A stretch of DNA of 64,000 nucleotides, taken from assembly GCA_003054665.1 (NCBI GenBank), contig QAYY01000003.1, positions 186,001-250,000 on the forward strand, read 5' to 3'. The notes under the pieces were generated by a model. It saw only the letters and a program-made list of their open reading frames with translations, did no database searches and had not been told where the DNA came from. Each line of letters begins with the position of its first letter. Positions within the stretch are counted from its first letter, which is position 1. The stretch comes from Opitutaceae bacterium EW11 (GTDB taxonomy: Bacteria > Verrucomicrobiota > Verrucomicrobiia > Opitutales > Opitutaceae). The translations under genes were made by a program, and so were the position numbers. Shown here piece by piece: positions 1-64,000 of the stretch.

Positions 1-179
1 TCGGCGCTTCCGTCGTTGGTGAAGATGACCTCGTAGGGAACGCCGAGTCCGTCGAGGACCGGGTAGAGCCGGTCGAACAACGCGGGCAGGTTGGGCTCCT
101 CGTTGTAGACCGGGATCACCACCGAGAGCTCGACACCGGGGCGCCGGGTCGCCTCGGGCTCAGGCGCGGTCGAAGACAT
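1..179 (-). CDS. Family 2 glycosyltransferase (ArnC/DPM-like), C-terminal part missing
   Basis: Only the first 59 codons lie in the window; the gene runs off the left edge. The translation begins MSSTAPEPEATRR and then has the typical GT2 opening VVIPVYNEEPNLPALF and a FTNDGS stretch where the family has the nucleotide-sugar binding Asp. Family members such as ArnC and dolichyl-phosphate mannose synthase load a sugar onto a polyprenyl-phosphate carrier at the inner membrane. The start overlaps the end of the upstream aminotransferase gene by 20 nt, so the two are probably translationally coupled. Next to ArnB- and ArnT-like genes, an ArnC-like role (making an undecaprenyl-phosphate sugar) is the best inference. 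The missing C-terminus, where membrane helices would be, prevents a firm subfamily call. Confidence 0.82.
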   Translation of the reverse strand, partial: MSSTAPEPEATRRPGVELSVVIPVYNEEPNLPALFDRLYPVLDGLGVPYEVIFTNDGSA

Positions 180-1344
180 CGCGGATCGCGGAGATGATCC
201 GGTCCTGCTGATCGTCGCCGAGGGTGGGAAAGAGCGGGAGACTGACGATGCGGTCGGAGATGTGCTCTGCATTGGGAAAATCGCCCGGCCCCCAGCCGTA
301 GGTGCCGCGGTAATACGGGTACAGGTGGGCGGCGCGGTAATGGAGACCCGTCCCGATGTTTCGCTGCTTCAGCGCCTCCATGAACTCGTCGCGGGTCAGC
401 GCCGTGCCCGCGTCCGTGTTCACGAGCGGCGCGAAGAGATGCCACGCGTGTTTGTGCGGGTACGCCGGCGCCTTGGGCAGGACGAATTCGGGCCAGTCCG
501 CCATCGCCTCGAGGTACCGCCGCGCGAGCTGGGTGCGGCGGGCGATGAACGCGTCCAGCAGCGGGAGCTGGTGCAGCCCGAGCGCCGCCTGGATGTCCAT
601 CATGTTGAATTTGTAGCCGGGCTCGAGGATCTCGTAGTGCTGGTTGCCCGTTTTGCCGAAGCGCGCCCAGGCCTCGCGGTCCATGCCGTGAAAACGCTGG
701 AGCTGAATCTCGGCCGCCAGGGCGTCGTCGCGCAGCGTCACGGCGCCGCCCTCGCCGGTGGTGATGTTTTTGTTCGGATGAAACGAAAACACCTGCACGT
801 CGCCGAACGAGCCGATGCGGCGGCCGCGATATTCGGTGCCGATGGCGTGCGCCGCGTCCTCGATCACCCGCAGCCCGTGTTCCGAGGCCAGCGCATGGAT
901 GGGATCCAGGTCGACCGGGCTGCCGGCGAAGTGCACCGGCATGATGGCGCGGGTCCTCGGCGTGATGGCGTGGGCCAGGCGTTTGACGTCGAGGTTGTAG
1001 GTGTCGCGTTCGACGTCCACCAGGACGGGCCGCCCGCCCGCGAGCACGATGACGTTGAGCGTCGCGGCGAAGGTCATCGGCGTCGTGATCACCTCGTCGC
1101 CCGGCTGAAGCTTCAGCGCCCTGAGCGCCAGGAACAGCCCGGCGGTCGCCGACGTGAGTGCGAGGGCGTGCGGGGCGCCGAGGTAGGCGCGCAACTCCTG
1201 CTCAAAACGTTTCACCCTCGGACCGGTCGTGATCCAGCCCGATTCAAGGCAGGCGCCTACTTCGGCGATGGCTTCGGCCGAGATTGTCGGCCGGGAGAAA
1301 GGCAGGAACGTCTCGAACGCGGGCAGCACGGCGGCGGTGTCCAT
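160..1344 (-). CDS. PLP-dependent sugar aminotransferase, DegT/DnrJ/EryC1 (ArnB-like)
   Basis: The 394-residue product has full family length. The fold markers are present: the GWITTGPRVKRFE N-terminal segment, LTSATAGLFLAL in the cofactor-phosphate region, EDAAHAIG around residue 162 with the PLP-ring Asp, and SFHPNKNITTGEGG with the probable Schiff-base lysine near residue 192. Enzymes of this family transfer an amino group from glutamate to a nucleotide-4-keto-sugar; ArnB makes UDP-4-amino-4-deoxy-L-arabinose. The gene lies 5 nt after the ArnT-like gene and overlaps the next glycosyltransferase gene by 20 nt, so it is clearly in one transcription unit. The exact sugar cannot be read from sequence; ArnB-type activity is inferred from the company it keeps. 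Confidence 0.88.
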   Translation of the reverse strand: MDTAAVLPAFETFLPFSRPTISAEAIAEVGACLESGWITTGPRVKRFEQELRAYLGAPHALALTSATAGLFLALRALKLQPGDEVITTPMTFAATLNVIVLAGGRPVLVDVERDTYNLDVKRLAHAITPRTRAIMPVHFAGSPVDLDPIHALASEHGLRVIEDAAHAIGTEYRGRRIGSFGDVQVFSFHPNKNITTGEGGAVTLRDDALAAEIQLQRFHGMDREAWARFGKTGNQHYEILEPGYKFNMMDIQAALGLHQLPLLDAFIARRTQLARRYLEAMADWPEFVLPKAPAYPHKHAWHLFAPLVNTDAGTALTRDEFMEALKQRNIGTGLHYRAAHLYPYYRGTYGWGPGDFPNAEHISDRIVSLPLFPTLGDDQQDRIISAIRDVFDRA

Positions 1345-1349
1345 GGAAA

Positions 1350-3074
1350 TCAGCGGGCTTGGTTGGTGAGCAGAAGGTAACGGGATGACTCAGCGACCAC
1401 GGCGGGCGCCTGCGGCAGCGCGGAGAACCAGTCAGGCGCGTCGCGCCGCTTCACCAGGGCGTAGCTCCGGGGGCCGTGCTGCCAGCGCTCGAAAAAGGCC
1501 TCCCGTCCGATGAAGCGGCTGGCGGTGCGCCCGGGCTCTGCGTGAATGCCGAAGGCGAGTTCCCCCTCGTAGCCGACGACGTCGACCAGCCGCCCGAGGT
1601 AGAACGGAAAGTCCTGAAAGTATTCGCCCACGCAGTACACGATGTCCTCCGGCTGGAGTTTCGGGGCCAGGGCGGCGGCGAGCGTTTTTGTCGACCGGGC
1701 GTCGAGGTAGCCGCCGACCCGGTTCGCCGGGGCGAGAAAAAGCGCCCAGCCCGCGGCGAGGCAGATCACGGCCGGGCGGAACGCGCCCTTCGCCAGGTAT
1801 CGGAGGCAGAACCCCGCGCCGACGAGGAGCGGCAGCGCGAGCACGACCCGCATCGGCCGGAGAGCTGCAGCGACACCGGCGGCGCTCGAAGGGAGTTTGG
1901 CGACGAGCAGGGCGAGGCCGAGAAGGACGAGGATCCCGGCGGCGATCCCGAGCGCGGCGCGCGTCGCGGCGGAGGTGCGGGCATCTTTCATCCAGAGCTC
2001 GGATACGTGCCTTCCGAGCAAGAGCGCGGCGGCGGGGAAAACAGGCAGGAGGTACGGGATGAGTTTCGACTGGGAGACGGAGAAAAACGCGAAGATCAGG
2101 AAGATCCAGATGCCGAGGAACCAGGCGGTGTCGTTGCGCGGGCTCTGGCTCGGGGTAACGAAGGCGCGCTGGGTGGCCGACGGCAGAAAGCCGACCCACG
2201 GAAACAGGCCGCCGAGAAAAACGGGCGCGAAGAACCAGAATGGCTCCACGCGCCCGTGAACCGTCGTTGCGAACCGCTGAAAGTGTTCGTGGATGAAATA
2301 GAACTGCGCGAATTCCGGATTCGCTCGCGCCGCCAGGACGTGCCACGGCAGCGCGATCGCGAGGAAAAGAAGCCCGCCGGTCACGGGATGAAGCGGCCGG
2401 AGCGAACTCCAGCGACGCGCGACCACGAGCCAGGCGCCCACGATGCCGCAGGGCAGGACAAATCCGATCAGCCCCTTGGTGAGCGTCGCGAGGGCCATCG
2501 AGGCGTAAAACGCCCAGAACAACCAACGGCGCGTTTCGCCGGGGGGCCGGCGCACGGCCAGGATGAAAGCGAACAGCGCCGCGCCGATCCACACGGTTAC
2601 GACGAGATCGAGCAGCACGACCCGGCTCAGGGCGTAGTAGAGAAACGACGTGGCGAGGACGCCGGCGGAGGCGAGTCCCGCCGCGGTGCCATGGAGCGCC
2701 CGGCCGGCCCCGTAGGTCAGCGCGCATCCCGCGACGGCGAAGACCGCGACCCAGAAGCGCGCCGCAAATTCCGTCGGTCCGAAAACCGCCTGCGCGCCGG
2801 CGTTCAGCCAATAGACCAGCGGCGGCTTCTCGAAATACTTCACTCCGTCGAGCCGGGGAGTGACGAAGTCTCCGGTCGCCAGCATCTCCCGCGGGATCTC
2901 GCTGTACCGTCCTTCATCCGGATTCGAGAGCGGCCGGCTGGCGAGAAAACCGAAGAACAGCGCAGCCGAGAGCAGGCTCACCCAGAGGAGCCCGGCGCTC
3001 CACGAAAGGGCCTCCCGTTCGGGTTTGGCGGCGGCCGCGGCAGGTGCGGGCGAGGCGGACAGCGGAGCGGGCAT
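1350..3074 (-). CDS. ArnT/GT39-family lipid-linked sugar transferase, integral membrane
   Basis: The 574-residue protein has about a dozen hydrophobic segments. An N-terminal loop carries RPLSNPDEGRYSEIPREML and then FEKPPLVYWLNA, the conserved first periplasmic loop of ArnT-type transferases with the acidic catalytic pair DE. ArnT moves 4-amino-4-deoxy-L-arabinose from undecaprenyl phosphate to lipid A at the periplasmic face. The C-terminal third is a soluble periplasmic-type domain, as in the family. It follows the sensor kinase gene by 58 nt and precedes the aminotransferase by 5 nt. The gap upstream holds an imperfect GATAAC/GTTATC inverted pair (3104-3109 and 3132-3137) of unknown meaning. 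The family could also glycosylate other acceptors, so the substrate is open. Confidence 0.85.
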   Translation of the reverse strand: MPAPLSASPAPAAAAAKPEREALSWSAGLLWVSLLSAALFFGFLASRPLSNPDEGRYSEIPREMLATGDFVTPRLDGVKYFEKPPLVYWLNAGAQAVFGPTEFAARFWVAVFAVAGCALTYGAGRALHGTAAGLASAGVLATSFLYYALSRVVLLDLVVTVWIGAALFAFILAVRRPPGETRRWLFWAFYASMALATLTKGLIGFVLPCGIVGAWLVVARRWSSLRPLHPVTGGLLFLAIALPWHVLAARANPEFAQFYFIHEHFQRFATTVHGRVEPFWFFAPVFLGGLFPWVGFLPSATQRAFVTPSQSPRNDTAWFLGIWIFLIFAFFSVSQSKLIPYLLPVFPAAALLLGRHVSELWMKDARTSAATRAALGIAAGILVLLGLALLVAKLPSSAAGVAAALRPMRVVLALPLLVGAGFCLRYLAKGAFRPAVICLAAGWALFLAPANRVGGYLDARSTKTLAAALAPKLQPEDIVYCVGEYFQDFPFYLGRLVDVVGYEGELAFGIHAEPGRTASRFIGREAFFERWQHGPRSYALVKRRDAPDWFSALPQAPAVVAESSRYLLLTNQAR

Positions 3075-3132
3075 GCGCTCTCACCATATCCGCCTCAGCT
3101 TACGATAACGTGACGATCTGATTACCGTTTTG

Positions 3133-4557
3133 TTATCTGACGACCCGGTGGGCTGGAAATATCAGCCGCACCCGCGTCCCGCGGCCGGGCTCGCTTTCGA
3201 CGGAGATCGTGCCCTGGTGCAGCGACATGATCGATTTCACGATCGAGAGCCCCAGACCGAAACCGTCGTTGCGCGCCCGCACGGGCGGCGTCTGTTCGAC
3301 GCGGAAAAACCGGTCGTAGATCCGGCTCAGGTTCTCGGCCGGGATGCCCGTGCCGGTATCCGCCACCGCCACCTCCAGGCTGCCGTCGGCGAGCGGCACG
3401 ATGGAGAACGTCACCTTTCCGCCCGGAGGCGTGTGGCGGAGCGCGTTGTCCATCAGATTGCTCAACATTCGCCTGAACAGCACCGAATCGCTGAGGATGC
3501 GTCCCTGGCCCTCCAGCTGCGTCTCGATCTGGTGCTCGGCGGCGAGGGCTTCGTAGAAATCGACCACCGCCTCGCATTCCCTCCGCGCGTCGAGTTCGTC
3601 GCGGCGGATTTTGATCTCGTCGCTCTCGGCGCGAGCGAGGAACAGCAGGTTGTCGATCAGCCGCGAGACCCGGCCGTATTCCTCCAGGCTGGATTCGAGC
3701 ACGGCGCGGTAGTCTTCGGCCGTGCGCGATTTCGCGAGCGCGACTTCCGCTTCGCCGCGCAGGTTGTTGATCGGCGTGCGAAGCTCGTGGGAGAGGTTGG
3801 CGGAAAACTGCGAGAGCCGTTCGAACGATTCCTCGAGGCGCGCCAGCATCTGCTCGAACGCGGTGGCCAGACGCACCAGTTCCACCGGCCATCCGGCGGT
3901 ATCGATCGTGGCGCGCAGTTGTCGGGCGGTGACGGTGCTGGTCGCGGCCGTGAGCGCCGTCAACGGCCGGAGCGCCGAGCGCGCCACCAGGGCGGCGAGC
4001 GCGGCGGAGGCGAGCAATCCGACGGCGAGCACCGCGATCACGTTTCGCTTCAGGACATTGGCGAACATCTCGTCCGACGACTCGTCCAGGCCGATCTGAA
4101 GGATGCGCTGTTTGTCCGTGGTGCGGAGGGCGCCGATGAGAAAACTCCGGCGGGCGTGGTCGCGCCAGCGGATGATTTCGAGATGAGGCCGCGACGCGAT
4201 GGGGAAGACGTCGATCGGCAAAACCTTGTCCATCTCGGGCGTCGCCGCGAGCACGTGCCCCTCGCGGTCCATCACACGAACGTAGAAAAACGGCTTCGGG
4301 TTCCGGTCGGGATCGAGCTGCATGAGCTCGATCGCGCGAAGGGCATAATCGTGGGAATCCTCGATCAGCACCCGGATCAGCGCGGCCTGATCGTAGAGAA
4401 ACTCCCGGTCGTCGTCCTCGATCTCGTCGGTCAGCGAATAGAGCAGGCCGATCATCGAACCGAGAATGAGAAGGGAAACGGAGCCGACATAGAGCACGAC
4501 GAGTCGGGCCCGGATCGACCAATGCGCTCGGCGCTCTGCGGGCGGACGTGTCGCCAT
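3133..4557 (-). CDS. Sensor histidine kinase (CusS/PmrB-like)
   Basis: The 474-residue product starts MATRPPAERR with a first transmembrane helix near residues 20-40, a periplasmic sensor region of about 120 residues, a second helix (AVLAVGLLASAALAAL), and then a HAMP segment. Next come the dimerisation/phosphoacceptor box FSANLSHELRTPINNL, the N-box NLMDNALRHTP and the G-box DTGTGIP of the ATPase domain. The reading frame stays open upstream through the regulator gene, but the ATG at 4557, 20 nt after the regulator stop, fits a normal start. The domain style resembles heavy-metal-type kinases (CusS), but position directly before lipid-modification genes suggests a PmrB-like role in sensing cationic peptides or envelope damage. 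Confidence 0.9.
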   Translation of the reverse strand: MATRPPAERRAHWSIRARLVVLYVGSVSLLILGSMIGLLYSLTDEIEDDDREFLYDQAALIRVLIEDSHDYALRAIELMQLDPDRNPKPFFYVRVMDREGHVLAATPEMDKVLPIDVFPIASRPHLEIIRWRDHARRSFLIGALRTTDKQRILQIGLDESSDEMFANVLKRNVIAVLAVGLLASAALAALVARSALRPLTALTAATSTVTARQLRATIDTAGWPVELVRLATAFEQMLARLEESFERLSQFSANLSHELRTPINNLRGEAEVALAKSRTAEDYRAVLESSLEEYGRVSRLIDNLLFLARAESDEIKIRRDELDARRECEAVVDFYEALAAEHQIETQLEGQGRILSDSVLFRRMLSNLMDNALRHTPPGGKVTFSIVPLADGSLEVAVADTGTGIPAENLSRIYDRFFRVEQTPPVRARNDGFGLGLSIVKSIMSLHQGTISVESEPGRGTRVRLIFPAHRVVR

Positions 4558-4577
4558 ACGGAAAGATCCCGGGGAAG

Positions 4578-5279
4578 TCACCACGCCTCGGTGGCGGCGG
4601 GCTCGTTTGTCTTGGCGAGGCAGTAGCCGATGCCGCGGACCGTGCGGATGAGCTTCACCGGGAAGGGATCGTCGATTTTCTTGCGCAGCCGCCGTATCGC
4701 CACTTCCACGACATTGGTGTTGCTGTCGAAATTGATGTCCCAGACCTGCTCCGCGATGACGGTGCGCGAGAGCACCTCGCCCGCTCGGCGCGCGAGGAGC
4801 GCCAGGAGGAGAAACTCCTTCGCCGTCAGGTCGAGCCGCACGCCCTGGCGTTTGGCCTGCATCTTCGGCAGGTTGACTTCGAGATCCTGAACGCGGAGCA
4901 CGGGGTCGTTGGGGTTGAGCGCGGAGCGGCGCAGGATCGAGCGCAGTCGGGCGAGCAACTCGGAAAACGAAAACGGCTTCACCAGGTAGTCGTCCGCTCC
5001 GAGTTCGAGACCGCGGACGCGGTCCTCGACCGTATCCCGCGCGGTGAGGCACAGCACCGGGACGTGATTGCCGGCGCCGCGGAGGGCGGAGAGCACGCCG
5101 AATCCGCTCACGCCGGGGAGCGAGATATCCAGGATCACGGCGTCGAACGGCTCGTTGCGTGCGAGCGCGAGGCCTTCATCGCCTCGCGTGCAAACGACCA
5201 CGGAGAATCCGTTTTCGGTCAGCCCTTTTTGAAGAAATGCGGCCGTCTTCGGTTCGTCTTCGATGGCGAGGATTCGCAT
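4578..5279 (-). CDS. OmpR-family DNA-binding response regulator
   Basis: The 233-residue protein begins MRILAIEDEPKTAAFL. The acidic pocket (IEDE), the phosphorylatable Asp at residue 51 in VILDISLPG, the LTARD switch and the KPF lysine are all intact. The C-terminal winged helix has the family signature (DLTAKEFLLLALLARRAGEV, RGIGYCL). The ATG at 5279 gives the canonical receiver start; the frame is open further upstream but that part has no family similarity. It is the first gene of the minus-strand unit regulator-kinase-ArnT-ArnB-glycosyltransferase, so it probably activates its own operon. Heavy-metal response (CusR type) is the alternative, because the sequence style is close to that subgroup. 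Confidence 0.92.
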   Translation of the reverse strand: MRILAIEDEPKTAAFLQKGLTENGFSVVVCTRGDEGLALARNEPFDAVILDISLPGVSGFGVLSALRGAGNHVPVLCLTARDTVEDRVRGLELGADDYLVKPFSFSELLARLRSILRRSALNPNDPVLRVQDLEVNLPKMQAKRQGVRLDLTAKEFLLLALLARRAGEVLSRTVIAEQVWDINFDSNTNVVEVAIRRLRKKIDDPFPVKLIRTVRGIGYCLAKTNEPAATEAW

Positions 5280-5388
5280 GCGCGAGGGGCACCGTATCCA
5301 GCGGGTGCAAATTGGCCAGCATCCCGCGCCGATTGCGGGCGGCCGTGATCGTCGGACGGTGCTGAAGCCGCGAGCTTCCACTCTTCGT

Positions 5389-5451
5389 CCGAGAATCCCG
5401 CCTGCGGGAGGGCGCGACCGTCCGTATTTCCCCGAGAATCCCGCCTGCGGG
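5389..5451. repeat. Two copies of a 20-bp direct repeat between divergently reading units
   Basis: CCGAGAATCCCGCCTGCGGG occurs identically at 5389-5408 and 5432-5451, 43 bp apart. Each copy contains the near-palindrome CCCGC-CT-GCGGG, so each could form a small hairpin. It lies in the 289-bp gap upstream of the response regulator gene. No ORF with coding character was seen in the gap. It could be a dispersed repetitive element or a pair of regulator sites; the sequence alone cannot separate these. Confidence 0.7.
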
Positions 5452-5568
5452 TGGGGCGGCGCGTCCCTGCGACGCCCCTTCGCTCCGCCCGCGTCAAAGG
5501 CCAGCCTTGCGTCCCGGCGCGGAACGACGACAGCCCGCACGCTCCGGACAGCGACGGAGGTGCCTCGC

Positions 5569-6780
5569 TCAGGGCAGGGGCTGTTTTGAGGCCCAGAGGT
5601 GCGCGGTGGCCAGGCTTCGGTACGGAGCGAAAACTTCCATCAGCCGAAGCGTCGTTTTCGCATCCGGGCGCTCTTCCAGCCTCAGGAGTCTCTGCAGGCC
5701 GCTGGTGAGCCCCGTGTCGCCGACCGGCACGCAGTCGCCGAATCCGAGCGATCGCATCATCAGGTAGTTGACCGACCACGGTCCGATGCCGCGTTGCGTC
5801 AGCAGGATTCGCTCGACGCGGGTGGCCGACTGGCTGCGGAGTGTTTCCAGAGGCAATTCCCCCGACGCGATGCGACGGGAAACGCCGATCAGGTAGTCGG
5901 CTTTCTGGCGGGAGAATTGCAGCGGCAAGAGATCGGCAGGCTCGAGGCGCGCCACGGCTTCGGGCATGGGCGCGGCGATCAACGCTCCGCCCGGCACGCG
6001 TTGGCCAACCAACTCGAAAAGCCGGCGGCGCAGCGCGAAGGCGAAGGGCAGATTGATCTGCTGTCCGATGATCGCCCAGAGAAGTCCCTCGTACACGGAG
6101 GGTGTCTGGACAATCCGCAGCTCCGCGCGCCCGTTCGTCAGGCGACTGAGCCCGGCTCGCCGGGCGACGCGCACGAACCCGGCGGCGTTTTGCTGCAGAC
6201 CGAGCAGGCCGACGACGAGAGCGTGCACTGCGTAGCCGTCGCCGCCGGTCCACTCCACCGACACGCGGGCCGGCGAGAACCGGAGGTGGATCAGGCTCAG
6301 CTCGGGGCCGATTTGCACCGCAGCGCGATAGTCGTCGCCCTCGAGTCGTTCCGACACGCTGTCGGCGTCACGGCCGAGGCTGCGTTTGAGATAGTGGACC
6401 GGGTATCCGTTGGGCAGCGACAGCACGATTCGCCGCGCCGTCCCGAGTGCGGCATAGTCCGAGGGATCGAGGCCGCAAGACCGGCGAAAATCCCGTTCGA
6501 AGCCGGCTGCGGATCGTGCGCCCACTTCCGCCGCCGCCTCCGACGGGGTCGCCCCGGATCTGCGGAGGAGATCGCGGGCCGACGAACGGCGCGCCTGGAG
6601 CAGGAGATCCTCCGGCGAGGCGTGGTAATGCTGTCTCAGCAGCTCGGATACCTTCGTCGCGGGTTTGCCCAGTCGGCGGGCCAGGGCCGCCGGAGAAGCA
6701 TACGCTTTAGGCGTGCGCCTGACATCGGCGACGAGGGCTTCGGTCTGTTCCAGTTCCGTGTCGTCGGGGGCGAGTCGCAT
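5569..6780 (-). CDS. AraC-type HTH fused to AlkA-like 3-methyladenine DNA glycosylase
   Basis: The 403-residue product has an AraC-type helix-turn-helix in its first ~95 residues (LARRLGKPATKVSELL, then GARSAAGFERDFRRSCG). An AlkA-type N-terminal domain follows, then the HhH-GPD glycosylase core. The hairpin is LLTQRGIGPWSVNYL near residue 330 and the expected catalytic Asp is in PVGDTGL near residue 355. AlkA enzymes excise alkylated bases. The fusion resembles Ada-AlkA proteins but there is no Ada zinc domain with the methyl-accepting Cys. The ATG at 6780 was chosen because upstream in-frame codons are low-complexity and lack family similarity; no clear ribosome binding site is seen. It stands alone, so its HTH may bind DNA non-specifically or regulate repair genes. 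Confidence 0.85.
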   Translation of the reverse strand: MRLAPDDTELEQTEALVADVRRTPKAYASPAALARRLGKPATKVSELLRQHYHASPEDLLLQARRSSARDLLRRSGATPSEAAAEVGARSAAGFERDFRRSCGLDPSDYAALGTARRIVLSLPNGYPVHYLKRSLGRDADSVSERLEGDDYRAAVQIGPELSLIHLRFSPARVSVEWTGGDGYAVHALVVGLLGLQQNAAGFVRVARRAGLSRLTNGRAELRIVQTPSVYEGLLWAIIGQQINLPFAFALRRRLFELVGQRVPGGALIAAPMPEAVARLEPADLLPLQFSRQKADYLIGVSRRIASGELPLETLRSQSATRVERILLTQRGIGPWSVNYLMMRSLGFGDCVPVGDTGLTSGLQRLLRLEERPDAKTTLRLMEVFAPYRSLATAHLWASKQPLP

Positions 6781-6900
6781 CGTCGAAGATAGCACAAGGC
6801 TGCCGGTCGGTCCGCGCGGCTCGAGAATTTGCCGGGAAACAGGGATTCGCCGGCTGCGTGGTGCACCGCGGCTGGCCTCGGTCCGAGGGCAACGGCTCTG

Positions 6901-6934
6901 GAGAAAAGAAGGGCGCCGCATTGCTGCAGCGCCC
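6901..6934 (-). terminator. Intrinsic terminator downstream of the GH97 gene
   Basis: A 10-bp stem with one mismatch (GGGCGCCGCA / TGCAGCGCCC, loop TTGC) at 6911-6934 is followed on the minus strand by TTCTTTTCTC. It lies 33 bp after the stop of the glycosidase gene ending at 6968, which supports termination of that transcript. Confidence 0.75.
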
Positions 6935-6967
6935 AGGGAAGAAGCGGGCCGGGCGGGAGGAGGTCGG

Positions 6968-8935
6968 CTATTTCCCGAGCGTCATCACGAAGCCGCCTTG
7001 CGGCTCGAGCGTGAGTTCGACGGGTTTCCCTGCGGCGGAAACCGTCTCCTGGCGGAACGAGAGGTTGCCCTGGCCTCCGTCGACGATGAGCGAGCCGGAG
7101 CCGCTGAAGCCGAGTTTCCGCAGAGGAAGCACGACCTTGCGCGCGGTGTCGTCGGCGTTGATTCCGCAGAGATACCAGGTGTCGCCGGCGCGGCGCGCGA
7201 GAACGACGAACTTGCCAGGGAAGCCGTCGATGAAGCGGATGTCGTCCCAGACGCTCGGCACGTGGCGAAGAAAGTCGCGGACGTAGTCGGGCGCCTTCGC
7301 CATTCCTTCGGGAATCTCGGCGTAGTGCTGGATTCCTGACGTGAAAAGCACGGAAAGGGCCAGCTCGAAGCCGCTGGTGGTCTTCCGCTCCGTGTGCGGG
7401 AGCTTGTCCAACACCACGGGCGTGAAATCCATCGGGTCGAAAACGTTGCGGGTGAACGGCAGCAACGCCGCGTGCGTCGGCTCCTGATCGGCGTTTGCCT
7501 GTTCGAAGGTGACGTATTCCAGGCCGCGGATCGCCTCGGTCGTCATGAGGTTGGGATAGGTGCGCTGCCAGCCGCGGGGCAGCGTGGCGCCGTGGAAATT
7601 GAGCGCGAATCCGTAGGGAGCGGCGTCGTCGAGGATATCCCGGTAGTACGAAATCATCGAGGAACCGTCCCCGCCGAAGAAATCGATCTTCAGCCCGGCG
7701 ACCCCCATCGCCTTCAGCCGATCGAATTCCTGGATACGACTCTCGTGCGTGAGAAGGCGGTCGCGGGGCGTCTGCGGCGTCGTGTTCCAGCTTCCCGCGG
7801 AGTTGTACCAGACGAGGATCTTCACCCCCTTGGTGCGGGCGTAGTCGGCCAGCTCCTTCACCTTGTCATAGCCGATCTGGGTATCCCACAGGGCGTCGAT
7901 CAGGGTGTAGCGCCAGCCCATCTCGACCGCGTAGTCGATAAACCGCTTCTGCACGTCGAACGTCGTGCTGGGGTCTCCCAGCAGCGGCCAGCTCCACGAC
8001 GCTTTCCCCGGCTCGGCCATCGCGGCGGCTCCAGCGGCGGGCTTTTCGGCGAGATCGATCCCGAGCGTGGACTCGGCCACCGTCTTCAGGCTGCCCACGA
8101 CGACGAGGCGCCACGGCGTTGTCCAGGGAAGCGTCGATTCCGGGTTGGCGGCGCCGCCCGGAACGATCTCGCGAGGATCCGCGAAACCGACGCGGTAGTT
8201 GCCGTCTGGAGACTCGGCCCGCAGCCGAGATCCGCAGAAGCCGCGCGGCAGGCTGCCTTCGGAGACGAGGATCCAGGAGTCGCCGGATTGGAAGAGCGCG
8301 GGGTAGATCCAACCCGCACCGGTGGGCGAAACGGTTCCGACGGGAACGCCCTTCGAGTAATATTCCTCGTACGACGGGTTCGCCTGGCACCAGCCCTGTT
8401 TGGCCACCGCGATCGGCTGCATCCAGGCGAGGGTGCCGGGCTGAAAGTGGAAGGACGAAAGTTCATCCTTCAGCGTGTGTCTGGCCGCGTCCGTCTCCGG
8501 AAACAGGTAGCGAAACGCGAAACCGTCGTTGGAAACCTGAAATTCGAGATCGAGCTTCTTTCCGTCCGCCGTCGCGAGATGCAGCACCCGGCGCTCCGCC
8601 TGGTAGGTGTTCACGCGCCGCTTCGCGGTGAGAATCTCGTAGCGATCCGTCACCGATTCGGCTGCCGAGACCGAGACGACCGAGAGCCCTTTTGAGAAAT
8701 CGGCGTCGGCGCGGACGAGGCCGAGATTGGACTCGTCCAGCACCGGGCGTTTATCCCGGGCGACGGTGTAAACCGGCGAGCCGTCCGGCTTGAGAGAAAC
8801 ATCGACCCGCAGGCGATGATCGGGACTGGCGATCGACGTTTTGTTTGGATTGGCCGCGGCCATGAGCGTTGCGAGACAGGTAAACGCGGCCGCCGCCAAG
8901 GCGTGCCGCAGGGGCGTGCGCTTTAGGGTATGCAT
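6968..8935 (-). CDS. GH97-family alpha-glycosidase, secreted
   Basis: The 655-residue product begins MHTLKRTPLRHALAAAAF with a signal peptide probably cleaved after LATLMAAA. The N-terminal beta-sandwich typical of GH97 is followed by a TIM barrel with WRYTLIDALWD, ILVWYNSAGSWNT and LKIDFFGGDGSSM. The last is the segment where retaining GH97 enzymes carry the nucleophilic Asp; assigning the retaining or inverting subgroup is tentative. The end has NFHGATLPRGWQRTYPN, a strongly conserved GH97 block. GH97 enzymes act on alpha-glucosides or alpha-galactosides in the periplasm. The ATG at 8935 was chosen because it starts the signal peptide directly. No SusC/D or regulator genes are adjacent, so it is not in a classical polysaccharide locus. 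Confidence 0.92.
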   Translation of the reverse strand: MHTLKRTPLRHALAAAAFTCLATLMAAANPNKTSIASPDHRLRVDVSLKPDGSPVYTVARDKRPVLDESNLGLVRADADFSKGLSVVSVSAAESVTDRYEILTAKRRVNTYQAERRVLHLATADGKKLDLEFQVSNDGFAFRYLFPETDAARHTLKDELSSFHFQPGTLAWMQPIAVAKQGWCQANPSYEEYYSKGVPVGTVSPTGAGWIYPALFQSGDSWILVSEGSLPRGFCGSRLRAESPDGNYRVGFADPREIVPGGAANPESTLPWTTPWRLVVVGSLKTVAESTLGIDLAEKPAAGAAAMAEPGKASWSWPLLGDPSTTFDVQKRFIDYAVEMGWRYTLIDALWDTQIGYDKVKELADYARTKGVKILVWYNSAGSWNTTPQTPRDRLLTHESRIQEFDRLKAMGVAGLKIDFFGGDGSSMISYYRDILDDAAPYGFALNFHGATLPRGWQRTYPNLMTTEAIRGLEYVTFEQANADQEPTHAALLPFTRNVFDPMDFTPVVLDKLPHTERKTTSGFELALSVLFTSGIQHYAEIPEGMAKAPDYVRDFLRHVPSVWDDIRFIDGFPGKFVVLARRAGDTWYLCGINADDTARKVVLPLRKLGFSGSGSLIVDGGQGNLSFRQETVSAAGKPVELTLEPQGGFVMTLGK

Positions 8936-9060
8936 GGTCAGAAACGCGATGTATGGGACAGGCCGCGAGGGGAAACAAGCGGTGATTCCCACGTATCCGT
9001 TCCAGCCGACGCCACCGCGAGCGGGTGGGGCGCCGGCTCCGTGTCGTCCTCAGAATCGGG

Positions 9061-9096
9061 AAATTAAAAACCCCCGGGAGGCGAACCTCCCGGGGG
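9061..9096 (-). terminator. Strong intrinsic terminator after the micro-ORF
   Basis: A perfect 11-bp GC stem (CCCCCGGGAGG / CCTCCCGGGGG, 9071-9081 and 9086-9096) closes a CGAA tetraloop. On the minus strand it is followed at once by TTTTTAATTT. It lies 10 bp beyond the stop codon of the 30-codon ORF, so a short monocistronic transcript is implied. Confidence 0.9.
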
Positions 9097-9106
9097 CGTT
9101 ATTTTC

Positions 9107-9199
9107 TTACTTTAGCGTTCGAGTCGCCTTCTTGTCGCGCGCGGCAATCACGAAGATGCCGAGCACAGCAGCGCAGGCGAGGGCCATGGTGATGGACAT
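9107..9199 (-). CDS. 30-residue single-span membrane protein (micro-ORF)
   Basis: Reading the minus strand from the ATG at 9199 gives 30 codons ending TAA. The first ~19 residues are hydrophobic (MSITMALACAAVLGIFVIAA) and are followed by a basic tail (RDKKATRTLK), typical of a single-span protein with a cytoplasmic basic end. A perfect Shine-Dalgarno AGGAGG sits 8 nt before the ATG, better than at most genes in this window. A strong intrinsic terminator follows the stop. No known small-protein family was recognised. The combination of ribosome site, hydrophobic-then-basic layout and dedicated terminator makes a real gene likely, although its job cannot be stated. Confidence 0.72.
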   Translation of the reverse strand: MSITMALACAAVLGIFVIAARDKKATRTLK

Positions 9200-9255
9200 T
9201 TTACTATCCTCCTATGGTTTGATGCCTCCTCCCGGTGAGGGGATTCGGCGGGATC

Positions 9256-9276
9256 TCCAATGCGTTTTACATTGGA
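9256..9276. promoter_or_regulatory. Perfect 7-bp inverted repeat in a divergent intergenic region
   Basis: TCCAATG and CATTGGA flank a 7-nt A/T-rich spacer. It lies in the 262-bp region between the minus-strand micro-ORF and the plus-strand DUF2911 gene, 57 bp before the micro-ORF start. The size fits a dimeric regulator site, or a small RNA hairpin. No convincing sigma-70 boxes were found for either gene. Confidence 0.45.
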
Positions 9277-9461
9277 AATTGGGAAAGAACGCTGGGAAGG
9301 AACATACAGGGTTTTCCCCTCACGTCCAGTGGCAATCGGCCGACCGGGCGGCCGGACCGGTGTGGTTGTCGCGCAACTACCGTCTCCCACTATACTTGGT
9401 TGTTTTGTATTTGTGCTTCGTCGGTTGCTTCTTTGGGAAAGAACGACTCTTCTTTTCACCC

Positions 9462-10328
9462 ATGAGCATCACCCTACGTACCCTTGGTTTGACTACGTTA
9501 TTGCTCGGCGCCGCCTGCGGCGCTTTGGCCCAGAACGGCCCCAAGATCGACTTCCCGGCCGCCAGTCCGGCTTGCACGCTGAAGCAACGGGTCGGCCTGA
9601 CCGACTTTGAGATCGTTTACTCCCGCCCTGGCGTGAAAGGGCGCGAAATCTTCGGCGGGCTCGAGGCCTGGGGCTCGGTTTGGCGGACGGGAGCGAACGC
9701 CGCGACCAAGATCACCTTCTCGTCGCCGATCAAGTTCGGCGGCGTTTCGGTCCCCGCGGGGACCTACGCCCTGTTCACCATTCCCGGGAAGGAACAGTGG
9801 ACGGTCATCCTCAATAGCGACGCCGGCCAGTGGGGTGCCTACAAGTATTCGCAGGCCAAAGACGTCGCCCGCGTCACCGTCGCGCCGGTGAAACTCGCCC
9901 AACCGGTCGAGACGATGACGATCGAGTTCGACGACATCCGCGACGAGTCCGCCACGCTTTACGTTGCCTGGGAGAAGACGCGGGTTCCGGTGAGCATCGG
10001 GGTCGACGTCGCCACGGCGCTGCTGCCTCAGATCGAGAAGGCGATGTCGGTCGAGGGCAAAAAGCAGCCGGCGCTGCTCTTCCAGTCCGCGTCGTTCTAC
10101 TTCAACCACGACCAGGATTTGAACAAGGCGCTGGCCTGGATCGACGAGGCGATCGCCGGCGCTCCGCAGGCCTACTACATGGTCAATCTCCAAGCCAAGA
10201 TTCTCGCCAAGCAGGGCAAGAAGGCGGAGGCCATCGCGGCGGCGAAACACTCGCTCGAGTTGTCCCGCGAGGCGAAGGACGCTTCGTACGTGAAACAAAA
10301 CGAGGATCTGATCTCGAGCCTGCAGTAA
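9462..10328 (+). CDS. DUF2911 domain protein, secreted or periplasmic
   Basis: The 288-residue product has a signal peptide (LTTLLLGAACGALAQ) and then the DUF2911 domain: SRPGVKGREIFGGL, GSVWRTGANAATKITF and PAGTYALFTIPG are its usual landmarks. The last ~100 residues are helical and look like one or two TPR-type repeats (FYFNHDQDLNKALAWIDEAI, ILAKQGKKAEAIAAAKHSL). The domain is common in Bacteroidota and Verrucomicrobiota; its biochemical function is not established. The ATG at 9462 begins the signal peptide; no strong ribosome site is visible. A hairpin 14 bp downstream separates it from the following operon, so it may be transcribed on its own. Confidence 0.88.
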   Translation: MSITLRTLGLTTLLLGAACGALAQNGPKIDFPAASPACTLKQRVGLTDFEIVYSRPGVKGREIFGGLEAWGSVWRTGANAATKITFSSPIKFGGVSVPAGTYALFTIPGKEQWTVILNSDAGQWGAYKYSQAKDVARVTVAPVKLAQPVETMTIEFDDIRDESATLYVAWEKTRVPVSIGVDVATALLPQIEKAMSVEGKKQPALLFQSASFYFNHDQDLNKALAWIDEAIAGAPQAYYMVNLQAKILAKQGKKAEAIAAAKHSLELSREAKDASYVKQNEDLISSLQ

Positions 10329-10341
10329 TCGAGTCAGCCGA

Positions 10342-10370
10342 GCGGCAGCCGGGCTCACTGCGGCTGCCGC
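10342..10370 (+). terminator. GC hairpin after the DUF2911 gene, possible terminator
   Basis: A perfect 10-bp stem (GCGGCAGCCG / CGGCTGCCGC, 9-nt loop) begins 14 bp past the DUF2911 stop. There is no T-run after it, so intrinsic termination would be weak; it may instead stabilise the transcript end. Confidence 0.45.
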
Positions 10371-10443
10371 GCAACTTTCGCGCGCCGCCGGGCGTCTGAA
10401 CCGGCGCGCCTCGCGCCGCAGCGCGCGCTCTGGCTCCTCCTGC

Positions 10444-12933
10444 ATGACCGACCTCAAGCTCCTCTCGCCCCGTACGCTCTCCGTCCTCGGACGTTTTTTC
10501 TTCGTGGTGTCTACGTTCTGCCTCGCTGCCCGAGTGGGCGCCGCCGATGGAGCGGGAGCGCTCGCCGCGGAACTCCGCACGCTTCAGCAGACGGGCAGCG
10601 TGCTCTACATCGCGGCGCATCCCGACGATGAAAACACCCAGCTGATCGCGTATCTGGCGCGCGGCCGGGGCTACCGAACCGGTTATCTCTCGGTCACGCG
10701 GGGCGACGGCGGCCAGAACGTGCTCGGACCGGATCTCGGCGAAAAGCTCGGCGTGGCCCGAACGCAGGAGTTGCTTGCCGCGCGCCGACTGGACGGCGGG
10801 CGGCAGTTTTTCACCCGCGCGATCGATTTCGGGTTTTCGAAGGATTACGAGGAGACGCTGCGCGTCTGGGACCGGCAGGAAGTCCTTTCGGACATTGTCC
10901 GCGTCATCCGCGAGTTTCAGCCCGACGTGTTGGTCACTCGCTTTTCCCCGCAACCCGGCGGCACCCACGGCCATCACACCGCGTCTGCCGTGCTCGCCCT
11001 GGAGGCGTTCAAGCTGGCGGGGGACCCGAAGGCGTTTCCGGAGCAGCTCCGCGACCTGAAGCCCTGGCAGCCGAAACGGATCTTCTGGAACGCCTGGCAG
11101 GGGAGGAGCGACGTGGCGAACGCCCTGAAGATCGATGTCAGCGGCACCGACCCGGTCCTGGGCATCACCTTCGCCGAACTGGCCACCCGCAGTCGCAGCC
11201 AGCACAAGACGCAGGGGTTCGACAAGTTCGCGCCGATGTCGAGCACCGGGCCGCGCATCGAGCAGTTTCACCTTTTGGCCGGCGACCCTGCGACGACCGA
11301 TCTGCTCGACGGCGTGGATACGTCCTGGAACCGCTTCGAAGGCGGAGCCGCCGTGGCCAAACTGGCGGAGCAGGTCGCGGCACGTTTCGATCCCGCGAAG
11401 CCGACCGAGAGCCTGCCGTCCCTTTTCGAACTGCGCCGGGCGTTCGCGGCGCTTGCGCCCTCGGCCGCCGTGGAAGATCGGCGTGCTACCCTCGACCGGC
11501 TGATCGCCGAGTGCGTCGGCTTGCGCGTGGCCACCACCGTGCCGAACACCGAGGTCGTCGCGGGCGAGAGAATCCCGCTTCATCAACGCGTCGATCTCTC
11601 CGCGGCCGTTCCTGTCCGCTGGGTCGCCGTCCGCCATCCGCGCGATCACAGCGAAGTTCCGGTCGGGATCGACCTGGTGCCCGGTGCGTCCGCCACGAAG
11701 GAGACGGAAAAAACGATGCCCGCCGACGCCGGCGTGACGCAGCCGTACTGGCTCCGCGAGCAACCTGCGACGGGCATGTTCCGGGTGGCGGATACGCGTC
11801 TGATCGGCACGCCCGAGAACCCGCCGGAGTGGCCGGTCGACTACGTCTTCTCCGTGGGCGGAGAGACGCTGGTGGTGCATGACGAACCCGTGCTGCAGGG
11901 TACGGCGCCGGACTCGCCCGAGGTTCGCCATCTGGCGGTGATCGCGCCGGTGAGTCTGCGCTTTTCCTCGGAAGTCGAATTGCTCGCTCCGGGCGCCCAA
12001 CGCGAGGTGACGGTCGAGATCGCCGCGGCTCGTCCGGCCTCGGGCTCGCTGCGCCTCGTGGCCTCGGAGGGTTGGAGCTTCTCGCCCGCGGCGCTGCCCT
12101 TTGCACTGGCGAAGCCCGGAGACGTCTTCCGCGGCACGTTTTCCGTCACCGCGCCGGCGCGTCCCGACGTCGGGCGCCTGACAGCCGAAGCCCGGGTCGG
12201 AGGTCGCGTCTACGACACGCAGCGCCAGGAGGTCCATTATCCCCACATCCATTTCCAGCTCCTCCAGCCGCCCGCCCGGGCTCGCGTCGTCTCGTTGGAG
12301 ATTGCGCGGCGCGGACAGCACCTCGGCTACGTGCCGGGCGCGGGAGACACGATCGCGGAGAATCTCCGCCAGATCGGCTACGACGTCGACGTCGTCAACG
12401 GCCCGGACCTCACGCCGGAACGCCTGAAAACCTTTGATGCGGTTGTTTTCGGCGTGCGGGCTCTGAACGTGCGCCAGGATCTCGCGCCGCACATGGCTGC
12501 GCTCTTCGCCTATGTCGAAGCCGGAGGCACCGTGGTATTCCAATACAACAACCCCAACGGCCTCCAGGTGGAGAAGATCGTGCCGTACGACCTGCATCTT
12601 TCGGCCGATCGGGTGACCGACGAAACCGCGCCGATGACGTTACTCTCTCCCGGACATCCCGTGCTCACGACCCCGAACGCGATCTCCGCGGAGGATTTCC
12701 AGGGCTGGGTGCAGGAACGCGGTCTCTATTTCCCGAATCGGTGGGCCGACGCCTTCACCCCCATCCTCGGGTGCAACGACACGGGCGAAGCGCCGATGAA
12801 GGGCGCGCTGCTGGTCGCCGGTTACGGCCGGGGACACATCGTCTACACCGGGCTATCCTTTTTCCGCCAGCTTCCCGCGGGCGTCCCCGGCGCCTACCGT
12901 CTTTTCGCGAACCTCGTTTCGCTCGGAAAATGA
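10444..12933 (+). CDS. Large secreted PIG-L/LmbE-family deacetylase
   Basis: The 829-residue product has a signal peptide ending near AARVGAAD. A PIG-L (LmbE) domain follows, with the zinc motif AHPDDENTQ near residue 58 and a second metal segment GGTHGHHTAS near residue 174. The long C-terminal half, of beta-sandwich and ThuA/GATase-like character (DAVVFGVRALNV, GGTVVFQYNNPNG), is as seen in secreted members from Verrucomicrobiota and Bacteroidota. PIG-L enzymes remove acetyl or acyl groups from N-acetylglucosamine-type substrates. It is the first gene of an overlapping unit leading to bshB1 and bshA (its stop overlaps the next start as ATGA). It may act on an exported or external sugar conjugate whose products are imported by the adjacent symporter; that link is inference. 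Confidence 0.85.
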   Translation: MTDLKLLSPRTLSVLGRFFFVVSTFCLAARVGAADGAGALAAELRTLQQTGSVLYIAAHPDDENTQLIAYLARGRGYRTGYLSVTRGDGGQNVLGPDLGEKLGVARTQELLAARRLDGGRQFFTRAIDFGFSKDYEETLRVWDRQEVLSDIVRVIREFQPDVLVTRFSPQPGGTHGHHTASAVLALEAFKLAGDPKAFPEQLRDLKPWQPKRIFWNAWQGRSDVANALKIDVSGTDPVLGITFAELATRSRSQHKTQGFDKFAPMSSTGPRIEQFHLLAGDPATTDLLDGVDTSWNRFEGGAAVAKLAEQVAARFDPAKPTESLPSLFELRRAFAALAPSAAVEDRRATLDRLIAECVGLRVATTVPNTEVVAGERIPLHQRVDLSAAVPVRWVAVRHPRDHSEVPVGIDLVPGASATKETEKTMPADAGVTQPYWLREQPATGMFRVADTRLIGTPENPPEWPVDYVFSVGGETLVVHDEPVLQGTAPDSPEVRHLAVIAPVSLRFSSEVELLAPGAQREVTVEIAAARPASGSLRLVASEGWSFSPAALPFALAKPGDVFRGTFSVTAPARPDVGRLTAEARVGGRVYDTQRQEVHYPHIHFQLLQPPARARVVSLEIARRGQHLGYVPGAGDTIAENLRQIGYDVDVVNGPDLTPERLKTFDAVVFGVRALNVRQDLAPHMAALFAYVEAGGTVVFQYNNPNGLQVEKIVPYDLHLSADRVTDETAPMTLLSPGHPVLTTPNAISAEDFQGWVQERGLYFPNRWADAFTPILGCNDTGEAPMKGALLVAGYGRGHIVYTGLSFFRQLPAGVPGAYRLFANLVSLGK

Positions 12934-13076
12934 GCGCCGTCCCGCCGCCGTCCGATCGCGATGACCAGCCGGGGGTCCCCGGCTTTCGCAGCTGGCGGGG
13001 CGTGTACGTCTTTGTTTTCGCCGTGTTTGTCGCGTGTGTCGTGGCGCTCGCGGTCTTCTCCCGTGCCTTTTCCTGA
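12930..13076 (+). CDS. 48-residue single-span membrane protein
   Basis: The ATG overlaps the stop of the deacetylase gene (ATGA) and the ORF ends 9 bp before the symporter start. The product has a hydrophilic, proline-rich N-terminus (MSAVPPPSDRDDQPG) followed by a hydrophobic span (GVYVFVFAVFVACVVALAVF). It resembles in layout the tiny accessory subunits found beside some sodium:solute symporters, but no family could be recognised. Tight spacing on both sides is the main evidence that it is real and co-translated. Confidence 0.7.
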   Translation: MSAVPPPSDRDDQPGVPGFRSWRGVYVFVFAVFVACVVALAVFSRAFS

Positions 13077-13085
13077 CGCGCCCCG

Positions 13086-14792
13086 ATGAACTGGATCGAC
13101 TGGCTGGTGCTGCTCGGGACGATGATTGGGATCGCCGGCTACGGCACCTGGCGCACGCGCCACACGAACCGGCTCAAGACTTACCTGAAGGGCAGCGAGT
13201 CGGCGAAGTGGGGCACGATCGGCCTTTCGGTCATGGCCACGCAGGCCAGCGCGATCACCTTCCTCTCCATCCCGGGCCAGGGCTTCGAGAGCGGCGTGGG
13301 TTTCGTGCAGAACTATTTCGGCCTGCCGATCGCCCTCATCGTCGTGAGCGCGGTTTTCCTGCCTATCTACCGCAAGCTCGGCGTGTATACGGCCTACGAA
13401 TACCTGGGCCGGCGGTTCGACGCCAAGACGCGCCTTCTCGGCGCGGCGCTCTTCCTCCTCCAGCGCGGCCTCGCCGCCGGTGTGACGATCTACGCCCCCG
13501 CGATCATCATCTCGAGCGTCCTCGGGTGGCCCCTGAACCTCACGATCCTCTGCACGGGCCTGCTCGTGATCGTCTATACCGTCACCGGCGGAAGCGAGGC
13601 GGTGAGTTTCACCCAGAAATGGCAGATGGCGGTGATCTTCGGCGGGATGATCACGGCATTTGTCGTGCTCGTCCTGAAACTTCCCCCGGAACTGGGCTTC
13701 GGCGGTGCGGCGCACGTCGCCGGCGCGTTGGGCAAACTCCAGGCGGTGGATTTTTCGCTCAATCCGGACCATCGCTACACCCTCTGGAGCGGAGTGTTCG
13801 GCGGCGTTTTCCTCTCGCTCTCGTATTTCGGCACGGACCAATCGCAGGTGCAGCGCTACATCGGCGGAGCGGCCCTGCGCGAGGGGCGGCTCGGGCTCAT
13901 GTTCAACGCGGTGGTGAAGATCCCGATGCAGTTCTTCATCCTGCTCCTCGGGGCGCTCGTGTTTGTGTTTTATCAATTCCACCCGGCGCCAGTCTTCTTC
14001 AACCAGGCCGAATGGCGGCAGCACACCACCGGTGCGGGGAGCGACAAGTTCCGTGAGATCGAAGCGCGCCACGCCGAGGCGCAGAAGGTGAGGGTGGAGC
14101 GGGTGCGCGAGTGGAACGAGCGCCGGCTCGCCGGCGATGCGGCCGCGGAGGCGGAAGCGCGAAAGTCGATGGTCCAGGCCCAAGCCAAGGTCGACGCCGC
14201 CCGGGCGGACGCCAAGAAGGCGCTCCTGCAGGAGGATCCCGGCGCGAAGACCAAGGACTCCGATTACGTCTTCATCAGTTTTATCCTCGACTATCTGCCG
14301 CACGGCGCGGTGGGCCTGCTGATCGCGGTGATGTTCGCGGCCGCGCTTTCGTCGAAGGCCGGCGAACTGACGGCCCTGGCCTCGACCACCACGATCGATC
14401 TCTGGCGGCAGTTCCGGCCCCTCGCCGCGGCCGACGAGGCGAGAAACGTGCGGGTGGCGAAGTGGTTCACCGCCTTCTGGGGCTTGTTCGCGATCGGCTT
14501 CGCGCTCTTCGCGCGGTTTGCGGAGAACCTGATCGAGGCGATCAACATCCTCGGCTCGATCTTCTACGGCGTGGTGCTGGGGATTTTCCTCGTCGCGTTT
14601 TTCTTCCGGCGCGTCGGCGGCACGGCGGTCTTCTGGGCCGCGGTGATCGCTCAGGCGCTGGTCATCGTGTTTTATGCCACGCTCGCGATCTCGTACCTCT
14701 GGTACAACCCGATCGGCTGCGCCGCCTGCGTCGGGCTCAGCCTTCTCCTGCAGGGAATCCTTTCCGCGCACGCCGCGGTGAAGCGCCTATGA
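13086..14792 (+). CDS. Sodium:solute symporter (SSS) family transporter
   Basis: The 568-residue protein has about thirteen membrane spans. The SSS core is clear: IAGYGTWRTRHTNRLKTYL at the N-terminus, SVMATQASAITFLSIPGQGF in the first sodium-binding region, VYTVTGGSEAVSFTQKWQ, and SLSYFGTDQSQVQRYI. An unusual charged, helical insertion of about 75 residues (residues ~318-394, rich in Glu, Arg, Lys and Ala) sits between two spans, before SDYVFISFIL. SSS proteins import sugars, amino acids or organic acids with sodium. The gene is 9 bp after the 48-aa membrane protein and overlaps the BshC-like gene, so it belongs to this thiol-related operon. The substrate cannot be assigned. Confidence 0.92.
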   Translation: MNWIDWLVLLGTMIGIAGYGTWRTRHTNRLKTYLKGSESAKWGTIGLSVMATQASAITFLSIPGQGFESGVGFVQNYFGLPIALIVVSAVFLPIYRKLGVYTAYEYLGRRFDAKTRLLGAALFLLQRGLAAGVTIYAPAIIISSVLGWPLNLTILCTGLLVIVYTVTGGSEAVSFTQKWQMAVIFGGMITAFVVLVLKLPPELGFGGAAHVAGALGKLQAVDFSLNPDHRYTLWSGVFGGVFLSLSYFGTDQSQVQRYIGGAALREGRLGLMFNAVVKIPMQFFILLLGALVFVFYQFHPAPVFFNQAEWRQHTTGAGSDKFREIEARHAEAQKVRVERVREWNERRLAGDAAAEAEARKSMVQAQAKVDAARADAKKALLQEDPGAKTKDSDYVFISFILDYLPHGAVGLLIAVMFAAALSSKAGELTALASTTTIDLWRQFRPLAAADEARNVRVAKWFTAFWGLFAIGFALFARFAENLIEAINILGSIFYGVVLGIFLVAFFFRRVGGTAVFWAAVIAQALVIVFYATLAISYLWYNPIGCAACVGLSLLLQGILSAHAAVKRL

Positions 14793-15562
14793 ACGACGGT
14801 CCAGTCATCTGTTTCGGCCAGCAGCCCTGCGGCATCTTTCCGCGTCGCTTTCTCTACGCGAAGATCGTGACTGCACGCCGGCTTCAGCGGGAGATCGGAG
14901 GCCGCATCGTCTTTTTCTTCCACGACGCCGACCACGATCCGCGCGAGACCCAGACGTTCGTGCACCACCGGAAGACCGGCGAGGTGCAGATGCTGAATTT
15001 CGCCTTCGAGAACAAACTCCAGCGGAAATACTCGCCGCTCTGCCTGAAACGCATTCCCGCGGGCTGGCGCGAATCGACGGCCCGGCAGCTGCCGGCGTTT
15101 GTCGACCGTCGCTGGGTCGACGTTTTCAAGAACGTCCAGGCGGACAACGTGGCCGACTTCTGCCTCGAGATGTACCGCGGCATGGGTCTGCTCGAGGGGA
15201 TCGAGATCGTGAGGTCGGGCTCCGCCGACGTGCGGCGCGCCGCGTGTGAGATCGGCGACTTTTTCGTCGACGTTCCCTTCGAGGGCGAAGTGGTCCGAGC
15301 CCGCTGGCGGGACGGCGCGCTCCAGCTGCACGAAGGCGGCGACGTTTACCGAACCGTGCCGTTGGTGCCGTTCGGCAAGGAGCAGGTCAGCCCGACGCGT
15401 GACAGTCGGCTCCGCTGGATGCAGTCCGTCATTCACTGCACGCACTACGTCTCGGGCATGGGCGAACAGGCCTACTTGCGAAAAGAGGATGCCCCTGAAA
15501 TCGTCTACGTCACCCGCGACACCATCGACCGTTCCGATGAAGCCTACACCGACATCGCCTGA
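14789..15562 (+). CDS. Short BshC-like protein (putative bacillithiol-type cysteine ligase)
   Basis: The 257-residue product was not recognised at first by length, but its motifs match BshC, the last enzyme of bacillithiol synthesis. There is CFGQQPCGIF, where BshC has a G-Q-Q-x-G nucleotide-like loop, then FLYAKIVTARRL. FFHDADHDPRETQTFVH aligns with the BshC segment containing E-D-H-D and FVH. Near the end VSGMGEQAYL aligns with the BshC A-G-P-G-E-x-x-Y block. Known BshC proteins are about 540 residues with a long C-terminal coiled coil, which is absent here. The gene overlaps the symporter stop (ATGA) and the bshB1 start by 26 nt, and bshA follows, which strongly supports the role. Activity with cysteine and glucosaminyl-malate is inference. 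Confidence 0.72.
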   Translation: MNDGPVICFGQQPCGIFPRRFLYAKIVTARRLQREIGGRIVFFFHDADHDPRETQTFVHHRKTGEVQMLNFAFENKLQRKYSPLCLKRIPAGWRESTARQLPAFVDRRWVDVFKNVQADNVADFCLEMYRGMGLLEGIEIVRSGSADVRRAACEIGDFFVDVPFEGEVVRARWRDGALQLHEGGDVYRTVPLVPFGKEQVSPTRDSRLRWMQSVIHCTHYVSGMGEQAYLRKEDAPEIVYVTRDTIDRSDEAYTDIA

Positions 15563-16271
15563 GACCGGCGGCCTGCTCGTTTTCGGCGCGCACCCCGACG
15601 ACATCGAGTTCGGCTGCGGCGCCGTGGTCGCGCGGGAAACAGCGGCCGGCGTGCGAGCGCACTTCGTCGTTTGTTCGCGCGGCGAGTCCGGCACGCACGG
15701 GGCGCCCGAACAGCGGGTCGCGGAGGCGACCGCCGCGGCCAAGCTGCTCGGCGCAAGCGTCGAGTTCGTCGATTTGGGCGGCGACGCGCACCTCGAATAC
15801 GGAGTGGCGCAGAGCCTGGTCCTGGCCGCGATCGTCCGCCGGGTGCGCCCGCGTATTGTCCTTTCTCCTACCGTCGTCGAAGCGCAGCATCCCGATCACG
15901 CGGTGGTGGGCCGGCTCGTGCGCGACGCGGCCCGGCTGGCGCGCTACGGCGGCGTGGCGGAACTCCAGGCGCTGCCCGCCCACGCGATCGACGTTTTGCT
16001 CCAGTATGCCGTCACGCCGGACGGCGAGCCTGCCGGCATCGCGCCGGTCCTGATCGACGTCTCGGAGAAGCCGGTGCGGGACGCCTGGGTTGCGGCGATG
16101 GAGGCGCACGCCTCGCAGATGAAGACCCGCAACTACATCGAGCTTCAGCTGACTCGGGCTCGCCTCAACGGACTCCGCGCCGGAGCCGAGCACGCCATCG
16201 CGCTCTTTCCGGCCGAGCCGCTCGTCTTCGACTCACTTCAATCGCTGCGCCGTTCCGCGCGCCGCTTCTAG
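15537..16271 (+). CDS. bshB1: BshB1, GlcNAc-malate deacetylase (PIG-L family)
   Basis: The 244-residue cytoplasmic protein has the LmbE-type zinc motif AHPDDIEFGCG near residue 18 and the second metal block EAQHPDHAVVG, plus MKTRNYIELQ near the C-terminus as in BshB1. The family removes acetate from N-acetylglucosaminyl-malate to give glucosaminyl-malate in bacillithiol synthesis. The start codon lies inside the end of the BshC-like gene (26-nt overlap) and bshA follows after 2 nt, the usual partner arrangement. It differs from the secreted PIG-L protein at the head of the operon by lacking a signal peptide and extra domains. Confidence 0.9.
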   Translation: MKPTPTSPETGGLLVFGAHPDDIEFGCGAVVARETAAGVRAHFVVCSRGESGTHGAPEQRVAEATAAAKLLGASVEFVDLGGDAHLEYGVAQSLVLAAIVRRVRPRIVLSPTVVEAQHPDHAVVGRLVRDAARLARYGGVAELQALPAHAIDVLLQYAVTPDGEPAGIAPVLIDVSEKPVRDAWVAAMEAHASQMKTRNYIELQLTRARLNGLRAGAEHAIALFPAEPLVFDSLQSLRRSARRF

Positions 16272-16273
16272 TC

Positions 16274-17413
16274 ATGGCCTCTGCTCAGTTTCTCAAGATC
16301 GGCATCACCTGTTACCCCTCCGTCGGAGGTAGCGGGATTCTGGCGTCGATCCTCGGCGAGGAATTGGCGCGCCGAGGGCACGAGGTCCATTTCATCAGCT
16401 ACGGACGGCCGTTCCGAATGCCGGCGGAGGCCCCGCGCGTGTATTTCCACCCGGTCGAGATCAACGACTACGAGCTTTTCAAATACCCCGACTACACGCT
16501 TCCGCTTTCGGTCAAGATGGCCGAAGTGACGCGCGAGCACGGGTTGGATCTGCTGCACGTGCATTACGCCGTGCCGCACGCGACCGCGGCGATCCTGGCG
16601 CGCGACATGTTGCCGACGGACCTTCAGCCGAAGGTCGTGACCACGCTGCACGGCACGGACACAACGCTACTCGGCCGTGACCCGGGCTACGGTCCGGCGA
16701 TCCGGCACGCGCTGAGCTGCTCCGACGCCGTCACGACGGTATCGAATTTCCTGCGACGCGAGACGATCCGCGTGCTGAAGGTGGAGCGCCCGATCGAGGT
16801 GATCTACAATTTCTTCGAACCCAAGGAGCCGAAGCGGTCGCGAGAGGCCGTCCGCAAGGCGCTGGGGCTCGGCGACGAGGTTCTGCTCCTCCACGCCTCG
16901 AACCTCCGGCCGGTGAAGCGCATCGATCTGCTGCTGGAGACGATGACGAAAATCGTGACGCCGGTGCCGTTCAAGCTGCTGGTGATGGCCGGCGGGGACT
17001 TCGCTCCCTTCCTGCCGGAAGTCCAGCGTCTCGGGTTGGAGAACCGGATAATCGTCCGGGAGAACGTGACGGAGATCGAAGACTACCTTCAGGCCGCGGA
17101 CGTGGGACTGTTTACCTCGGAGATGGAGAGCTTCTGCCTGAGCCTGCTCGAAGCGATGTGCTTCGGCTGCCCGAGCGTTTCGACGGCAGTCGGCGGCATC
17201 CCGGAAGTCGCGGTCCACGAGGAGAGCGGGCTTTTGTATCCGTTCGGAGACGCCGACGCCCTGGCCGCCGGAGCGAAACGGCTCATCGAGGAGCCAGCCT
17301 CTCGCTCTCGCCTCGGTGGTGCGGCCAAGGCGCGGGCGAAACAACTTTTCTCCGCGGACGCGATCGTGCCCCAGTACGAGGCTTTGTACCGCCGGGTGTG
17401 CGGATCGAGATGA
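16274..17413 (+). CDS. bshA: BshA, N-acetylglucosaminyl-malate synthase (GT4)
   Basis: The 379-residue product has the normal BshA length. It carries the diagnostic N-terminus KIGITCYPSVGGSGILAS, then HVHYAVPHA, VTTLHGTDTTLLG and SNLRPVKRIDLL. The GT4 E-x7-E motif is in ESFCLSLLEAM near residue 290. BshA transfers GlcNAc from UDP-GlcNAc to L-malate, the first step of bacillithiol synthesis. It is the last gene of the overlapping operon; no terminator with a T-run was found behind it. The call is firm because BshA is easily told from other GT4 enzymes by these N-terminal blocks. Confidence 0.93.
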   Translation: MASAQFLKIGITCYPSVGGSGILASILGEELARRGHEVHFISYGRPFRMPAEAPRVYFHPVEINDYELFKYPDYTLPLSVKMAEVTREHGLDLLHVHYAVPHATAAILARDMLPTDLQPKVVTTLHGTDTTLLGRDPGYGPAIRHALSCSDAVTTVSNFLRRETIRVLKVERPIEVIYNFFEPKEPKRSREAVRKALGLGDEVLLLHASNLRPVKRIDLLLETMTKIVTPVPFKLLVMAGGDFAPFLPEVQRLGLENRIIVRENVTEIEDYLQAADVGLFTSEMESFCLSLLEAMCFGCPSVSTAVGGIPEVAVHEESGLLYPFGDADALAAGAKRLIEEPASRSRLGGAAKARAKQLFSADAIVPQYEALYRRVCGSR

Positions 17414-17579
17414 GGGGCAGAGCGGTCCGCCTGCGCCGCTAAAAGCTGAAGTGGATTCACGAATACAATCCGAACCAAGCGAGCGGACGTGATTCCCTAA
17501 CACAGTGTCACTACGGCCGGCGGGTTGACTTTCATCAGCCGGCTGTATGGCGTGGAAGCTCGGTCGTACCCACCCCAGC

Positions 17580-18368
17580 ATGAGAGACCTCGCCTGCGTT
17601 ATCGCTGGCGGATTGGCATGGAGTCTTGTGAGCCCCTGCGCCTTTGCCGCCCCAGCTTCCATTGAACCTGCCCAGAAAGCGGTGATGGAATGGTCCCGAA
17701 TACGGTCTGAGACCGTTCGGATGGAAACCCAATGGGAGTGGGAGCGGGAAACGCTCCGCACGACCGAGATCGCGCTGCAGGATCGCGTCCGTGCCCTGGA
17801 GGAAAAACAGGCGGTGCTGAACGCGAAGAGTTCGGGAGAAAGAAAGTCCCTGGACGAACTCGCCGCGAAAAATGCCGCGACCGACGCGGCGTTGAAAAAC
17901 ACAGCGGAGCGCATGCAGGAAATCGCCGCCGAGCTGACGCGGCTTCGGCCATCCTTACCCCCGAGGCTCTCGCAGGGTCTGGAATTCGCGTTCCGCAGCG
18001 CCAACTCGCCGACCGCCAGCGTCGGCGAACGCGCTCAGCACGTCCTGACGATTCTGACTCGTTGCGGTCAGTTCAACCGGGTGATCACGCCAGGTGAGGA
18101 GGTGCTGAGGCTGCCCGGAGAGTCGGAGGAAAAGCTCGTCGAGGTGATTTACTGGGGCCTCAGCCATGCCTACGCGCTCGATCGGGCCAAGGGCATCGCC
18201 TACCTGGGCGGACCCACCGAGAAAGGCTGGACCTGGGTGGCCAAACCGGAAGCTGCTGCAGCGGTTTCGCAGCTTCTTGCGATGGCCCGCGACAAGGCCG
18301 ACCCGGCGTTCGTCGAGGTACCCGCGCGAGTGATGCACGCTTCGTCCAAACCGATCGCCGCGCCATGA
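17580..18368 (+). CDS. DUF3450-family periplasmic coiled-coil protein of a TonB operon
   Basis: The 262-residue product starts MRDLACVIAGG with a signal peptide ending near CAFAAP. It has a long coiled coil (about residues 20-115, heptads rich in Glu, Arg and Leu) and a compact C-terminal domain (VIYWGLSHAYALDRAKGIAYLGGP) typical of DUF3450. An ATG 33 nt earlier at 17547 is possible; the later one was preferred because it starts the signal peptide directly. A TTGACT hexamer at 17524-17529 may be a -35 box, but the matching -10 is poor. The stop overlaps the start of the next gene. In Vibrio and Shewanella the same family heads TtpC-type TonB operons. Confidence 0.82.
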   Translation: MRDLACVIAGGLAWSLVSPCAFAAPASIEPAQKAVMEWSRIRSETVRMETQWEWERETLRTTEIALQDRVRALEEKQAVLNAKSSGERKSLDELAAKNAATDAALKNTAERMQEIAAELTRLRPSLPPRLSQGLEFAFRSANSPTASVGERAQHVLTILTRCGQFNRVITPGEEVLRLPGESEEKLVEVIYWGLSHAYALDRAKGIAYLGGPTEKGWTWVAKPEAAAAVSQLLAMARDKADPAFVEVPARVMHASSKPIAAP

Positions 18369-19810
18369 AAGCTTCTCTTTGGATCGGATGTTTGGCTCTC
18401 ACGGCCTCGGCGGTGTGCTTGCCGGCAAGGGCGGCCGAGCAACCCGCTCCGCCGCTCGAACGCCTGGTGAATCAGGCCGTCGCCGACTACACGGCGAAAC
18501 TCCAGGACGCCACGCGCGAGTTGCAGGCCACCCGCGATCGGATCGCGGCCGAAAAGAAGCCGTTGCTCGATCGTATTCGGGAACTGGAGGACCGCGCCGT
18601 TGCGCTCGAGGCGCAGGTTTCCACCCAGGAGGCGCGCCAGGCGGAGAACGAGGACAAGCGGCAGCGTCTGCTGAAGGATGGAGCCCTGTTGGCCAAAAAC
18701 ACGGCGTACCAGAACACGCTCGCCATGGATGCGCTGAAGAACGCCGCCTCGGGCCTTCTTCCGGGCGAAGTGGAGCCGCTCGGAACTGCGATCGCGACAC
18801 TCCAGCAAAGGATCGAATCGGAGAGGAATTCCGGCGGAGCCGGCGCGGCGGAGATTTCGCGGTTTCTTCTGGAGCGGGTGAACCAGCAGCTCGGAGGGTA
18901 TTCGGTGGAGGGCAAGGCGCTCGTCGCCGGAAAAAACGTCATGGTGCCGGGCAGGTTCGTCTACCTCGGCCCGGAAGTGTTTTTCGGGTCCTCCGACCAA
19001 ACCGTGTTTGGCACCGTCCGGACGCGCGAGGGATCCACGTATTCGATGACATATGACGTCCCGGGCTGGGACAGATCCCGGGCGGCCGGACTGTTTGCCA
19101 AGGCGGAGGGCACCGCGGCGCTCGACGCTTCCGGCGGCAAGGCGCTTCGCCTTCAGGAGACCGAAGGCACGGTCTGGCAGCACATCAAACGAGGCGGAGT
19201 GGTCGCCTTTCTCATCATCGGCGTCGGGCTCCTGGCTCTCGGAATCGCTCTGCACAAGCTTTGGGAACTGCGCCAGCTGCGTCTCGATTCGCCGCTAGAG
19301 GTGAAGGGCGTGCTGGAAGAGTTCTTCTCCGCCAACCCGGAGCAGGCGCGCGCCGCCGTGTCCCGGTTGACCGGATCAACCGCGGGGTTGTTTGCCGCCG
19401 GGCTGCGCTGCCTGGGAAAACCCAAGGACGTGCTCGAGGAACAGCTCTACGCCTACACGCTTCAGCAGCGGTTGCATTTCGAACGCCGGCTCCCGCTGCT
19501 CGCCGTGATCGCGACCGCGGCGCCGCTCATGGGCCTGCTCGGCACGGTCATGGGCATGGTGAAGACCTTCGCGTTGATCACGGTTTTTGGCACGGGCAAC
19601 GCCGCGAAGCTCTCGAGCGGCATTTCGGAGGTGCTGGTGACGACGGAGCTCGGCCTGGCCGTCGCGATTCCCGCGCTGGTCGCTCACGGCTTCCTCTCGC
19701 ACCGCATCCAGAAGAAACTCTCGTTGCTCGAGCAGTACGCGGTGGAGTTTCTCGCCGCCGCAAGCGAGGCGCGGAAGGAGGAGTCCGAGGTGGGCTCGCA
19801 TCAGGCATGA
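18365..19810 (+). CDS. TtpC-like MotA/TolQ/ExbB proton-channel protein with periplasmic N-domain
   Basis: The 481-residue product has a signal peptide (ASAVCLPARAAE), then about 230 residues of periplasmic sequence with a coiled coil. The C-terminal ExbB/TolQ domain follows: a first span near residue 277 (VAFLIIGVGLLALGIAL), the channel helix LAVIATAAPLMGLLGTVMGM near 377 and LVTTELGLAVAIPALVAHG near 420. ExbB/TolQ proteins use proton flow to energise outer-membrane transport. The fused periplasmic part distinguishes TtpC from ordinary ExbB. It overlaps its neighbours at both ends by the ATGA arrangement, so it is co-translated with DUF3450 and ExbB. Confidence 0.88.
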   Translation: MKASLWIGCLALTASAVCLPARAAEQPAPPLERLVNQAVADYTAKLQDATRELQATRDRIAAEKKPLLDRIRELEDRAVALEAQVSTQEARQAENEDKRQRLLKDGALLAKNTAYQNTLAMDALKNAASGLLPGEVEPLGTAIATLQQRIESERNSGGAGAAEISRFLLERVNQQLGGYSVEGKALVAGKNVMVPGRFVYLGPEVFFGSSDQTVFGTVRTREGSTYSMTYDVPGWDRSRAAGLFAKAEGTAALDASGGKALRLQETEGTVWQHIKRGGVVAFLIIGVGLLALGIALHKLWELRQLRLDSPLEVKGVLEEFFSANPEQARAAVSRLTGSTAGLFAAGLRCLGKPKDVLEEQLYAYTLQQRLHFERRLPLLAVIATAAPLMGLLGTVMGMVKTFALITVFGTGNAAKLSSGISEVLVTTELGLAVAIPALVAHGFLSHRIQKKLSLLEQYAVEFLAAASEARKEESEVGSHQA

Positions 19811-20292
19811 ACCAGGTCAAAGAGCTCCTCGAGAACGGCGGCCCCGTGATCTTCGTGATCATCGCGCTATCGGTGATTCTCTACAGCCGCTGCTTTCACC
19901 TCCTGCTTTTCTTTTTCAAGGTGGAGCGCGCGCTCCGCAGCCGGATCCCCGAAGATCTCACGGACCGGGAGTCGATTCACGCGGCGCAGGGCCGGCTTGA
20001 GCAGGCGTTCCGGCAGCAGCGGATTCCCATCGGGGCCATGATCGCGGCAGCCCCGCTCCTCGGCTTGCTCGGCACGGTCACGGGCATGATCCGCTCCTTC
20101 GGGAGTCTGGCGCAGTTCGGCAACCAGCGGTCGATGGAGGGACTGGCCAAGGGAATCTCCGAGGTGCTGGTGGATACGGAGTCAGGACTGGCAGTGGCGA
20201 TCCCTGCTCTCCTTCTGACGTACTACGCGCACCGGTTGCTTCAGAAGTCCCTCCTTCGGCTTGGGACGATCGAAACCCTCGCGAAAGGTTGA
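19807..20292 (+). CDS. exbB: ExbB-like proton-channel protein (short form)
   Basis: The 161-residue protein has a first span (PVIFVIIALSVILYSRCF) near the N-terminus and the two channel helices MIAAAPLLGLLGTVTGMIRSF and VDTESGLAVAIPALLLTYYA of the MotA/TolQ/ExbB family. The cytoplasmic loop is short, as in the ExbB2 subgroup. It would form a proton channel with ExbD. The start overlaps the preceding ExbB fusion gene and ExbD follows after 2 bp. Two different ExbB-type channels in one operon is the hallmark of TtpC systems. Confidence 0.9.
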   Translation: MNQVKELLENGGPVIFVIIALSVILYSRCFHLLLFFFKVERALRSRIPEDLTDRESIHAAQGRLEQAFRQQRIPIGAMIAAAPLLGLLGTVTGMIRSFGSLAQFGNQRSMEGLAKGISEVLVDTESGLAVAIPALLLTYYAHRLLQKSLLRLGTIETLAKG

Positions 20293-20294
20293 CC

Positions 20295-20708
20295 ATGCTC
20301 CGCCAACGGTATGCCAGCCGCCATTACGAGGGTACGCACATCGACATGACGCCCATGGTCGATTGCATCATGGTGCTGCTGATTTTCCTGATGGTGAGCA
20401 GCGCGTTTGTGGAGGATCCGGGCATCGAGGTTCAGAAACCCGACGTCGGCGGCACGGAAGTGGCCGAACAGAACACGCTCCTCGTCGCGATTTCGTCCGA
20501 TGACCGCGTCTATTTCGACGGGCAGGAGATTCCGATCGACCAAGTGGCGTTGCGTGTGCGCCAGGCAGCGATCGGACGGAGTCCGGCGCTGATCATCCGT
20601 GCGGACAAAGGCTGCAGCCACGGCGTCTTTGCCGCCGTTTACAGCGAGGCGAAACACGCCGGCATAGCCCATGTGCAGTTCGCCACGGCGCAGACGGAGG
20701 CGCCCTGA
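20295..20708 (+). CDS. exbD: ExbD-type biopolymer transport protein
   Basis: The 137-residue product has a cytoplasmic tail, a single span and a periplasmic domain. HIDMTPMVDCIMVLLIFLMV contains the conserved membrane-embedded Asp at residue 23, the proton-carrying residue in ExbD and TolR. The ATG at 20295 was preferred over an in-frame TTG at 20289 because AAAGG lies just upstream. It sits between exbB and tonB with almost no spacing. Confidence 0.92.
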   Translation: MLRQRYASRHYEGTHIDMTPMVDCIMVLLIFLMVSSAFVEDPGIEVQKPDVGGTEVAEQNTLLVAISSDDRVYFDGQEIPIDQVALRVRQAAIGRSPALIIRADKGCSHGVFAAVYSEAKHAGIAHVQFATAQTEAP

Positions 20709-20711
20709 TTC

Positions 20712-21437
20712 GTGAGCCAGTCCGCCACATCCTTCAACGAGATCGTCGTGACGCAGGGGAGACTGACGTCGGTCGCGAGCGTCGTGTCCGGAGCTCTCTT
20801 CACGGCCGGCCTTTTCACCGCGATCGCCTTCGTGCCGAAGGAATCGTCGCCGGACGGCGTCCCTCAGTTCGAGGAACTGCGCGCCGTGGCCGCCCCGGTC
20901 TCTCCGCCCCCGCCGCCCGAAGAGACGATCGAAAAGCCGCAGGAGGTACCGGGCGGCGAACTCGTGCTTCTCGGCGAAGAGCGGACCGATAGCCCGGTGA
21001 AGCTCCCCGCCGCACCCGTGCCGGTGGACGTGCCGCTGCAGACCGCCGCCGTCCCGCGCTTCGATTTCGCTCCCACCGCCTTCCAGCCGGCCTCGATGAA
21101 TCCGGAATTCGAGGCCCGGCGCGTCTACGAGAAATCCGAGGTGGATCAGCCGCCGGTGGCCGTCTACAAGGAGGCGCCCGACCTGCCGAGCGACGTGATC
21201 AAGCGGATGAAGAAGCTGGAGGCCACGTTCGTTTTTGTCGTCGGACTTGACGGTTCCGCGAGCCGTATCCGTGTGCTCGATTCGAGCAACAATCCGACGG
21301 TCGACCGGCTTTCCATCGAGGCCCTGCAACAGTGGAAATTCACCCCTGCGATCAAGCGTGGGAAAACCGTCCGTTGCTGGATCCACCAGCGTCTCATTTT
21401 CAAGTTGCCGGCGACGAGCCGATTTAGCGTGCAATGA
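20712..21437 (+). CDS. tonB: TonB-family energy transducer, GTG start
   Basis: The 241-residue product starts at GTG, 3 bp after exbD. It has one N-terminal span (VSGALFTAGLFTAIAFV), a proline-rich linker (APVSPPPPPEETIEKP) and a TonB C-terminal domain (LEATFVFVVGLDGSASRIRV, then LSIEALQQWKFTPAIKRGK). TonB passes energy from ExbB/ExbD to outer-membrane receptors. The linker is shorter than in E. coli TonB, as in TonB2-type proteins; spanning the periplasm may need the partner DUF3450 or TtpC-like proteins, which is an inference. Confidence 0.9.
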   Translation: MSQSATSFNEIVVTQGRLTSVASVVSGALFTAGLFTAIAFVPKESSPDGVPQFEELRAVAAPVSPPPPPEETIEKPQEVPGGELVLLGEERTDSPVKLPAAPVPVDVPLQTAAVPRFDFAPTAFQPASMNPEFEARRVYEKSEVDQPPVAVYKEAPDLPSDVIKRMKKLEATFVFVVGLDGSASRIRVLDSSNNPTVDRLSIEALQQWKFTPAIKRGKTVRCWIHQRLIFKLPATSRFSVQ

Positions 21438-21438
21438 C

Positions 21439-22854
21439 ATGAAGCTTGCCCCGTTCTGTTTCATCCTGGTTGCGACCCTTCCCGCCTTGCGGGCGGCCCC
21501 CGGCCCTGGTCCGGAGCGCGATGGCGCGCCGCCGCCGCGCCGTAACGAAGCTCCTGCGCCGCGTCGCGACAGCCGGCAGATCGACGGCAGCCGGATCATC
21601 AACGAGTCCTACAGCTTCAAGAAGAACCAGGAACCGGAGATGTCGGCCGACGAATACGCGATCTACGAGAAGGTCGTGGGCATGGTGGCGGTGAACCCGG
21701 AATTCGCGCTGAAACTGATGGCCACCATGACGGCGGGAGAAAAACCCACGCCGGCATTCGAGTTCGTTTTGGGCAACATCTACTTCACCAACGGAAAACC
21801 GGAGGTGGCCGAGACGCATTTTCGCAACGCGGTGCGAATGTACCCCGATTTCACGCGCGCTTGGACGAATCTCGGCGTGCTTCTGTATAACCAACACAAC
21901 TACCAAGAGGCCGCGGAGTGTTTCACCAAGGTGGTCTCGAAGGGCGAGGGCACCGCGGAGAACCTTGGCCTGCTCGCTTACTGCCTGGACAAGACCGGGC
22001 GGAAGACCGCCGCCGAGATGAACTACATTCAGGCGGTGGGGCTGGATCCCGACAATGTGGGCTACCTTAGCGGACTGCTTTCGCTTTATCTCGAATCCAA
22101 GCAGTACGCGCGGGCCGAACCGTTGCTGCAGCAGCTCACCCGCCTGCAGCCGGACGACCGGAGAAACTGGGCGGTCTACGCCAGCCTGCTTGTTGCCGAG
22201 GACCGCAAACTCGACGCGGTGGCCATCCTGCAGGGCGCGGCCGCTCTCGACCTCCTCGACGAGGAGGGACGCGCGATGCTGTGCGATCTTTACGCTTCGC
22301 TGCAGTTTCACCGCGAGGCCAACGAAGCCTACGCGGAGTTGCGCAAGCGGTCGCCGAGCCTCGCCCAATCCCGTCAGCTTGCGTACACGCAGAGCTTGAT
22401 CGGCGAAAAGAAGTACTTGCTCGCGGACCAAGCGCTCGGGGAACTCGAAAAGGCCGGCGTTTCCGGCGAAGCCGGGATTCCGATCTGGCTGGCGAAAGGC
22501 TCGCTGTGCATCGGCCTCGAACGCTGGGCCGATGCTCGGGTGGGGTACCAGAAGGTGCTCGACCTTTCGCCGCTCAATCCGGACGCGTTGCTCGGCATGG
22601 CGCGGGTCGAAAAGGCGACAAACAACCTCGCCCGGGCAGAGGTGTTTTTCGAACAGGCCGCGCAACAGCCAAGCACTGCCCAGCGCGCGTGCCTCGAACT
22701 GGCCGAACTCGCCATCAAGAGCCGTCGTTATCCTCGCGCGCTGGGCTTTCTCGAAAAGGCGGTGGCGATCGAGCGCTCCCCGGCGCTCGAAATGTACATC
22801 GCCCGGATCCGAACCGTCGTGGCCGCGCCGGAAGGAACTCCCGTGTCCCGGTGA
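21439..22854 (+). CDS. Secreted TPR-repeat protein of the TonB operon
   Basis: The 471-residue product has a signal peptide (CFILVATLPALRAAP), a short Arg/Pro-rich linker and then about ten helical TPR repeats. Examples are EFVLGNIYFTNGKPEVAETH, AWTNLGVLLYNQHNYQEAAE and ALGFLEKAVAIERSPALEMY. TPR proteins of this type close TtpC-type TonB operons in gammaproteobacteria. It starts 1 bp after the tonB stop and probably acts as a periplasmic scaffold. No enzymatic domain is seen. Confidence 0.88.
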   Translation: MKLAPFCFILVATLPALRAAPGPGPERDGAPPPRRNEAPAPRRDSRQIDGSRIINESYSFKKNQEPEMSADEYAIYEKVVGMVAVNPEFALKLMATMTAGEKPTPAFEFVLGNIYFTNGKPEVAETHFRNAVRMYPDFTRAWTNLGVLLYNQHNYQEAAECFTKVVSKGEGTAENLGLLAYCLDKTGRKTAAEMNYIQAVGLDPDNVGYLSGLLSLYLESKQYARAEPLLQQLTRLQPDDRRNWAVYASLLVAEDRKLDAVAILQGAAALDLLDEEGRAMLCDLYASLQFHREANEAYAELRKRSPSLAQSRQLAYTQSLIGEKKYLLADQALGELEKAGVSGEAGIPIWLAKGSLCIGLERWADARVGYQKVLDLSPLNPDALLGMARVEKATNNLARAEVFFEQAAQQPSTAQRACLELAELAIKSRRYPRALGFLEKAVAIERSPALEMYIARIRTVVAAPEGTPVSR

Positions 22855-22901
22855 TTCAAGCCGTGCCCTCCTCTTTCTCGAAACTCAATCAGGATACCCA
22901 A

Positions 22902-24095
22902 ATGAATACGTTCTCCATCAAACCCAGCGTCGCACCCCGGACGTCGTTCCGTGCGGTGCTCCTGGGACTCGGAGTCTGTGTGAGCTCGGTTGCGCCACTG
23001 CTGCGCGCGCAGGCCGATACCTCGGCCAACAAGGACTATATCGTGTTTGTCGGACTCAACCTGGAGGTCTCCGAGAGCGGCAAGTACCTGCCGGTGATCG
23101 ATGCCGAGAACAATGTCGTGCACGTCGACCGCGATCACAAACGCGAGAAGATCGACCTGAAACGGGCGGAGGGCATCCGCATTACGCGGGGCGTCAAGCT
23201 CAGCACCCGGCAGGCGGAGATCGCGGACTTGGAGTCGGAAATGGAGTCCCGGAGAGGCAAGATGGAGGCTCTGCAGGCGAATCTCGCCGTGCAGGGCGAG
23301 CTTCAGGATCAGATGCAGCGGCAGGACTCCGGGTTTGCCCGTGCGGACTACAACGGGGTGCGGCGCCAGGACAACGGTGCGTCAACCGGATCCGCCCAGT
23401 CGTCCTACACCGCTCAGGTTCCGCAGATCAACCAGGGCATGAGTGCCTCGAATGTCCTGCTCGATCGTCAGATCGCCCAGATCGGCGGCGTGGCGGACAC
23501 GTATAACGTCTCGTTCAATCTCAGTTCTCCGACCCCGATCGAAAGCGGCTACGTGGTGCTCGTGACCGACTTTGTGGTTCCGGGGAAAGACGAGGCCGTC
23601 CACTACCGGGTGGCGACGCGATCGCTCGGCCGGATCGACGTCAAACCGAAGCACATCACGCTCTCGCAGTCCGGGTTCCCGGCGGGATTTGAGGTGAAGG
23701 CGCACCACGTCGGAGTTTTTTCCGAAGGGCAGGAGGTGGTCACGAATCTTTCCGACAAGCGGGTCCCGCTTTCGCGAAAAGACGCGGAGCAGTTCCTCTT
23801 GATGCAGTACGTCATCGCCCACCAGGGCGAGACACGCGTCGCGAAAGCCTATCCGATGCTTCCCCAGCCGGAGCTGCGCAAACGCGTCGATCCGTCGCAG
23901 TTGCCTCCCGTGGTCTACGTCGACGTCGACAAGGAAGGAGCGGTGCTCGGGTACTTCGGCGACAAGACCGGGAAGCAGAAGCTGACCGGCCAAGCGGAGA
24001 CCGCGATGCAGGTGGTTTCGTTCTACCCGGCCTTGGAAAAAGGCGCACCGGTCGCAGGTCGTGCGACGGTGGTCGTCGCCGAGTTGCTGAAATAG
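22902..24095 (+). CDS. Secreted protein of unknown function at the end of the TonB operon
   Basis: This 397-residue product was not recognised. It has a long signal peptide (VLLGLGVCVSSVAPLLRAQA), then a domain starting DYIVFVGLNLEVSESGKYLP. A coiled coil lies at about residues 105-140 (IADLESEMESRRGKMEAL), followed by a low-complexity Gln/Ser/Thr region. A C-terminal beta-rich domain has SGYVVLVTDFVVPGKDEAVH and LPPVVYVDVDKEGAVLGYFG. AGGA precedes the ATG by 9 nt. The 47-bp gap after the TPR gene and same-strand position suggest it belongs to the TonB operon. It could be a periplasmic or outer-membrane-associated partner; nothing points to an enzyme. Confidence 0.75.
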   Translation: MNTFSIKPSVAPRTSFRAVLLGLGVCVSSVAPLLRAQADTSANKDYIVFVGLNLEVSESGKYLPVIDAENNVVHVDRDHKREKIDLKRAEGIRITRGVKLSTRQAEIADLESEMESRRGKMEALQANLAVQGELQDQMQRQDSGFARADYNGVRRQDNGASTGSAQSSYTAQVPQINQGMSASNVLLDRQIAQIGGVADTYNVSFNLSSPTPIESGYVVLVTDFVVPGKDEAVHYRVATRSLGRIDVKPKHITLSQSGFPAGFEVKAHHVGVFSEGQEVVTNLSDKRVPLSRKDAEQFLLMQYVIAHQGETRVAKAYPMLPQPELRKRVDPSQLPPVVYVDVDKEGAVLGYFGDKTGKQKLTGQAETAMQVVSFYPALEKGAPVAGRATVVVAELLK

Positions 24096-24118
24096 CCGGA
24101 GCTTGTCCGAAAGGAGGC

Positions 24119-24149
24119 GGACGCCGCTGCTCGCACGGGAGCGGCGTCC
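24119..24149. terminator. Bidirectional hairpin between the TonB operon and radC
   Basis: A perfect 10-bp stem (GGACGCCGCT / AGCGGCGTCC) with an 11-nt loop lies between two converging transcription units, 23 bp after the last TonB-operon gene and 21 bp after radC. There is no long T-run on either side, so efficiency is uncertain. Confidence 0.6.
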
Positions 24150-24170
24150 AAGCCGGTTGGAACCGCGGAA

Positions 24171-24950
24171 TCAGAGCAGACCTGCGGCGCGAAAACTGTA
24201 GAAACCCTGGCCGGAGGGGTCGCTCGTCTTCTTTCCCAGGATGACGTGATCCAAGAGGTCGATACACACGGTCTTGGCCGCCTCGCGCAGTTGCCGCGTG
24301 ACCTGGATGTCGGCTGCACTCGGGGTGGGATCGCCGCTGGGGTGGTTGTGCGCGCAGATCAGGGCAGCGGCTCCTTCGCGGATGGCGCAGCGAAAGACCT
24401 CCCGCGGGTGGACAAGGCTGTTCGTGGCGGTGCCGGATGTAACCTCGACCCGCTTCAGGAGGCGGTTTTTCCGGTTGAGGCAGAGGACCCAGAATTTCTC
24501 CACCTCGAGGCCCACGAGCAGCGGCGAGAAGTGGTCCGCAACCAGCTCGGCGCGCCCGAGCACCGGCGCTTCGTCCGGGAGGGCGGCGATTATCCGGCGC
24601 GCGATCTCCATCACCGCCACCAATTGAAGCGCCTTCACGGGGCCGATGCCGCGGATCGCCTTGAACTCCGATTCCCGCCACGTGACGAGCCGGGCGAGCG
24701 ATCCGGCTTCGTTCAGCAGCCGGTGCGACAGCGTGACCACGTCGGTCCCGCGCGTGCCGCTGCGCAGGAGCAGGGCGAGCAACTCGGCGTCGCTTACCGC
24801 CGAGGGGCCGAGTCGTTCGAGCCGCTCTTGCGGCCGGTCGCTGACGGAGAGCTCCCGCAGGCGGTTGTTTTCGCAGATGGTTCCTCTCACTCCCTCGCAG
24901 TCGTTCATCGGACGAGCGAGGAGGAAAACATTGTCATCGGCAAGCGACAT
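24171..24950 (-). CDS. radC: RadC-family JAB/MPN-domain protein
   Basis: The 259-residue product has an N-terminal helix-hairpin-helix part (RGIGPVKALQLVAVMEIARR) and the JAMM metal motif in AALICAHNHPSGDPTPSAAD (H-x-H and a following Asp). The family is widespread; its cellular role is unresolved despite the historical repair name. The ATG at 24950 was chosen because GGAG lies 7 nt before it; a second ATG at 24908 gives a shorter protein. The gene is alone, converging with the TonB operon and diverging from the GH115 gene. Confidence 0.9.
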   Translation of the reverse strand: MSLADDNVFLLARPMNDCEGVRGTICENNRLRELSVSDRPQERLERLGPSAVSDAELLALLLRSGTRGTDVVTLSHRLLNEAGSLARLVTWRESEFKAIRGIGPVKALQLVAVMEIARRIIAALPDEAPVLGRAELVADHFSPLLVGLEVEKFWVLCLNRKNRLLKRVEVTSGTATNSLVHPREVFRCAIREGAAALICAHNHPSGDPTPSAADIQVTRQLREAAKTVCIDLLDHVILGKKTSDPSGQGFYSFRAAGLL

Positions 24951-25028
24951 ATTCCGACTCCGACAAGAACCAAACCGTTCGAAATCGTGCCGGTTGTGCC
25001 GGCACGGGTTTGGGCGCAACGTGTGCCT

Positions 25029-27977
25029 ATGCGTCGCACGTTTACCTCCTGCCTGACGTGGATGGCCTGTGTTTTTTTCTTCGGTTGGCTGCCTTGCCTC
25101 CGGGCCGCTGCGCCTCTCCGCATTCCGGATGGCACGCGTGCGACCTTCGTTGTTGTCCCCCCTGGACAGCCTGAACTCGTTGGCATCGCCGCAAGGCTCT
25201 TTGCCGACGACCTTGAGCGGCTGACCGGATACCGCCCAGCCGTCGTCCCGCAGCTTGGTCAGGCGCAAGGTCAGGCGATCGTGCTCGGGACGGTCGATTC
25301 GCCGGAGATTCTACGCCTGGGAGAAAAGACGGCTCACACCATCGAGACGCTGCGCGGACGATGGGAGAGCTACGCGTATTTCGAGGCGACGGACGAAGCG
25401 GCGCAGGGAAGACGGGTTTTCGTCGTCGTGGGCAGCGATCGCCGAGGGGTGGCCTACGGCGCCTTGGCGTTGTCGAGAGGTTGGGGCGTTTCTCCATGGT
25501 ACTGGTGGGCTGACGTGCCCGTGCCGCGCCGCTCCTTTGTCGAGTTTCCCACCGAGACAACGATTTCGCCGTCTCCAGCCGTCAAATACCGCGGCATCTT
25601 CATCAACGACGAGGACTGGGGACTCGAGCCCTGGGCGGCGCACACCGTTGAGCCCGAGGTCGGAACCATCGGCCCCAAAACCTACGCTCGCGTCTGCGAA
25701 CTCTTGCTGCGCCTGCACGCCAACCTCCTATGGCCGGCGATGCACGATTGCACGCGCGCGTTCTACAAGGTGCCCGGCAACAAGGAAGTGGCGGACGCCT
25801 ATGGGATCGTGATCGGCACCAGCCATGCCGAGCCGATGCTGCGTAACAACGTCGACGAATGGGACGAGAAGGCGCGTGGTCCGTTCAATTATCAGACGAA
25901 CCGGGATCAGGTGTTGGACTATTGGCGCGAGCGGGTGGGGCAGGTATCCGGGACGGAGGCAATCTATACGCTCGGCATGCGCGGCATCCACGACAGCCCG
26001 ATGGTCGGCGTGACGACGATGCAGGAGAAGATCGCCGCGATGGAGGATGTGCTGGCGCAGCAGCGCGAAATGCTTCACCGCGCCTCGCCGGACCGGCAGC
26101 TCCCGCAGGTGTTTGTCCCGTACAAAGAGGTGCTCGATGCCTACGATGCCGGGCTGCGCGTGCCGGACGACGTCACGCTGATGTGGACGGACGACAACTT
26201 CGGGTATCTCCGGCGGCTCAGCGACGAAACCGAGCGGAAACGTTCCGGCGGGTCCGGTGTGTATTACCATGTTTCCTACTGGGGGCAGCCGCACGATTAC
26301 CTCTGGCTCGCGACGACCCACCCGATGCATGTGTGGGAGGAGATGACGAAAGCGTACGAGTCCGGCGCCGACCGAATCTGGGTGCTGAACGTCGGCGATA
26401 TAAAACCCGCCGAGTACCTGACTCAGCTGTTCATGGATCTCGCGGTGTCGCCTGCGTCCCTGTCGACACCGGCCTCCATCCGCGCCCATCTCACCACCTG
26501 GTGCTCGGAGGCATTCGGGGAGGAACAGGGGGCTCCGATCGCGGACGCGCTCTGGGAGTATTACGCGCTCGCCTTCGAACGCCGGCCCGAACACCTCGGC
26601 TGGAACGGCGTCGAGCCCACCACGGGGACACAACCGACGGCGTACAACCCTTTCGAATACGGCGACCAGATCCAACGGCGCTTGGACCGCTATGCCGCCC
26701 TGGAGGCGAAGGTCCGCTCGGTCGCGGCGGGGCTTGCTCCCGCAAGTCAGGATGCGTTTTTCCAGCTGGTGCAGTATCCGGTCGCCGGTGCGGCGGCGAT
26801 GAACCGGAAGGTGCTCTACCGCGAGAAGGCTGAGCGCTACGCGCACCAGCATCGTTTCAGCGCCAACTCTTTCGCGAAGCTCGCCTACGCCGCGCAGGCT
26901 CAGATCGCGGCGGACACCGATGTCTACAACGAGCGGATCTCCGGTGGAAAGTGGCGCAGCATCCTGTCGGCGGCACCGCGGAATCTGCCGATCTTCGCGT
27001 CCGAACCGCTCCCGCAATGGACCTTTCCCGGTCCGGCTGAGTGGGGTGTGATGGCGGAGGGGCCAGTGGCTGAACGACCGGATACGGAGGTCTTCGGGAA
27101 AGCTCGCGAGGTGACCCGGGCCCGCAAGCTGCCGACGTTCACGGTCGGCCTCCCGCAGCAGTTCTACGTCGATCTTTTCACAAGCGGCCCCGTCGACCTG
27201 GGCTGGAAGACTGCGGTATCGGCGGACTGGATTCGCCTTTCGAGCGCGGAAGGCCGGTTCACACCGGACTCCGCCGGCGCCCGGCAGCGAATCTGGGTTT
27301 CGATCGATCCCAAGCGCGTGCCTGCAGACGCTCGCACCAACGGCACGATCCGGATCGAAGCCGGCGGGCGAGCGGCGGAGGTCGGCGTTTCTGTCGTGAG
27401 GATCCCCCGGGAAGCGGCTTCGGCGGGAACCGCCGTTGAAACGAACGGGTACGTGGCATTCGACGCTGTCGGCTACTCTGAAAAGCGAGACGAAGGGACT
27501 GCTCCGTGGCACGTGCTGGACGGTCTCGGCTATTCAGGGAAGGCGGTGGGCACTCTTCCGGTCGCGGCCGGAGGCGCCGCGAGTGCCGAGCCCGCCGAGG
27601 TTGCCAGAGCGGCTGCCTACCTCGAATACCGCTTTTTTGTGGTCTCTGGCGGTGAAGCGTCGATGGCGGTCAACTGCCTGCCCACGCTGCCGATCGATCG
27701 AAAGCACGGGATGCGGTTTGCCGTTGGTCTCGATGGCGGTGCGCCGGTCCTGGTCGATATCGCCACGCAGGGCCGGAGCCCCACCTGGAAGAAGAACGTG
27801 CTGAGCAATCAGGCGACCGCGCGGTTGCCGGTGTTGCGCCTGAAGCCCGGCGAACACCGCCTGCGGCTTTACCGAGTGGATCCGGGCATCGTTTTCGATA
27901 CCGTCACGATCGATTTCGGTGGTCTGCCGAGCGGCTGCGGCCGCGTGCCTCCGACCGTGATCGAGGGGCAACCGTGA
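25029..27977 (+). CDS. GH115-family alpha-glucuronidase, secreted
   Basis: The 982-residue product begins MRRTFTSCLTWMACVFFFGW with a signal peptide ending near LRAAAP. The N-terminal domain (IVLGTVDSPEIL, VVGSDRRGVAYGALALSRGW) and the central barrel match GH115: KYRGIFINDEDWGLEPW, HANLLWPAMHD, IVIGTSHAEPMLRNN and LMWTDDNFGYLRRL. The C-terminal third is beta-rich and probably binds carbohydrate. GH115 enzymes remove (4-O-methyl-)glucuronic acid from internal or terminal xylose units of glucuronoxylan. An open frame extends upstream over radC but is antisense and lacks family similarity; the ATG at 25029 starts the signal peptide. No other xylan genes are adjacent. Confidence 0.93.
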   Translation: MRRTFTSCLTWMACVFFFGWLPCLRAAAPLRIPDGTRATFVVVPPGQPELVGIAARLFADDLERLTGYRPAVVPQLGQAQGQAIVLGTVDSPEILRLGEKTAHTIETLRGRWESYAYFEATDEAAQGRRVFVVVGSDRRGVAYGALALSRGWGVSPWYWWADVPVPRRSFVEFPTETTISPSPAVKYRGIFINDEDWGLEPWAAHTVEPEVGTIGPKTYARVCELLLRLHANLLWPAMHDCTRAFYKVPGNKEVADAYGIVIGTSHAEPMLRNNVDEWDEKARGPFNYQTNRDQVLDYWRERVGQVSGTEAIYTLGMRGIHDSPMVGVTTMQEKIAAMEDVLAQQREMLHRASPDRQLPQVFVPYKEVLDAYDAGLRVPDDVTLMWTDDNFGYLRRLSDETERKRSGGSGVYYHVSYWGQPHDYLWLATTHPMHVWEEMTKAYESGADRIWVLNVGDIKPAEYLTQLFMDLAVSPASLSTPASIRAHLTTWCSEAFGEEQGAPIADALWEYYALAFERRPEHLGWNGVEPTTGTQPTAYNPFEYGDQIQRRLDRYAALEAKVRSVAAGLAPASQDAFFQLVQYPVAGAAAMNRKVLYREKAERYAHQHRFSANSFAKLAYAAQAQIAADTDVYNERISGGKWRSILSAAPRNLPIFASEPLPQWTFPGPAEWGVMAEGPVAERPDTEVFGKAREVTRARKLPTFTVGLPQQFYVDLFTSGPVDLGWKTAVSADWIRLSSAEGRFTPDSAGARQRIWVSIDPKRVPADARTNGTIRIEAGGRAAEVGVSVVRIPREAASAGTAVETNGYVAFDAVGYSEKRDEGTAPWHVLDGLGYSGKAVGTLPVAAGGAASAEPAEVARAAAYLEYRFFVVSGGEASMAVNCLPTLPIDRKHGMRFAVGLDGGAPVLVDIATQGRSPTWKKNVLSNQATARLPVLRLKPGEHRLRLYRVDPGIVFDTVTIDFGGLPSGCGRVPPTVIEGQP

Positions 27978-28040
27978 GCGGTCGCAGGCGCTTCGTGTGA
28001 CCGCGCCGCCTTCGCGCGGAGAACCACGTCATTGACCCAC

Positions 28041-28069
28041 AAAAAAACGCGCCCCGGTGGGACGCGTTT
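28041..28069 (-). terminator. Intrinsic terminator after the PPIase gene
   Basis: On the minus strand an 11-bp stem (AAACGCGTCCC / GGGGCGCGTTT, one G-T pair, ACC loop) runs directly into a T-run (seven T in all). It lies 26 bp beyond the stop at 28096 and ends the mfd-PPIase transcript. Confidence 0.88.
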
Positions 28070-28095
28070 CGAAAGTCGGGCGGTTCGGTGGAAGC

Positions 28096-29118
28096 TCAGT
28101 AGTGCTTCACGTAGCCGTTGCGGCGGAGGCGTTCGAGCCAGTGCTCGGTGTTCGTGCGGGCCATCTGTTGCACGAGGATCTGTTCGATCTGCGGGCGAAC
28201 CTCGTCGATGGGCTGCAGACCGGCGTATTTGCGGTCTTCGACGTAGAGAAGGAAAGCGCCTTCCGGCATGATGATTGGGTTGGTCATTTCGCCCTTCTTC
28301 AGCGCGAAGAGCGGGTCGCTCAGCTCGGGCTTGAGATCGGAGCGCTTCTGCCAGCCCCAGTCGCCGCCCTTGGTCCGGCGGGTGTCCTGGCTGACGTCCT
28401 TGGCGATGTCCTCGAACTTCTCGCCGGCCTTCATGCGGGCCACGACTTGATCGGTCTGGGCCTTGAGTTGATCGTCGGTCTCGCCATCGGCGCGGCGGAA
28501 TTGGATGAGGCGGAGGTGGACCGAATCCTCCTGGTAGAATTTGTCTTTGTTCTCGTTGTAGAACGTCTCGACCTTGACCGGGCTGACGATGCTCTGGCTC
28601 TTCCGCTGCTGCTGCCGCATGTAGTTGTAGATGATGTCCTCTTCCACCTCTTTGCGGTACTCGCGGATCGTCGTCCCGCGGCCACGGAGGTAGGCGAGGA
28701 ACTTCGAACGGTCGTTGTCAAACTGGGTGATGATGATCTCGGAGAGGTGATTATCGACGTAGCTCTCCGGGATGTGCTTCTTTTCGTCTTTCCGGAATTC
28801 CTTCACGATCAGCACGCGATCGATCAGGTTCTGGATGATTTCGTCGTGGAGAGCCTCGAGCTTTTCGTTGAACTCTTTCTCGTTGCGCGCCTCGCGGCGG
28901 ATCTGAGGAACGAGAGGAGCGATCTCGCGCCGGATCTCATCGACGGTGATCACCTTGTCTTCGGCGATGGCGGCAATGCCGTTGGCGAAGCGGAGATCCA
29001 GGTTATCCTTTACCGGCTCATTGTCGGCAGTCTGTGCCTGAGCGGCCCGCCCGGCTGAGAGCGCCGCCACCAAAACAAAACACGCGGCGCGAAGGAAGAA
29101 ACGATAACCTAACGTCAT
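28096..29118 (-). CDS. SurA/PpiC-like peptidyl-prolyl isomerase, periplasmic
   Basis: The 340-residue product has a signal peptide (CFVLVAALSAGRAAQA). A SurA-type N-terminal helical domain follows (IAAIAEDKVITVDEIRREI, then NLIDRVLIVKEF). One parvulin domain comes next (VHLRLIQFRRADGETDD, SQDTRRTKGGDWGWQKRSDL, MPEGAFLLYVEDRK). SurA helps outer-membrane proteins fold; this protein has a single parvulin domain where E. coli SurA has two. The ATG overlaps the mfd stop codon (ATGA), so it is translationally coupled to mfd, an unusual pairing. Confidence 0.9.
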   Translation of the reverse strand: MTLGYRFFLRAACFVLVAALSAGRAAQAQTADNEPVKDNLDLRFANGIAAIAEDKVITVDEIRREIAPLVPQIRREARNEKEFNEKLEALHDEIIQNLIDRVLIVKEFRKDEKKHIPESYVDNHLSEIIITQFDNDRSKFLAYLRGRGTTIREYRKEVEEDIIYNYMRQQQRKSQSIVSPVKVETFYNENKDKFYQEDSVHLRLIQFRRADGETDDQLKAQTDQVVARMKAGEKFEDIAKDVSQDTRRTKGGDWGWQKRSDLKPELSDPLFALKKGEMTNPIIMPEGAFLLYVEDRKYAGLQPIDEVRPQIEQILVQQMARTNTEHWLERLRRNGYVKHY

Positions 29119-32100
29119 GGGTTGGGCAGATTATTCAGGAAAGAAATGACTTCTCGTAAACGTAGAAGGGGCTTGGGGGCGGTCAACCTCGGAAACCGGG
29201 TCCCGATCATGACGAAATCATCTCGCTGGCCGCTGTTTCTGAGGCACTTCAGACGTGAGGAATCAGTTTCGACGGAGAGCAGATTTTTTTGTTCCGCCCG
29301 GATCCGGATCTCGGTCACGAGCAATAGCGCGCGGACTTCGTCGCCGTACTTTCCGAAGCGGTCTTTGAGGTCGTTTTCGATTCCCTTGAGCGCAGGCAGA
29401 CTGTCGGCCAGAGCCAGCTTCCGGTAGAAATCGATCCGGAGTCGCGTCTCGGCGAGATAGGCTGTGGGAATACGAGCTTGGACGTGCGGCACCTCCACGA
29501 CGCCGGCTGCTTCGTCTTCGGCGTTCTTGATCGCGCTGTAGCTGTCTTGATACCGGCGCCGGCTGGATTCGTCCTCTTCGCCTTCGCCGAGGTAAACGAA
29601 GTCCAGTTTTACGCTCGCTCGGATGAACGCGGCCGACTTCTCGCCCTTCAGCCGAGCTACCGACTGCCGGAGCAGCTGGCAGTAGAGCTCGAAGCCGACG
29701 CCGACGATGTGACCGCTTTGCTCGGCCCCGAGGAGGTTGCCGGCGCCGCGGAGTTCCAAATCGCGCATGGCGATCCGGAAACCCGCTCCCAATTGGTTGT
29801 GGGTCCGCATCGCGTTCAGGCGCTGGCGGGCGATCTCCATCATCCGGGTGTGCCGGTGGAGCAGCAGGTAGGCGTAGGCTTGGTGTTTGAAGCGGCCAAC
29901 GCGTCCGCGGAGTTGGTAGAGCTGGGAGAGTCCGAAACGATCGGCGCCTTCGATAATGATCGTGTTGCAGTTGGGGATATCGAGTCCGCTCTCGATGATC
30001 GTGGTGCAGACGAGCACCTGGTGTTTACCCGCCACGAAGTCCGTCATTTCCTTCTCCAGCGCTTTTTCGTCCATCTGCCCGTGCCCGACGCCAATCCGCA
30101 AATCGGGCAGGAGCTCGCGAAGCCGGGCCGCGACGAGGTCGATCGTCTGGACGCGGTTGTGGAGATAAAAAACCTGTCCCCCGCGCCGGATCTCGTAGCG
30201 GATCGCGTCGACGACCACCTTCTCGTCGTACGTTTTGACGACCGTCTGGATCGGATGGCGGTTGGTCGGCGCGGTCTCGATCACGCTCATGTCGCGGGCT
30301 CCCGTCAGGGCCATATAGAGCGTGCGGGGAATGGGAGTGGCGCTCATCGACAGCACGTCGACGGTTGCGCGCATCCGCTTGAAGACCTCCTTGTGTTTCA
30401 CGCCGAAACGCTGCTCCTCGTCGATGATCACGAGACCCAGATCGCGAAAAACCACGTCTTTTTGCAGAAGCCGGTGGGTGCCGATCAGGATGTCGACGTG
30501 ACCGCTGGTCACCGCGGCCATGATCTTCAGCTGTTCGGAGCGGGAACGAAAACGGCTGATCATCTCCACTGCGATGGGATAGCCGGCCATCCGCTCGCGA
30601 AACGTATTCAGATGTTGCTGCGCCAGCACGGTGGTCGGCACCAGCACGGCGACCTGTTTGCCACCCTGCACGGCCTTGAACGCCGCCCGGATCGCCACTT
30701 CCGTTTTACCAAACCCGACGTCGCCGCAGATGAGCCGGTCCATCGGGCGGGCCTGTTCCATATCCTGCTTGGTTTCCTCGATCGCGCGGAGCTGGTCGCG
30801 CGTTTCGGTGAACGGAAACGACGCCTCGAATTCCTTCTGCCAGGTCGTGTCTTCGAGAAACGCATGTCCGGGCTGAGCCTCGCGCGAGGCCTGGATCCGG
30901 AGCAGTTCCGCCGCGAGGTCTATCGTCGCGCGCTCCGCTGCCTGGCGGGCCTTTTCCCAGCGTCCGGAGCCGATGCGGCCGAGCTGCGGCTTGGTTTTGC
31001 TCAGACCGACATATCGGCTGATCAAATGGGACTCCTGAAGCGGCACGTGCAGCGTGACGTGGTCGTCGAACTCGAGGGAAATCACCTCGCGCGTGCCGCC
31101 GGCGTACTCGACCTTGGTCAGTCCGCGGTAGAGTGCGATTCCGTGCTGGAGGTGGACGACGAAATCGCCCTCCACCAGCTCCGAAAAATCGAGCAGCTGG
31201 TCGATTTGTGCGCGTTGGGCGATCGCGCGCTGCGAGCCGGTCGCGCGGCGTGCCCGTTTCCGGCCAAACAGCTCCGTCTCGGTGACGACAACCAGACCCG
31301 TTGTCGCAGCTTTCTGGTTACGCCAGTGCAGGGATGCCGACGCCGGCGCTTCGGACTCGGGCGCGCGGAACGTGACGCGGAAGCCCTCGTTCAGCGTTCC
31401 GCGAAGATAGGTCGGCGCGAGGGTCTTCAGCTTCGAATCCTCGGCGAGAATCTCGCGGACGCGTTGTTCTTCGCCCTCTTTCGAGACGACGAACACCGTG
31501 CGGTTGCCTTCCTTCTGCCAGGCGAGGACCTGCTCCAGGAACACGCGGCGGGCATCCTCCTCGACCTGCAGCCGCTCGTGAGCCACCAGGCTGTCGTCCG
31601 GGTAGCTGCGATGATGTACGAGGCTCTCGGTGTTCCAGGTGACATCCTCCGGGCTGTCTTCAAAAAGCGCGGATGCTTCGTCGAGGTCGCTGATCCCCAC
31701 CGCCGCGGTGCAACGCGATAGGAGAGAGGCGAGCGGATCAGCGCCTTCGCGAGCCAGGGCGCTGAACTCGCGGTCGAGGCTGGCGGGCTCGACGAAGACG
31801 AGCTGCGTCAGCGGCGAGAGGTAGTCCGACAATCCTGTTTTTGAAGGGTCGAGGCGGACGCGCGGCGTGGCGGAGAGCGAGATCTCCGGAACCGACTCCC
31901 CGGAACGCTGCGTCACCGGATCGAACGCGCGGATGTCCTCAATCTCGTCGCCGAAGAAGTCGAGCCGGTAGGGTTGATTCGCGGTCACCGGATACACGTC
32001 GATGATTCCGCCGCGGATCGCGTAGTGCCCCGGCGCCTCGCAAACGACTTCGGAGTCGTAGTCCAGCTCGCGCAGCTTCTCGAGCAGGCCCTGGAATGGC

Positions 32101-32549
32101 TGTGTCTGCCCGCGTTTGAGCACAAACTCGCGCGTTGCGAATTCCTCCAGCGCCGGGACCTGTTGCAGCATTGCGGCCGGGGTGGTCACGACCACCAACG
32201 GGGCTGCGGAAGGCGCGACGGAGTTGCCTGACGTTCCAATCTGGCGCGTGGCGCGCAACCGCGAGAGCACGGTCAGGCGATCGGCCGACGCCGCGAACGC
32301 CTCGCGCATGTCGCGGCTGTCGGGCATCGATTCGGGAAAAACGAGCACGTCGAGTTTCGACGGATCGCCCGACGCTCCGTGAAAGAAAGCGACATCCTCG
32401 GCCAGCTGCTCCGCGGAACGGAGCTCCTCGACCACCACCAGATTCACCGGCGCCGCCTGAGTGCGTACGAGTTCGTCCAGGACCGCTCCGCGTGCGGCGG
32501 CGCAGACTCCCGTGAGCTTGAGACGGCGGATGGACGAGGCGACGGGCAT
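29115..32549 (-). CDS. mfd: Mfd, transcription-repair coupling factor
   Basis: The 1144-residue product is full-length. In order it has the UvrB-homology region, the CarD-like RNA polymerase-interacting domain (EGDFVVHLQHGIALYRGL), and the translocase motor with Walker A GDVGFGKTE near residue 605 and DEEQ in LVIIDEEQRFGVKH near residue 709. Also present are motif SATPIPRTLYMALTGARDMS, motif VI QLRGRVGR and the TRCF C-terminal domain. Mfd displaces stalled RNA polymerase and recruits UvrA. It follows rnc after 170 bp and ends overlapping the PPIase gene. Confidence 0.97.
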   Translation of the reverse strand: MPVASSIRRLKLTGVCAAARGAVLDELVRTQAAPVNLVVVEELRSAEQLAEDVAFFHGASGDPSKLDVLVFPESMPDSRDMREAFAASADRLTVLSRLRATRQIGTSGNSVAPSAAPLVVVTTPAAMLQQVPALEEFATREFVLKRGQTQPFQGLLEKLRELDYDSEVVCEAPGHYAIRGGIIDVYPVTANQPYRLDFFGDEIEDIRAFDPVTQRSGESVPEISLSATPRVRLDPSKTGLSDYLSPLTQLVFVEPASLDREFSALAREGADPLASLLSRCTAAVGISDLDEASALFEDSPEDVTWNTESLVHHRSYPDDSLVAHERLQVEEDARRVFLEQVLAWQKEGNRTVFVVSKEGEEQRVREILAEDSKLKTLAPTYLRGTLNEGFRVTFRAPESEAPASASLHWRNQKAATTGLVVVTETELFGRKRARRATGSQRAIAQRAQIDQLLDFSELVEGDFVVHLQHGIALYRGLTKVEYAGGTREVISLEFDDHVTLHVPLQESHLISRYVGLSKTKPQLGRIGSGRWEKARQAAERATIDLAAELLRIQASREAQPGHAFLEDTTWQKEFEASFPFTETRDQLRAIEETKQDMEQARPMDRLICGDVGFGKTEVAIRAAFKAVQGGKQVAVLVPTTVLAQQHLNTFRERMAGYPIAVEMISRFRSRSEQLKIMAAVTSGHVDILIGTHRLLQKDVVFRDLGLVIIDEEQRFGVKHKEVFKRMRATVDVLSMSATPIPRTLYMALTGARDMSVIETAPTNRHPIQTVVKTYDEKVVVDAIRYEIRRGGQVFYLHNRVQTIDLVAARLRELLPDLRIGVGHGQMDEKALEKEMTDFVAGKHQVLVCTTIIESGLDIPNCNTIIIEGADRFGLSQLYQLRGRVGRFKHQAYAYLLLHRHTRMMEIARQRLNAMRTHNQLGAGFRIAMRDLELRGAGNLLGAEQSGHIVGVGFELYCQLLRQSVARLKGEKSAAFIRASVKLDFVYLGEGEEDESSRRRYQDSYSAIKNAEDEAAGVVEVPHVQARIPTAYLAETRLRIDFYRKLALADSLPALKGIENDLKDRFGKYGDEVRALLLVTEIRIRAEQKNLLSVETDSSRLKCLRNSGQRDDFVMIGTRFPRLTAPKPLLRLREVISFLNNLPNP

Positions 32550-32719
32550 GGAACGAAGAAGCTAGCCAGGGAAACGCGAATGACCAGCGGAGGAAACCCG
32601 AAACCCGTCGTCTCCGCGGCGTCGGAGGGTGGGGCGAACGGAGGGCATGGCTCCGCGGTATCGCGACAGCTTTCGGAGTTTCCCGAACGTCGCCGCCGGC
32701 GCGGACGAACTGGCGGAAG

Positions 32720-33424
32720 CTACGGCTGGAACTTCAGCAGCGCTTCCCGGGCCGCCGCTTCTTCCGCGGATTTTTTCGACATGCCGCGGCCGGAGCCGAG
32801 CAGCTCGTCGTTCAGGAAGACCCGCGCCTCGTATTCACGGGCGTGATCCTCCCCGGAAACATGGGTGACGGCGTAGTGCAGGGCGTTGTTGCCGTGCTTC
32901 GGTTGCACGATCTCCTGCAGCTGGCCCTTGGGATTCTCGGACGGCTGAGTGCTGTCCAGCCGATCGGGCAACGATCCGTAGAGGCTCAGCACGATCCGGC
33001 GCGTCATGGTGAGATCGCTGTCGAGATAGATGGCACCGACGAGCGCCTCGAAGGCGTCTTCAAGCGTGGACGGGCGGGTTCGCCCCGCACTCATCTCCTC
33101 GCTGGCGCTGAGGCGCAGGCAGGCGTCGAGGCCGATTTCCTTGGCGAGTCCGCTGAGAAACAGTCCTTTCGAAAGAGCGGAGCGACGTTTGCTGAGCGAA
33201 CCTTCGCGATCGCCGGGGAAAAGGTTGTAGAGCGTATCCGTGAGGATGAGCTGCAGCACGGCGTCGCCGAGAAACTCCAGACGCTGGTTGCTCTCGGTGA
33301 CGGTGGGATGATCCTGGAGGTACGAGGGGTGCGTGATGGCGCATTCGAGCAGGGCAGGCAGCTTGAACTCGTACACCAACCGGTGTTGCAGGCGCTCGAG
33401 CGAGTTGGGAGCGGAATCCGACAC
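32720..33424 (-). CDS. rnc: Ribonuclease III, GTG start
   Basis: The 234-residue product carries the RNase III signature NQRLEFLGDAVLQL, the second acidic cluster TLEDAFEALVGAIYLD and a C-terminal double-stranded RNA binding domain (NPKGQLQEIVQ, KKSAEEAAAREALL). It cuts double-stranded RNA, including rRNA precursors. The frame is open further upstream, but the GTG at 33424 gives the usual length with the typical LERLQHRLVYEFK start; this choice is probable, not certain. The neighbours are mfd downstream and an ABC-2 permease upstream. Confidence 0.93.
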   Translation of the reverse strand: MSDSAPNSLERLQHRLVYEFKLPALLECAITHPSYLQDHPTVTESNQRLEFLGDAVLQLILTDTLYNLFPGDREGSLSKRRSALSKGLFLSGLAKEIGLDACLRLSASEEMSAGRTRPSTLEDAFEALVGAIYLDSDLTMTRRIVLSLYGSLPDRLDSTQPSENPKGQLQEIVQPKHGNNALHYAVTHVSGEDHAREYEARVFLNDELLGSGRGMSKKSAEEAAAREALLKFQP

Positions 33425-33515
33425 AGCGAGCCAGCCTCTGGAGTCCGGAGGAACTCTCAAACTCGAAATTTGCCCACCCCGCGGGGCCACGTCGCGGCGG
33501 GCGTTTCGGGAACCT

Positions 33516-34310
33516 CTAAGAGCTGGCGCTCGCGTATCGCCGCAAGCCACGCCGGAACACGGTGGTCCCGATGAGAAGCCACAGCAACGTCACGCCCAGC
33601 AGCCAGAGGACATAGCGAGCGTCGACGCCGTGCATGATCGATTTCGAGGGCACGTTGCTGACCAGCACCACGGGAAGCAGCCAGACGAAAATGACATTGG
33701 AGGCGCCGCGAAACGCCTCTTTGGGAAGGCGGGAAAACTCGAAGAGCGTGAAGTAGCTGCCTTCGATGCCCTGACTTCCCACGATCCAAAAGGTCAGCGA
33801 AACGATCAACAGGAGTGTGCCGTACTCGATTATGAGTCCGCACAGAATCAGGAGAATGTACGTGACGATGTCGCCAAAACCCGGATGCAGGCCGAGCTGG
33901 TGGGCCGAGTAGGCCACCACCGAAACGGCCACGAGGACGTTGAGCAGCCCGTCGAGGTCGAGCTTGCGCGTCGAAACCATGAACAGCGGGTTGCCTGGCT
34001 GCGCGAGGAAGAAGTCGAATTGCCCCGTCCGGATATTGCGCCCGAGCTCGAAGAGATTGCTCCAGAACAGCCCCATCATCAGCCGCTGCATGATCATCGA
34101 CGTGCCGACCAGAAGCAGCATCTGGTACTGCGTCCATCCGGCGATCTCACGGGTGTGACGGTAGATGACGGATACGAGCAGGATGTTCACCGTCATCCAG
34201 AAGAGCTCGACGAGAGACCACATGATGAAGTCGAAACGGAACATCATCGTGCGGACCGTCGAATACCGGGCACAAGCGAGCCAGACGCGCAGGTAGTTGA
34301 GAAAACTCAT
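33516..34310 (-). CDS. ABC-2-type transporter permease (DUF990-like), second of a pair
   Basis: The 264-residue protein has six hydrophobic segments and the layout of the ABC-2/DUF990 export permeases (YSTVRTMMFRFDFIMWSLVE, LFELGRNIRTGQFDFFLAQP). The RTGQFDFFLAQP loop is a coupling-helix candidate. It follows the sister permease after 5 bp. Such pairs normally export lipids or drugs with one ATPase, which is not present nearby. The substrate is unknown. Confidence 0.85.
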   Translation of the reverse strand: MSFLNYLRVWLACARYSTVRTMMFRFDFIMWSLVELFWMTVNILLVSVIYRHTREIAGWTQYQMLLLVGTSMIMQRLMMGLFWSNLFELGRNIRTGQFDFFLAQPGNPLFMVSTRKLDLDGLLNVLVAVSVVAYSAHQLGLHPGFGDIVTYILLILCGLIIEYGTLLLIVSLTFWIVGSQGIEGSYFTLFEFSRLPKEAFRGASNVIFVWLLPVVLVSNVPSKSIMHGVDARYVLWLLGVTLLWLLIGTTVFRRGLRRYASASS

Positions 34311-34315
34311 CGCGA

Positions 34316-35125
34316 TCAGCCTCCCACAGCGGTGTGACGCCGGAGACCCCGGCGCCAAAGAAGCTCAGCCAAGCCGAGCAGAGCTACGAGCCAGACCGCC
34401 TGCAGGAGAAGCCCGCTGAGCGCCGTCGCCTGATCGAGCCGTCCCGTGATGATCGCCGTCGGAAAGTACATCTGGTAGTAATACGGCAGATACTTCGAAA
34501 TCTGGTAGAGGAGGGGCGGCATCAGATCCAGGGGGAAGACCTGACCTCCGAGCATGGTCTCGATCGCGAAGGAAAGAATGATGAACGACTGGATCTCGAG
34601 GAACCAGAACGAGAGCATCCCGAAGCAGTAGGCGATGGTGAATTGAATCAGGGCCGCCATCGCGAGCGCCGGGACGGCGAGCAGGTAACGCCAGCCGTCG
34701 ACCGGGAAGGAAAGGTATTTCCAGAGGAAGGGCAGAAGCAGGACGAACGGAATCAACGCCAGCAGGCCGGAGACGAGCCGGGCGGCGGCGAAGACGCTGA
34801 TGCGGTAGAGGAAGTAGTTGATCGGCTTCAGCAGGAACTGGTTGATCAGCCCGTTCCGGATGTCCTCGCTGATCTGGTAGTCTTCGTTGAAGGCGCTGAT
34901 GAAGAACTGCAGCACCAGCATGGTGATGAAGTAGGTCAGCGTCTGACGTAGATCGAAGCCACCGATTGCCGACTGCCCTGCGAACGCGGCGCCCCAGAGG
35001 ATGAAGGCATACGCGAGGTGGATGAACGAAAAGACCGACCGCACCGCGAAGTTCCACCGGTAAACGAGGCCGCTCTGCAGGCCGACGAGGAATGCGTGTC
35101 GGTATTTGTCTAGAGCGGCGAGCAT
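34316..35125 (-). CDS. ABC-2-type transporter permease (DUF990-like), first of a pair
   Basis: The 269-residue protein has about six spans and shares the family layout: an N-terminal span after YRHAFLVGLQSGLVYRWNF, and the loop EDIRNGLINQFLLKPINYFL, which aligns in position with the loop of the adjacent permease. The two would form a heterodimeric channel. The upstream neighbour is a ParA-type ATPase rather than an ABC ATPase, so the energising subunit must be encoded elsewhere. Confidence 0.85.
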   Translation of the reverse strand: MLAALDKYRHAFLVGLQSGLVYRWNFAVRSVFSFIHLAYAFILWGAAFAGQSAIGGFDLRQTLTYFITMLVLQFFISAFNEDYQISEDIRNGLINQFLLKPINYFLYRISVFAAARLVSGLLALIPFVLLLPFLWKYLSFPVDGWRYLLAVPALAMAALIQFTIAYCFGMLSFWFLEIQSFIILSFAIETMLGGQVFPLDLMPPLLYQISKYLPYYYQMYFPTAIITGRLDQATALSGLLLQAVWLVALLGLAELLWRRGLRRHTAVGG

Positions 35126-35249
35126 GGCGGTGTGGCGGAAGGCAGAAGTGAGTTCCGAGATGCAGTTGGCGCAAGCACGGGATGCGGACAACCACACGGG
35201 GGCCTCCCGGTGCTCCCCGCGGGCTTCGACGCGACGCGATCGCGCCGGA

Positions 35250-36035
35250 TTATTTCTGCGCGAGGTTAAACCGCGCGATAATCTCCTTCGCCAAGTTCTT
35301 GTAGGCGGACGCACCAGGGCTGAGCTGGTCGTATTCGAAGATCGTTTTTCCGAAGCTTGGTGCTTCGCTGAGGCGCACCGTGCGCGGGATGACGGTCGAG
35401 AAAATCTTGTCGGGCAGGTGCTGCTTCACCTCGTCGACCACCTGGCGCGAGAGATTGGTGCGAACGTCGAACATCGTCATGACGATGCCGCCCACTTCCA
35501 GGGCGGTGTTGACGTTGGCCGTCTTCAGGCGGTCGACGACCTTGAGAATCTGGCCCAATCCTTCGAGGGCCATGTATTCGCATTGGAGCGCGATCAGCAG
35601 GTAGTCGGCCGCAGCGAGGCTGTTCATCGAGAGCATGCCGAGCGCGGGCGGGCAATCGATGATGATGGCCTTGTAGCCTCCGGAGTCGCGAACGGGCTGA
35701 AGGCAGGTGCGAAGCTTGGAAAGGTAGTTTTCGGTCTGCGCGAGCTCGATCTCCGCCGCCGCGAGGTCGACCTCGCTGGGAATGAGGGCGAGATGCTCGT
35801 AACGCGTCGGCGTGATCATGGACAGCGCCGTGCCCTCGCCGTGCAGCGGGCCGTAGAGGCTCTTGCCCTCCTGCTTTTCGACCCCCACCGCGCTTGTCGC
35901 ATTCGCCTGGGGATCGAGGTCAACGAGCAGCGTGTGGATCTTCTTGTCGGCAAGCGCCGCCGCCAGGTTGACGGCCGTGGTGGTTTTTCCGACTCCGCCT
36001 TTTTGATTGGCGATGGTGAAGACGAGGCTGCCCAT
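35250..36035 (-). CDS. parA: ParA/Soj-type ATPase
   Basis: The 261-residue product has the deviant Walker A ANQKGGVGKTTTAVNLAAAL, the Walker A' region LLVDLDPQANATS and the Walker B stretch YKAIIIDCPPALGMLSMN, all characteristic of chromosomal ParA/Soj proteins. These bind DNA non-specifically and move ParB-parS complexes. No parB gene is adjacent; the next gene downstream is an ABC-2 permease. The ATG at 36035 gives the standard start; an in-frame ATG 21 nt upstream only adds a short tail. Confidence 0.93.
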   Translation of the reverse strand: MGSLVFTIANQKGGVGKTTTAVNLAAALADKKIHTLLVDLDPQANATSAVGVEKQEGKSLYGPLHGEGTALSMITPTRYEHLALIPSEVDLAAAEIELAQTENYLSKLRTCLQPVRDSGGYKAIIIDCPPALGMLSMNSLAAADYLLIALQCEYMALEGLGQILKVVDRLKTANVNTALEVGGIVMTMFDVRTNLSRQVVDEVKQHLPDKIFSTVIPRTVRLSEAPSFGKTIFEYDQLSPGASAYKNLAKEIIARFNLAQK

Positions 36036-36100
36036 ATGTCTGGGGATTAATCGCAACCGCGGCAGGGGAGTCTAGCGCGAAAGCAGCCTCTGGAAGGACC

Positions 36101-36955
36101 TCAACGGGCGCTCCGAGCCCGTTCGGCCAGCGTCACACTGGCCGCGAGGAGCGCACCGCCGACCAGCAGCCGCATCCAATCGGCCTGTTCGCCGAAAAAC
36201 AGGAGGGAGCAGGCCACCGCCAGCGGGATCTTGGCGTTGTTCATCGCGGCCAGCGTGCCGGCGTTGACCTGGGTGGCTCCGCGGTTCCACAGGAAAAAGC
36301 AGACGCCAGAGGCGAGGATGCCGAGGTAGGCGAGGATTCCCCACTGGGCGGGCGTGGGCGAAAAACCGTGCCACGCTCCTTGCTGAAGCGTGTAGGCGAG
36401 CGTCGCTGCGACCCCGCCCAGGTAAAGCCAGCCAAAGAGCCGGTAGTCGGCCAGCGCTGTCAGGCTGCTTCGGATACGCCGGTAGGCCAATTGCCCCACG
36501 GCGAAGCAGGCATTCGACAGCTGCACGAGCCAGAATCCGGTGAGCGTGTCGCCGCTGGCGGACGATCCTTTCCAGACGACGACAGCCGCTCCGGCGACGG
36601 AGAGCGCGGCGGCGGCCCAGAAGAGACCGTTGGAACGGCGCTCCATGATCGCGTCGATCAGCGTGACCAGGAGCGGCGTCGTGATCGTGAACAGCGCGAC
36701 CTCGTAGGCGTGCAGGTAGTGAAAGGCCTGCAGGTAAAACAGGTACATGGCGCCGAACTGGACCGCCCCGGTTGTGGCCAACTGCACGCGCTGCCGTGTG
36801 CTGGTGCCCTCGAAACGCAGGAACGGAAGGAATACGAGGGCGGAGAGTCCGATCCGCACCGCCGCCACGGCCGAGGAGTCGAGCCCCGCGAGCCTGTTCT
36901 TGATCAGGCCGAACGAGAACGCCCAGACGAACGAAACCAGAAGGAGCAGCGGCAT
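36101..36955 (-). CDS. EamA/DMT-family transporter
   Basis: The 284-residue protein has ten predicted spans in two EamA repeats. The first repeat begins LLLLVSFVWAFSFGLIKNRL and the second begins near LSNACFAVGQLAYRR. The family exports or imports small metabolites such as amino acids and amines. No neighbour suggests a substrate. It lies alone between a fused ABC permease gene and parA on the same strand. Confidence 0.9.
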   Translation of the reverse strand: MPLLLLVSFVWAFSFGLIKNRLAGLDSSAVAAVRIGLSALVFLPFLRFEGTSTRQRVQLATTGAVQFGAMYLFYLQAFHYLHAYEVALFTITTPLLVTLIDAIMERRSNGLFWAAAALSVAGAAVVVWKGSSASGDTLTGFWLVQLSNACFAVGQLAYRRIRSSLTALADYRLFGWLYLGGVAATLAYTLQQGAWHGFSPTPAQWGILAYLGILASGVCFFLWNRGATQVNAGTLAAMNNAKIPLAVACSLLFFGEQADWMRLLVGGALLAASVTLAERARSAR

Positions 36956-37052
36956 GCGGGAAAAGCGGGAGGCTCGCTCGGCTTGCTACAGAGCCCCCGT
37001 GAAAGCGCGGAGAGGGATGCGGCGAGCCGAAGGAGACGACGGTTTCACGAGG

Positions 37053-38747
37053 TCAGACGCGGAAAATCGCGCCGAGTTTTTTGCCGAGCAGCACGGTCAT
37101 GCCGACGAGCGTGATGGCGAGAAATGCCATCGCCCATACGCCGAGAGCGCTGGCGATGAACTTGCCGTCGCCGAGCAGCTGGAAGAGTTCGAGGATGGCC
37201 TTCGTGATGGGATAATACACCTGCTTCTGGGCGAGCACGAGCGAGTCGCTGACCTCGAGCATCGCGAAGGCAAACGCAAGCAGGCCGCCGGCGATGAGGT
37301 TGGCCGTGATCAGCGGCAGGGTGACGCGGAACGTGGCGCGCAGCGGCGACGCTCCGAGATTCTGCGCCGCTTCGTCGAGCGTCTCGCTGGTCTGCTGGAA
37401 TCCAGCGACGGCTGAACGAACCACGTACGGGAGCCGCCGGATTGAGTACGCGACGATGAGGAGGAAGGTCGGATTTGCGACCGGGTTGAGGCGTTCGAAA
37501 AACTTCCCTTCCTGGCTCATGGCCAGATAACCGAAAGCCAGGACGAGGCCCGGAACGGCGAGCGGCAGCATGGAGAGAAAATCGAGCACCTGGCGGCCGG
37601 CGATCTTGGTCCGTACGATCACGTAGGCGATGGCGACGCCCAGGGCGATGTCGACGATGGTGGATACGCTGGCGAATTTCAGGCTGTTCGCGATGGCTGG
37701 AACCGTGAGGTCGTGCCCCAGCGCGATGCGGAAGTTGTCCAGCGTGTAGTGCTGGGGAAATACGCTCGCGTACCAGTCGGTCGAAAACGCCACCAGGACC
37801 ACGCCCAAGTGCGGCAGCACGGCCACGAAAGTCACCAGAGCAAAGGCCGCCGTGCAGAGCCACGCCTTCGCCGGCGGGAGCGCGCGGGCGCCGCCGGTGC
37901 TCGTGGCTTTCGCCATCATCGCGTAGCTGTTGCGCCCGAAGAGACCTTTGCCGACGGCGTAGAGCAGGACGGTGCTGGCGAGCATCACCGTTACCAGCGT
38001 GTAGGGGAACGGGTTTCCGCCGAGGTCCTTGAGACCGTAGAAAATCTGCACCGACGTGACCCGCGGATAGTCGAACACGAGCGGCACGCCGAGCTCGGTG
38101 AATGCCCAGATGAAGACGATCGTGCCGCCGGCGAAGAGCCCGGGGTTGATCAGAGGAAGCGTGATTTTGAAGAACCGCCGAAAGCCCGTGCAGCCGAGAT
38201 TCTCCGCGGCTTCTTCCATCGCGGGATCGATGTTCGCCAGCGCTGCCACGGCGTTGAGGTAGATGATCGGGTACAACGAGAGCGCCTGGACGATCGCGAT
38301 GCCGAGGAAGGGGTAGGCGGCGAACCAGTCGAACGTCCATCCGGCGGGTTTCACCCCGAGCGCAACGATGAGCGAGTTGAGAGCACCGTATTGCCCGAGC
38401 ATCTGCTTGATCCCGATCGCGCCGACGAAGGGCGGCAGGATCATCGGCACCAGCACCACCGAGCTGAGCAGGCCCTTCCCGGGAAAGAGATACCGGTCGG
38501 AGATGAACGCCAGCGGCAGTGCGATCAGCAGCGCGAAGGTCGTCGCGGTGCAGGCCAGAAAAAACGAATTGGCCAGCGCGCCCAAGTACATTGGATCGGC
38601 CAGCACGGCGCGGAGAAAGTCGAAAGTCAGCTTCCCATTCGCATCGATGAAGCCGCCTTTCAGGATCTGAAAGATCGGCCAGACGAAAAACGCGGCGAAA
38701 AACAGCAACGTGAGCGCGAAGACGGCCCGGGCGAGAGACTTCGACAT
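37053..38747 (-). CDS. Fused two-domain ABC permease, iron(III)/FbpB type
   Basis: The 564-residue product has two tandem permease domains of about six spans each. Each carries its own coupling EAA motif: MEEAAENLGCTGFRRFFKIT and LDEAAQNLGASPLRATFRVT. This architecture is typical of FbpB/AfuB-type ferric iron permeases and of some phosphonate or thiamine-like systems. The ATG at 38747 was chosen as the start of the first span region (SKSLARAVFALTLL). Neither a binding protein nor an ATPase gene is adjacent, so the rest of the transporter must lie elsewhere. Confidence 0.88.
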   Translation of the reverse strand: MSKSLARAVFALTLLFFAAFFVWPIFQILKGGFIDANGKLTFDFLRAVLADPMYLGALANSFFLACTATTFALLIALPLAFISDRYLFPGKGLLSSVVLVPMILPPFVGAIGIKQMLGQYGALNSLIVALGVKPAGWTFDWFAAYPFLGIAIVQALSLYPIIYLNAVAALANIDPAMEEAAENLGCTGFRRFFKITLPLINPGLFAGGTIVFIWAFTELGVPLVFDYPRVTSVQIFYGLKDLGGNPFPYTLVTVMLASTVLLYAVGKGLFGRNSYAMMAKATSTGGARALPPAKAWLCTAAFALVTFVAVLPHLGVVLVAFSTDWYASVFPQHYTLDNFRIALGHDLTVPAIANSLKFASVSTIVDIALGVAIAYVIVRTKIAGRQVLDFLSMLPLAVPGLVLAFGYLAMSQEGKFFERLNPVANPTFLLIVAYSIRRLPYVVRSAVAGFQQTSETLDEAAQNLGASPLRATFRVTLPLITANLIAGGLLAFAFAMLEVSDSLVLAQKQVYYPITKAILELFQLLGDGKFIASALGVWAMAFLAITLVGMTVLLGKKLGAIFRV

Positions 38748-38929
38748 GACCGGTTTAGTCTGCGCGGAGAGCCGCCCGGCGGGCAAGCGGAGTCTCGAAA
38801 CGGTTGTGTCACACGGAAGCGCGGCAAGACGATCCGCGATGCGTCACGGAGGCGGCGGGACTGGGCGTGCCCGCCTCCGTCGCTGCGGAGTTGCCCGGCT
38901 GGCACCCGACAGCAACGACCTCGGCGAAA

Positions 38930-38963
38930 CGAAAAAGCCGCCGGGTCCGAAAGACCCGGCGGC
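38930..38963 (-). terminator. Intrinsic terminator after the sigma factor gene
   Basis: A perfect 11-bp stem (GCCGCCGGGTC / GACCCGGCGGC, 5-nt loop, 38937-38963) is followed on the minus strand by TTTTTCGTTT. It lies 19 bp after the stop codon of the sigma factor gene. Confidence 0.92.
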
Positions 38964-38982
38964 TCGCTTTACCAGGAAAAAA

Positions 38983-40044
38983 TCAGTTCCGCCCGACGCG
39001 GCGCGACTTCGTTTCGATGAATTCGCGGATGACCTCCATGCGTTTCCGCTGGCGGTCTTCCTCTTCGATTTCGTTCACGCTCCGCTGGGCTTCGTTTTTC
39101 GCCATCGCCTTCCGCATCTTGGAGAGAGCGATGTTCTGCAGCTGGCGGACGCGCTCGCGCGTGACCTTGAATTTCCGGCCGACCTCTTCGAGGGTCATCT
39201 CGTTGGCGCCGTCGAGACCGAAGCGCAGGCGGATGATCTCGGCTTCGCGCGGATCGAGGGAATCCACCATCGACTTGAGGTCGGAGTTGAGATTCCGCTC
39301 GCGCAGGCTGTCGAACGGGCTGACCGCGTTTTCGTCGCCGACAATCTCGCCGAAGGTGGACGAGTCGCCGTCCTCTCCGATCGGAGCGTCGAGCGAGGTG
39401 GGACGCACGCTGACCGACTTCAGATGGGCGACCTTGCTGGTCGGGATCTGAAGCTCCATCGCGAGCTCTTCGTCGGTGGGCTCGCGGCCAAGCTCCTCCG
39501 TGAGAGCCATGGCGGTGCGGCGCATCTTCGAAATCTTGTCCACCAAGTGAACAGGCAGCCGGATCGTTTTGCTCTGATTGGCGAGGGCGCGCTTGATCGA
39601 CTGCTTGATCCACCACGCGGCGTACGTGCTGAGCTTGCCGCCCTTGCGGGGATCGAAGCGCTCGACGGCTTTGATCAAGCCGATGTTGCCTTCGCTGATC
39701 AGGTCGAGGAGCGGAAGACCGAAGTCCTTGTAATCGTGGGCGATTTTCACGACCAGGCGGAGATTGGCCTGGATCATGTGGTCGCGCGCAGCCTTGTCGC
39801 CGCGGCGGATGCGGCGGGCGAGCGCGACTTCTTCTTTGGGAGTGAGGAGTGCGGTTTTGCCGATTTCCTGGAGATAGAGCTGGAGATTGCTGCGCTCCAG
39901 CGGGGCCGCCTCGGAGGGGGCAGGTTCGGCTTTTTCGAGGAAGGAAGGGGGCGCGTCGAGCGTGGCCACTGCGGCATGGGGCTGCTGCTCGGCAAGGTCG
40001 GCTTCGTCGGCGAACTTATCGCTGGTTTTCGGTTTCGGAGCCAT
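38983..40044 (-). CDS. Sigma-70 family factor (RpoD/RpoS type)
   Basis: The 353-residue protein has region 1.2 (NLQLYLQEIGKTALLTPKEE), region 2 with the -10 recognition helix (STYAAWWIKQSIKRALANQ), region 3 (HLVDKISKMRRTAMAL) and region 4 with a DNA-binding helix (TLEEVGRKFKVTRERVRQLQ). Region 1.1 and the large non-conserved insertion of E. coli RpoD are absent; instead there is a short acidic N-terminal tail. It could be the primary factor of this lineage or an RpoS-like group 2 factor; sequence alone does not decide. The ATG at 40044 starts the tail; the 291-bp upstream gap to trpE shows no clear promoter. Confidence 0.92.
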   Translation of the reverse strand: MAPKPKTSDKFADEADLAEQQPHAAVATLDAPPSFLEKAEPAPSEAAPLERSNLQLYLQEIGKTALLTPKEEVALARRIRRGDKAARDHMIQANLRLVVKIAHDYKDFGLPLLDLISEGNIGLIKAVERFDPRKGGKLSTYAAWWIKQSIKRALANQSKTIRLPVHLVDKISKMRRTAMALTEELGREPTDEELAMELQIPTSKVAHLKSVSVRPTSLDAPIGEDGDSSTFGEIVGDENAVSPFDSLRERNLNSDLKSMVDSLDPREAEIIRLRFGLDGANEMTLEEVGRKFKVTRERVRQLQNIALSKMRKAMAKNEAQRSVNEIEEEDRQRKRMEVIREFIETKSRRVGRN

Positions 40045-40335
40045 GACGTCGTTGATTTGGATTGTTTCCGCCAGCCGCGGGCGCCGGCGTGTGTGCTTTG
40101 CGTTCGGTGACCGAACGGAGCGGGAATCGTTCCATATCGCTAGTACGGCTGCCTCCCTCGGAGCGAAGCAATTTCGGGAGGCTCCAGACGTGCGAAACGC
40201 GTCGGACTGTCCCATTTCACTGGGGCGGTCTGACGCTTACGGTAATTTTCCCTATGGCACTTTACGGAAACTCCGTACGGGCTGCTAGTGCCGATGCATC
40301 ATAGAGATACGTCTAATACGCGGCTCGCCGGCCTA

Positions 40336-41823
40336 TCAGATAAACTGCTCGCAGATGGCGACCGCCTTAAAGAGTGCGGAGGCCTTGTTGACAGTCTCCT
40401 GATACTCGGCGGCGGGTATTGAATCTGCCACTACACCAGCGCCCGCCTGGATATGGATCCGGCCGTCCTTCACCAGCGCGGTGCGCAGCATGATGCAGGA
40501 GTCGAGATTGCCGTCGTATCCAAAATACCCCAACGCGCCGGCGTAGAAGCCGCGCTGGCTCGGCTCTTTCGACGCGATGATCTGCATGGCGCGGATCTTC
40601 GGCGCGCCGGTCACGGTGCCGGCGGGGAACGTCGCCCGCATCAGGTCGTACGCGGTCTTGTCGGGCGAAATCGCTCCCTCGACCTGCGAGACGATGTGCA
40701 TCACGTGGGAATAGCGTTCGATGACCATCATCTCCGGGACCTGGACGCTGCCGTATTGGCAGACGCGCCCGATGTCGTTTCGGGCGAGGTCGACGAGCAT
40801 GAGGTGTTCGGCGCGCTCCTTTTCGTCGGCCAGGAGTTCCTTCTCGAGGGCGACGTCCTCGGCGTGGGTCGCACCCCGTTTCCGGGTGCCGGCGATCGGG
40901 CGGATCTCGACCAGACCGTCGGTGAGGCGCACGTGCACCTCGGGCGAGGCGCCGACGATCGCGTAATCGCCCGTATCCAAAATGAACATATACGGCGACG
41001 GGTTCACGGTGCGCAGGGCCCGGTAGAGATCCAGCGGGCTCTTGGTGAACTCGCGGCTGAAGCGCTGGGACGGGACGACCTGGATGATGTCGCCCGCGCG
41101 GATGAACTCCTTCGTCTCCTCGACCGTGCGTTCGAAGTCGGGCTTGGTGAAATTGCCGGCGGGCACGCGAATCGCGCCTGCATCGACCAGCGGCGCCGGC
41201 GCGAGAGCGCGGGGCTGACGCAGCAGTTCGAAGAGTTTGCCGAGTTCCGAAACCGCTTCGTCGTAAGCCTTGCCGGCGTCTTCGCCGACGACGTGGGCAT
41301 TCACGCACAGCCGAAGCGTCTGTTTGGCGCGGTCGAAGATCAGGAGCGAGTCCGTGACCATGAAATAGAGCAGGGGCGTCCCGAGCTCGTTCACGGTTGG
41401 CGCCGGGACAGAGCGCTCGATCCGGGTGATGTACTCGTAGCCGATGAAGCCGACGGCACCGCCGATGAAGCGGGGCAGCCCGGGCAGGCTCACGGGGCGG
41501 TGCGGGCGCATTTCCTCCTCGATGAGCGTCAGCGGGTCCTGAGGCGTTGGAACGCGCCGTGTCGGTTTGCCGGGTTCGCGGATCTCGGTCGTTTCCGACC
41601 CGCAGGAGAACGTGCGGCGGGGACGGCAGCCGATGAAGGTGTAGCGGGAGAGGTTCTCTCCGCCTTCCACCGATTCGAGAAGGTAGGATGGGCCGGTTTC
41701 CTTCAACTTCGCGTAGGCGGAGACCGGCGTCTCGAAGTCCGCCATCAGGTCCGTGTAGACCGGGATGACGTTGCCTTGCTGGGAGAGCTGAACGAACCGG
41801 GAACGATCAGGGAAAATTTGCAT
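40336..41823 (-). CDS. trpE: TrpE, anthranilate synthase component I
   Basis: The 495-residue product has full length. The tryptophan feedback-site motif is present (SYLLESVEGGENLSRYTF, the LLES block), as are the chorismate-site signatures (IAGTRKRG, TFPAGTVTGAPKIRAMQI). It makes anthranilate from chorismate and, with TrpG, glutamine. No trpG or other trp gene is adjacent. No leader peptide or attenuator was found; a short repeat-like stretch lies upstream instead. Confidence 0.96.
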   Translation of the reverse strand: MQIFPDRSRFVQLSQQGNVIPVYTDLMADFETPVSAYAKLKETGPSYLLESVEGGENLSRYTFIGCRPRRTFSCGSETTEIREPGKPTRRVPTPQDPLTLIEEEMRPHRPVSLPGLPRFIGGAVGFIGYEYITRIERSVPAPTVNELGTPLLYFMVTDSLLIFDRAKQTLRLCVNAHVVGEDAGKAYDEAVSELGKLFELLRQPRALAPAPLVDAGAIRVPAGNFTKPDFERTVEETKEFIRAGDIIQVVPSQRFSREFTKSPLDLYRALRTVNPSPYMFILDTGDYAIVGASPEVHVRLTDGLVEIRPIAGTRKRGATHAEDVALEKELLADEKERAEHLMLVDLARNDIGRVCQYGSVQVPEMMVIERYSHVMHIVSQVEGAISPDKTAYDLMRATFPAGTVTGAPKIRAMQIIASKEPSQRGFYAGALGYFGYDGNLDSCIMLRTALVKDGRIHIQAGAGVVADSIPAAEYQETVNKASALFKAVAICEQFI

Positions 41824-41840
41824 GAAGACGGACGGGAAAA

Positions 41841-41945
41841 GAAACCACTACGGGACACAGATGAACACGGACACGGAAGGGAAACGGGGCGCCGTCACCA
41901 TCGAGTTCCGAGTTTCATGAGTGGCATCCGTGAGAGTGGTGGGTG
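41841..41945. repeat. Repeat-like intergenic stretch between glmS and trpE
   Basis: On the minus strand, CCGTGTCCGTGTTCATCTGT is followed by GTCCCGTAGTGGTTTC. From memory this wording (phrases like 'gtgttcatctgtg...ccgtggttt') recurs between genes in PVC-group and other environmental genomes, so it is a probable degenerate dispersed repeat. A related CATCCGTGAGAGTGG stretch follows at about 41925-41939. The repeat status is a recollection-based inference, not a measured one. Confidence 0.45.
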
Positions 41946-41970
41946 AAATCCGTCTTCCGGCTGCGCCGGA

Positions 41971-43821
41971 TCATTCGACGGTTACCGATTTGGCGAGATT
42001 CCGCGGCTTGTCCACGTCGCACCCACGTTCGACAGCGATATAGTAACTGAGGAGTTGGACGGGCACAGTTGCGACGATTGGCAGCACGGCTTCGTGACAG
42101 TCCGGGATCGTGATGACCTCGTCCGCCAAGCCGGCAGGGATCTCGCAGCCTTCGGTCGTGACGACAATGGTCGGGCCGCGTCGCGCTTTGATCTCCTGAA
42201 TCGACGAGACGAGCTTGTTGAAGATCTCGCACTGCGGGGCGAAGAAAACCGTCGGGCACTTTTCGCTGATGAGCGCGATGGGCCCGTGTTTCATCTCCGC
42301 GGCGGGATAACCTTCGGCGTGGATATAGGAAATCTCCTTCAGCTTCAGCGCACCCTCGAGTGCGATCGGAAAGAGCGACAGGCGGCCCAGGAAGAGCATG
42401 TCGTTGTACCGCGCGAATCGCTTCGCGACGTTCCGGATGTGAGGAGCCTGTTCCAGCACCTTCCGAACCAGATCGGGCACGCCTTTCAGCGCTTTCACAT
42501 ACTGTACGCCGTCCGCGAAACTCATGTCGCGCATCCGGGCGATGTAGAGCGCGATCATCGCGCCGACCATTAGTTGGGACGTGAATGCTTTGGTGGAGGC
42601 GACTCCGATTTCCGGCCCGACATGTTGATAAATGCCCCCATCGGCTTCGCGTGCGATGCTCGAACCCACGCTGTTGTTGATCGCCATTACCTTGTAGCCT
42701 TTGCGCTTCGCTTCGCGCAGGGCGCCGAGCGTATCGATGGTTTCGCCCGACTGGCTGACCATGAAGAAAAGTGTATTCCCGCTCAGCGGCGTGTTCCGGT
42801 AGCGGAATTCGGAGGAGTAATCCACCTCCACCGGCACGCGCGCGAACCGCTCGATCAGATGTTCAGCGACCAGGCAGGCGTGCCAGGCGGTGCCGCACCC
42901 GCAGAACGCAAACCGATCGAGCTGTCGGAACTCCACCGGACTCAGGTTGAGTCCGCCGAACTGCGCCGTGCTGCCGTCGGCCGAAAAGCGGCCGCGCATG
43001 GTGTTTTCGAGCGCGGCGGGCTGCTCGAAAATCTCCTTCTCCATGAAGTGGGAGTAGGAGCCGAGCTCGGTGGCATCGACCGTCCACGTCACGCGATTGA
43101 CGATCGGCGATACGTCTTCCTCGGCCTGCGTGATGATCGTGAAGCGCTTCGGGGTGACGTGCACCAGTTCGCCGTCTTTCAGATAGACGACGTTCTGCGT
43201 CCGGCTGATCAGGGCGGAGACATCGCTGGCAATGATATACTCCTCTTCGCCGACTCCCAGGATCAGCGGAGAAGCTTTCCGGGCGGCGACGATTTCACCG
43301 GGGGCATCGGAACACACGACGGCGATTCCGTAGGTTCCCTCGACGTGCATCAGGGCGCGGCGGACGCTCTCCAGAAAACGGCTTTTGTCGCCGGCCTGCG
43401 GCTCCTTCTGATAGTGGTACGCGATCAGGTTGACGAGAGCCTCCGTGTCCGTTTCCGAGCTGAAGGTATAACCCTTGCTGAGCAGGAAGCGCTTCATGCT
43501 CGCGAAATTCTCGATCACCCCGTTGTGGATCAGGGCGAACTTGCCGTCGCTGCTGACGTGCGGGTGCGCGTTGGCGTCCGTCACGCCGCCGTGCGTCGCC
43601 CAGCGAGTATGGGCGATGCCGGTTGTCCCCGTGAGCTGGTGGCGGGCGACCTCCTTGACCAGGTTTTCGACCCGGCCGACCTTTTTCGCGACGTCGATGT
43701 GGTTGTTCTGGAGAACGGCGACGCCGGCGGAGTCATACCCGCGGTACTCCAGCCGCTTCAGTCCTTCGAGGAGGATTGTCACAGCCTTCTGTTTGCCGAC
43801 GTAACCAACAATTCCACACAT
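41971..43821 (-). CDS. glmS: GlmS, glutamine-fructose-6-phosphate aminotransferase
   Basis: The 616-residue product begins MCGIVGYVGKQKAV; after Met removal Cys1 is the glutaminase nucleophile. The glutaminase domain (RWATHGGVTDANAHPH, LIHNGVIEN) is followed by two SIS domains (MVSQSGETIDTLGALREA, GVASTKAFTSQL) and the end KSVTVE. It makes glucosamine-6-phosphate for peptidoglycan and lipid A and, indirectly, UDP-GlcNAc for BshA. It diverges from glgC with 69 bp between starts, too little for a glmS ribozyme, so that regulation is not present here. Confidence 0.97.
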   Translation of the reverse strand: MCGIVGYVGKQKAVTILLEGLKRLEYRGYDSAGVAVLQNNHIDVAKKVGRVENLVKEVARHQLTGTTGIAHTRWATHGGVTDANAHPHVSSDGKFALIHNGVIENFASMKRFLLSKGYTFSSETDTEALVNLIAYHYQKEPQAGDKSRFLESVRRALMHVEGTYGIAVVCSDAPGEIVAARKASPLILGVGEEEYIIASDVSALISRTQNVVYLKDGELVHVTPKRFTIITQAEEDVSPIVNRVTWTVDATELGSYSHFMEKEIFEQPAALENTMRGRFSADGSTAQFGGLNLSPVEFRQLDRFAFCGCGTAWHACLVAEHLIERFARVPVEVDYSSEFRYRNTPLSGNTLFFMVSQSGETIDTLGALREAKRKGYKVMAINNSVGSSIAREADGGIYQHVGPEIGVASTKAFTSQLMVGAMIALYIARMRDMSFADGVQYVKALKGVPDLVRKVLEQAPHIRNVAKRFARYNDMLFLGRLSLFPIALEGALKLKEISYIHAEGYPAAEMKHGPIALISEKCPTVFFAPQCEIFNKLVSSIQEIKARRGPTIVVTTEGCEIPAGLADEVITIPDCHEAVLPIVATVPVQLLSYYIAVERGCDVDKPRNLAKSVTVE

Positions 43822-43890
43822 AGTTTTCTTCTTTTGACTGGCGAAATTACCCGTCGCAACAAACGTAGTGCAAGGCTTTAGGCCCAACAT

Positions 43891-45174
43891 ATGCCAACCC
43901 CAAAGAATGTGATCGCAGTCATCATGGGCGGCGGACGCGGAACGCGTCTCCAGCCGCTGACGTCGGAGCGGAGCAAGCCTGCGGTGCCGTTGGCGGGCAA
44001 ATACCGGTTGGTCGATATACCGATCAGCAACTGCATCAATTCCGACATCAATCGCATCTTCCTTCTGACGCAGTTTCAGACCGCCTCGCTCCACCGGCAC
44101 ATCCAGAACACCTACCACTTCGATTCGTTTGGCTACGGCTTCGTGGACATCCTCGCCGCCGAGCAGACGGACAAGAGCGCCGACTGGTATCAGGGCACCG
44201 CCGATGCGGTCCGCCGAAACCTGCAGCACTTCCGGTCCTTCCCGCACGAGATCGTGCTCATCCTCTCGGGGGACCAGCTCTACCGGATGGATTTTCGCGA
44301 GATCCTGAAACAGCACGTGGAGAGCGGGGCGGACGTGACCGTGTCCTCCGTGCCGTTCCCCGTGAGCCGCGTGGAGGGACTCGGCCTCATGCGCGTGAAC
44401 GACGATCTTTCCATCACGGAATTCGTGGAGAAACCGAAGGATCCGGCGGTCATCGATTCGCTGCGGCTAAGCGATAACCTCGAGAAGAAGTACAAGCTTC
44501 CTCCCGGCGGCAACTGCCTGGCCTCGATGGGCATTTACGTATTCAACCGCTCGGTACTCCAGGAGTCCCTGGACAACTCCATGACCGATTTCGGCAAGGA
44601 GATCATCCCGAGCCTCCTCGGAAAGAAACGCCTGTTCGCGTATGTCTTCCAAGGATACTGGGAGGACATCGGAACGGTGCGGGCCTTCTTCGAGGCCAAC
44701 CTCGCCCTCGCGCAGCCCCTGCCTCCCTTCAACTTCTTCGACGCGCGCGATCCGATCTACACGCAGGACCGGTTCCTGCCGCCCTCGAAGATCAACAACT
44801 GCACCATCGACTACGTCGTGCTCGGCGACGGCGCCATCATCGAAGGCTCGCGCGTTAAGCATAGCGTTATCGGCATCCGTTCGTTCATCCGGGAAGGCTG
44901 CAACCTGGAAGACGTGGTGATGATGGGGGCGGATTTCTACCAGACCGAGGACGAGATGAAATCGGATCTGGAGAAGGGAATCCCGCACACCGGCGTCGGC
45001 CGCAATTGCTGGATCAAGGGAGCGATCATCGACAAGAACGCTCGCATCGGCGACAACGTGAAGCTCTCCGCGGAAGGCAAGGCGGACGGCACCTACCCGC
45101 ACGGCATCATGGTCCGCGACGGCGTGCTTCTCGTGCCCAAGGGCGGAATCGTCCCGAACGGCAGCGTCGTTTGA
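43891..45174 (+). CDS. glgC: GlgC, glucose-1-phosphate adenylyltransferase
   Basis: The 427-residue protein has the nucleotidyltransferase loop IMGGGRGTRLQPLTSERSKP, the sugar-phosphate binding segment YRLVDIPISNCINS and EFVEKPKDP, and a C-terminal left-handed helix domain with hexapeptide repeats (SRVKHSVIGIRSFIREGCNL). It makes ADP-glucose for glycogen. No glgA or glgB is adjacent. It shares its upstream region with glmS on the opposite strand, so the two could be coordinately controlled. Confidence 0.96.
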   Translation: MPTPKNVIAVIMGGGRGTRLQPLTSERSKPAVPLAGKYRLVDIPISNCINSDINRIFLLTQFQTASLHRHIQNTYHFDSFGYGFVDILAAEQTDKSADWYQGTADAVRRNLQHFRSFPHEIVLILSGDQLYRMDFREILKQHVESGADVTVSSVPFPVSRVEGLGLMRVNDDLSITEFVEKPKDPAVIDSLRLSDNLEKKYKLPPGGNCLASMGIYVFNRSVLQESLDNSMTDFGKEIIPSLLGKKRLFAYVFQGYWEDIGTVRAFFEANLALAQPLPPFNFFDARDPIYTQDRFLPPSKINNCTIDYVVLGDGAIIEGSRVKHSVIGIRSFIREGCNLEDVVMMGADFYQTEDEMKSDLEKGIPHTGVGRNCWIKGAIIDKNARIGDNVKLSAEGKADGTYPHGIMVRDGVLLVPKGGIVPNGSVV

Positions 45175-45260
45175 TTCCTGCCGCGCAACGCGAAGGTCGC
45201 GGACGCAGTCGATCGGCTCCGCAGCGATTGCGGTGGCGCCTTTGAGGGCTGGCCGGAGAA

Positions 45261-45288
45261 CAAAAAAGGCGGACCCGGAGGTCCGCCT
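45261..45288 (-). terminator. Intrinsic terminator after ychF
   Basis: A perfect 9-bp stem (AGGCGGACC / GGTCCGCCT, 4-nt loop, 45267-45288) runs on the minus strand into a run of six T. It lies 25 bp after the ychF stop and sits between converging ychF and glgC, so it may serve both, though glgC would lack a T-run. Confidence 0.88.
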
Positions 45289-45313
45289 CGAAAGCGTCAG
45301 GTCTCGGCGCCGA

Positions 45314-46417
45314 TCAGTTGTTGAACCGGAAGAGGGCGACGTCGCCGTCCTGGAAAACGTAGTCTTTGCCTTCCAGACGGTACTTGCCGGCGTCGCGCGC
45401 CGCGGCCGTGCTGCCCAGCTTGACAAGGTCGTCGTAACTCACGACTTCGGCCTTGATGAAGCCCTTCTCGAAATCGGTGTGGATCACGCCGGCGGCCTGT
45501 GGCGCCTTCCAGCCCTTCTTGATCGTCCAGGCGCGGACTTCCTTTTCGCCCGCCGTGAAGTAGGTCAGGAGTCCAAGAAGTGAATACGTCGCGCGGATCA
45601 GCGCGGAAACGCCGGAGTCGGAAACGCCGAGATCCTTGAGGAACTCCTTTGCCTCGTCCGGGGACAGGTCGATCAGCTCGGCTTCGATGCGGGCGCTGAT
45701 GGGAACGTAGGCGGCGTCGTGGTGGGTTCGGACGAACTCGGCTACTTTCTGCACGAACGGATTCTGTTCGGCGTTGGCGAGATCGCTCTCCGCGACGTTG
45801 CAGGCGTAGATGACGGGCTTGGCGCTGAGCAGCTGGAACAGCTTCAGCAGCTTCGCCTCCTCCTCGTTCACCGGGAAGATGTTCGCCGGCTTGTTGGCGT
45901 TGAGGTGCGGCGTGATCCGCTCGAGCAGGGCCATCTCGGCCTGGGCTTCTTTGTCGCCGCTCTTCGCCTTCTTCTGCGTTTTCTCGATGCGCTTTGTCAC
46001 GGCATCGAGGTCGGCGAGGATCAGCTCGGTCGTGATGACCTCGATGTCGCGCACCGGGTCGACCGAACCCATCGTGTGAACGACGTCGGGATCCTCGAAG
46101 CAGCGGACGACGTGGACGATGGCGTCGACCTCGCGGATGTTCGCGAGAAACTGGTTGCCGAGACCTTCGCCCTTGCTCGCTCCGGCGACCAAACCGGCGA
46201 TGTCGACGAATTCGATGGCTGCCGGGATCACCACCTGGGTTTTGGCGATCTTCTGAAGCACGTACATGCGTTCGTCGGGCACGGTCACGACGCCCACATT
46301 CGGATCGATCGTGCAGAACGGGTAGTTCGCCGCTTCCGCTTTCCGGGAGCGGGTGAGGGCGTTGAAGAGGGTTGATTTGCCCACGTTGGGCAGGCCGACG
46401 ATGCCAGCTTTCAGCAT
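45314..46417 (-). CDS. ychF: YchF/Ola1-type redox-regulated ATPase
   Basis: The 367-residue protein has the Obg-related P-loop [15 protein letters not shown], the switch/G3 region [20 protein letters not shown], and the C-terminal TGS domain ([20 protein letters not shown], ending DVALFRFNN). YchF binds ribosomes and prefers ATP. The length and all motifs are standard. Confidence 0.97.
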
Positions 46418-46483
46418 AGCCGAGCACCTTCGCGGCCCGACGGAGAGGATTCAACAAATTTAAGCCGCGCCTCAACCGCGGCG

Positions 46484-46712
<229 letters not shown>

Positions 46713-46812
46713 GCGCCGTCGGCGACGGCTATAACACACGCTTGACAAGGGGGGCGCCGGTTAGTGCACTCCCCGGCTTTTCTACAAGAAATCGTTCAGA
46801 AGAACTCCGCTC

Positions 46813-47067
46813 ATGTCCCTCAAAATCCGTCTCTCCCGTATCGGCGCCGTGCACAAGCCGATCTACCACGTTGTGGTGGCTGAAACCCGTTCCCGCCGCG
46901 ACGGCGCTCCGGTTGAGATCCTTGGCACGTACACGCCGCAGTCGAAGACGACTCCGCTGACGCTCGACGTCGCCCGGGCCGACTACTGGATGAGCAAGGG
47001 CGCGCTCGCGACCGACACGGCCAAGGGTCTGATCAAGAAGGCTCGCAAGGCCGCGCCGGCTGCTTAA
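46813..47067 (+). CDS. rpsP: 30S ribosomal protein S16
   Basis: The 84-residue product starts MSLKIRLSRIGAVHKPIYHV and has the S16 motif VVAETRSRRDG; its ending (KARKAAPAA) is the usual basic tail. It heads a ribosomal operon with trmD and rplS. The usual next gene, rimM, is missing; only 115 bp lie before trmD. Confidence 0.97.
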   Translation: MSLKIRLSRIGAVHKPIYHVVVAETRSRRDGAPVEILGTYTPQSKTTPLTLDVARADYWMSKGALATDTAKGLIKKARKAAPAA

Positions 47068-47182
47068 GCGCACCCGGTGTTTGCTTGGGGACGCGCCTCG
47101 CGTCCCTGTCCGACCAAAGCCTCGGCTCGTCCGAGGTTTTGTCGTTTACGCACCGACCGCCTTTATCCTCAGCTTCCTCCCC

Positions 47183-47869
47183 ATGCCGCTGCACATCGAC
47201 GTGCTTACGTTATTCCCGCGGATGCTCGACGGTGTTCTGAACGAGAGCATTCTGGGCAAGGGGATTTCGGCGGGGCATCTTTCCGTCAAGGTTCACGACC
47301 TCCGCGCGTGGACAACCGACAAGCACCGGACCGCGGACGATCGGCCTTTTGGCGGCGGCGCGGGCATGGTGATGAAGCCGGATCCGGTCTTTGCGGCGAT
47401 GGAGCAGATACAGACTCCCGGCTGCCGGCGCATTTACCTGACGCCCGACGGCGTGCCGCTTTCGCCGGAGATCGCAGAAGAACTCTCAAAGCAAACGCAC
47501 CTGGTTTTTCTCAGCGGCCATTACGAAGGAATCGACCAGCGGATCCGCGATTGCGTCATCGATCAGGAGCTCAGTATCGGCGATTACGTGCTCACCAACG
47601 GCACGCTGGCGGCCGCGGTGGTAATCGATGCGCTGAGCCGCTTTATCCCAGGTGTTTTGGGGGAAGAAAAGTCATTGACGCACGAATCCTTCACCGGCAA
47701 GTTGCTCGACTTTCCTCAATACACGCGTCCCGCCGAATTTCGGGGTATGTCCGTGCCGGAAGTGCTCCTCTCGGGCAACCACGGCGAGATCGAAAAGTGG
47801 CGACACGCGAAACGTATCGAGAAAACCCGCCAAGTCCGTCCCGATTTATACGCTAAATATCAGTCATGA
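47183..47869 (+). CDS. trmD: TrmD, tRNA (guanine-37-N1)-methyltransferase
   Basis: The 228-residue protein starts [20 protein letters not shown]. It contains [18 protein letters not shown] and the SAM-binding trefoil knot ([14 protein letters not shown], then [15 protein letters not shown]). It methylates G37 of tRNAs to prevent frameshifting. The frame is open upstream to 47081, but the ATG at 47183 matches the family start. Its stop overlaps the rplS start. Confidence 0.97.
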
Positions 47870-48243
47870 ATCCCATCATCAAAGAGCTGACCGCTCCCCA
47901 GCTTAAGAACAACCTGCCTGCGTTCAAAGTGGGCGACGGCGTGCGGGTGCACACGAAGGTTCGCGAAGGCGACAAAGAGCGCATCCAGGTGTTTGCCGGG
48001 ATCGTGATCGCTCGCAAGGGCCACGGGATTCATGAGACCTTCACGGTTCGCCGCATCAGCTACGGCGAGGGCGTCGAGCGCGTTTTCCCGGTGAATTCGC
48101 CGAACATTGAGAAGATCGAGATCGAGCGTGAGTCCGAGCCGATGCGCGCCCGCCTCTATTACCTGCGCAGTCGTCAGGGCAAGGCCGCCGTTGCGGTTCG
48201 CGAGAAGCGTTCCGAAGGCGCCGCCGCTTCGACCCAGAGCTGA
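47866..48243 (+). CDS. rplS: 50S ribosomal protein L19
   Basis: The 125-residue product has the L19 core: [40 protein letters not shown] and [19 protein letters not shown], ending with an Ala/Ser-rich tail. It overlaps the trmD stop by 4 nt (ATGA) and is followed by a terminator, so it closes the rpsP-trmD-rplS unit. Confidence 0.97.
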
Positions 48244-48270
48244 TAGCGGTCAACAATTAGAGCACTTTTC

Positions 48271-48300
48271 AAGGCGAGCTTTCATAGGCTCGCCTTTCTT
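48271..48300 (+). terminator. Intrinsic terminator of the rpsP-trmD-rplS unit
   Basis: A 9-bp stem (AAGGCGAGC / GCTCGCCTT, 8-nt loop, 48271-48296) followed by TCTT, 27 bp after the rplS stop. The T-run is short, so termination may be moderate. Confidence 0.75.
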
Positions 48301-48395
48301 ATGCCCGAATTTCGGCTTTCCCCCGCTCCGGGGCTTCCTTAAGCCGTGCCTTTTCCGCACACGAGTGCGTTCCCCCGCCAACACCCTGATATCTC

Positions 48396-50387
48396 ATGAA
48401 ACTCCAAACCGACATCCTCGCCAAAGCCTGCGCGCAAGCTCGTGGCCTAGCCCTGGACGCTGTTCATAAATGCTCGTCCGGTCACCTCGGCTTGCCCCTC
48501 GGCGCGACCGAGATCGGCGCCGTGCTTTATGGCAACGCGCTGGTCCACAATCCCGACGAGCCGCGCTGGCTGAATCGCGATCGGTTCGTGCTCTCCGCAG
48601 GACACGGCTCGATGTTCCTCTACTCGTGGCTGCACTTGAGCGGTTACGCGCTTTCGCTCGAGGAGCTTAAGAATTTCCGCCAGTTGCATAGCAAAACCCC
48701 GGGCCATCCGGAGTTCTTGGAGACGCCGGGTGTCGAGAGCACGACGGGCCCCCTCGGGCAGGGCGTGGGCAACGCCGTCGGAATGGCGATGGCGGGGAAG
48801 ATGGCCGAGGCCCGGTTCAACACGCCGGAGCATCCGATTTTCGACTACCACGTGATCGCACTCGCGGGCGACGGCTGTATGCAGGAAGGCGTGGCGATGG
48901 AAGCGGTGGCTTTCGCAGGCCACCAGAAACTCGACAACCTGATCCTGATCTACGACTCGAACGACGTCACGCTCGACGCCATGGCCGCGAAGACGCAGAG
49001 CGAGAATACCGCGGCGCGTTTCAAGGCGATTGGCTGGGACGTGCAGACACTCGTCGATGGCCATGATCTGGCCGCGATTCTCAAGGCGATCAACCGCGCC
49101 AAAAAAGCGCAGAGCGGCAAGCCGCAGCTGATCGTTGCCAAGACGCAGATCTGCCGCGGGATTCCCGAAGTCGCCGGAACCAGCAAGGGACATGGCGAGG
49201 GTGGGGCGAAATTCGCGGATGCGGCCCGCAAGGGTCTGGGCCTCCCCGAAGGTGAGCTCTTTTTTGTCAGCGAGGACGTCCGTGCCTACTTCACCGATCA
49301 CAAAAAGCGGCTCGTCCGCGCCTACAACAGGTGGGTCAAAACCTTCGAGGCTTGGCGTGCAGCGAATCCCGACAAGGCCGCGCTGCTTGACTCCCGCACG
49401 GCGCAGCCCAATGCGGCCGACCTGCTCTCGAAAATTCCGGCTTTCGCCGCCGACGCGAAGCTAGCCACTCGGGCCGCCGGACGCGACGTGCTCCAGCCTG
49501 TCGCCGCCGCGCTCCCGCTGCTGATTTCCGGCAGCGCCGACCTCCACGGATCGACGCTGAACTACATCGCCGCCGACAAGGATTTCGATCCTTCCAATCG
49601 GGCCGGTCGCAATCTGCGGTACGGTATCCGCGAGCACGGGATGGCCGCCATCAACAACGGCGTGGCCTACGACGGTCTGTTCCGTCCGTCTTGCGCGACC
49701 TTCCTTGTCTTTGCCGACTACTCGCGTCCGTCGATGCGTCTGGCCGCGCTCGCGAAGCTTCCGGTCGTCTATATCTACACGCACGACTCCATCGGCGTCG
49801 GCGAAGACGGTCCCACGCACCAGCCGATCGAGACGGTTTCCGGCCTGCGCCTGATTCCGAATCTGGACGTCATCCGCCCTGCGGATCCGGAGGAGACTGC
49901 CGGCGCCTTCGCCGCAGCGCTCGAGCGCGTGGATGGTCCGACCCTTCTCGCTCTGACTCGCCAGAATGTCCCGATGCTGAACGACATTCCGGTGGACGTT
50001 CGCCGCAACGGCGTGCTCAAGGGCGGCTATATCGCCGTTCGCGAGACGGCTGAGCTGACTCACATCCTCCTCGCCGCGGGCAGCGAACTCCAGCACGCCG
50101 TCGCCGCCGCCAAGACGATCGGCGCAGGGGTTCGCGTGGTTTCAATGCCCTGCTTCGAGCGGTTCAATCGCCAGTCGGCCGAGTACCGCAACGAGGTGCT
50201 TCCGCCGTCCGTGCGCAAACGGGTCGCAATCGAGGCCGGTGTCACGCCGCTCTGGCGCGAATACGTGGGACTCGACGGCAAGGTTCTCGGCATCGACCGC
50301 TTCGGCATCAGCGCTCCGGGAAACACGGTGATGAAGGAACTCGGCATCACCGCCGAGGCCGTGGTCGCCGCGGCGCAGTCGCTGTAA
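48396..50387 (+). CDS. tkt: Transketolase
   Basis: The 663-residue product has the thiamine-diphosphate domains in order: [38 protein letters not shown], the metal/ThDP motif [16 protein letters not shown], then the pyrimidine domain [15 protein letters not shown] and [19 protein letters not shown]. It moves two-carbon units between sugar phosphates in the pentose phosphate and Calvin-type pathways. It is a single-gene unit: a terminator stands before it and two hairpins follow it. Confidence 0.97.
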
Positions 50388-50403
50388 CGTCCGTTCTACT
50401 ACG

Positions 50404-50425
50404 CTGCCGCACCGCTGTGCGGCAG
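50404..50425 (+). terminator. First hairpin after tkt
   Basis: A perfect 9-bp stem (CTGCCGCAC / GTGCGGCAG) with a CGCT tetraloop lies 16 bp after the tkt stop. It lacks a T-run of its own and precedes the stronger terminator at 50436. Confidence 0.6.
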
Positions 50426-50435
50426 ATCCCTTTCG

Positions 50436-50465
50436 AGGCAGGCCCCGTGCGGGCCTGCCTTTTTG
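50436..50465 (+). terminator. Intrinsic terminator of tkt
   Basis: A 10-bp stem (AGGCAGGCCC / GGGCCTGCCT, 5-nt loop) runs straight into a five-T run. Together with the preceding hairpin it isolates tkt from the efflux operon downstream. Confidence 0.92.
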
Positions 50466-50600
50466 TTGTCGGGGTATCGATCGACCCAGCGTGGCACGCC
50501 GTGCCCGGTCGAAGCGGCGCGCGTTGGCTCGTCGAGCGAGTCCCTGCCTCCCTGCATTTCCGCCCGTTCCGGCGCGGCGCGACTTTTCTTCAACCGCCTG

Positions 50601-50653
50601 TTGACTTTGTCGGACGCACCTCGTTAGGTGCCTAACTATTAGTCGCCTGACTA
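50601..50653 (+). promoter_or_regulatory. Probable promoter with a tandem 15-bp operator upstream of the MarR gene
   Basis: Two adjacent 15-bp units, TTAGGTGCCTAACTA (50624-50638) and TTAGTCGCCTGACTA (50639-50653), are 12/15 identical. Each is itself an inverted repeat (TTAGG/CCTAA; TAGTC/GACTA). A TTGACT hexamer at 50601-50606 lies 17 bp before the first unit, where a -10 box would fall inside it. This is the layout expected of MarR autorepression of the efflux operon. The -10 (TTAGGT) is a poor match, so exact transcription start is uncertain. Confidence 0.68.
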
Positions 50654-50674
50654 TTTCTGTCCCTTACTAGAATC

Positions 50675-51250
50675 ATGCCGCATCTGCTCATCAAAGATCT
50701 GCCGCGTTACGAGTGCCTCCTGGGCGCCGCGCAGACGTTTCCTGACCTAGATCCATCTGCCTGCGAGGTGTTTATGCACGTGCTCCGCGCGGGGGACGAG
50801 GCGTTCAGGGTCGCGGATGATCATCTGGCGTGCCACCATATTTCACCGGGCCGGTTCACCGTTTTGCTGCTCCTCTTGGACAAGGCTCACAACTGCCCGA
50901 AGGCTCACACGCCGGCGGAGTTGGCGGATATGGCGGGGGTGACGCGGGCGACCATGACGGGACTGGTCGACACGTTGGAGCGCGACGGCTTCGTGACCCG
51001 GACGCCTGACCCGAACGACCGCCGGATGATGTCGGTGTCGCTCACAGAACACGGGAAGGCGCGCCTCGAGGCCATTCTGCCGGGCCATTTTCGCCGGATG
51101 GCGATGCTTGTGGCGACGCTGGACGAGAACGAGCGCCGAACCCTCGTCCGACTCCTGACCAAGATTCTCGAGAAGGCGGCGGAGATCGGCAAGCCGACTC
51201 CGGCGTCCGCCACCCCTGACGTTCCTCCTGCCGCTTCGGCGCGTAGCTAG
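50675..51250 (+). CDS. MarR-family transcriptional regulator
   Basis: The 191-residue product has a winged helix-turn-helix: TPAELADMAGVTRATMTGLV (recognition helix) and the wing GFVTRTPDPNDRRMMSVSLT, flanked by dimerisation helices. MarR repressors release DNA on binding phenolic or antibiotic ligands. It precedes the three pump genes by 29 bp and has tandem operator-like repeats 22 bp before its ATG, so it most likely represses its own operon. Confidence 0.9.
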   Translation: MPHLLIKDLPRYECLLGAAQTFPDLDPSACEVFMHVLRAGDEAFRVADDHLACHHISPGRFTVLLLLLDKAHNCPKAHTPAELADMAGVTRATMTGLVDTLERDGFVTRTPDPNDRRMMSVSLTEHGKARLEAILPGHFRRMAMLVATLDENERRTLVRLLTKILEKAAEIGKPTPASATPDVPPAASARS

Positions 51251-51279
51251 TTCTACCCCTTTCCACACACACAACATCC

Positions 51280-52401
51280 ATGATCAAGAAATTCGTCCTC
51301 TCCGTTGTCGGCTTCGTCGCGGTGGTTGCCGCGCTTGGCTTCGTGAAGGCCAAGCAGATTGCCGACATGCAGGCACACGCACCGGGCATGCCGGTGCTCT
51401 CGGTCAGTTCCGTTGAGGCCAAGCTCGACACTTGGCAGCCGATCCTCAGCGGCATCGGCACACTCACCCCGATCGCCGGAGCTTCGCTGAGCACCGAAGC
51501 CGAAGGAACGGTCGCCAAGATCAGCTTCGAAAACGGCCAGCTCGTCCATGCGGGCGACGTCCTGATCGAGCTCGATACCACGGTTGAGACCGCCCAGCTC
51601 AAGTCCGCCGAGGCTCAGCTCGTTCTGGCCAAGCTCGAGTTCAACCGCGCGAACGAGCTTCTCCAGAAGAACACCGTCAGCCAGGCCTCGGTCGACCAAG
51701 CCACGGCCCAGTTGAACCAGATCGAGGCCAACGTCGCCGCGCTCAAGGCGTTGATCGACCGCAAGACCGTGCGCGCGCCGTTCGACGGCCGGATCGGTAT
51801 CCGCGCCGTGAATATCGGCCAGTTCGTCTCCCGCGGGCAGCCGCTCGTCCCGCTGCAGAAGCTGGATCAGCTGTACGTCAACTTCACCTTGCCCGAACGC
51901 GACCTGCCCAAGCTCCAGACGGGCGATGCCGTGCACGTGCTCGTGGACGCGTTCCCGAACCAGCCGTTTGAGGGAAAACTCAACGCCATCAGCCCCGAGG
52001 TGAACTCCAGCACCCGCAACGTCTCGCTGCAGGCGTTGATCGACAATCCCCACGAGGTGATGCGCCCCGGCATGTTCGCCCGCGTCGAGGTTCAGCTCCC
52101 CGAGGGCCGTCCGCTCGTGGTCGTTCCGGCCACCGCCATCGCGTATGCGGCGTACGGCAATTCGGTCTTCATCATCGAGCAGATGAAGGGCCGCGACGGT
52201 AAGGAATACCTCGGTGTCCGCCAGCAGTTCGTCCAGTTGGGCGACAAGCGCGGCGATCTCGTCGCCATCACCGATGGCCTCAAGCCGGGCGAACAAGTCG
52301 TGTCCGCCGGCGTGTTCAAGCTGCGCAATGCGCTGCCGGTGAAGATCAACAACTCGGTCCAGCCCTCGGCTGAACTGAATCCGAATCCGGCCAACACCTA
52401 A
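51280..52401 (+). CDS. RND efflux periplasmic adaptor (AcrA/MexA family)
   Basis: The 373-residue product is anchored or secreted by an N-terminal hydrophobic segment (FVLSVVGFVAVVAALGFV). It shows the lipoyl halves (EGTVAKISFENGQLVHAGDV and RAPFDGRIGIRAVNIGQFV), a hairpin between them, and the beta-barrel and membrane-proximal domains (RPGMFARVEVQLPEGRPLVV). It connects the inner-membrane pump to the outer-membrane channel. It lies 50 bp before the pump gene. Confidence 0.94.
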   Translation: MIKKFVLSVVGFVAVVAALGFVKAKQIADMQAHAPGMPVLSVSSVEAKLDTWQPILSGIGTLTPIAGASLSTEAEGTVAKISFENGQLVHAGDVLIELDTTVETAQLKSAEAQLVLAKLEFNRANELLQKNTVSQASVDQATAQLNQIEANVAALKALIDRKTVRAPFDGRIGIRAVNIGQFVSRGQPLVPLQKLDQLYVNFTLPERDLPKLQTGDAVHVLVDAFPNQPFEGKLNAISPEVNSSTRNVSLQALIDNPHEVMRPGMFARVEVQLPEGRPLVVVPATAIAYAAYGNSVFIIEQMKGRDGKEYLGVRQQFVQLGDKRGDLVAITDGLKPGEQVVSAGVFKLRNALPVKINNSVQPSAELNPNPANT

Positions 52402-52451
52402 CGAGTGCAAGCCGCGGGCGCCCTGATCGCGCCCCGGTCCCACCTCGCATC

Positions 52452-55400
52452 ATGAAATTTACCGACCTCTTCATCAAAAAGCCGGTTATCGGGATCGTTT
52501 TCAACGTAGCGATCCTCATCGTCGGCATCGTCTCTTACTTCGGCCTCAACGTGCGGCAATACCCGCGCAGCGACGCCGCTGTCGTGACGGTCTCGACCGT
52601 CTACTTTGGCGCCAGCGCCGACACCGTGCGCGGCTACATCACCACCCAGCTCGAGCAGGTGATCGCGAGCGCGGACGGCATCGACTACATCGAGTCGCAG
52701 AGCCGCGAGGGCCTCAGCACGATCAACGTGTACCTGCGGCTCAACTACGACACCAACGCCGCCCTGGCGCAGATCAGCTCCAAGATCGATTCGATCAAGA
52801 GCCAGCTGCCGCCCGAGGCCGAAACGCCGACCATTCAGGTCCAGACGGCGGATAACCAGTTCGCGTCGATGTACCTGAGTTTCTACTCGGACAAGCTCCA
52901 GCAGAATCAGATCACCGACTACCTGAACCGCGTCATCCAGCCGCAGCTGGCGTCCATCAAGGGCGTGCAGCGCGCCGAGGTGCTCGGCGGGCGCATCTTC
53001 GCCATCCGCGTCTGGATGCAGCCCGAGCGGCTCGCCGCGCGCGGCGTGAGCCCGAGCCAGGTCCGCCAGGCCCTCCAGGCCAACAACGCCTTGTCCGCCG
53101 TGGGTTCTACCAAGGGCAGCATGATTCAGGTCAACCTCACGGCCAACACCGACCTCAAGACGGTGCACGACTTCGAGCAGCTCGTCGTCGCCGAACGCGA
53201 CGGCACGCTCATCCGCCTGGCCGACGTGGCCAAGGTCGAGATGGGCGCGGAGAGCTACGACAGCGAGGTCCGCTTCGGCGGCCAGACGGCCACCTTCATG
53301 GGCATCTGGGTGCTCCCGACCGAGAGCACGGTCGAAGTCATCAAGCGCGTCCGCGACATCATGCCCGACCTCCAGACCCGCCTTCCGGCCGGTCTGCAGG
53401 CGAAGATCGCGTATGACGCGACCCAATACATCGACGACGCCCTGCACGAGATCCTGAAGACCCTCATCGAGACTCTGATCATCGTCATGATCGTGATCTT
53501 CCTCTTCATGGGATCGCTGCGGTCCGTGCTCATCCCGGTCGTGGCGATGCCGCTCTCCCTTATCGGCGCCTTGTTCCTGATGAAGGCGATGGGCTTCACG
53601 GTGAACTTGCTCACGCTGCTCGCGATCGTGCTGGCGGTCGGTCTCGTGGTCGACGACGCCATCGTCGTGGTCGAGAACGTCGAACGTCACATCCGCGAGG
53701 GTAAGCGACGAATCGACGCCGCCATGCTCGGTGCACGCGAGCTTCTCGGGCCCGTCATTTCGATGACGATCACGCTGGCCGCGGTCTACGCCCCGATCGG
53801 CTTCCAGGGCGGTCTCACGGGCGCGCTCTTCCGCGAGTTCGCGTTCACGCTCGCCGGCGCCGTCACCGTTTCAGGCATCGTGGCCCTTACGCTCTCGCCG
53901 ATGATGAGCGCTTACCTGCTCAAGGACGCGAGCCACGAGAACTCCGGTTTCAGCGGCCACATCAACCGCACCTTCGACCGCTTCCGCAACGGTTACGAAC
54001 GGGTGGTCGGCTCCATTCTGGCGCCGGCGCAACGGCGCGAACCGTTGACCCGCTACTTCAAGGGCATGGCCATCGTGTTCGTCGGGCTACTTGTAGTCGG
54101 ATCCGCGTTGGTTCTGGCTTTCGCCGGAGCGAAGGGCTTCGGCCCGATGTTCCCGAAGGTCGCCGTCGGCGCGGCCGTCGTCACGCTGTTCGCCGCCGCC
54201 TTGACCGTCGGATTCGATCTGCTCCTCGGCCGCCACTACCGCACGCTCCACCACCTGATGGCTGGGTCCGTGCTCCTGGCGTTGCTCGCGCTTCCGTTCT
54301 TCATGTTCGCGCAGCACGAACTCGCGCCGAAGGAGGACCAGGGCGTGGTGTTCACCATCATGCTTCCGTCGCCGACCTCGACGCTCGAGCAAAACGTGCT
54401 CTACGCGAACCAGGTCCAGAAGATGTACGAGTCGCTCCCGGAGTACGACAACTCGTTCATGATCACGGGATCGAACATGGGATTCTCCGGAGCGCTCCTG
54501 AAGCCCTGGTCGCAGCGCCATCGCACCGCGATGGAGATCCAGCAGGCCATGCAGCATCCGTCGTCGGAGATCGTCGGTATCCAATCCGTCGTGAACACGC
54601 CGGATCCGCTGCCTTCGGGCGGCAACTTCCCGATCGAGTTCGTCATCCGCTCGACCGCCGACCACCGCGAGATGCTCGAGTTTGCCAACAAGCTCCTGCT
54701 CTATGCGAATACCGAGGCCAACGAGCCCGGGCAGACGCCGACCTTCTTCTTCGCCGATAGCGATCTGAAGTTCGACCTTCCGCAGGCCGAGATCGACATC
54801 GACAAGGACAAGGTCGCCGCGATGGGGCTCAATCTGAGCGACGTCGCCCGCGACCTCGGCTCGATGCTCGGCGGCGGTTACGTCAACCGGTTCGTGAACT
54901 CGGGCCGCAGCTACCGCGTGATCCCGCAGGTCGAGCGCGCTTCGCGACTGAATCCGCAGCAGGTTCTGGATTACCAGATTCGCGGACCGCAGGGTCAGCT
55001 GATTCCGCTTTCGACCGTTGCGACCCTCCGCAACTCCGTCGAGCCGCGCCAGCTGAACCGGTTTCAGCAGCTGAACTCGGTCACGATCTCGGGCGTGGGC
55101 CCCAGCGTCGACAAGGCGCTGAAGAAGCTCGAAACGAAAGCGAAGGAAATCCTTCCGCCGGACTACTCGGTCGACTACGCCGGCCAGTCGCGCCAGCTCC
55201 GCTACGAGGGCAATGCGCTATGGAAGACGGGTCTGCTCGCGCTGATCCTGATCTTCCTCGTGCTCGCGGCGCAGTTTAACAGCTTCCGCGATCCGTTCAT
55301 CGTGATGCTCGGCTCGGTGCCGCTCGCGCTCGTTGGCGCGATGCTTCCCGTCTTCTTGTGGAAGACCTCGCTCAACATCTATTCGCAGATCGGCCTGATC

Positions 55401-55766
55401 ACCCTGGTCGGCCTGATCGCGAAGAACGGAATCCTCATCGTGGAGTTTGCCAACAAGCTCCAGGAGCAGGGCCTGAGCCGCGTCGACGCGGCACGTCGCG
55501 CTGCCGCGACTCGTCTCCGCCCCGTGCTGATGACCTCGGCCGCGACGGTATTCGGGCACTTGATGCTCATCTTTGTCACCGGTCCCGGCGCCGCCGCGCG
55601 CAACAGCATCGGCTGGGTGCTCGTCGTGGGCATGGCCATCGGAACGGTGTTTACGTTGTTCGTTGTTCCAGCCTTCTATGTTCTGCTAGCTAAAGACCAT
55701 TCCCGCGCAACCGTTGCCGAACGGGCCACCCGTGAAGCCATGCCGGTCGCCGAAGTGGTGCAATGA
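52452..55766 (+). CDS. RND efflux pump inner-membrane subunit (AcrB/HAE1 family), enlarged
   Basis: The 1104-residue product begins KFTDLFIKKPVIGIVFNVAI and contains the proton-relay helix with two adjacent Asp (GLVVDDAIVVVENVERHI). The porter-domain blocks and TM10-12 (GLITLVGLIAKNGILIVEFA) are also present. HAE1 pumps expel hydrophobic drugs or dyes using the proton gradient. An extra ~65 residues around 540-610 carry two additional hydrophobic segments before the usual TM7; ordinary AcrB has a single span there, and about 1,050 residues in all. The stop overlaps the start of the channel gene (ATGA). The substrate is unknown. Confidence 0.94.
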   Translation: MKFTDLFIKKPVIGIVFNVAILIVGIVSYFGLNVRQYPRSDAAVVTVSTVYFGASADTVRGYITTQLEQVIASADGIDYIESQSREGLSTINVYLRLNYDTNAALAQISSKIDSIKSQLPPEAETPTIQVQTADNQFASMYLSFYSDKLQQNQITDYLNRVIQPQLASIKGVQRAEVLGGRIFAIRVWMQPERLAARGVSPSQVRQALQANNALSAVGSTKGSMIQVNLTANTDLKTVHDFEQLVVAERDGTLIRLADVAKVEMGAESYDSEVRFGGQTATFMGIWVLPTESTVEVIKRVRDIMPDLQTRLPAGLQAKIAYDATQYIDDALHEILKTLIETLIIVMIVIFLFMGSLRSVLIPVVAMPLSLIGALFLMKAMGFTVNLLTLLAIVLAVGLVVDDAIVVVENVERHIREGKRRIDAAMLGARELLGPVISMTITLAAVYAPIGFQGGLTGALFREFAFTLAGAVTVSGIVALTLSPMMSAYLLKDASHENSGFSGHINRTFDRFRNGYERVVGSILAPAQRREPLTRYFKGMAIVFVGLLVVGSALVLAFAGAKGFGPMFPKVAVGAAVVTLFAAALTVGFDLLLGRHYRTLHHLMAGSVLLALLALPFFMFAQHELAPKEDQGVVFTIMLPSPTSTLEQNVLYANQVQKMYESLPEYDNSFMITGSNMGFSGALLKPWSQRHRTAMEIQQAMQHPSSEIVGIQSVVNTPDPLPSGGNFPIEFVIRSTADHREMLEFANKLLLYANTEANEPGQTPTFFFADSDLKFDLPQAEIDIDKDKVAAMGLNLSDVARDLGSMLGGGYVNRFVNSGRSYRVIPQVERASRLNPQQVLDYQIRGPQGQLIPLSTVATLRNSVEPRQLNRFQQLNSVTISGVGPSVDKALKKLETKAKEILPPDYSVDYAGQSRQLRYEGNALWKTGLLALILIFLVLAAQFNSFRDPFIVMLGSVPLALVGAMLPVFLWKTSLNIYSQIGLITLVGLIAKNGILIVEFANKLQEQGLSRVDAARRAAATRLRPVLMTSAATVFGHLMLIFVTGPGAAARNSIGWVLVVGMAIGTVFTLFVVPAFYVLLAKDHSRATVAERATREAMPVAEVVQ

Positions 55767-57157
55767 ATAGGAGTCACTCCCTTCGCATGAAATCATCGTC
55801 GAATCTCCGCAAAGCTTGGGCTTTGTGCTCGCTGGTTGTGCTGACCTCCGCCGCAGTGTTTGCCGCTGAACGCCCTCGTACGACTGTGTCGCCCGAGGTG
55901 CCGGACCAGCTGGATCTGCGGACCGCGATTCAGTACGCCTTGGATAACAACTACGCGATCCGCCAGGCGCGGGAGCGTATCCGCGAGCAGGAAGGGCTCA
56001 TCGTTGAGGTGCGCGCCCTCGCATTGCCCAATGCCAGCGTGGACTCCTCGTATTCAAAAAACGCGAAAGAGCTGAGCTCTGATCGCGGTACCAACAACCC
56101 GAGCACGCAGAATTGGCAGATCGCGCTCAACGTCCGCCAGACGCTTTACGCCGGCGGCGGCGTTCGCGCCGCGCTCGATGCGCAGGCTGCCCTGCGTTCC
56201 GCGGCGCTGCTCGACCTCCAGGCCACGATCAACACGGCCTTGTACGAGGTGCGCACGCGTTTCTACAACGCGATCCTCTCTCGCGAACAGATCAAGGTCC
56301 AGGAGGCCAACGTCCAACTCCTCCAGGAGCAGCTGACGATCGCCCGCAACCGCTTCGAAGCTGGAGCCTCCTCCAACTTCGAGGTGCTGCGCGCGGAGGT
56401 CGCGGTCGCGAACGCCCAGCCGGCGCTGATCCGCGCCCGCAACGGTTACCGCACCTCGATTGACGAGCTGCGCCAGTCGCTCGGCTACAACGCTCCGAAA
56501 GGGGCGAGCCTGACCAAAGTGCCGGAACTCGTCGGCACGTTGGACTTCACACCGGTCTCGTTCGAACTCGCATCCGCGCTTTCGACCGCCTTGGCGAACC
56601 GTCCCGAGCTGCAGCGTCTCACGGAAATCGAGAAAGCGCGTGAGGCTGGAGTCCGCAACGCCAGGTCCGGCTATCTGCCCGACCTCGCGCTTGTCGGCGG
56701 CTACGAGTTCCGGAAGAGCAACTACTCGAATCGTTTCAATGATTCGCTCGATGGCTGGACCGTCGGTTTGCAGTCCAGTTGGGCTGTCTTTGACGGTATG
56801 CGCACGCGGGGCTTGGTCGCGCAGGCCAAGTCGCAACTGACGCAGGCTCGTCTGACCACGGACGAATCCACGCTCGCGGTCGAAGTCGACGTCCGCCGTT
56901 CGCTCTCTTCGCTGCAGGAAGCCGCCGAGTTGGCCGATGCCGCGAAGAAGACGGTCGGTCAGGCGGAAGAGGCCCTGCGTCTCGCCGACGCACGCTACGC
57001 CGCCGGCACCGTCACGCAGCTCGACGTGCTGCAGGCTCGCGTCGATCTCACGCAATCGCGTCTGAATCAGATCCAGGCCAACTACAGCTACAACGTCGCG
57101 GTTGCCACGATGCGCCGTGCGATCGGGCAGGCGGACCCGTTTGTAGTTAAGCCCTGA
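55763..57157 (+). CDS. TolC-family outer-membrane efflux channel
   Basis: The 464-residue product has a signal peptide (ALCSLVVLTSAAVFAAE) and two OEP repeats with long helices (AIQYALDNNYAIRQARERIR, ARNRFEAGASSNFEVLRAEV, LADARYAAGTVTQLDVLQAR). TolC trimers form the outer-membrane exit duct. The ATG at 55763 overlaps the pump stop; a second ATG at 55787 would also leave the signal peptide intact. A strong terminator follows, so the MarR-adaptor-pump-channel unit ends here. Confidence 0.93.
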   Translation: MNRSHSLRMKSSSNLRKAWALCSLVVLTSAAVFAAERPRTTVSPEVPDQLDLRTAIQYALDNNYAIRQARERIREQEGLIVEVRALALPNASVDSSYSKNAKELSSDRGTNNPSTQNWQIALNVRQTLYAGGGVRAALDAQAALRSAALLDLQATINTALYEVRTRFYNAILSREQIKVQEANVQLLQEQLTIARNRFEAGASSNFEVLRAEVAVANAQPALIRARNGYRTSIDELRQSLGYNAPKGASLTKVPELVGTLDFTPVSFELASALSTALANRPELQRLTEIEKAREAGVRNARSGYLPDLALVGGYEFRKSNYSNRFNDSLDGWTVGLQSSWAVFDGMRTRGLVAQAKSQLTQARLTTDESTLAVEVDVRRSLSSLQEAAELADAAKKTVGQAEEALRLADARYAAGTVTQLDVLQARVDLTQSRLNQIQANYSYNVAVATMRRAIGQADPFVVKP

Positions 57158-57170
57158 TTCGTCTGGAGCA

Positions 57171-57211
57171 CCCGGGAGGCCTGCGTTTGGCGGGCCTCCC
57201 GGGCCTCTTTT
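57171..57211 (+). terminator. Intrinsic terminator of the efflux operon
   Basis: A perfect 11-bp stem (CCCGGGAGGCC / GGCCTCCCGGG, 11-nt loop) followed by CCTCTTTT, 13 bp after the TolC-type stop. Confidence 0.85.
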
Positions 57212-57254
57212 GCCGGTTGAACTCTGCCGGCTGGCTTGCGTCTAACTTCGGTCC

Positions 57255-60200
57255 ATGAAGCTGCTTCGTTTCCTCCTCATCGGCGGAGTGATCTTTGTCG
57301 GATTGCTCGCCGTTTTGCTGGCATTGGCCTTCACGCCTTCTGTGCAGACGTGGGCCGCGAGACGCGCGCTGGCGGGTCAAAAGGACATGAAGGGGGAGCT
57401 GGGCCGCGTGGATGTCGGTTTGCAGAAGACCGAACTTTCGCAGCTTCGCATCGAACGGCCCGGGATGATCCTCACGGTGCCGGCGGCGACGGTGGAACTA
57501 CCCCTGGCCTCTGCTGCGGGTAAAAACATCCAGATTCGCCGCCTCGTCGCCAAGGGATGGATACTGGACCTCACCGCCCCGGAGAAGCCGGCGAACCTTA
57601 CGGCGTGGGACGAAGGCATCCAGGTTGCGACACGACTCGCCGTCATCGGCTTGGCGCAGGTTCCCGCGGCTCAGGCCGCGAAACCGGCGTCCGCAACGAG
57701 CGCTTTCGAGGGCATCTTCAAACTGCTCAATCTGCCGGTGGACCTGCAGGTCGACTCCGCCGAACTCGAAGGTGATGTGATCTTCCCGACCAAACCGGGG
57801 CAGCCGGCGGGCCGCGCTCATGTCACGCTCAACGGCGGACAGCTCGCGGTGGGCAAGACGGCGCAATTCCAGTTGAAGGCGACCGCGAAGCTCTCCGGCC
57901 CGGACGCGCCGGTCACGGATCTCAACGCCTCCGGCGTGATTGAAGCGCGAATGGACACGCCGCGCACATTCCTTTGGTTGACCACGCAGCTCGATACGGC
58001 TGCGACGGGCCCGAAGTTCCCCAATGGCGCGCATCTCAAGGCGGATCTGAAAGCGGAGCGCGCCGCCGAAGGAGAAACCTACACGTTCGGCTTGAAGTCG
58101 ATGCACGCGAGCACGGGCAAGCAGCTGGCCGACGTGCGCGTCAGTTTTCCCTATGCCTCGCGTCAGTTGTCCGGCTCGTGGAAGCTTGACGCGCAGGATT
58201 CCGACATCGCGCCGTTCACGCTCGGAATGCCGATGCCGGGCTTTGTCGCGACCGGCGAGGGCAAGTTCGAGGCGGATCCGACCTTCGCTGAGATTCACGC
58301 GGTGGGCCGTTTCGAGACGACGCTCGAGCGTCTTGAAGTCCTCCAGGCTCCGCTAGCTGCGATCGGTCGCCTTCAGGCTCAGGGCGATTTTGACGTCGTG
58401 CAGCGGGCGAACGTCGTTCAGGTCGACCGGTTTTCGGCGAATGTCGCCGGTGTACGGCCCATCTTTGCCGTGCAGGCACTCCAGAGCATCGAGCTCAATC
58501 CGACGACCGGAGAACTGAAAGTCGCAGATCCGCAGAAGGATCTTTTCCACGTTTCCCTCCAGGGGGTGCCGCTCGCCTGGGTCCAGGCGTTTGTCCCGGA
58601 TGTTTCTTTCAGCGGAGACGATGTGCGCGGCGAATTCGTCGCGCGAGCCGCCGATGGCGGCGTGGCGGTCCGGTCCGTGTCGCCGCTCACTCTCGGCCGC
58701 CTCACCGTTTCACAAGCCGGCAAGCTTTGGGTCGACAAGGTGGACGTCTCGACGACCCTCTCGGCAGCCTATTCTCCGGCCGGTTGGCAGGCCGACATCG
58801 GCGATCTGACTCTATCCAGTGGCGGCGCGCGGATGGTTTCCGCGTCGCTCAAGGCGGGACAGCAGGCGGGAAAAGACCAACCGATCAAGGCGACCGGGCA
58901 GTACGACGTGGATCTCGCCGCTGCCGTGCGTCAGCCCGTGCTCGTTTCGCTCGGCGCGCTGACGAAGGGGCGCGTTTCCGGCGACTTCACTGCCGTGGTG
59001 ACCGAACCGTTGAAGCAGATTGCGGCAAAGCTTGAGGTGAAGGATCTCGCCGCCCCGGGGGTGACAAAACCGATCCCGACCGCGACAACCAATCTCCGGG
59101 CCGACCTCCAGGCCGACGGGCTGATCAAACTCCAGATGCCGCTTGTCCTGCAGAGCGGCGACCGCCGTTCCGATCTCGATGCAACGGCCGAACTGCGTTC
59201 CAGCGGTTCGCAGCAGCAGATCGACGCCCAGGTCACGAGCAATCTTCTCTACATCGAGGATCTCCAGCTGCTGGCAGGCGCGCTGCAGGCGGCCTCGCAG
59301 AACTCGGGCACTCAAACGCAGGCCACCCCTGCGCCGCTGCCGAAGCCAGCGGGAAAAACGGTATCAACGACGCCCGCGAACGGGCCGACGCCGGAGGCGA
59401 AGCCGATCTGGAGCGGAATCAGCGGGCAATTCCGTCTCGCCCTGAAAAAGGTGGTCTATTCGCCCGACGTGCAGGCGGCCGACGTGGCGGGCACCATGAA
59501 GGTCGGAGCCGACGCGGTCACGCTCGAAGGCGTGCGCATGAACATGGGCGAGGGGAGCGGCGCAAAGCTCAACGGCGGGCTCAAGTTCAATGCGAAGTCG
59601 AAAACACCGTATGCGCTCGATGGAGACATCAACGTGGCCAATCTCAACGCGGGCCCGATTCTCGCGTTGATGAATCCGCAGGGTAAACCGACCGTCGAAG
59701 GTCAGTTCGACATGGCGGGAAAATTCTCCGGCCAAGCGGCCACGCCCGACGCTCTCGCTTCCCAGGTTCAGGCGGACGTGAAGCTTACCAGCCGAGGCGG
59801 CAAGTTCAACGGCTTTGCCGCCGCCGCCCAGGGCATGAACCTCGGCAAATACGAGAAGGGAATCTCAACCGTCGCGTCGATCGTCGGATTGGCCGCCGGA
59901 GTGATGGGCAGCAAGACCGACGCGGTCGCCGGTCTCGAACAGGGCCGGGCGATCGCCAGCGTCGTGAAGCGCTTTGTGGTGATCGACTTTGACCAGCTCA
60001 ACGTCGAGCTGAAGCACCGGCCGGGCGAAGAGACGAAGGTCTCGGACTTCAGCCTGATTTCTCCGGACGTGCGGCTCGTTGGAAACGGCAGCATCCAGGA
60101 CGTCCCGAACATCGGTTGGCTCAACCGTCCGGTGCACTTGGAACTCCAGATGGCGGTGCGCGGCGACCAGGCGAAAGACATGCAGACGCTCGGTCTGATC

Positions 60201-60326
60201 AAGGACCAGAAGGACGCACTCGGGTACACGCCGCTCCTGGAGAAGTTTCCCGTCGACGGAACGCTGAGCAGCCTCGGCACAAAAGCGTTCTTCAGCCTGC
60301 TGACGCGCAGACTCGGCGGACAGTAA
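57255..60326 (+). CDS. AsmA-family envelope protein
   Basis: The 1023-residue product has an N-terminal span (LRFLLIGGVIFVGLLAVLLA) and a very long, beta-rich periplasmic part with repeated groove-like segments and a Pro/Thr-rich linker near residue 700. The C-terminal AsmA-like block contains PTVEGQFDMAGKFSGQA and LTSRGGKFNGFAAA, followed by IVGLAAGVMGSKTDA. AsmA-type proteins are thought to move phospholipids to the outer membrane. It stands alone, between the efflux operon and the polyamine transporter genes. Confidence 0.87.
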   Translation: MKLLRFLLIGGVIFVGLLAVLLALAFTPSVQTWAARRALAGQKDMKGELGRVDVGLQKTELSQLRIERPGMILTVPAATVELPLASAAGKNIQIRRLVAKGWILDLTAPEKPANLTAWDEGIQVATRLAVIGLAQVPAAQAAKPASATSAFEGIFKLLNLPVDLQVDSAELEGDVIFPTKPGQPAGRAHVTLNGGQLAVGKTAQFQLKATAKLSGPDAPVTDLNASGVIEARMDTPRTFLWLTTQLDTAATGPKFPNGAHLKADLKAERAAEGETYTFGLKSMHASTGKQLADVRVSFPYASRQLSGSWKLDAQDSDIAPFTLGMPMPGFVATGEGKFEADPTFAEIHAVGRFETTLERLEVLQAPLAAIGRLQAQGDFDVVQRANVVQVDRFSANVAGVRPIFAVQALQSIELNPTTGELKVADPQKDLFHVSLQGVPLAWVQAFVPDVSFSGDDVRGEFVARAADGGVAVRSVSPLTLGRLTVSQAGKLWVDKVDVSTTLSAAYSPAGWQADIGDLTLSSGGARMVSASLKAGQQAGKDQPIKATGQYDVDLAAAVRQPVLVSLGALTKGRVSGDFTAVVTEPLKQIAAKLEVKDLAAPGVTKPIPTATTNLRADLQADGLIKLQMPLVLQSGDRRSDLDATAELRSSGSQQQIDAQVTSNLLYIEDLQLLAGALQAASQNSGTQTQATPAPLPKPAGKTVSTTPANGPTPEAKPIWSGISGQFRLALKKVVYSPDVQAADVAGTMKVGADAVTLEGVRMNMGEGSGAKLNGGLKFNAKSKTPYALDGDINVANLNAGPILALMNPQGKPTVEGQFDMAGKFSGQAATPDALASQVQADVKLTSRGGKFNGFAAAAQGMNLGKYEKGISTVASIVGLAAGVMGSKTDAVAGLEQGRAIASVVKRFVVIDFDQLNVELKHRPGEETKVSDFSLISPDVRLVGNGSIQDVPNIGWLNRPVHLELQMAVRGDQAKDMQTLGLIKDQKDALGYTPLLEKFPVDGTLSSLGTKAFFSLLTRRLGGQ

Positions 60327-60559
60327 CCGCGCGCTCGTTTTGCGAGCACGCCGCCAGAATGCGTCGACCATGGCCGACTTGGCGACGGCGCGGAACGCCG
60401 GACGCCACGACGGCGCCGGCCGGCCGGCGGGCGTACCGAAGCGAGGCCATTCGTTGTCGCATCGGTTGTTTATGCCGTGGAACACGGCAGCTTCATCTCT
60501 GGCGGGAGCACAAAACCGATTCTTGCGTCCCCGGCGCGCCGATTTGAAATGGACGCTTC

Positions 60560-61390
60560 GTGGCCAACGCGCCGACTTCCTCCCGCTTCTTTGCGCGCAT
60601 CACTGCGTTGAAGCTCCTGAATGCGTTTCTGGGAGCTTGGACGCTCGCGGTGTTCGCGTTCCTGTACGTTCCCATCGCGGTGTTGGTCGTCTATTCGTTC
60701 AACGAATCGCGGCTGAACATCATCTGGCAGGGGTTCACGACGCGGTGGTACACCGAGCTGCTTCACAATGCCCCGCTGCTGACGGCGCTGAAGAACAGCC
60801 TGCTCATCGCGGTGTTCACCACCTTCTTCGCAATCGTGCTCGGCACCGCTGGGGCGTGGCTCCTGTACCGGTACCAGTTTCGTGCGACGCGGTTGATCCA
60901 CGCGCTCGTGTCGATCCCGATGATCATGCCGGAGATCATCATCGGCATCAGCCTGCTGATCTTCTTCACGACCGTTTCGCTCTCGCTCGGGTTCACCACA
61001 GTGGTGATTTCGCACGTGACGTTCTGCTTCCCCTTTGTGCTCGTGGCCGTCCAGGCCAGGTTGCAGGGACTCGACCCCTCGCTCGAGGAAGCCGCGCTGG
61101 ATTTGGGGGCGACGCCGTTCCAGGCCTTCTGGCGCATCATCGTGCCGAACCTCCGGCCGGCCATCGTTTCGGGGGGACTGATGGCGTTCACGCTCTCGAT
61201 GGATGAACTGATCGTGACGTTTTTCACCACGTCCGCGAAATCCGCCACATTGCCGATCCGTGTGTTTGGCATGGCCAAGATCGGCCTGAATCCGATGCTG
61301 AATGCGCTCTCGGCTGTGCTGATCCTGGCGACGATTGCCTCGATGCTCTTCTCGGGAAACTTGAAGAAGCTGGTGATGAAATCCGCCTGA
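60560..61390 (+). CDS. potC: PotC-like spermidine/putrescine ABC permease, GTG start
   Basis: The 276-residue protein has six spans, the opening FLYVPIAVLVVYSFNES typical of PotC/YdcV permeases and the EAA loop LEEAALDLGATPFQAFWRII. The first codon in frame is a GTG at 60560; no good ribosome site is seen before it. It is the first gene of a four-gene transporter cluster (potC-potD-potB-potA), a changed order compared with E. coli potABCD. The 233-bp gap upstream holds a perfect 7-bp hairpin (60473-60489) but no clear promoter. Confidence 0.92.
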   Translation: MANAPTSSRFFARITALKLLNAFLGAWTLAVFAFLYVPIAVLVVYSFNESRLNIIWQGFTTRWYTELLHNAPLLTALKNSLLIAVFTTFFAIVLGTAGAWLLYRYQFRATRLIHALVSIPMIMPEIIIGISLLIFFTTVSLSLGFTTVVISHVTFCFPFVLVAVQARLQGLDPSLEEAALDLGATPFQAFWRIIVPNLRPAIVSGGLMAFTLSMDELIVTFFTTSAKSATLPIRVFGMAKIGLNPMLNALSAVLILATIASMLFSGNLKKLVMKSA

Positions 61391-61402
61391 TTCCCTTTTC
61401 GC

Positions 61403-62431
61403 ATGAAAACCCTGCACCGTATCCTCGCACTCGTCGCGCTGCTTGGCGCGTTGGTCGGTACGCTTCGTGCCGCCAACAAAGAACTGAACCTCTTCGCCTG
61501 GTCGGAGTATATTCCTCAGGAAGTCATCGATGGCTTCACCAAGGAGACGGGCGTGAAGGTGAATTACGAAACCTTCGCGTCCGGCGAGGAGATGCTCTCC
61601 AAGATGCTGGCGGGCGGCACCGCCTACGACATCATCCAGCCGCCGGACTATGTCGCTGAAGCGCTGATACGCGCGAGCCTCCTGGCGCCGATCGACTACG
61701 CGAAGCTTTCCAACTTCAAGAACATCCTCCCGGAGTTCCTGAAGATGCCGCACGATCCGACGCAGGAGTACACGGTGCCGTACATGACCGGCACCGTCGG
61801 GATCGTGGTGAACACCGAGAAGGTGAAGGAGCCGATCCACGGCTTTAAAGACGTTTTCACTCCCGCGCATGCCAACCGGATCGTGGTGGTGAACGACAAC
61901 CGCGAGATTGTCTCCTGGGCGCTGCAGACGCTCGGCATCGAAGCCAACGACCTCACTCCGGAGAATCTGGAGAAAGCCAAGCCGGTCCTGGCCGAATGGG
62001 TGAAGCTGATCAAGGTGTACGACTCCGACAGCCCGAAAACCGCGCTGCTCAACGGCGAAGTGGACCTGGGCGTCGTCTGGAGCGGCGAGGCCGCGCTCCT
62101 CTACAAGGAGAATCCGAAGTTCCAATACGTGCTGCCCGTCGAGGGCGCGCACCAGTTCGTCGACCTGCTGGCGATCCCGCAGCAATCCAAGAACCGCCTC
62201 GCGGCCCACCAGTTCATCGACTACATCCTGCGTCCGGAGGTCAGCAAAAAGATATCCGAGGCGTTCCCCTACACCAATCCCAACGGTGAAGCGCGCAAGC
62301 TGCTCACCGATGCCGAGCGCGGCAATCCGGCCAGCTATCCCCCGGTCGGAAAACTCGGGACGTTCCGCCACATCGGAAAGATCAGCCAGGCAATCGATGC
62401 GCTGATGACGGATTTGAAGAATGCGCGTTAA
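61403..62431 (+). CDS. potD: PotD-like periplasmic polyamine-binding protein
   Basis: The 342-residue product has a signal peptide (ILALVALLGALVGTLRAAN), and the PotD/PotF binding domain (LNLFAWSEYIPQEVIDGFTK, YDIIQPPDYVAEALI, VPYMTGTVGIVVNTEK, DLGVVWSGEAALLY). It delivers spermidine or putrescine to the permeases. It begins 12 bp after potC. Exact ligand preference needs binding-site alignment, not done here. Confidence 0.93.
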   Translation: MKTLHRILALVALLGALVGTLRAANKELNLFAWSEYIPQEVIDGFTKETGVKVNYETFASGEEMLSKMLAGGTAYDIIQPPDYVAEALIRASLLAPIDYAKLSNFKNILPEFLKMPHDPTQEYTVPYMTGTVGIVVNTEKVKEPIHGFKDVFTPAHANRIVVVNDNREIVSWALQTLGIEANDLTPENLEKAKPVLAEWVKLIKVYDSDSPKTALLNGEVDLGVVWSGEAALLYKENPKFQYVLPVEGAHQFVDLLAIPQQSKNRLAAHQFIDYILRPEVSKKISEAFPYTNPNGEARKLLTDAERGNPASYPPVGKLGTFRHIGKISQAIDALMTDLKNAR

Positions 62432-62466
62432 GGGCGGATCAACCTGCCGGACGAGTGCCTTGGCTT

Positions 62467-62587
62467 GTCCTGGAGTGCGGAGACCCGCCGCCTTCTTCGA
62501 GGGCGAGGCCGGGTTCGCCCCCCTACGGCATTGCGCGCCGCCAAATCGGCGCGTTCAGGGCGGCGCCAGGAGCCCGCACTTCAAGAC
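62467..62587. repeat. Inverted-repeat element between potD and potB
   Basis: GTCCTGGAGTGCGG (62467-62480) and the reverse complement GTCTTGAAGTGCGG (62574-62587) match in 12 of 14 positions. Between them is a perfect 7-bp hairpin (CGCGCCG / CGGCGCG, 62534-62553). The translated stretch (LECGDPPPSS) recalls spurious 'hypothetical' ORFs seen repeatedly in related genomes, which is a recollection. It interrupts the transporter operon. Confidence 0.5.
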
Positions 62588-62629
62588 GAGGATCTTGGCC
62601 GGGCATTCGGGCACTGCCTGCTAGCCGTC

Positions 62630-63499
62630 ATGCGCCCGACCTCCCGCAGCTTCTCCTCCCGTCGTGCCGGCCTCCGAGCGTGGCTTCTGCTCCTGCCGAT
62701 GCTCGTCTGGCTGGCTGCATTTGTCGTCGTGCCGATGGGAATCCTTCTGGTCTACAGCTTCTGCCAGCGCGACGATCTCGGCCGGGTGGTGTTTGTTTTC
62801 TCCTGGGAGAACTACGCGCGGGTCTTTGACCCGACGTACCTCGCGATTTTCGGCCGATCCGTGGCCTACGCCGCGGTCACGACGGTGATCTGTGTCGCGG
62901 CCGGGTATCCTGTGGGTTATTACATCGCCCGCCGGAGCGAGAAGCGGAGGAATCAGCTGTTGCTCCTGGTGATGATCCCGTTCTGGACCAGCTTCCTCGT
63001 GCGGACGTACGCGTGGATCACGATCCTGAAAAACGACGGACTGCTGAACGGCATGCTGCAGTACACGAAGCTGATTTCCGCACCCCTGGACATCATGTAC
63101 ACGCCGGCTGCGGTGATCATCGGTCTGGTGTACGCTTATCTGCCGTTCATGATCCTGCCGATCTACAGCAGTGCGGAAAAACTGGACAACGCGCTCGTGG
63201 AAGCCGCGTACGATCTTGGGGCCGGGCCGGTGCGATCGTTTGCCGAGGTCATCGTGCCATTGACCTGGCCGGGCATCGCGGCCGGAATGCTCCTCGTGTT
63301 TGTCCCGGCGATCGGGATGTTCGCCATCACCGATCTGATGGGCGGAGCACGCGTTCCTATGATCGGCAACGTCATCCAGAATCAGTTCTTCCAGGCGCGT
63401 AACTGGCCTTTTGGCGCCGCGCTGGGGGTCGTCTTCACGCTTCTGTTCGCGGTCTCGTACGCGTTGCTGCAGCGCCGGCGGGTTTGGGAGGAAGAATGA
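62630..63499 (+). CDS. potB: PotB-like spermidine/putrescine ABC permease
   Basis: The 289-residue protein has six spans, the PotB opening LLLLPMLVWLAAFVVVPMGI, the block PFWTSFLVRTYAWITIL and the coupling loop LVEAAYDLGAGPVRSFAEVI. It pairs with PotC to form the channel. The ATG at 62630 lies 198 bp after potD; the intervening region holds the repeat element. Its stop overlaps the potA start (ATGA). Confidence 0.93.
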   Translation: MRPTSRSFSSRRAGLRAWLLLLPMLVWLAAFVVVPMGILLVYSFCQRDDLGRVVFVFSWENYARVFDPTYLAIFGRSVAYAAVTTVICVAAGYPVGYYIARRSEKRRNQLLLLVMIPFWTSFLVRTYAWITILKNDGLLNGMLQYTKLISAPLDIMYTPAAVIIGLVYAYLPFMILPIYSSAEKLDNALVEAAYDLGAGPVRSFAEVIVPLTWPGIAAGMLLVFVPAIGMFAITDLMGGARVPMIGNVIQNQFFQARNWPFGAALGVVFTLLFAVSYALLQRRRVWEEE

Positions 63500-64000
63500 G
63501 CGCGAGCGCCCGAAAGGTGGATCCGGCCCGGATCGAAATCCGCGACGTCACCAAGCGGTTTGGGAGTTTCACCGCGGTCGACCGCGTCACCCTCACCGTC
63601 GAACCGGGCGAGTTCTTGACTCTCCTCGGCCCGTCCGGCTGCGGAAAAACGACCCTGCTCCGCATGTTGTCGGGCTTCGAGACGCCGACGGAGGGCACGA
63701 TCCACATCGGCTCCGAAGACGTGACGCACCTGCCGCCGTACCGGCGAAACGTGAACCAGGTCTTCCAGAGCTACGCGCTGTTTCCGCACCTGTCGGTTCA
63801 CGAGAACGTCGCCTTCGGTTTGCGCATGAAGAAGCTCGAGCGCGACGAGATCGACCGCCGGGTCGCGGAGGTGATGCAACTCGTCGCCCTGCAGGGATTC
63901 GAACAGCGCCGGCCGCACGAGCTTTCCGGCGGACAGCGCCAGCGCGTGGCGCTCGCCCGCGCCATCGTGCCCGAACCCGAGGTGCTGTTGCTCGACGAAC
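63496..64000 (+). CDS. potA: PotA-like ABC transporter ATPase, C-terminal part missing
   Basis: The first 168 codons lie inside the window. They contain Walker A LLGPSGCGKTTLLRML, the Q-loop NQVFQSYALFPHLSVHENVA, the ABC signature ELSGGQRQRVALARAI and the start of Walker B (VLLLDE). PotA powers polyamine uptake through PotB/PotC. The start overlaps potB. The rest, including the regulatory TOBE domain, lies beyond the window. Confidence 0.95.
   Translation, partial: MSASARKVDPARIEIRDVTKRFGSFTAVDRVTLTVEPGEFLTLLGPSGCGKTTLLRMLSGFETPTEGTIHIGSEDVTHLPPYRRNVNQVFQSYALFPHLSVHENVAFGLRMKKLERDEIDRRVAEVMQLVALQGFEQRRPHELSGGQRQRVALARAIVPEPEVLLLDE

Follow-up and report, generated by a model that had tools for sequence, protein, structure and literature searches.

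The closest described systems are the TonB2 (Ttp) systems of vibrios and of Teredinibacter turnerae. In Vibrio vulnificus, the operon has the order ttpB2-ttpC2-exbB2-exbD2-tonB2-ttpD2 and is iron (Fur) regulated (PMC6957404, in part). The TonB2 and TonB3 clusters of the gammaproteobacterium T. turnerae consist of ttpB, ttpC, exbB, exbD, tonB, and ttpD, and its Ttp-type tonB2 serves in the use of siderophores and cellulose-derived carbohydrates, redundantly with tonB1b; the same source treats Ttp as confined to vibrios and some other marine bacteria (PMC10734418, in part). In the phylum Verrucomicrobiota, cluster 001433-001438 of Verruconatronum alginivorum is annotated as TonB, two TolQ/ExbB proteins, ExbD, and a TonB plug, without being called Ttp in the part of the source that lists it (PMC13274419). 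That ExbB-type proteins can carry DUF3450 as an appendage at their N-terminus has also been published already (PMC12505986, in part). Our own literature searches pairing TtpC with Verrucomicrobi, or TonB2 and ExbB2 with Planctomycet, returned no match.

We analyzed a 64,000-nucleotide stretch of Opitutaceae bacterium EW11 (the window), which at positions 17580-24095 holds a complete TtpB-TtpC-ExbB-ExbD-TonB-TPR operon on the + strand, in the order that the initial annotation had given. The first gene (17580-18368, 262 aa) encodes a TtpB-like protein with a signal-peptide-like N-terminal hydrophobic segment according to hydropathy, a coiled coil, and a small globular part. It matches Pfam DUF3450 (E 1.2e-17; 64.5 bits against a cut-off of 32.6) and is the only such match in the genome at E <= 0.001. 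An alternative in-frame ATG is possible at 17547. The second gene (18365-19810, 481 aa; MotA_ExbB, 2.1e-25) encodes the TtpC-like fusion, composed of an N-terminal segment, a periplasmic part homologous to TtpB, and, at the C-terminus, an ExbB channel of three membrane helices. It is followed by a small ExbB (19807-20292, 161 aa; MotA_ExbB, 4.2e-21) with three membrane segments by hydropathy and by ExbD (20295-20708, 137 aa; Pfam ExbD, 6.1e-27, 94.6 bits), whose single membrane segment contains the conserved Asp (IDMTPMVD). TonB (20712-21437, 241 aa, GTG start; TonB_C, 8.1e-11, 42.7 bits) has one hydropathy-predicted membrane segment as anchor, a Pro-rich linker with 24 Pro within residues 41-165, and the C-terminal domain. 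A TPR protein (21439-22854, 471 aa) with a signal-peptide-like N-terminus by hydropathy and matches to several Pfam TPR families takes the position of TtpD, to which it is likened by TPR content and place.

Adjacent genes touching or overlapping had been claimed for the operon, and this holds for the six genes named above: the first two junctions, TtpB/TtpC and TtpC/ExbB, are overlaps of 4 nt, and the three spacings from ExbB to the TPR gene measure 1-3 nt. The span up to 24095 also covers a seventh gene that had been left unnamed (22902-24095, + strand, 397 aa). Its ATG lies 47 nt past the TPR stop, and an alternative GTG at 22851 would overlap that stop by 4 nt. The term "three-part" energiser is thus too low a count for six genes plus a seventh. 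The window operon has the six gene kinds of the Vibrio TonB2 system in the same places, with DUF3450 first, the ExbB fusion second, and then the small ExbB, ExbD, TonB, and TPR, but it belongs to another phylum, and the added gene makes the TPR protein the sixth of seven rather than the last. The T. turnerae clusters share the six kinds of genes as well, and the consulted part of PMC10734418 names no seventh. With the V. alginivorum cluster, the window has two ExbBs in common, a likeness that is based on the listed annotation. No promoter-like sites were found in 16800-24700, Rfam gave nothing at gathering scores, and the window contains no Fur box with up to three mismatches to an E. coli-type consensus, which may not hold in this phylum.

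The predicted structure of TtpC agrees with its assignment as a channel fusion. In the AlphaFold2 model (pLDDT 87.7), residues 265-481 adopt the ExbB/TolQ fold, with Z values of 14.6-17.6 against the 18 ExbB/TolQ entries listed in the structure comparison; outside these residues, a region that was barely probed, no fold match was reported. This channel fold is common to the E. coli ExbB-ExbD-TonB and TolQ-TolR-TolA systems, which have one channel protein and are not known to include a TtpB or such a periplasmic fusion. T394 and T427, which we take to be the pore threonines after E. coli ExbB, or their equivalents are kept in all 115 TtpC rows, and the pore threonines are likewise kept in 107/107 other ExbB rows from TtpC-bearing loci. 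Judged by these alignments, both ExbB-type channels of the window retain the pore threonines. The periplasmic part of TtpC is related to TtpB: hhalign gave 97.8% with the coil included (reversed control 48.6%) and still 92.0% (E 6.4e-7; controls at most 0.8%) after the coil was removed.

The seventh protein has no significant Pfam or NCBIfam family, and no description of such a gene in a Ttp operon was found among the literature matches listed. Its one N-terminal hydrophobic segment (residues 16-34, hydropathy) resembles a cleavable signal and closes with an Ala-X-Ala-like site as judged by eye, so that the protein appears to be exported. At the other end, a TonB-like C-terminal domain is predicted at about residues 316-397. 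The family C-terminus aligned with TonB at an hhalign probability of 96.4% (E 1.3e-9), compared to at most 0.7% for unrelated and reversed controls. When the family profile was run against 9,745 ORFs, all but three of the non-family matches at E <= 1 were labelled TonB, the first exception appearing at E 0.035. Conversely, a TonB profile run at E <= 1 matched 34 of the 51 family members but none of 1,020 shuffled controls. The window protein alone reached only E 0.83 against the single TonB profile, albeit where the domain is expected (residues 306-393), none of 36 members reached Pfam TonB_C, and PDB sequence searches gave nothing with eight members and, with 36, TonB matches only at E 1.3 and 1.6, ranking below a ribosomal-protein match (E 0.01) to another part of the protein. 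The TonB-like nature thus appears to hold at the level of the family profile, not of the single member. We do not class the protein as a TonB, because it lacks a Pro-rich linker: only 8 Pro occur in 275 residues, whereas TonB has 24 in 125.

A search for TonB-dependent receptors had been suggested. No receptor gene is present in the window, and the genome contains 66 plug domains, which we count toward a role of the operon in energising such receptors. Four Ttp loci of other lineages, chosen for the test because their genes looked like receptors, carry a Pfam-supported receptor as one of the next two genes after the operon. On the opposing side, of the first eight seventh-gene copies examined outside operons (eight neighbours Pfam-tested), only two lie no more than three genes from a receptor gene. 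Most likely, the Ttp operon energises TonB-dependent receptors, perhaps those for carbohydrates. TtpC and the small ExbB would be the ExbB-type channel subunits in which, together with ExbD, proton flow drives TonB to pull on the outer-membrane receptors. The homologous, coiled-coil-rich periplasmic parts of TtpB and TtpC probably associate with each other around TonB, above the membrane, and the TPR protein may act as a periplasmic scaffold. The seventh protein, with its TonB-like C-terminus, would have been added in one family-level lineage and most likely acts in the periplasm where TonB meets the receptors, binding TonB boxes, plugs, or TonB itself. We infer complex formation of the Ttp parts, receptor energisation, and the export and binding partner of the seventh protein, and overall we consider a Ttp-type energiser with an added exported protein at this junction the probable reading.

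The gene could also be a co-transcribed neighbour of an ordinary six-gene Ttp system, with an unrelated periplasmic job and a TonB-like tail that is commonplace, an explanation to which we assign a real but minor chance. Indeed, the genome has 33 TonB_C matches, many in proteins that lack transmembrane segments or have multiple domains, and 63 of 103 seventh-family matches lie away from the operon place by distance. Moreover, genomes G091, G789, and G796 have the window-type TtpC with the seventh gene elsewhere, so its presence in the operon is not an absolute requirement. But the co-occurrence with window-type TtpC is strong. Window-type TtpC occurs in 32 of 252 genomes of the family, and the seventh gene is present in 31 of these 32 compared to, at full length, four of the 220 others, a contrast uncorrected for kinship. 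In 26 of the 32 loci it follows TtpC at the expected distance, as tandem copies in 12 of those 26, and it is also found in the operon of locus L120, whose TtpC belongs to a sister group.

Alternatively, the seventh protein might be a brake or buffer, whose soluble TonB-like domain competes for TonB boxes or for the TonB C-terminal domain. The window protein has neither the Pro-rich linker nor a membrane segment beyond the N-terminal one, and soluble TonB fragments do bind receptor TonB boxes (PMC11658791, in part). Tandem duplication beside the operon would be odd for a brake, however, and such a role does not explain the large conserved part at about residues 40-315; we regard this function as unlikely. 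It is more doubtful still that the protein is an alternative force transducer, akin to a second TonB, with an uncleaved anchor beside ExbB/TtpC. The single hydrophobic segment and a coiled-coil stretch in the low-confidence AlphaFold2 model (mean pLDDT 42, two-row alignment) would suit such a transducer, but the Ala-X-Ala-like end of that segment and the missing linker argue against it.

The initial annotation had further considered the system ancient or transferred. In a TtpC tree, a branch with SH-aLRT 92 separates 35 TtpC rows, including the window and a member of the Vibrionaceae (Salinivibrio), from 22 ordinary ExbB/TolQ rows. The window TtpC thus shares a branch with gammaproteobacterial TtpC, to two of which it is 22-25% identical; V. 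vulnificus itself is likened by its published gene order. A grouping of the fusion with TolQ, the outcome named beforehand as contradicting the Ttp assignment, is ruled out by this tree, which contains no MotA row. All trees were of the "quick" type with SH-aLRT support only. The 35 rows comprise 31 loci hand-picked from the 113 of a larger tree and four TtpCs cut at contig ends, and omit L074, L076, L121, L142, and L170, which are long or odd, as well as L048. While the four cut TtpCs were labelled "other", a single TtpC clade was rejected (p-AU 2.7e-5); relabelling them as TtpC placed the group on one side of the branch. In an earlier tree including the five long or odd loci, TtpC needed seven changes, mislabelled rows included. 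TtpC and the small Ttp-ExbB lie on separate branches that each span several phyla, the latter with a weak support of 60; therefore, the two channels probably split before the Ttp system spread. This is in line with an ancient origin, and both vertical descent and old transfers would fit the multi-phylum distribution.

Transfer into the verrucomicrobial lineage from proteobacteria was not borne out. In the larger tree, which leaves out the partial rows L156 and L164, a recent transfer from Vibrio is ruled out, and recent acquisition from any proteobacterium is very improbable: although phyla are mixed in places (e.g., a Myxococcota row among verrucomicrobial rows) and four verrucomicrobial rows fall on the proteobacterial side, the window TtpC sits in a six-row clade of its own family (support 100), nested within 13 (96) and 27 rows (99) that are verrucomicrobial but for one, and 20 of the 21 rows from Pseudomonadota are placed on the opposite side. 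Across the phylum, 107 of 387 genomes have a DUF3450 match above the cut-off. The six genes stand together more than by chance: all six kinds were detected by profile in 73 of 115 fetched loci with a TtpC-type protein, a count in which some loci are truncated by contig ends and the profiles miss distant TPR proteins; these six-gene loci include ones named as Verrucomicrobiota, Planctomycetota, Myxococcota, Thermodesulfobacteriota, Krumholzibacteriota, Kiritimatiellota, and Gammaproteobacteria. As far as sequences can tell, the Ttp operon is neither rare nor freshly transferred.

Taken together, Pfam families, gene order, pore threonines, and the TtpC tree agree that this non-proteobacterium has a TonB operon of the TtpC type, equipped with two ExbB channels, and the Ttp gene order extends to several phyla beyond vibrios and marine bacteria. 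The six-gene system itself was already known; new here is the seventh gene, whose product is a specific candidate for a partner of TonB in the periplasm. Some natural Ttp operons lack a second ExbB match and offer a handle on why a Ton motor would need two channel proteins. More speculatively, and rather unlikely in our estimate, the seventh protein could be a core part that the Ton motor has gained in one verrucomicrobial family. Free in the periplasm, equipped with a TonB-like receptor-binding domain of its own, and encoded by one to three tandem copies per operon, it would pass on the pull of a single TonB or share it out among dozens of receptors. If this were true, energy transduction by Ton systems would not always occur through direct contact between TonB and receptor.

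The window corresponds to positions 186001-250000 of contig 27 of its 6.4-Mb host genome (G000). On its plus strand, seven genes follow each other in succession between 17580 and 24095, six of which could be assigned to Pfam families: DUF3450 (TtpB), ExbB with a periplasmic part (TtpC), ExbB, ExbD, TonB_C, and TPR. The intergenic distances within this six-gene core range from -4 to +3 nt. The genes are arranged as in the TonB2 operon of V. vulnificus (ttpB2-ttpC2-exbB2-exbD2-tonB2-ttpD2), where all six are reported to be essential for siderophore uptake (PMC6957404). An identical layout was found in the gammaproteobacterial loci used for comparison (Pseudoalteromonas, Salinivibrio, and Vibrio campbellii, the latter by profile only). 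The TtpC-type TonB operon proposed in the initial annotation is borne out, with six Pfam-matched genes in Ttp order. Directly upstream (15537-17413), a bacillithiol-type gene pair encodes BshA, which passes its NCBIfam cut-off, and a BshB1-like deacetylase, which does not; no family match was found for the gene preceding this pair (14789-15562). Downstream lies a glycosyl hydrolase family 115 gene (24906-27977; Pfam), separated from the operon by a minus-strand ORF (24171-25268) that is RadC-like by eye.

The relationship of the ExbB fusion protein to TtpC, which the initial annotation had put forward for a phylogenetic check, was supported in an ExbB-domain tree of 91 hand-picked rows (branch support given as SH-aLRT). 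The window protein groups with gammaproteobacterial TtpC: 35 TtpC rows from Gammaproteobacteria, Thermodesulfobacteriota, Myxococcota, Krumholzibacteriota, Planctomycetota, and Verrucomicrobiota form one side of a branch (support 92), and 34 small Ttp-ExbB rows form one side of another, weakly supported one (60). The 22 rows of ordinary ExbB/TolQ proteins, including four from the window's own genome, fall outside both Ttp groups. In an AlphaFold2 model of TtpC (pLDDT 87.7; alignment of 47 sequences), residues 35-129 form a single helix of 95 residues and residues 179-230 a small beta part; residues 265-481 adopt an ExbB/TolQ fold that matches TolQ (8odt, Z 17.6) and ExbB (6ye4, Z 17.4). A profile of 111 TtpB proteins matched the periplasmic parts of 113 TtpC proteins (hhalign 97.8%, E 9.9e-13; reversed control 48.6%), and with coiled coils removed the match was still 92.0% (E 6.4e-7; controls at most 0.8%). 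TtpB and TtpC thus have a periplasmic part in common; a DUF3450 appendage on ExbB-type proteins is already described in a published study (PMC12505986).

DUF3450 matches above the cut-off occur in at least 107 of 387 genomes sampled from the phylum, with at least six in the top genome. For a scan of named genomes (at least 596 stretches, 80 loci kept), the absence of a phylum carries no meaning. In a TtpC tree of 113 rows, the window protein clusters with its own family in a clade of six rows (support 100). This clade is nested within groups of 13 (96) and 27 rows (99), which, one Myxococcota row apart, are all verrucomicrobial. The opposite side of the tree holds 20 of the 21 Pseudomonadota rows and also includes Thermodesulfobacteriota, part of the Myxococcota, four rows from Verrucomicrobiota, and others. 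These positions speak for a Ttp system that is old within the Verrucomicrobiota. The earlier interpretation as an "ancient or transferred" energiser is supported in its first half, and the nesting of the window's TtpC among verrucomicrobial rows speaks against a recent gift from proteobacteria. On a Myxococcota-named contig (L104:4516-16607), a Ttp operon followed by a TonB-dependent receptor gene encodes a TtpC placed among those of Opitutales (99), reflecting transfer or mis-binning; further upstream at this locus, a minus-strand ORF judged by eye to be penicillin-binding-protein-like has a TonB-like C-terminus.

As to the two channel proteins, the two threonines that we take to be the pore threonines, named from E. 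coli ExbB, are both present in 115 of 115 TtpC rows and in all 107 rows for the remaining ExbB proteins at these loci, so both proteins could conduct. Among the 115 loci that encode a TtpC-type protein, 11 give no second ExbB-domain match (L164 among them being partial), and in eight of these (L164, L096, and L107 aside) the TtpC-ExbD spacing is too small for a second ExbB. Loci without this match include L074, L075, L076, L079, L089, L107, L056, L063, and L082; the last three carry two ExbDs each and also lack a TonB match. One channel protein is therefore apparently sufficient.

The seventh gene (22902-24095) encodes a protein of 397 aa. Among the five closest operons looked at first, it directly follows the TPR gene in L052 and L053, occurs twice after it in L054 and L055, and is absent from L051. 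It also follows the TPR gene in the Opitutales MAG L120, whose TtpC is more distant; in the other TtpC loci compared, some of which end early, the family was not found in the two genes that come next. Class-wide, 10 of 384 genomes matched, all from the host's family and four of them weakly or partially. Family-wide, 32 of 252 genomes encode a TtpC of the window type (500 bits or more; next score 350), and, with up to seven candidates scored per genome, the seventh family has at least 103 matches in 38 genomes, including 31 of these 32. In 26 of the 32, the seventh gene shares the strand of TtpC and lies 3.0-4.4 kb downstream of it (its place judged in most loci by this distance), with two or three tandem copies in 12; the copy at this place in G719 is a short partial match. 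The operon region ends at a contig end in G795 and G647, and the G775 contig stops at 4,472 nt, short of the expected place. G091 (L051), G789, and G796 have copies elsewhere only, the gene being absent from their operons, each read directly. Full-length copies occur in 4 of the 220 family genomes without window-type TtpC. Relatedness among the genomes does not enter into this contrast, and the Fisher value computed for it is therefore not read as a probability.

No significant Pfam or NCBIfam match was found for the seventh protein. The last ~80 residues of its family, as a 15-member profile, matched 100 TonB C-termini at 96.2% (E 2e-9), and a 51-member C-terminal profile did so at 96.4% (E 1.3e-9), with controls (reversed, ExbD, TPR, ExbB, TtpB, TtpC) at 0.7% or less; the N-terminal (2.9%) and middle (0.7%) parts gave no TonB match. 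Against 9,745 ORFs, the 51-member profile retrieved the eight family members among them first and then TonB-labelled proteins, plus three matches without this label (E 0.035, 0.32, and 0.7). Conversely, a TonB profile recovered 34 of the 51 members at E <= 1, of which 22 scored 0.1 or lower and 4 scored 1e-3 or lower; the 1,020 shuffled controls gave no match at E <= 1. The window's own protein alone reached E 0.83 (residues 306-393), and none of 36 members reached Pfam TonB_C. Judged by these profiles, the C-terminus of the family is TonB-like. The protein has a single N-terminal hydrophobic segment (residues 16-34) but lacks the Pro-rich linker of TonB; an early segment is found in 40 of 51 members (some starts trimmed) and a later one in six. 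Its AlphaFold2 model (pLDDT 42) was unusable for a fold search.

The host genome has 33 TonB_C matches. Many of 22 TonB_C-bearing proteins inspected (L216-L221, L225-L231) are short single domains, TM-less or signal-peptide-like, and six contain 2 to 5 tandem domains. A sigma-70-type sigma factor with a C-terminal TonB_C fusion (L206:9253-10563, minus strand; Pfam) adjoins a divergent STN-type TonB-dependent receptor gene; a protein that resembles it by eye and combines a membrane segment with a TonB-like C-terminus is encoded in the host genome (L222:3747-5159, plus strand).

Since channel, TonB, and scaffold parts match the Vibrio system, receptor energisation is the best-supported function of the operon. 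The host genome encodes 66 plug domains, none of them inside the 64-kb window. In other lineages, a TonB-dependent receptor (Pfam) is encoded one or two genes downstream of the Ttp operon in L104, L116, L167, and L170, whose neighbours were tested because of their receptor-like look; most operons listed for comparison lack such a neighbour. Of eight seventh-family copies outside operons, three adjoin a gene for a carbohydrate-active enzyme (GH2, SASA esterase, GH43); for two of the eight, a receptor gene is no more than three genes away (part of the neighbours being Pfam-tested). In L203:6104-13920 (minus strand), genes for a TonB-dependent receptor, a GH2 glycosidase, and a seventh-family protein are consecutive on one strand. 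These neighbours make a carbohydrate role plausible, and such a role is reported for Teredinibacter tonB2 (PMC10734418). Most likely, the seventh protein would act between TonB and the receptors, where it may help, spread, or brake energisation. With its seven genes, the operon is a new form of the known Ttp system; its six-gene core is ordinary for Verrucomicrobiota, and the point of interest is the seventh gene.
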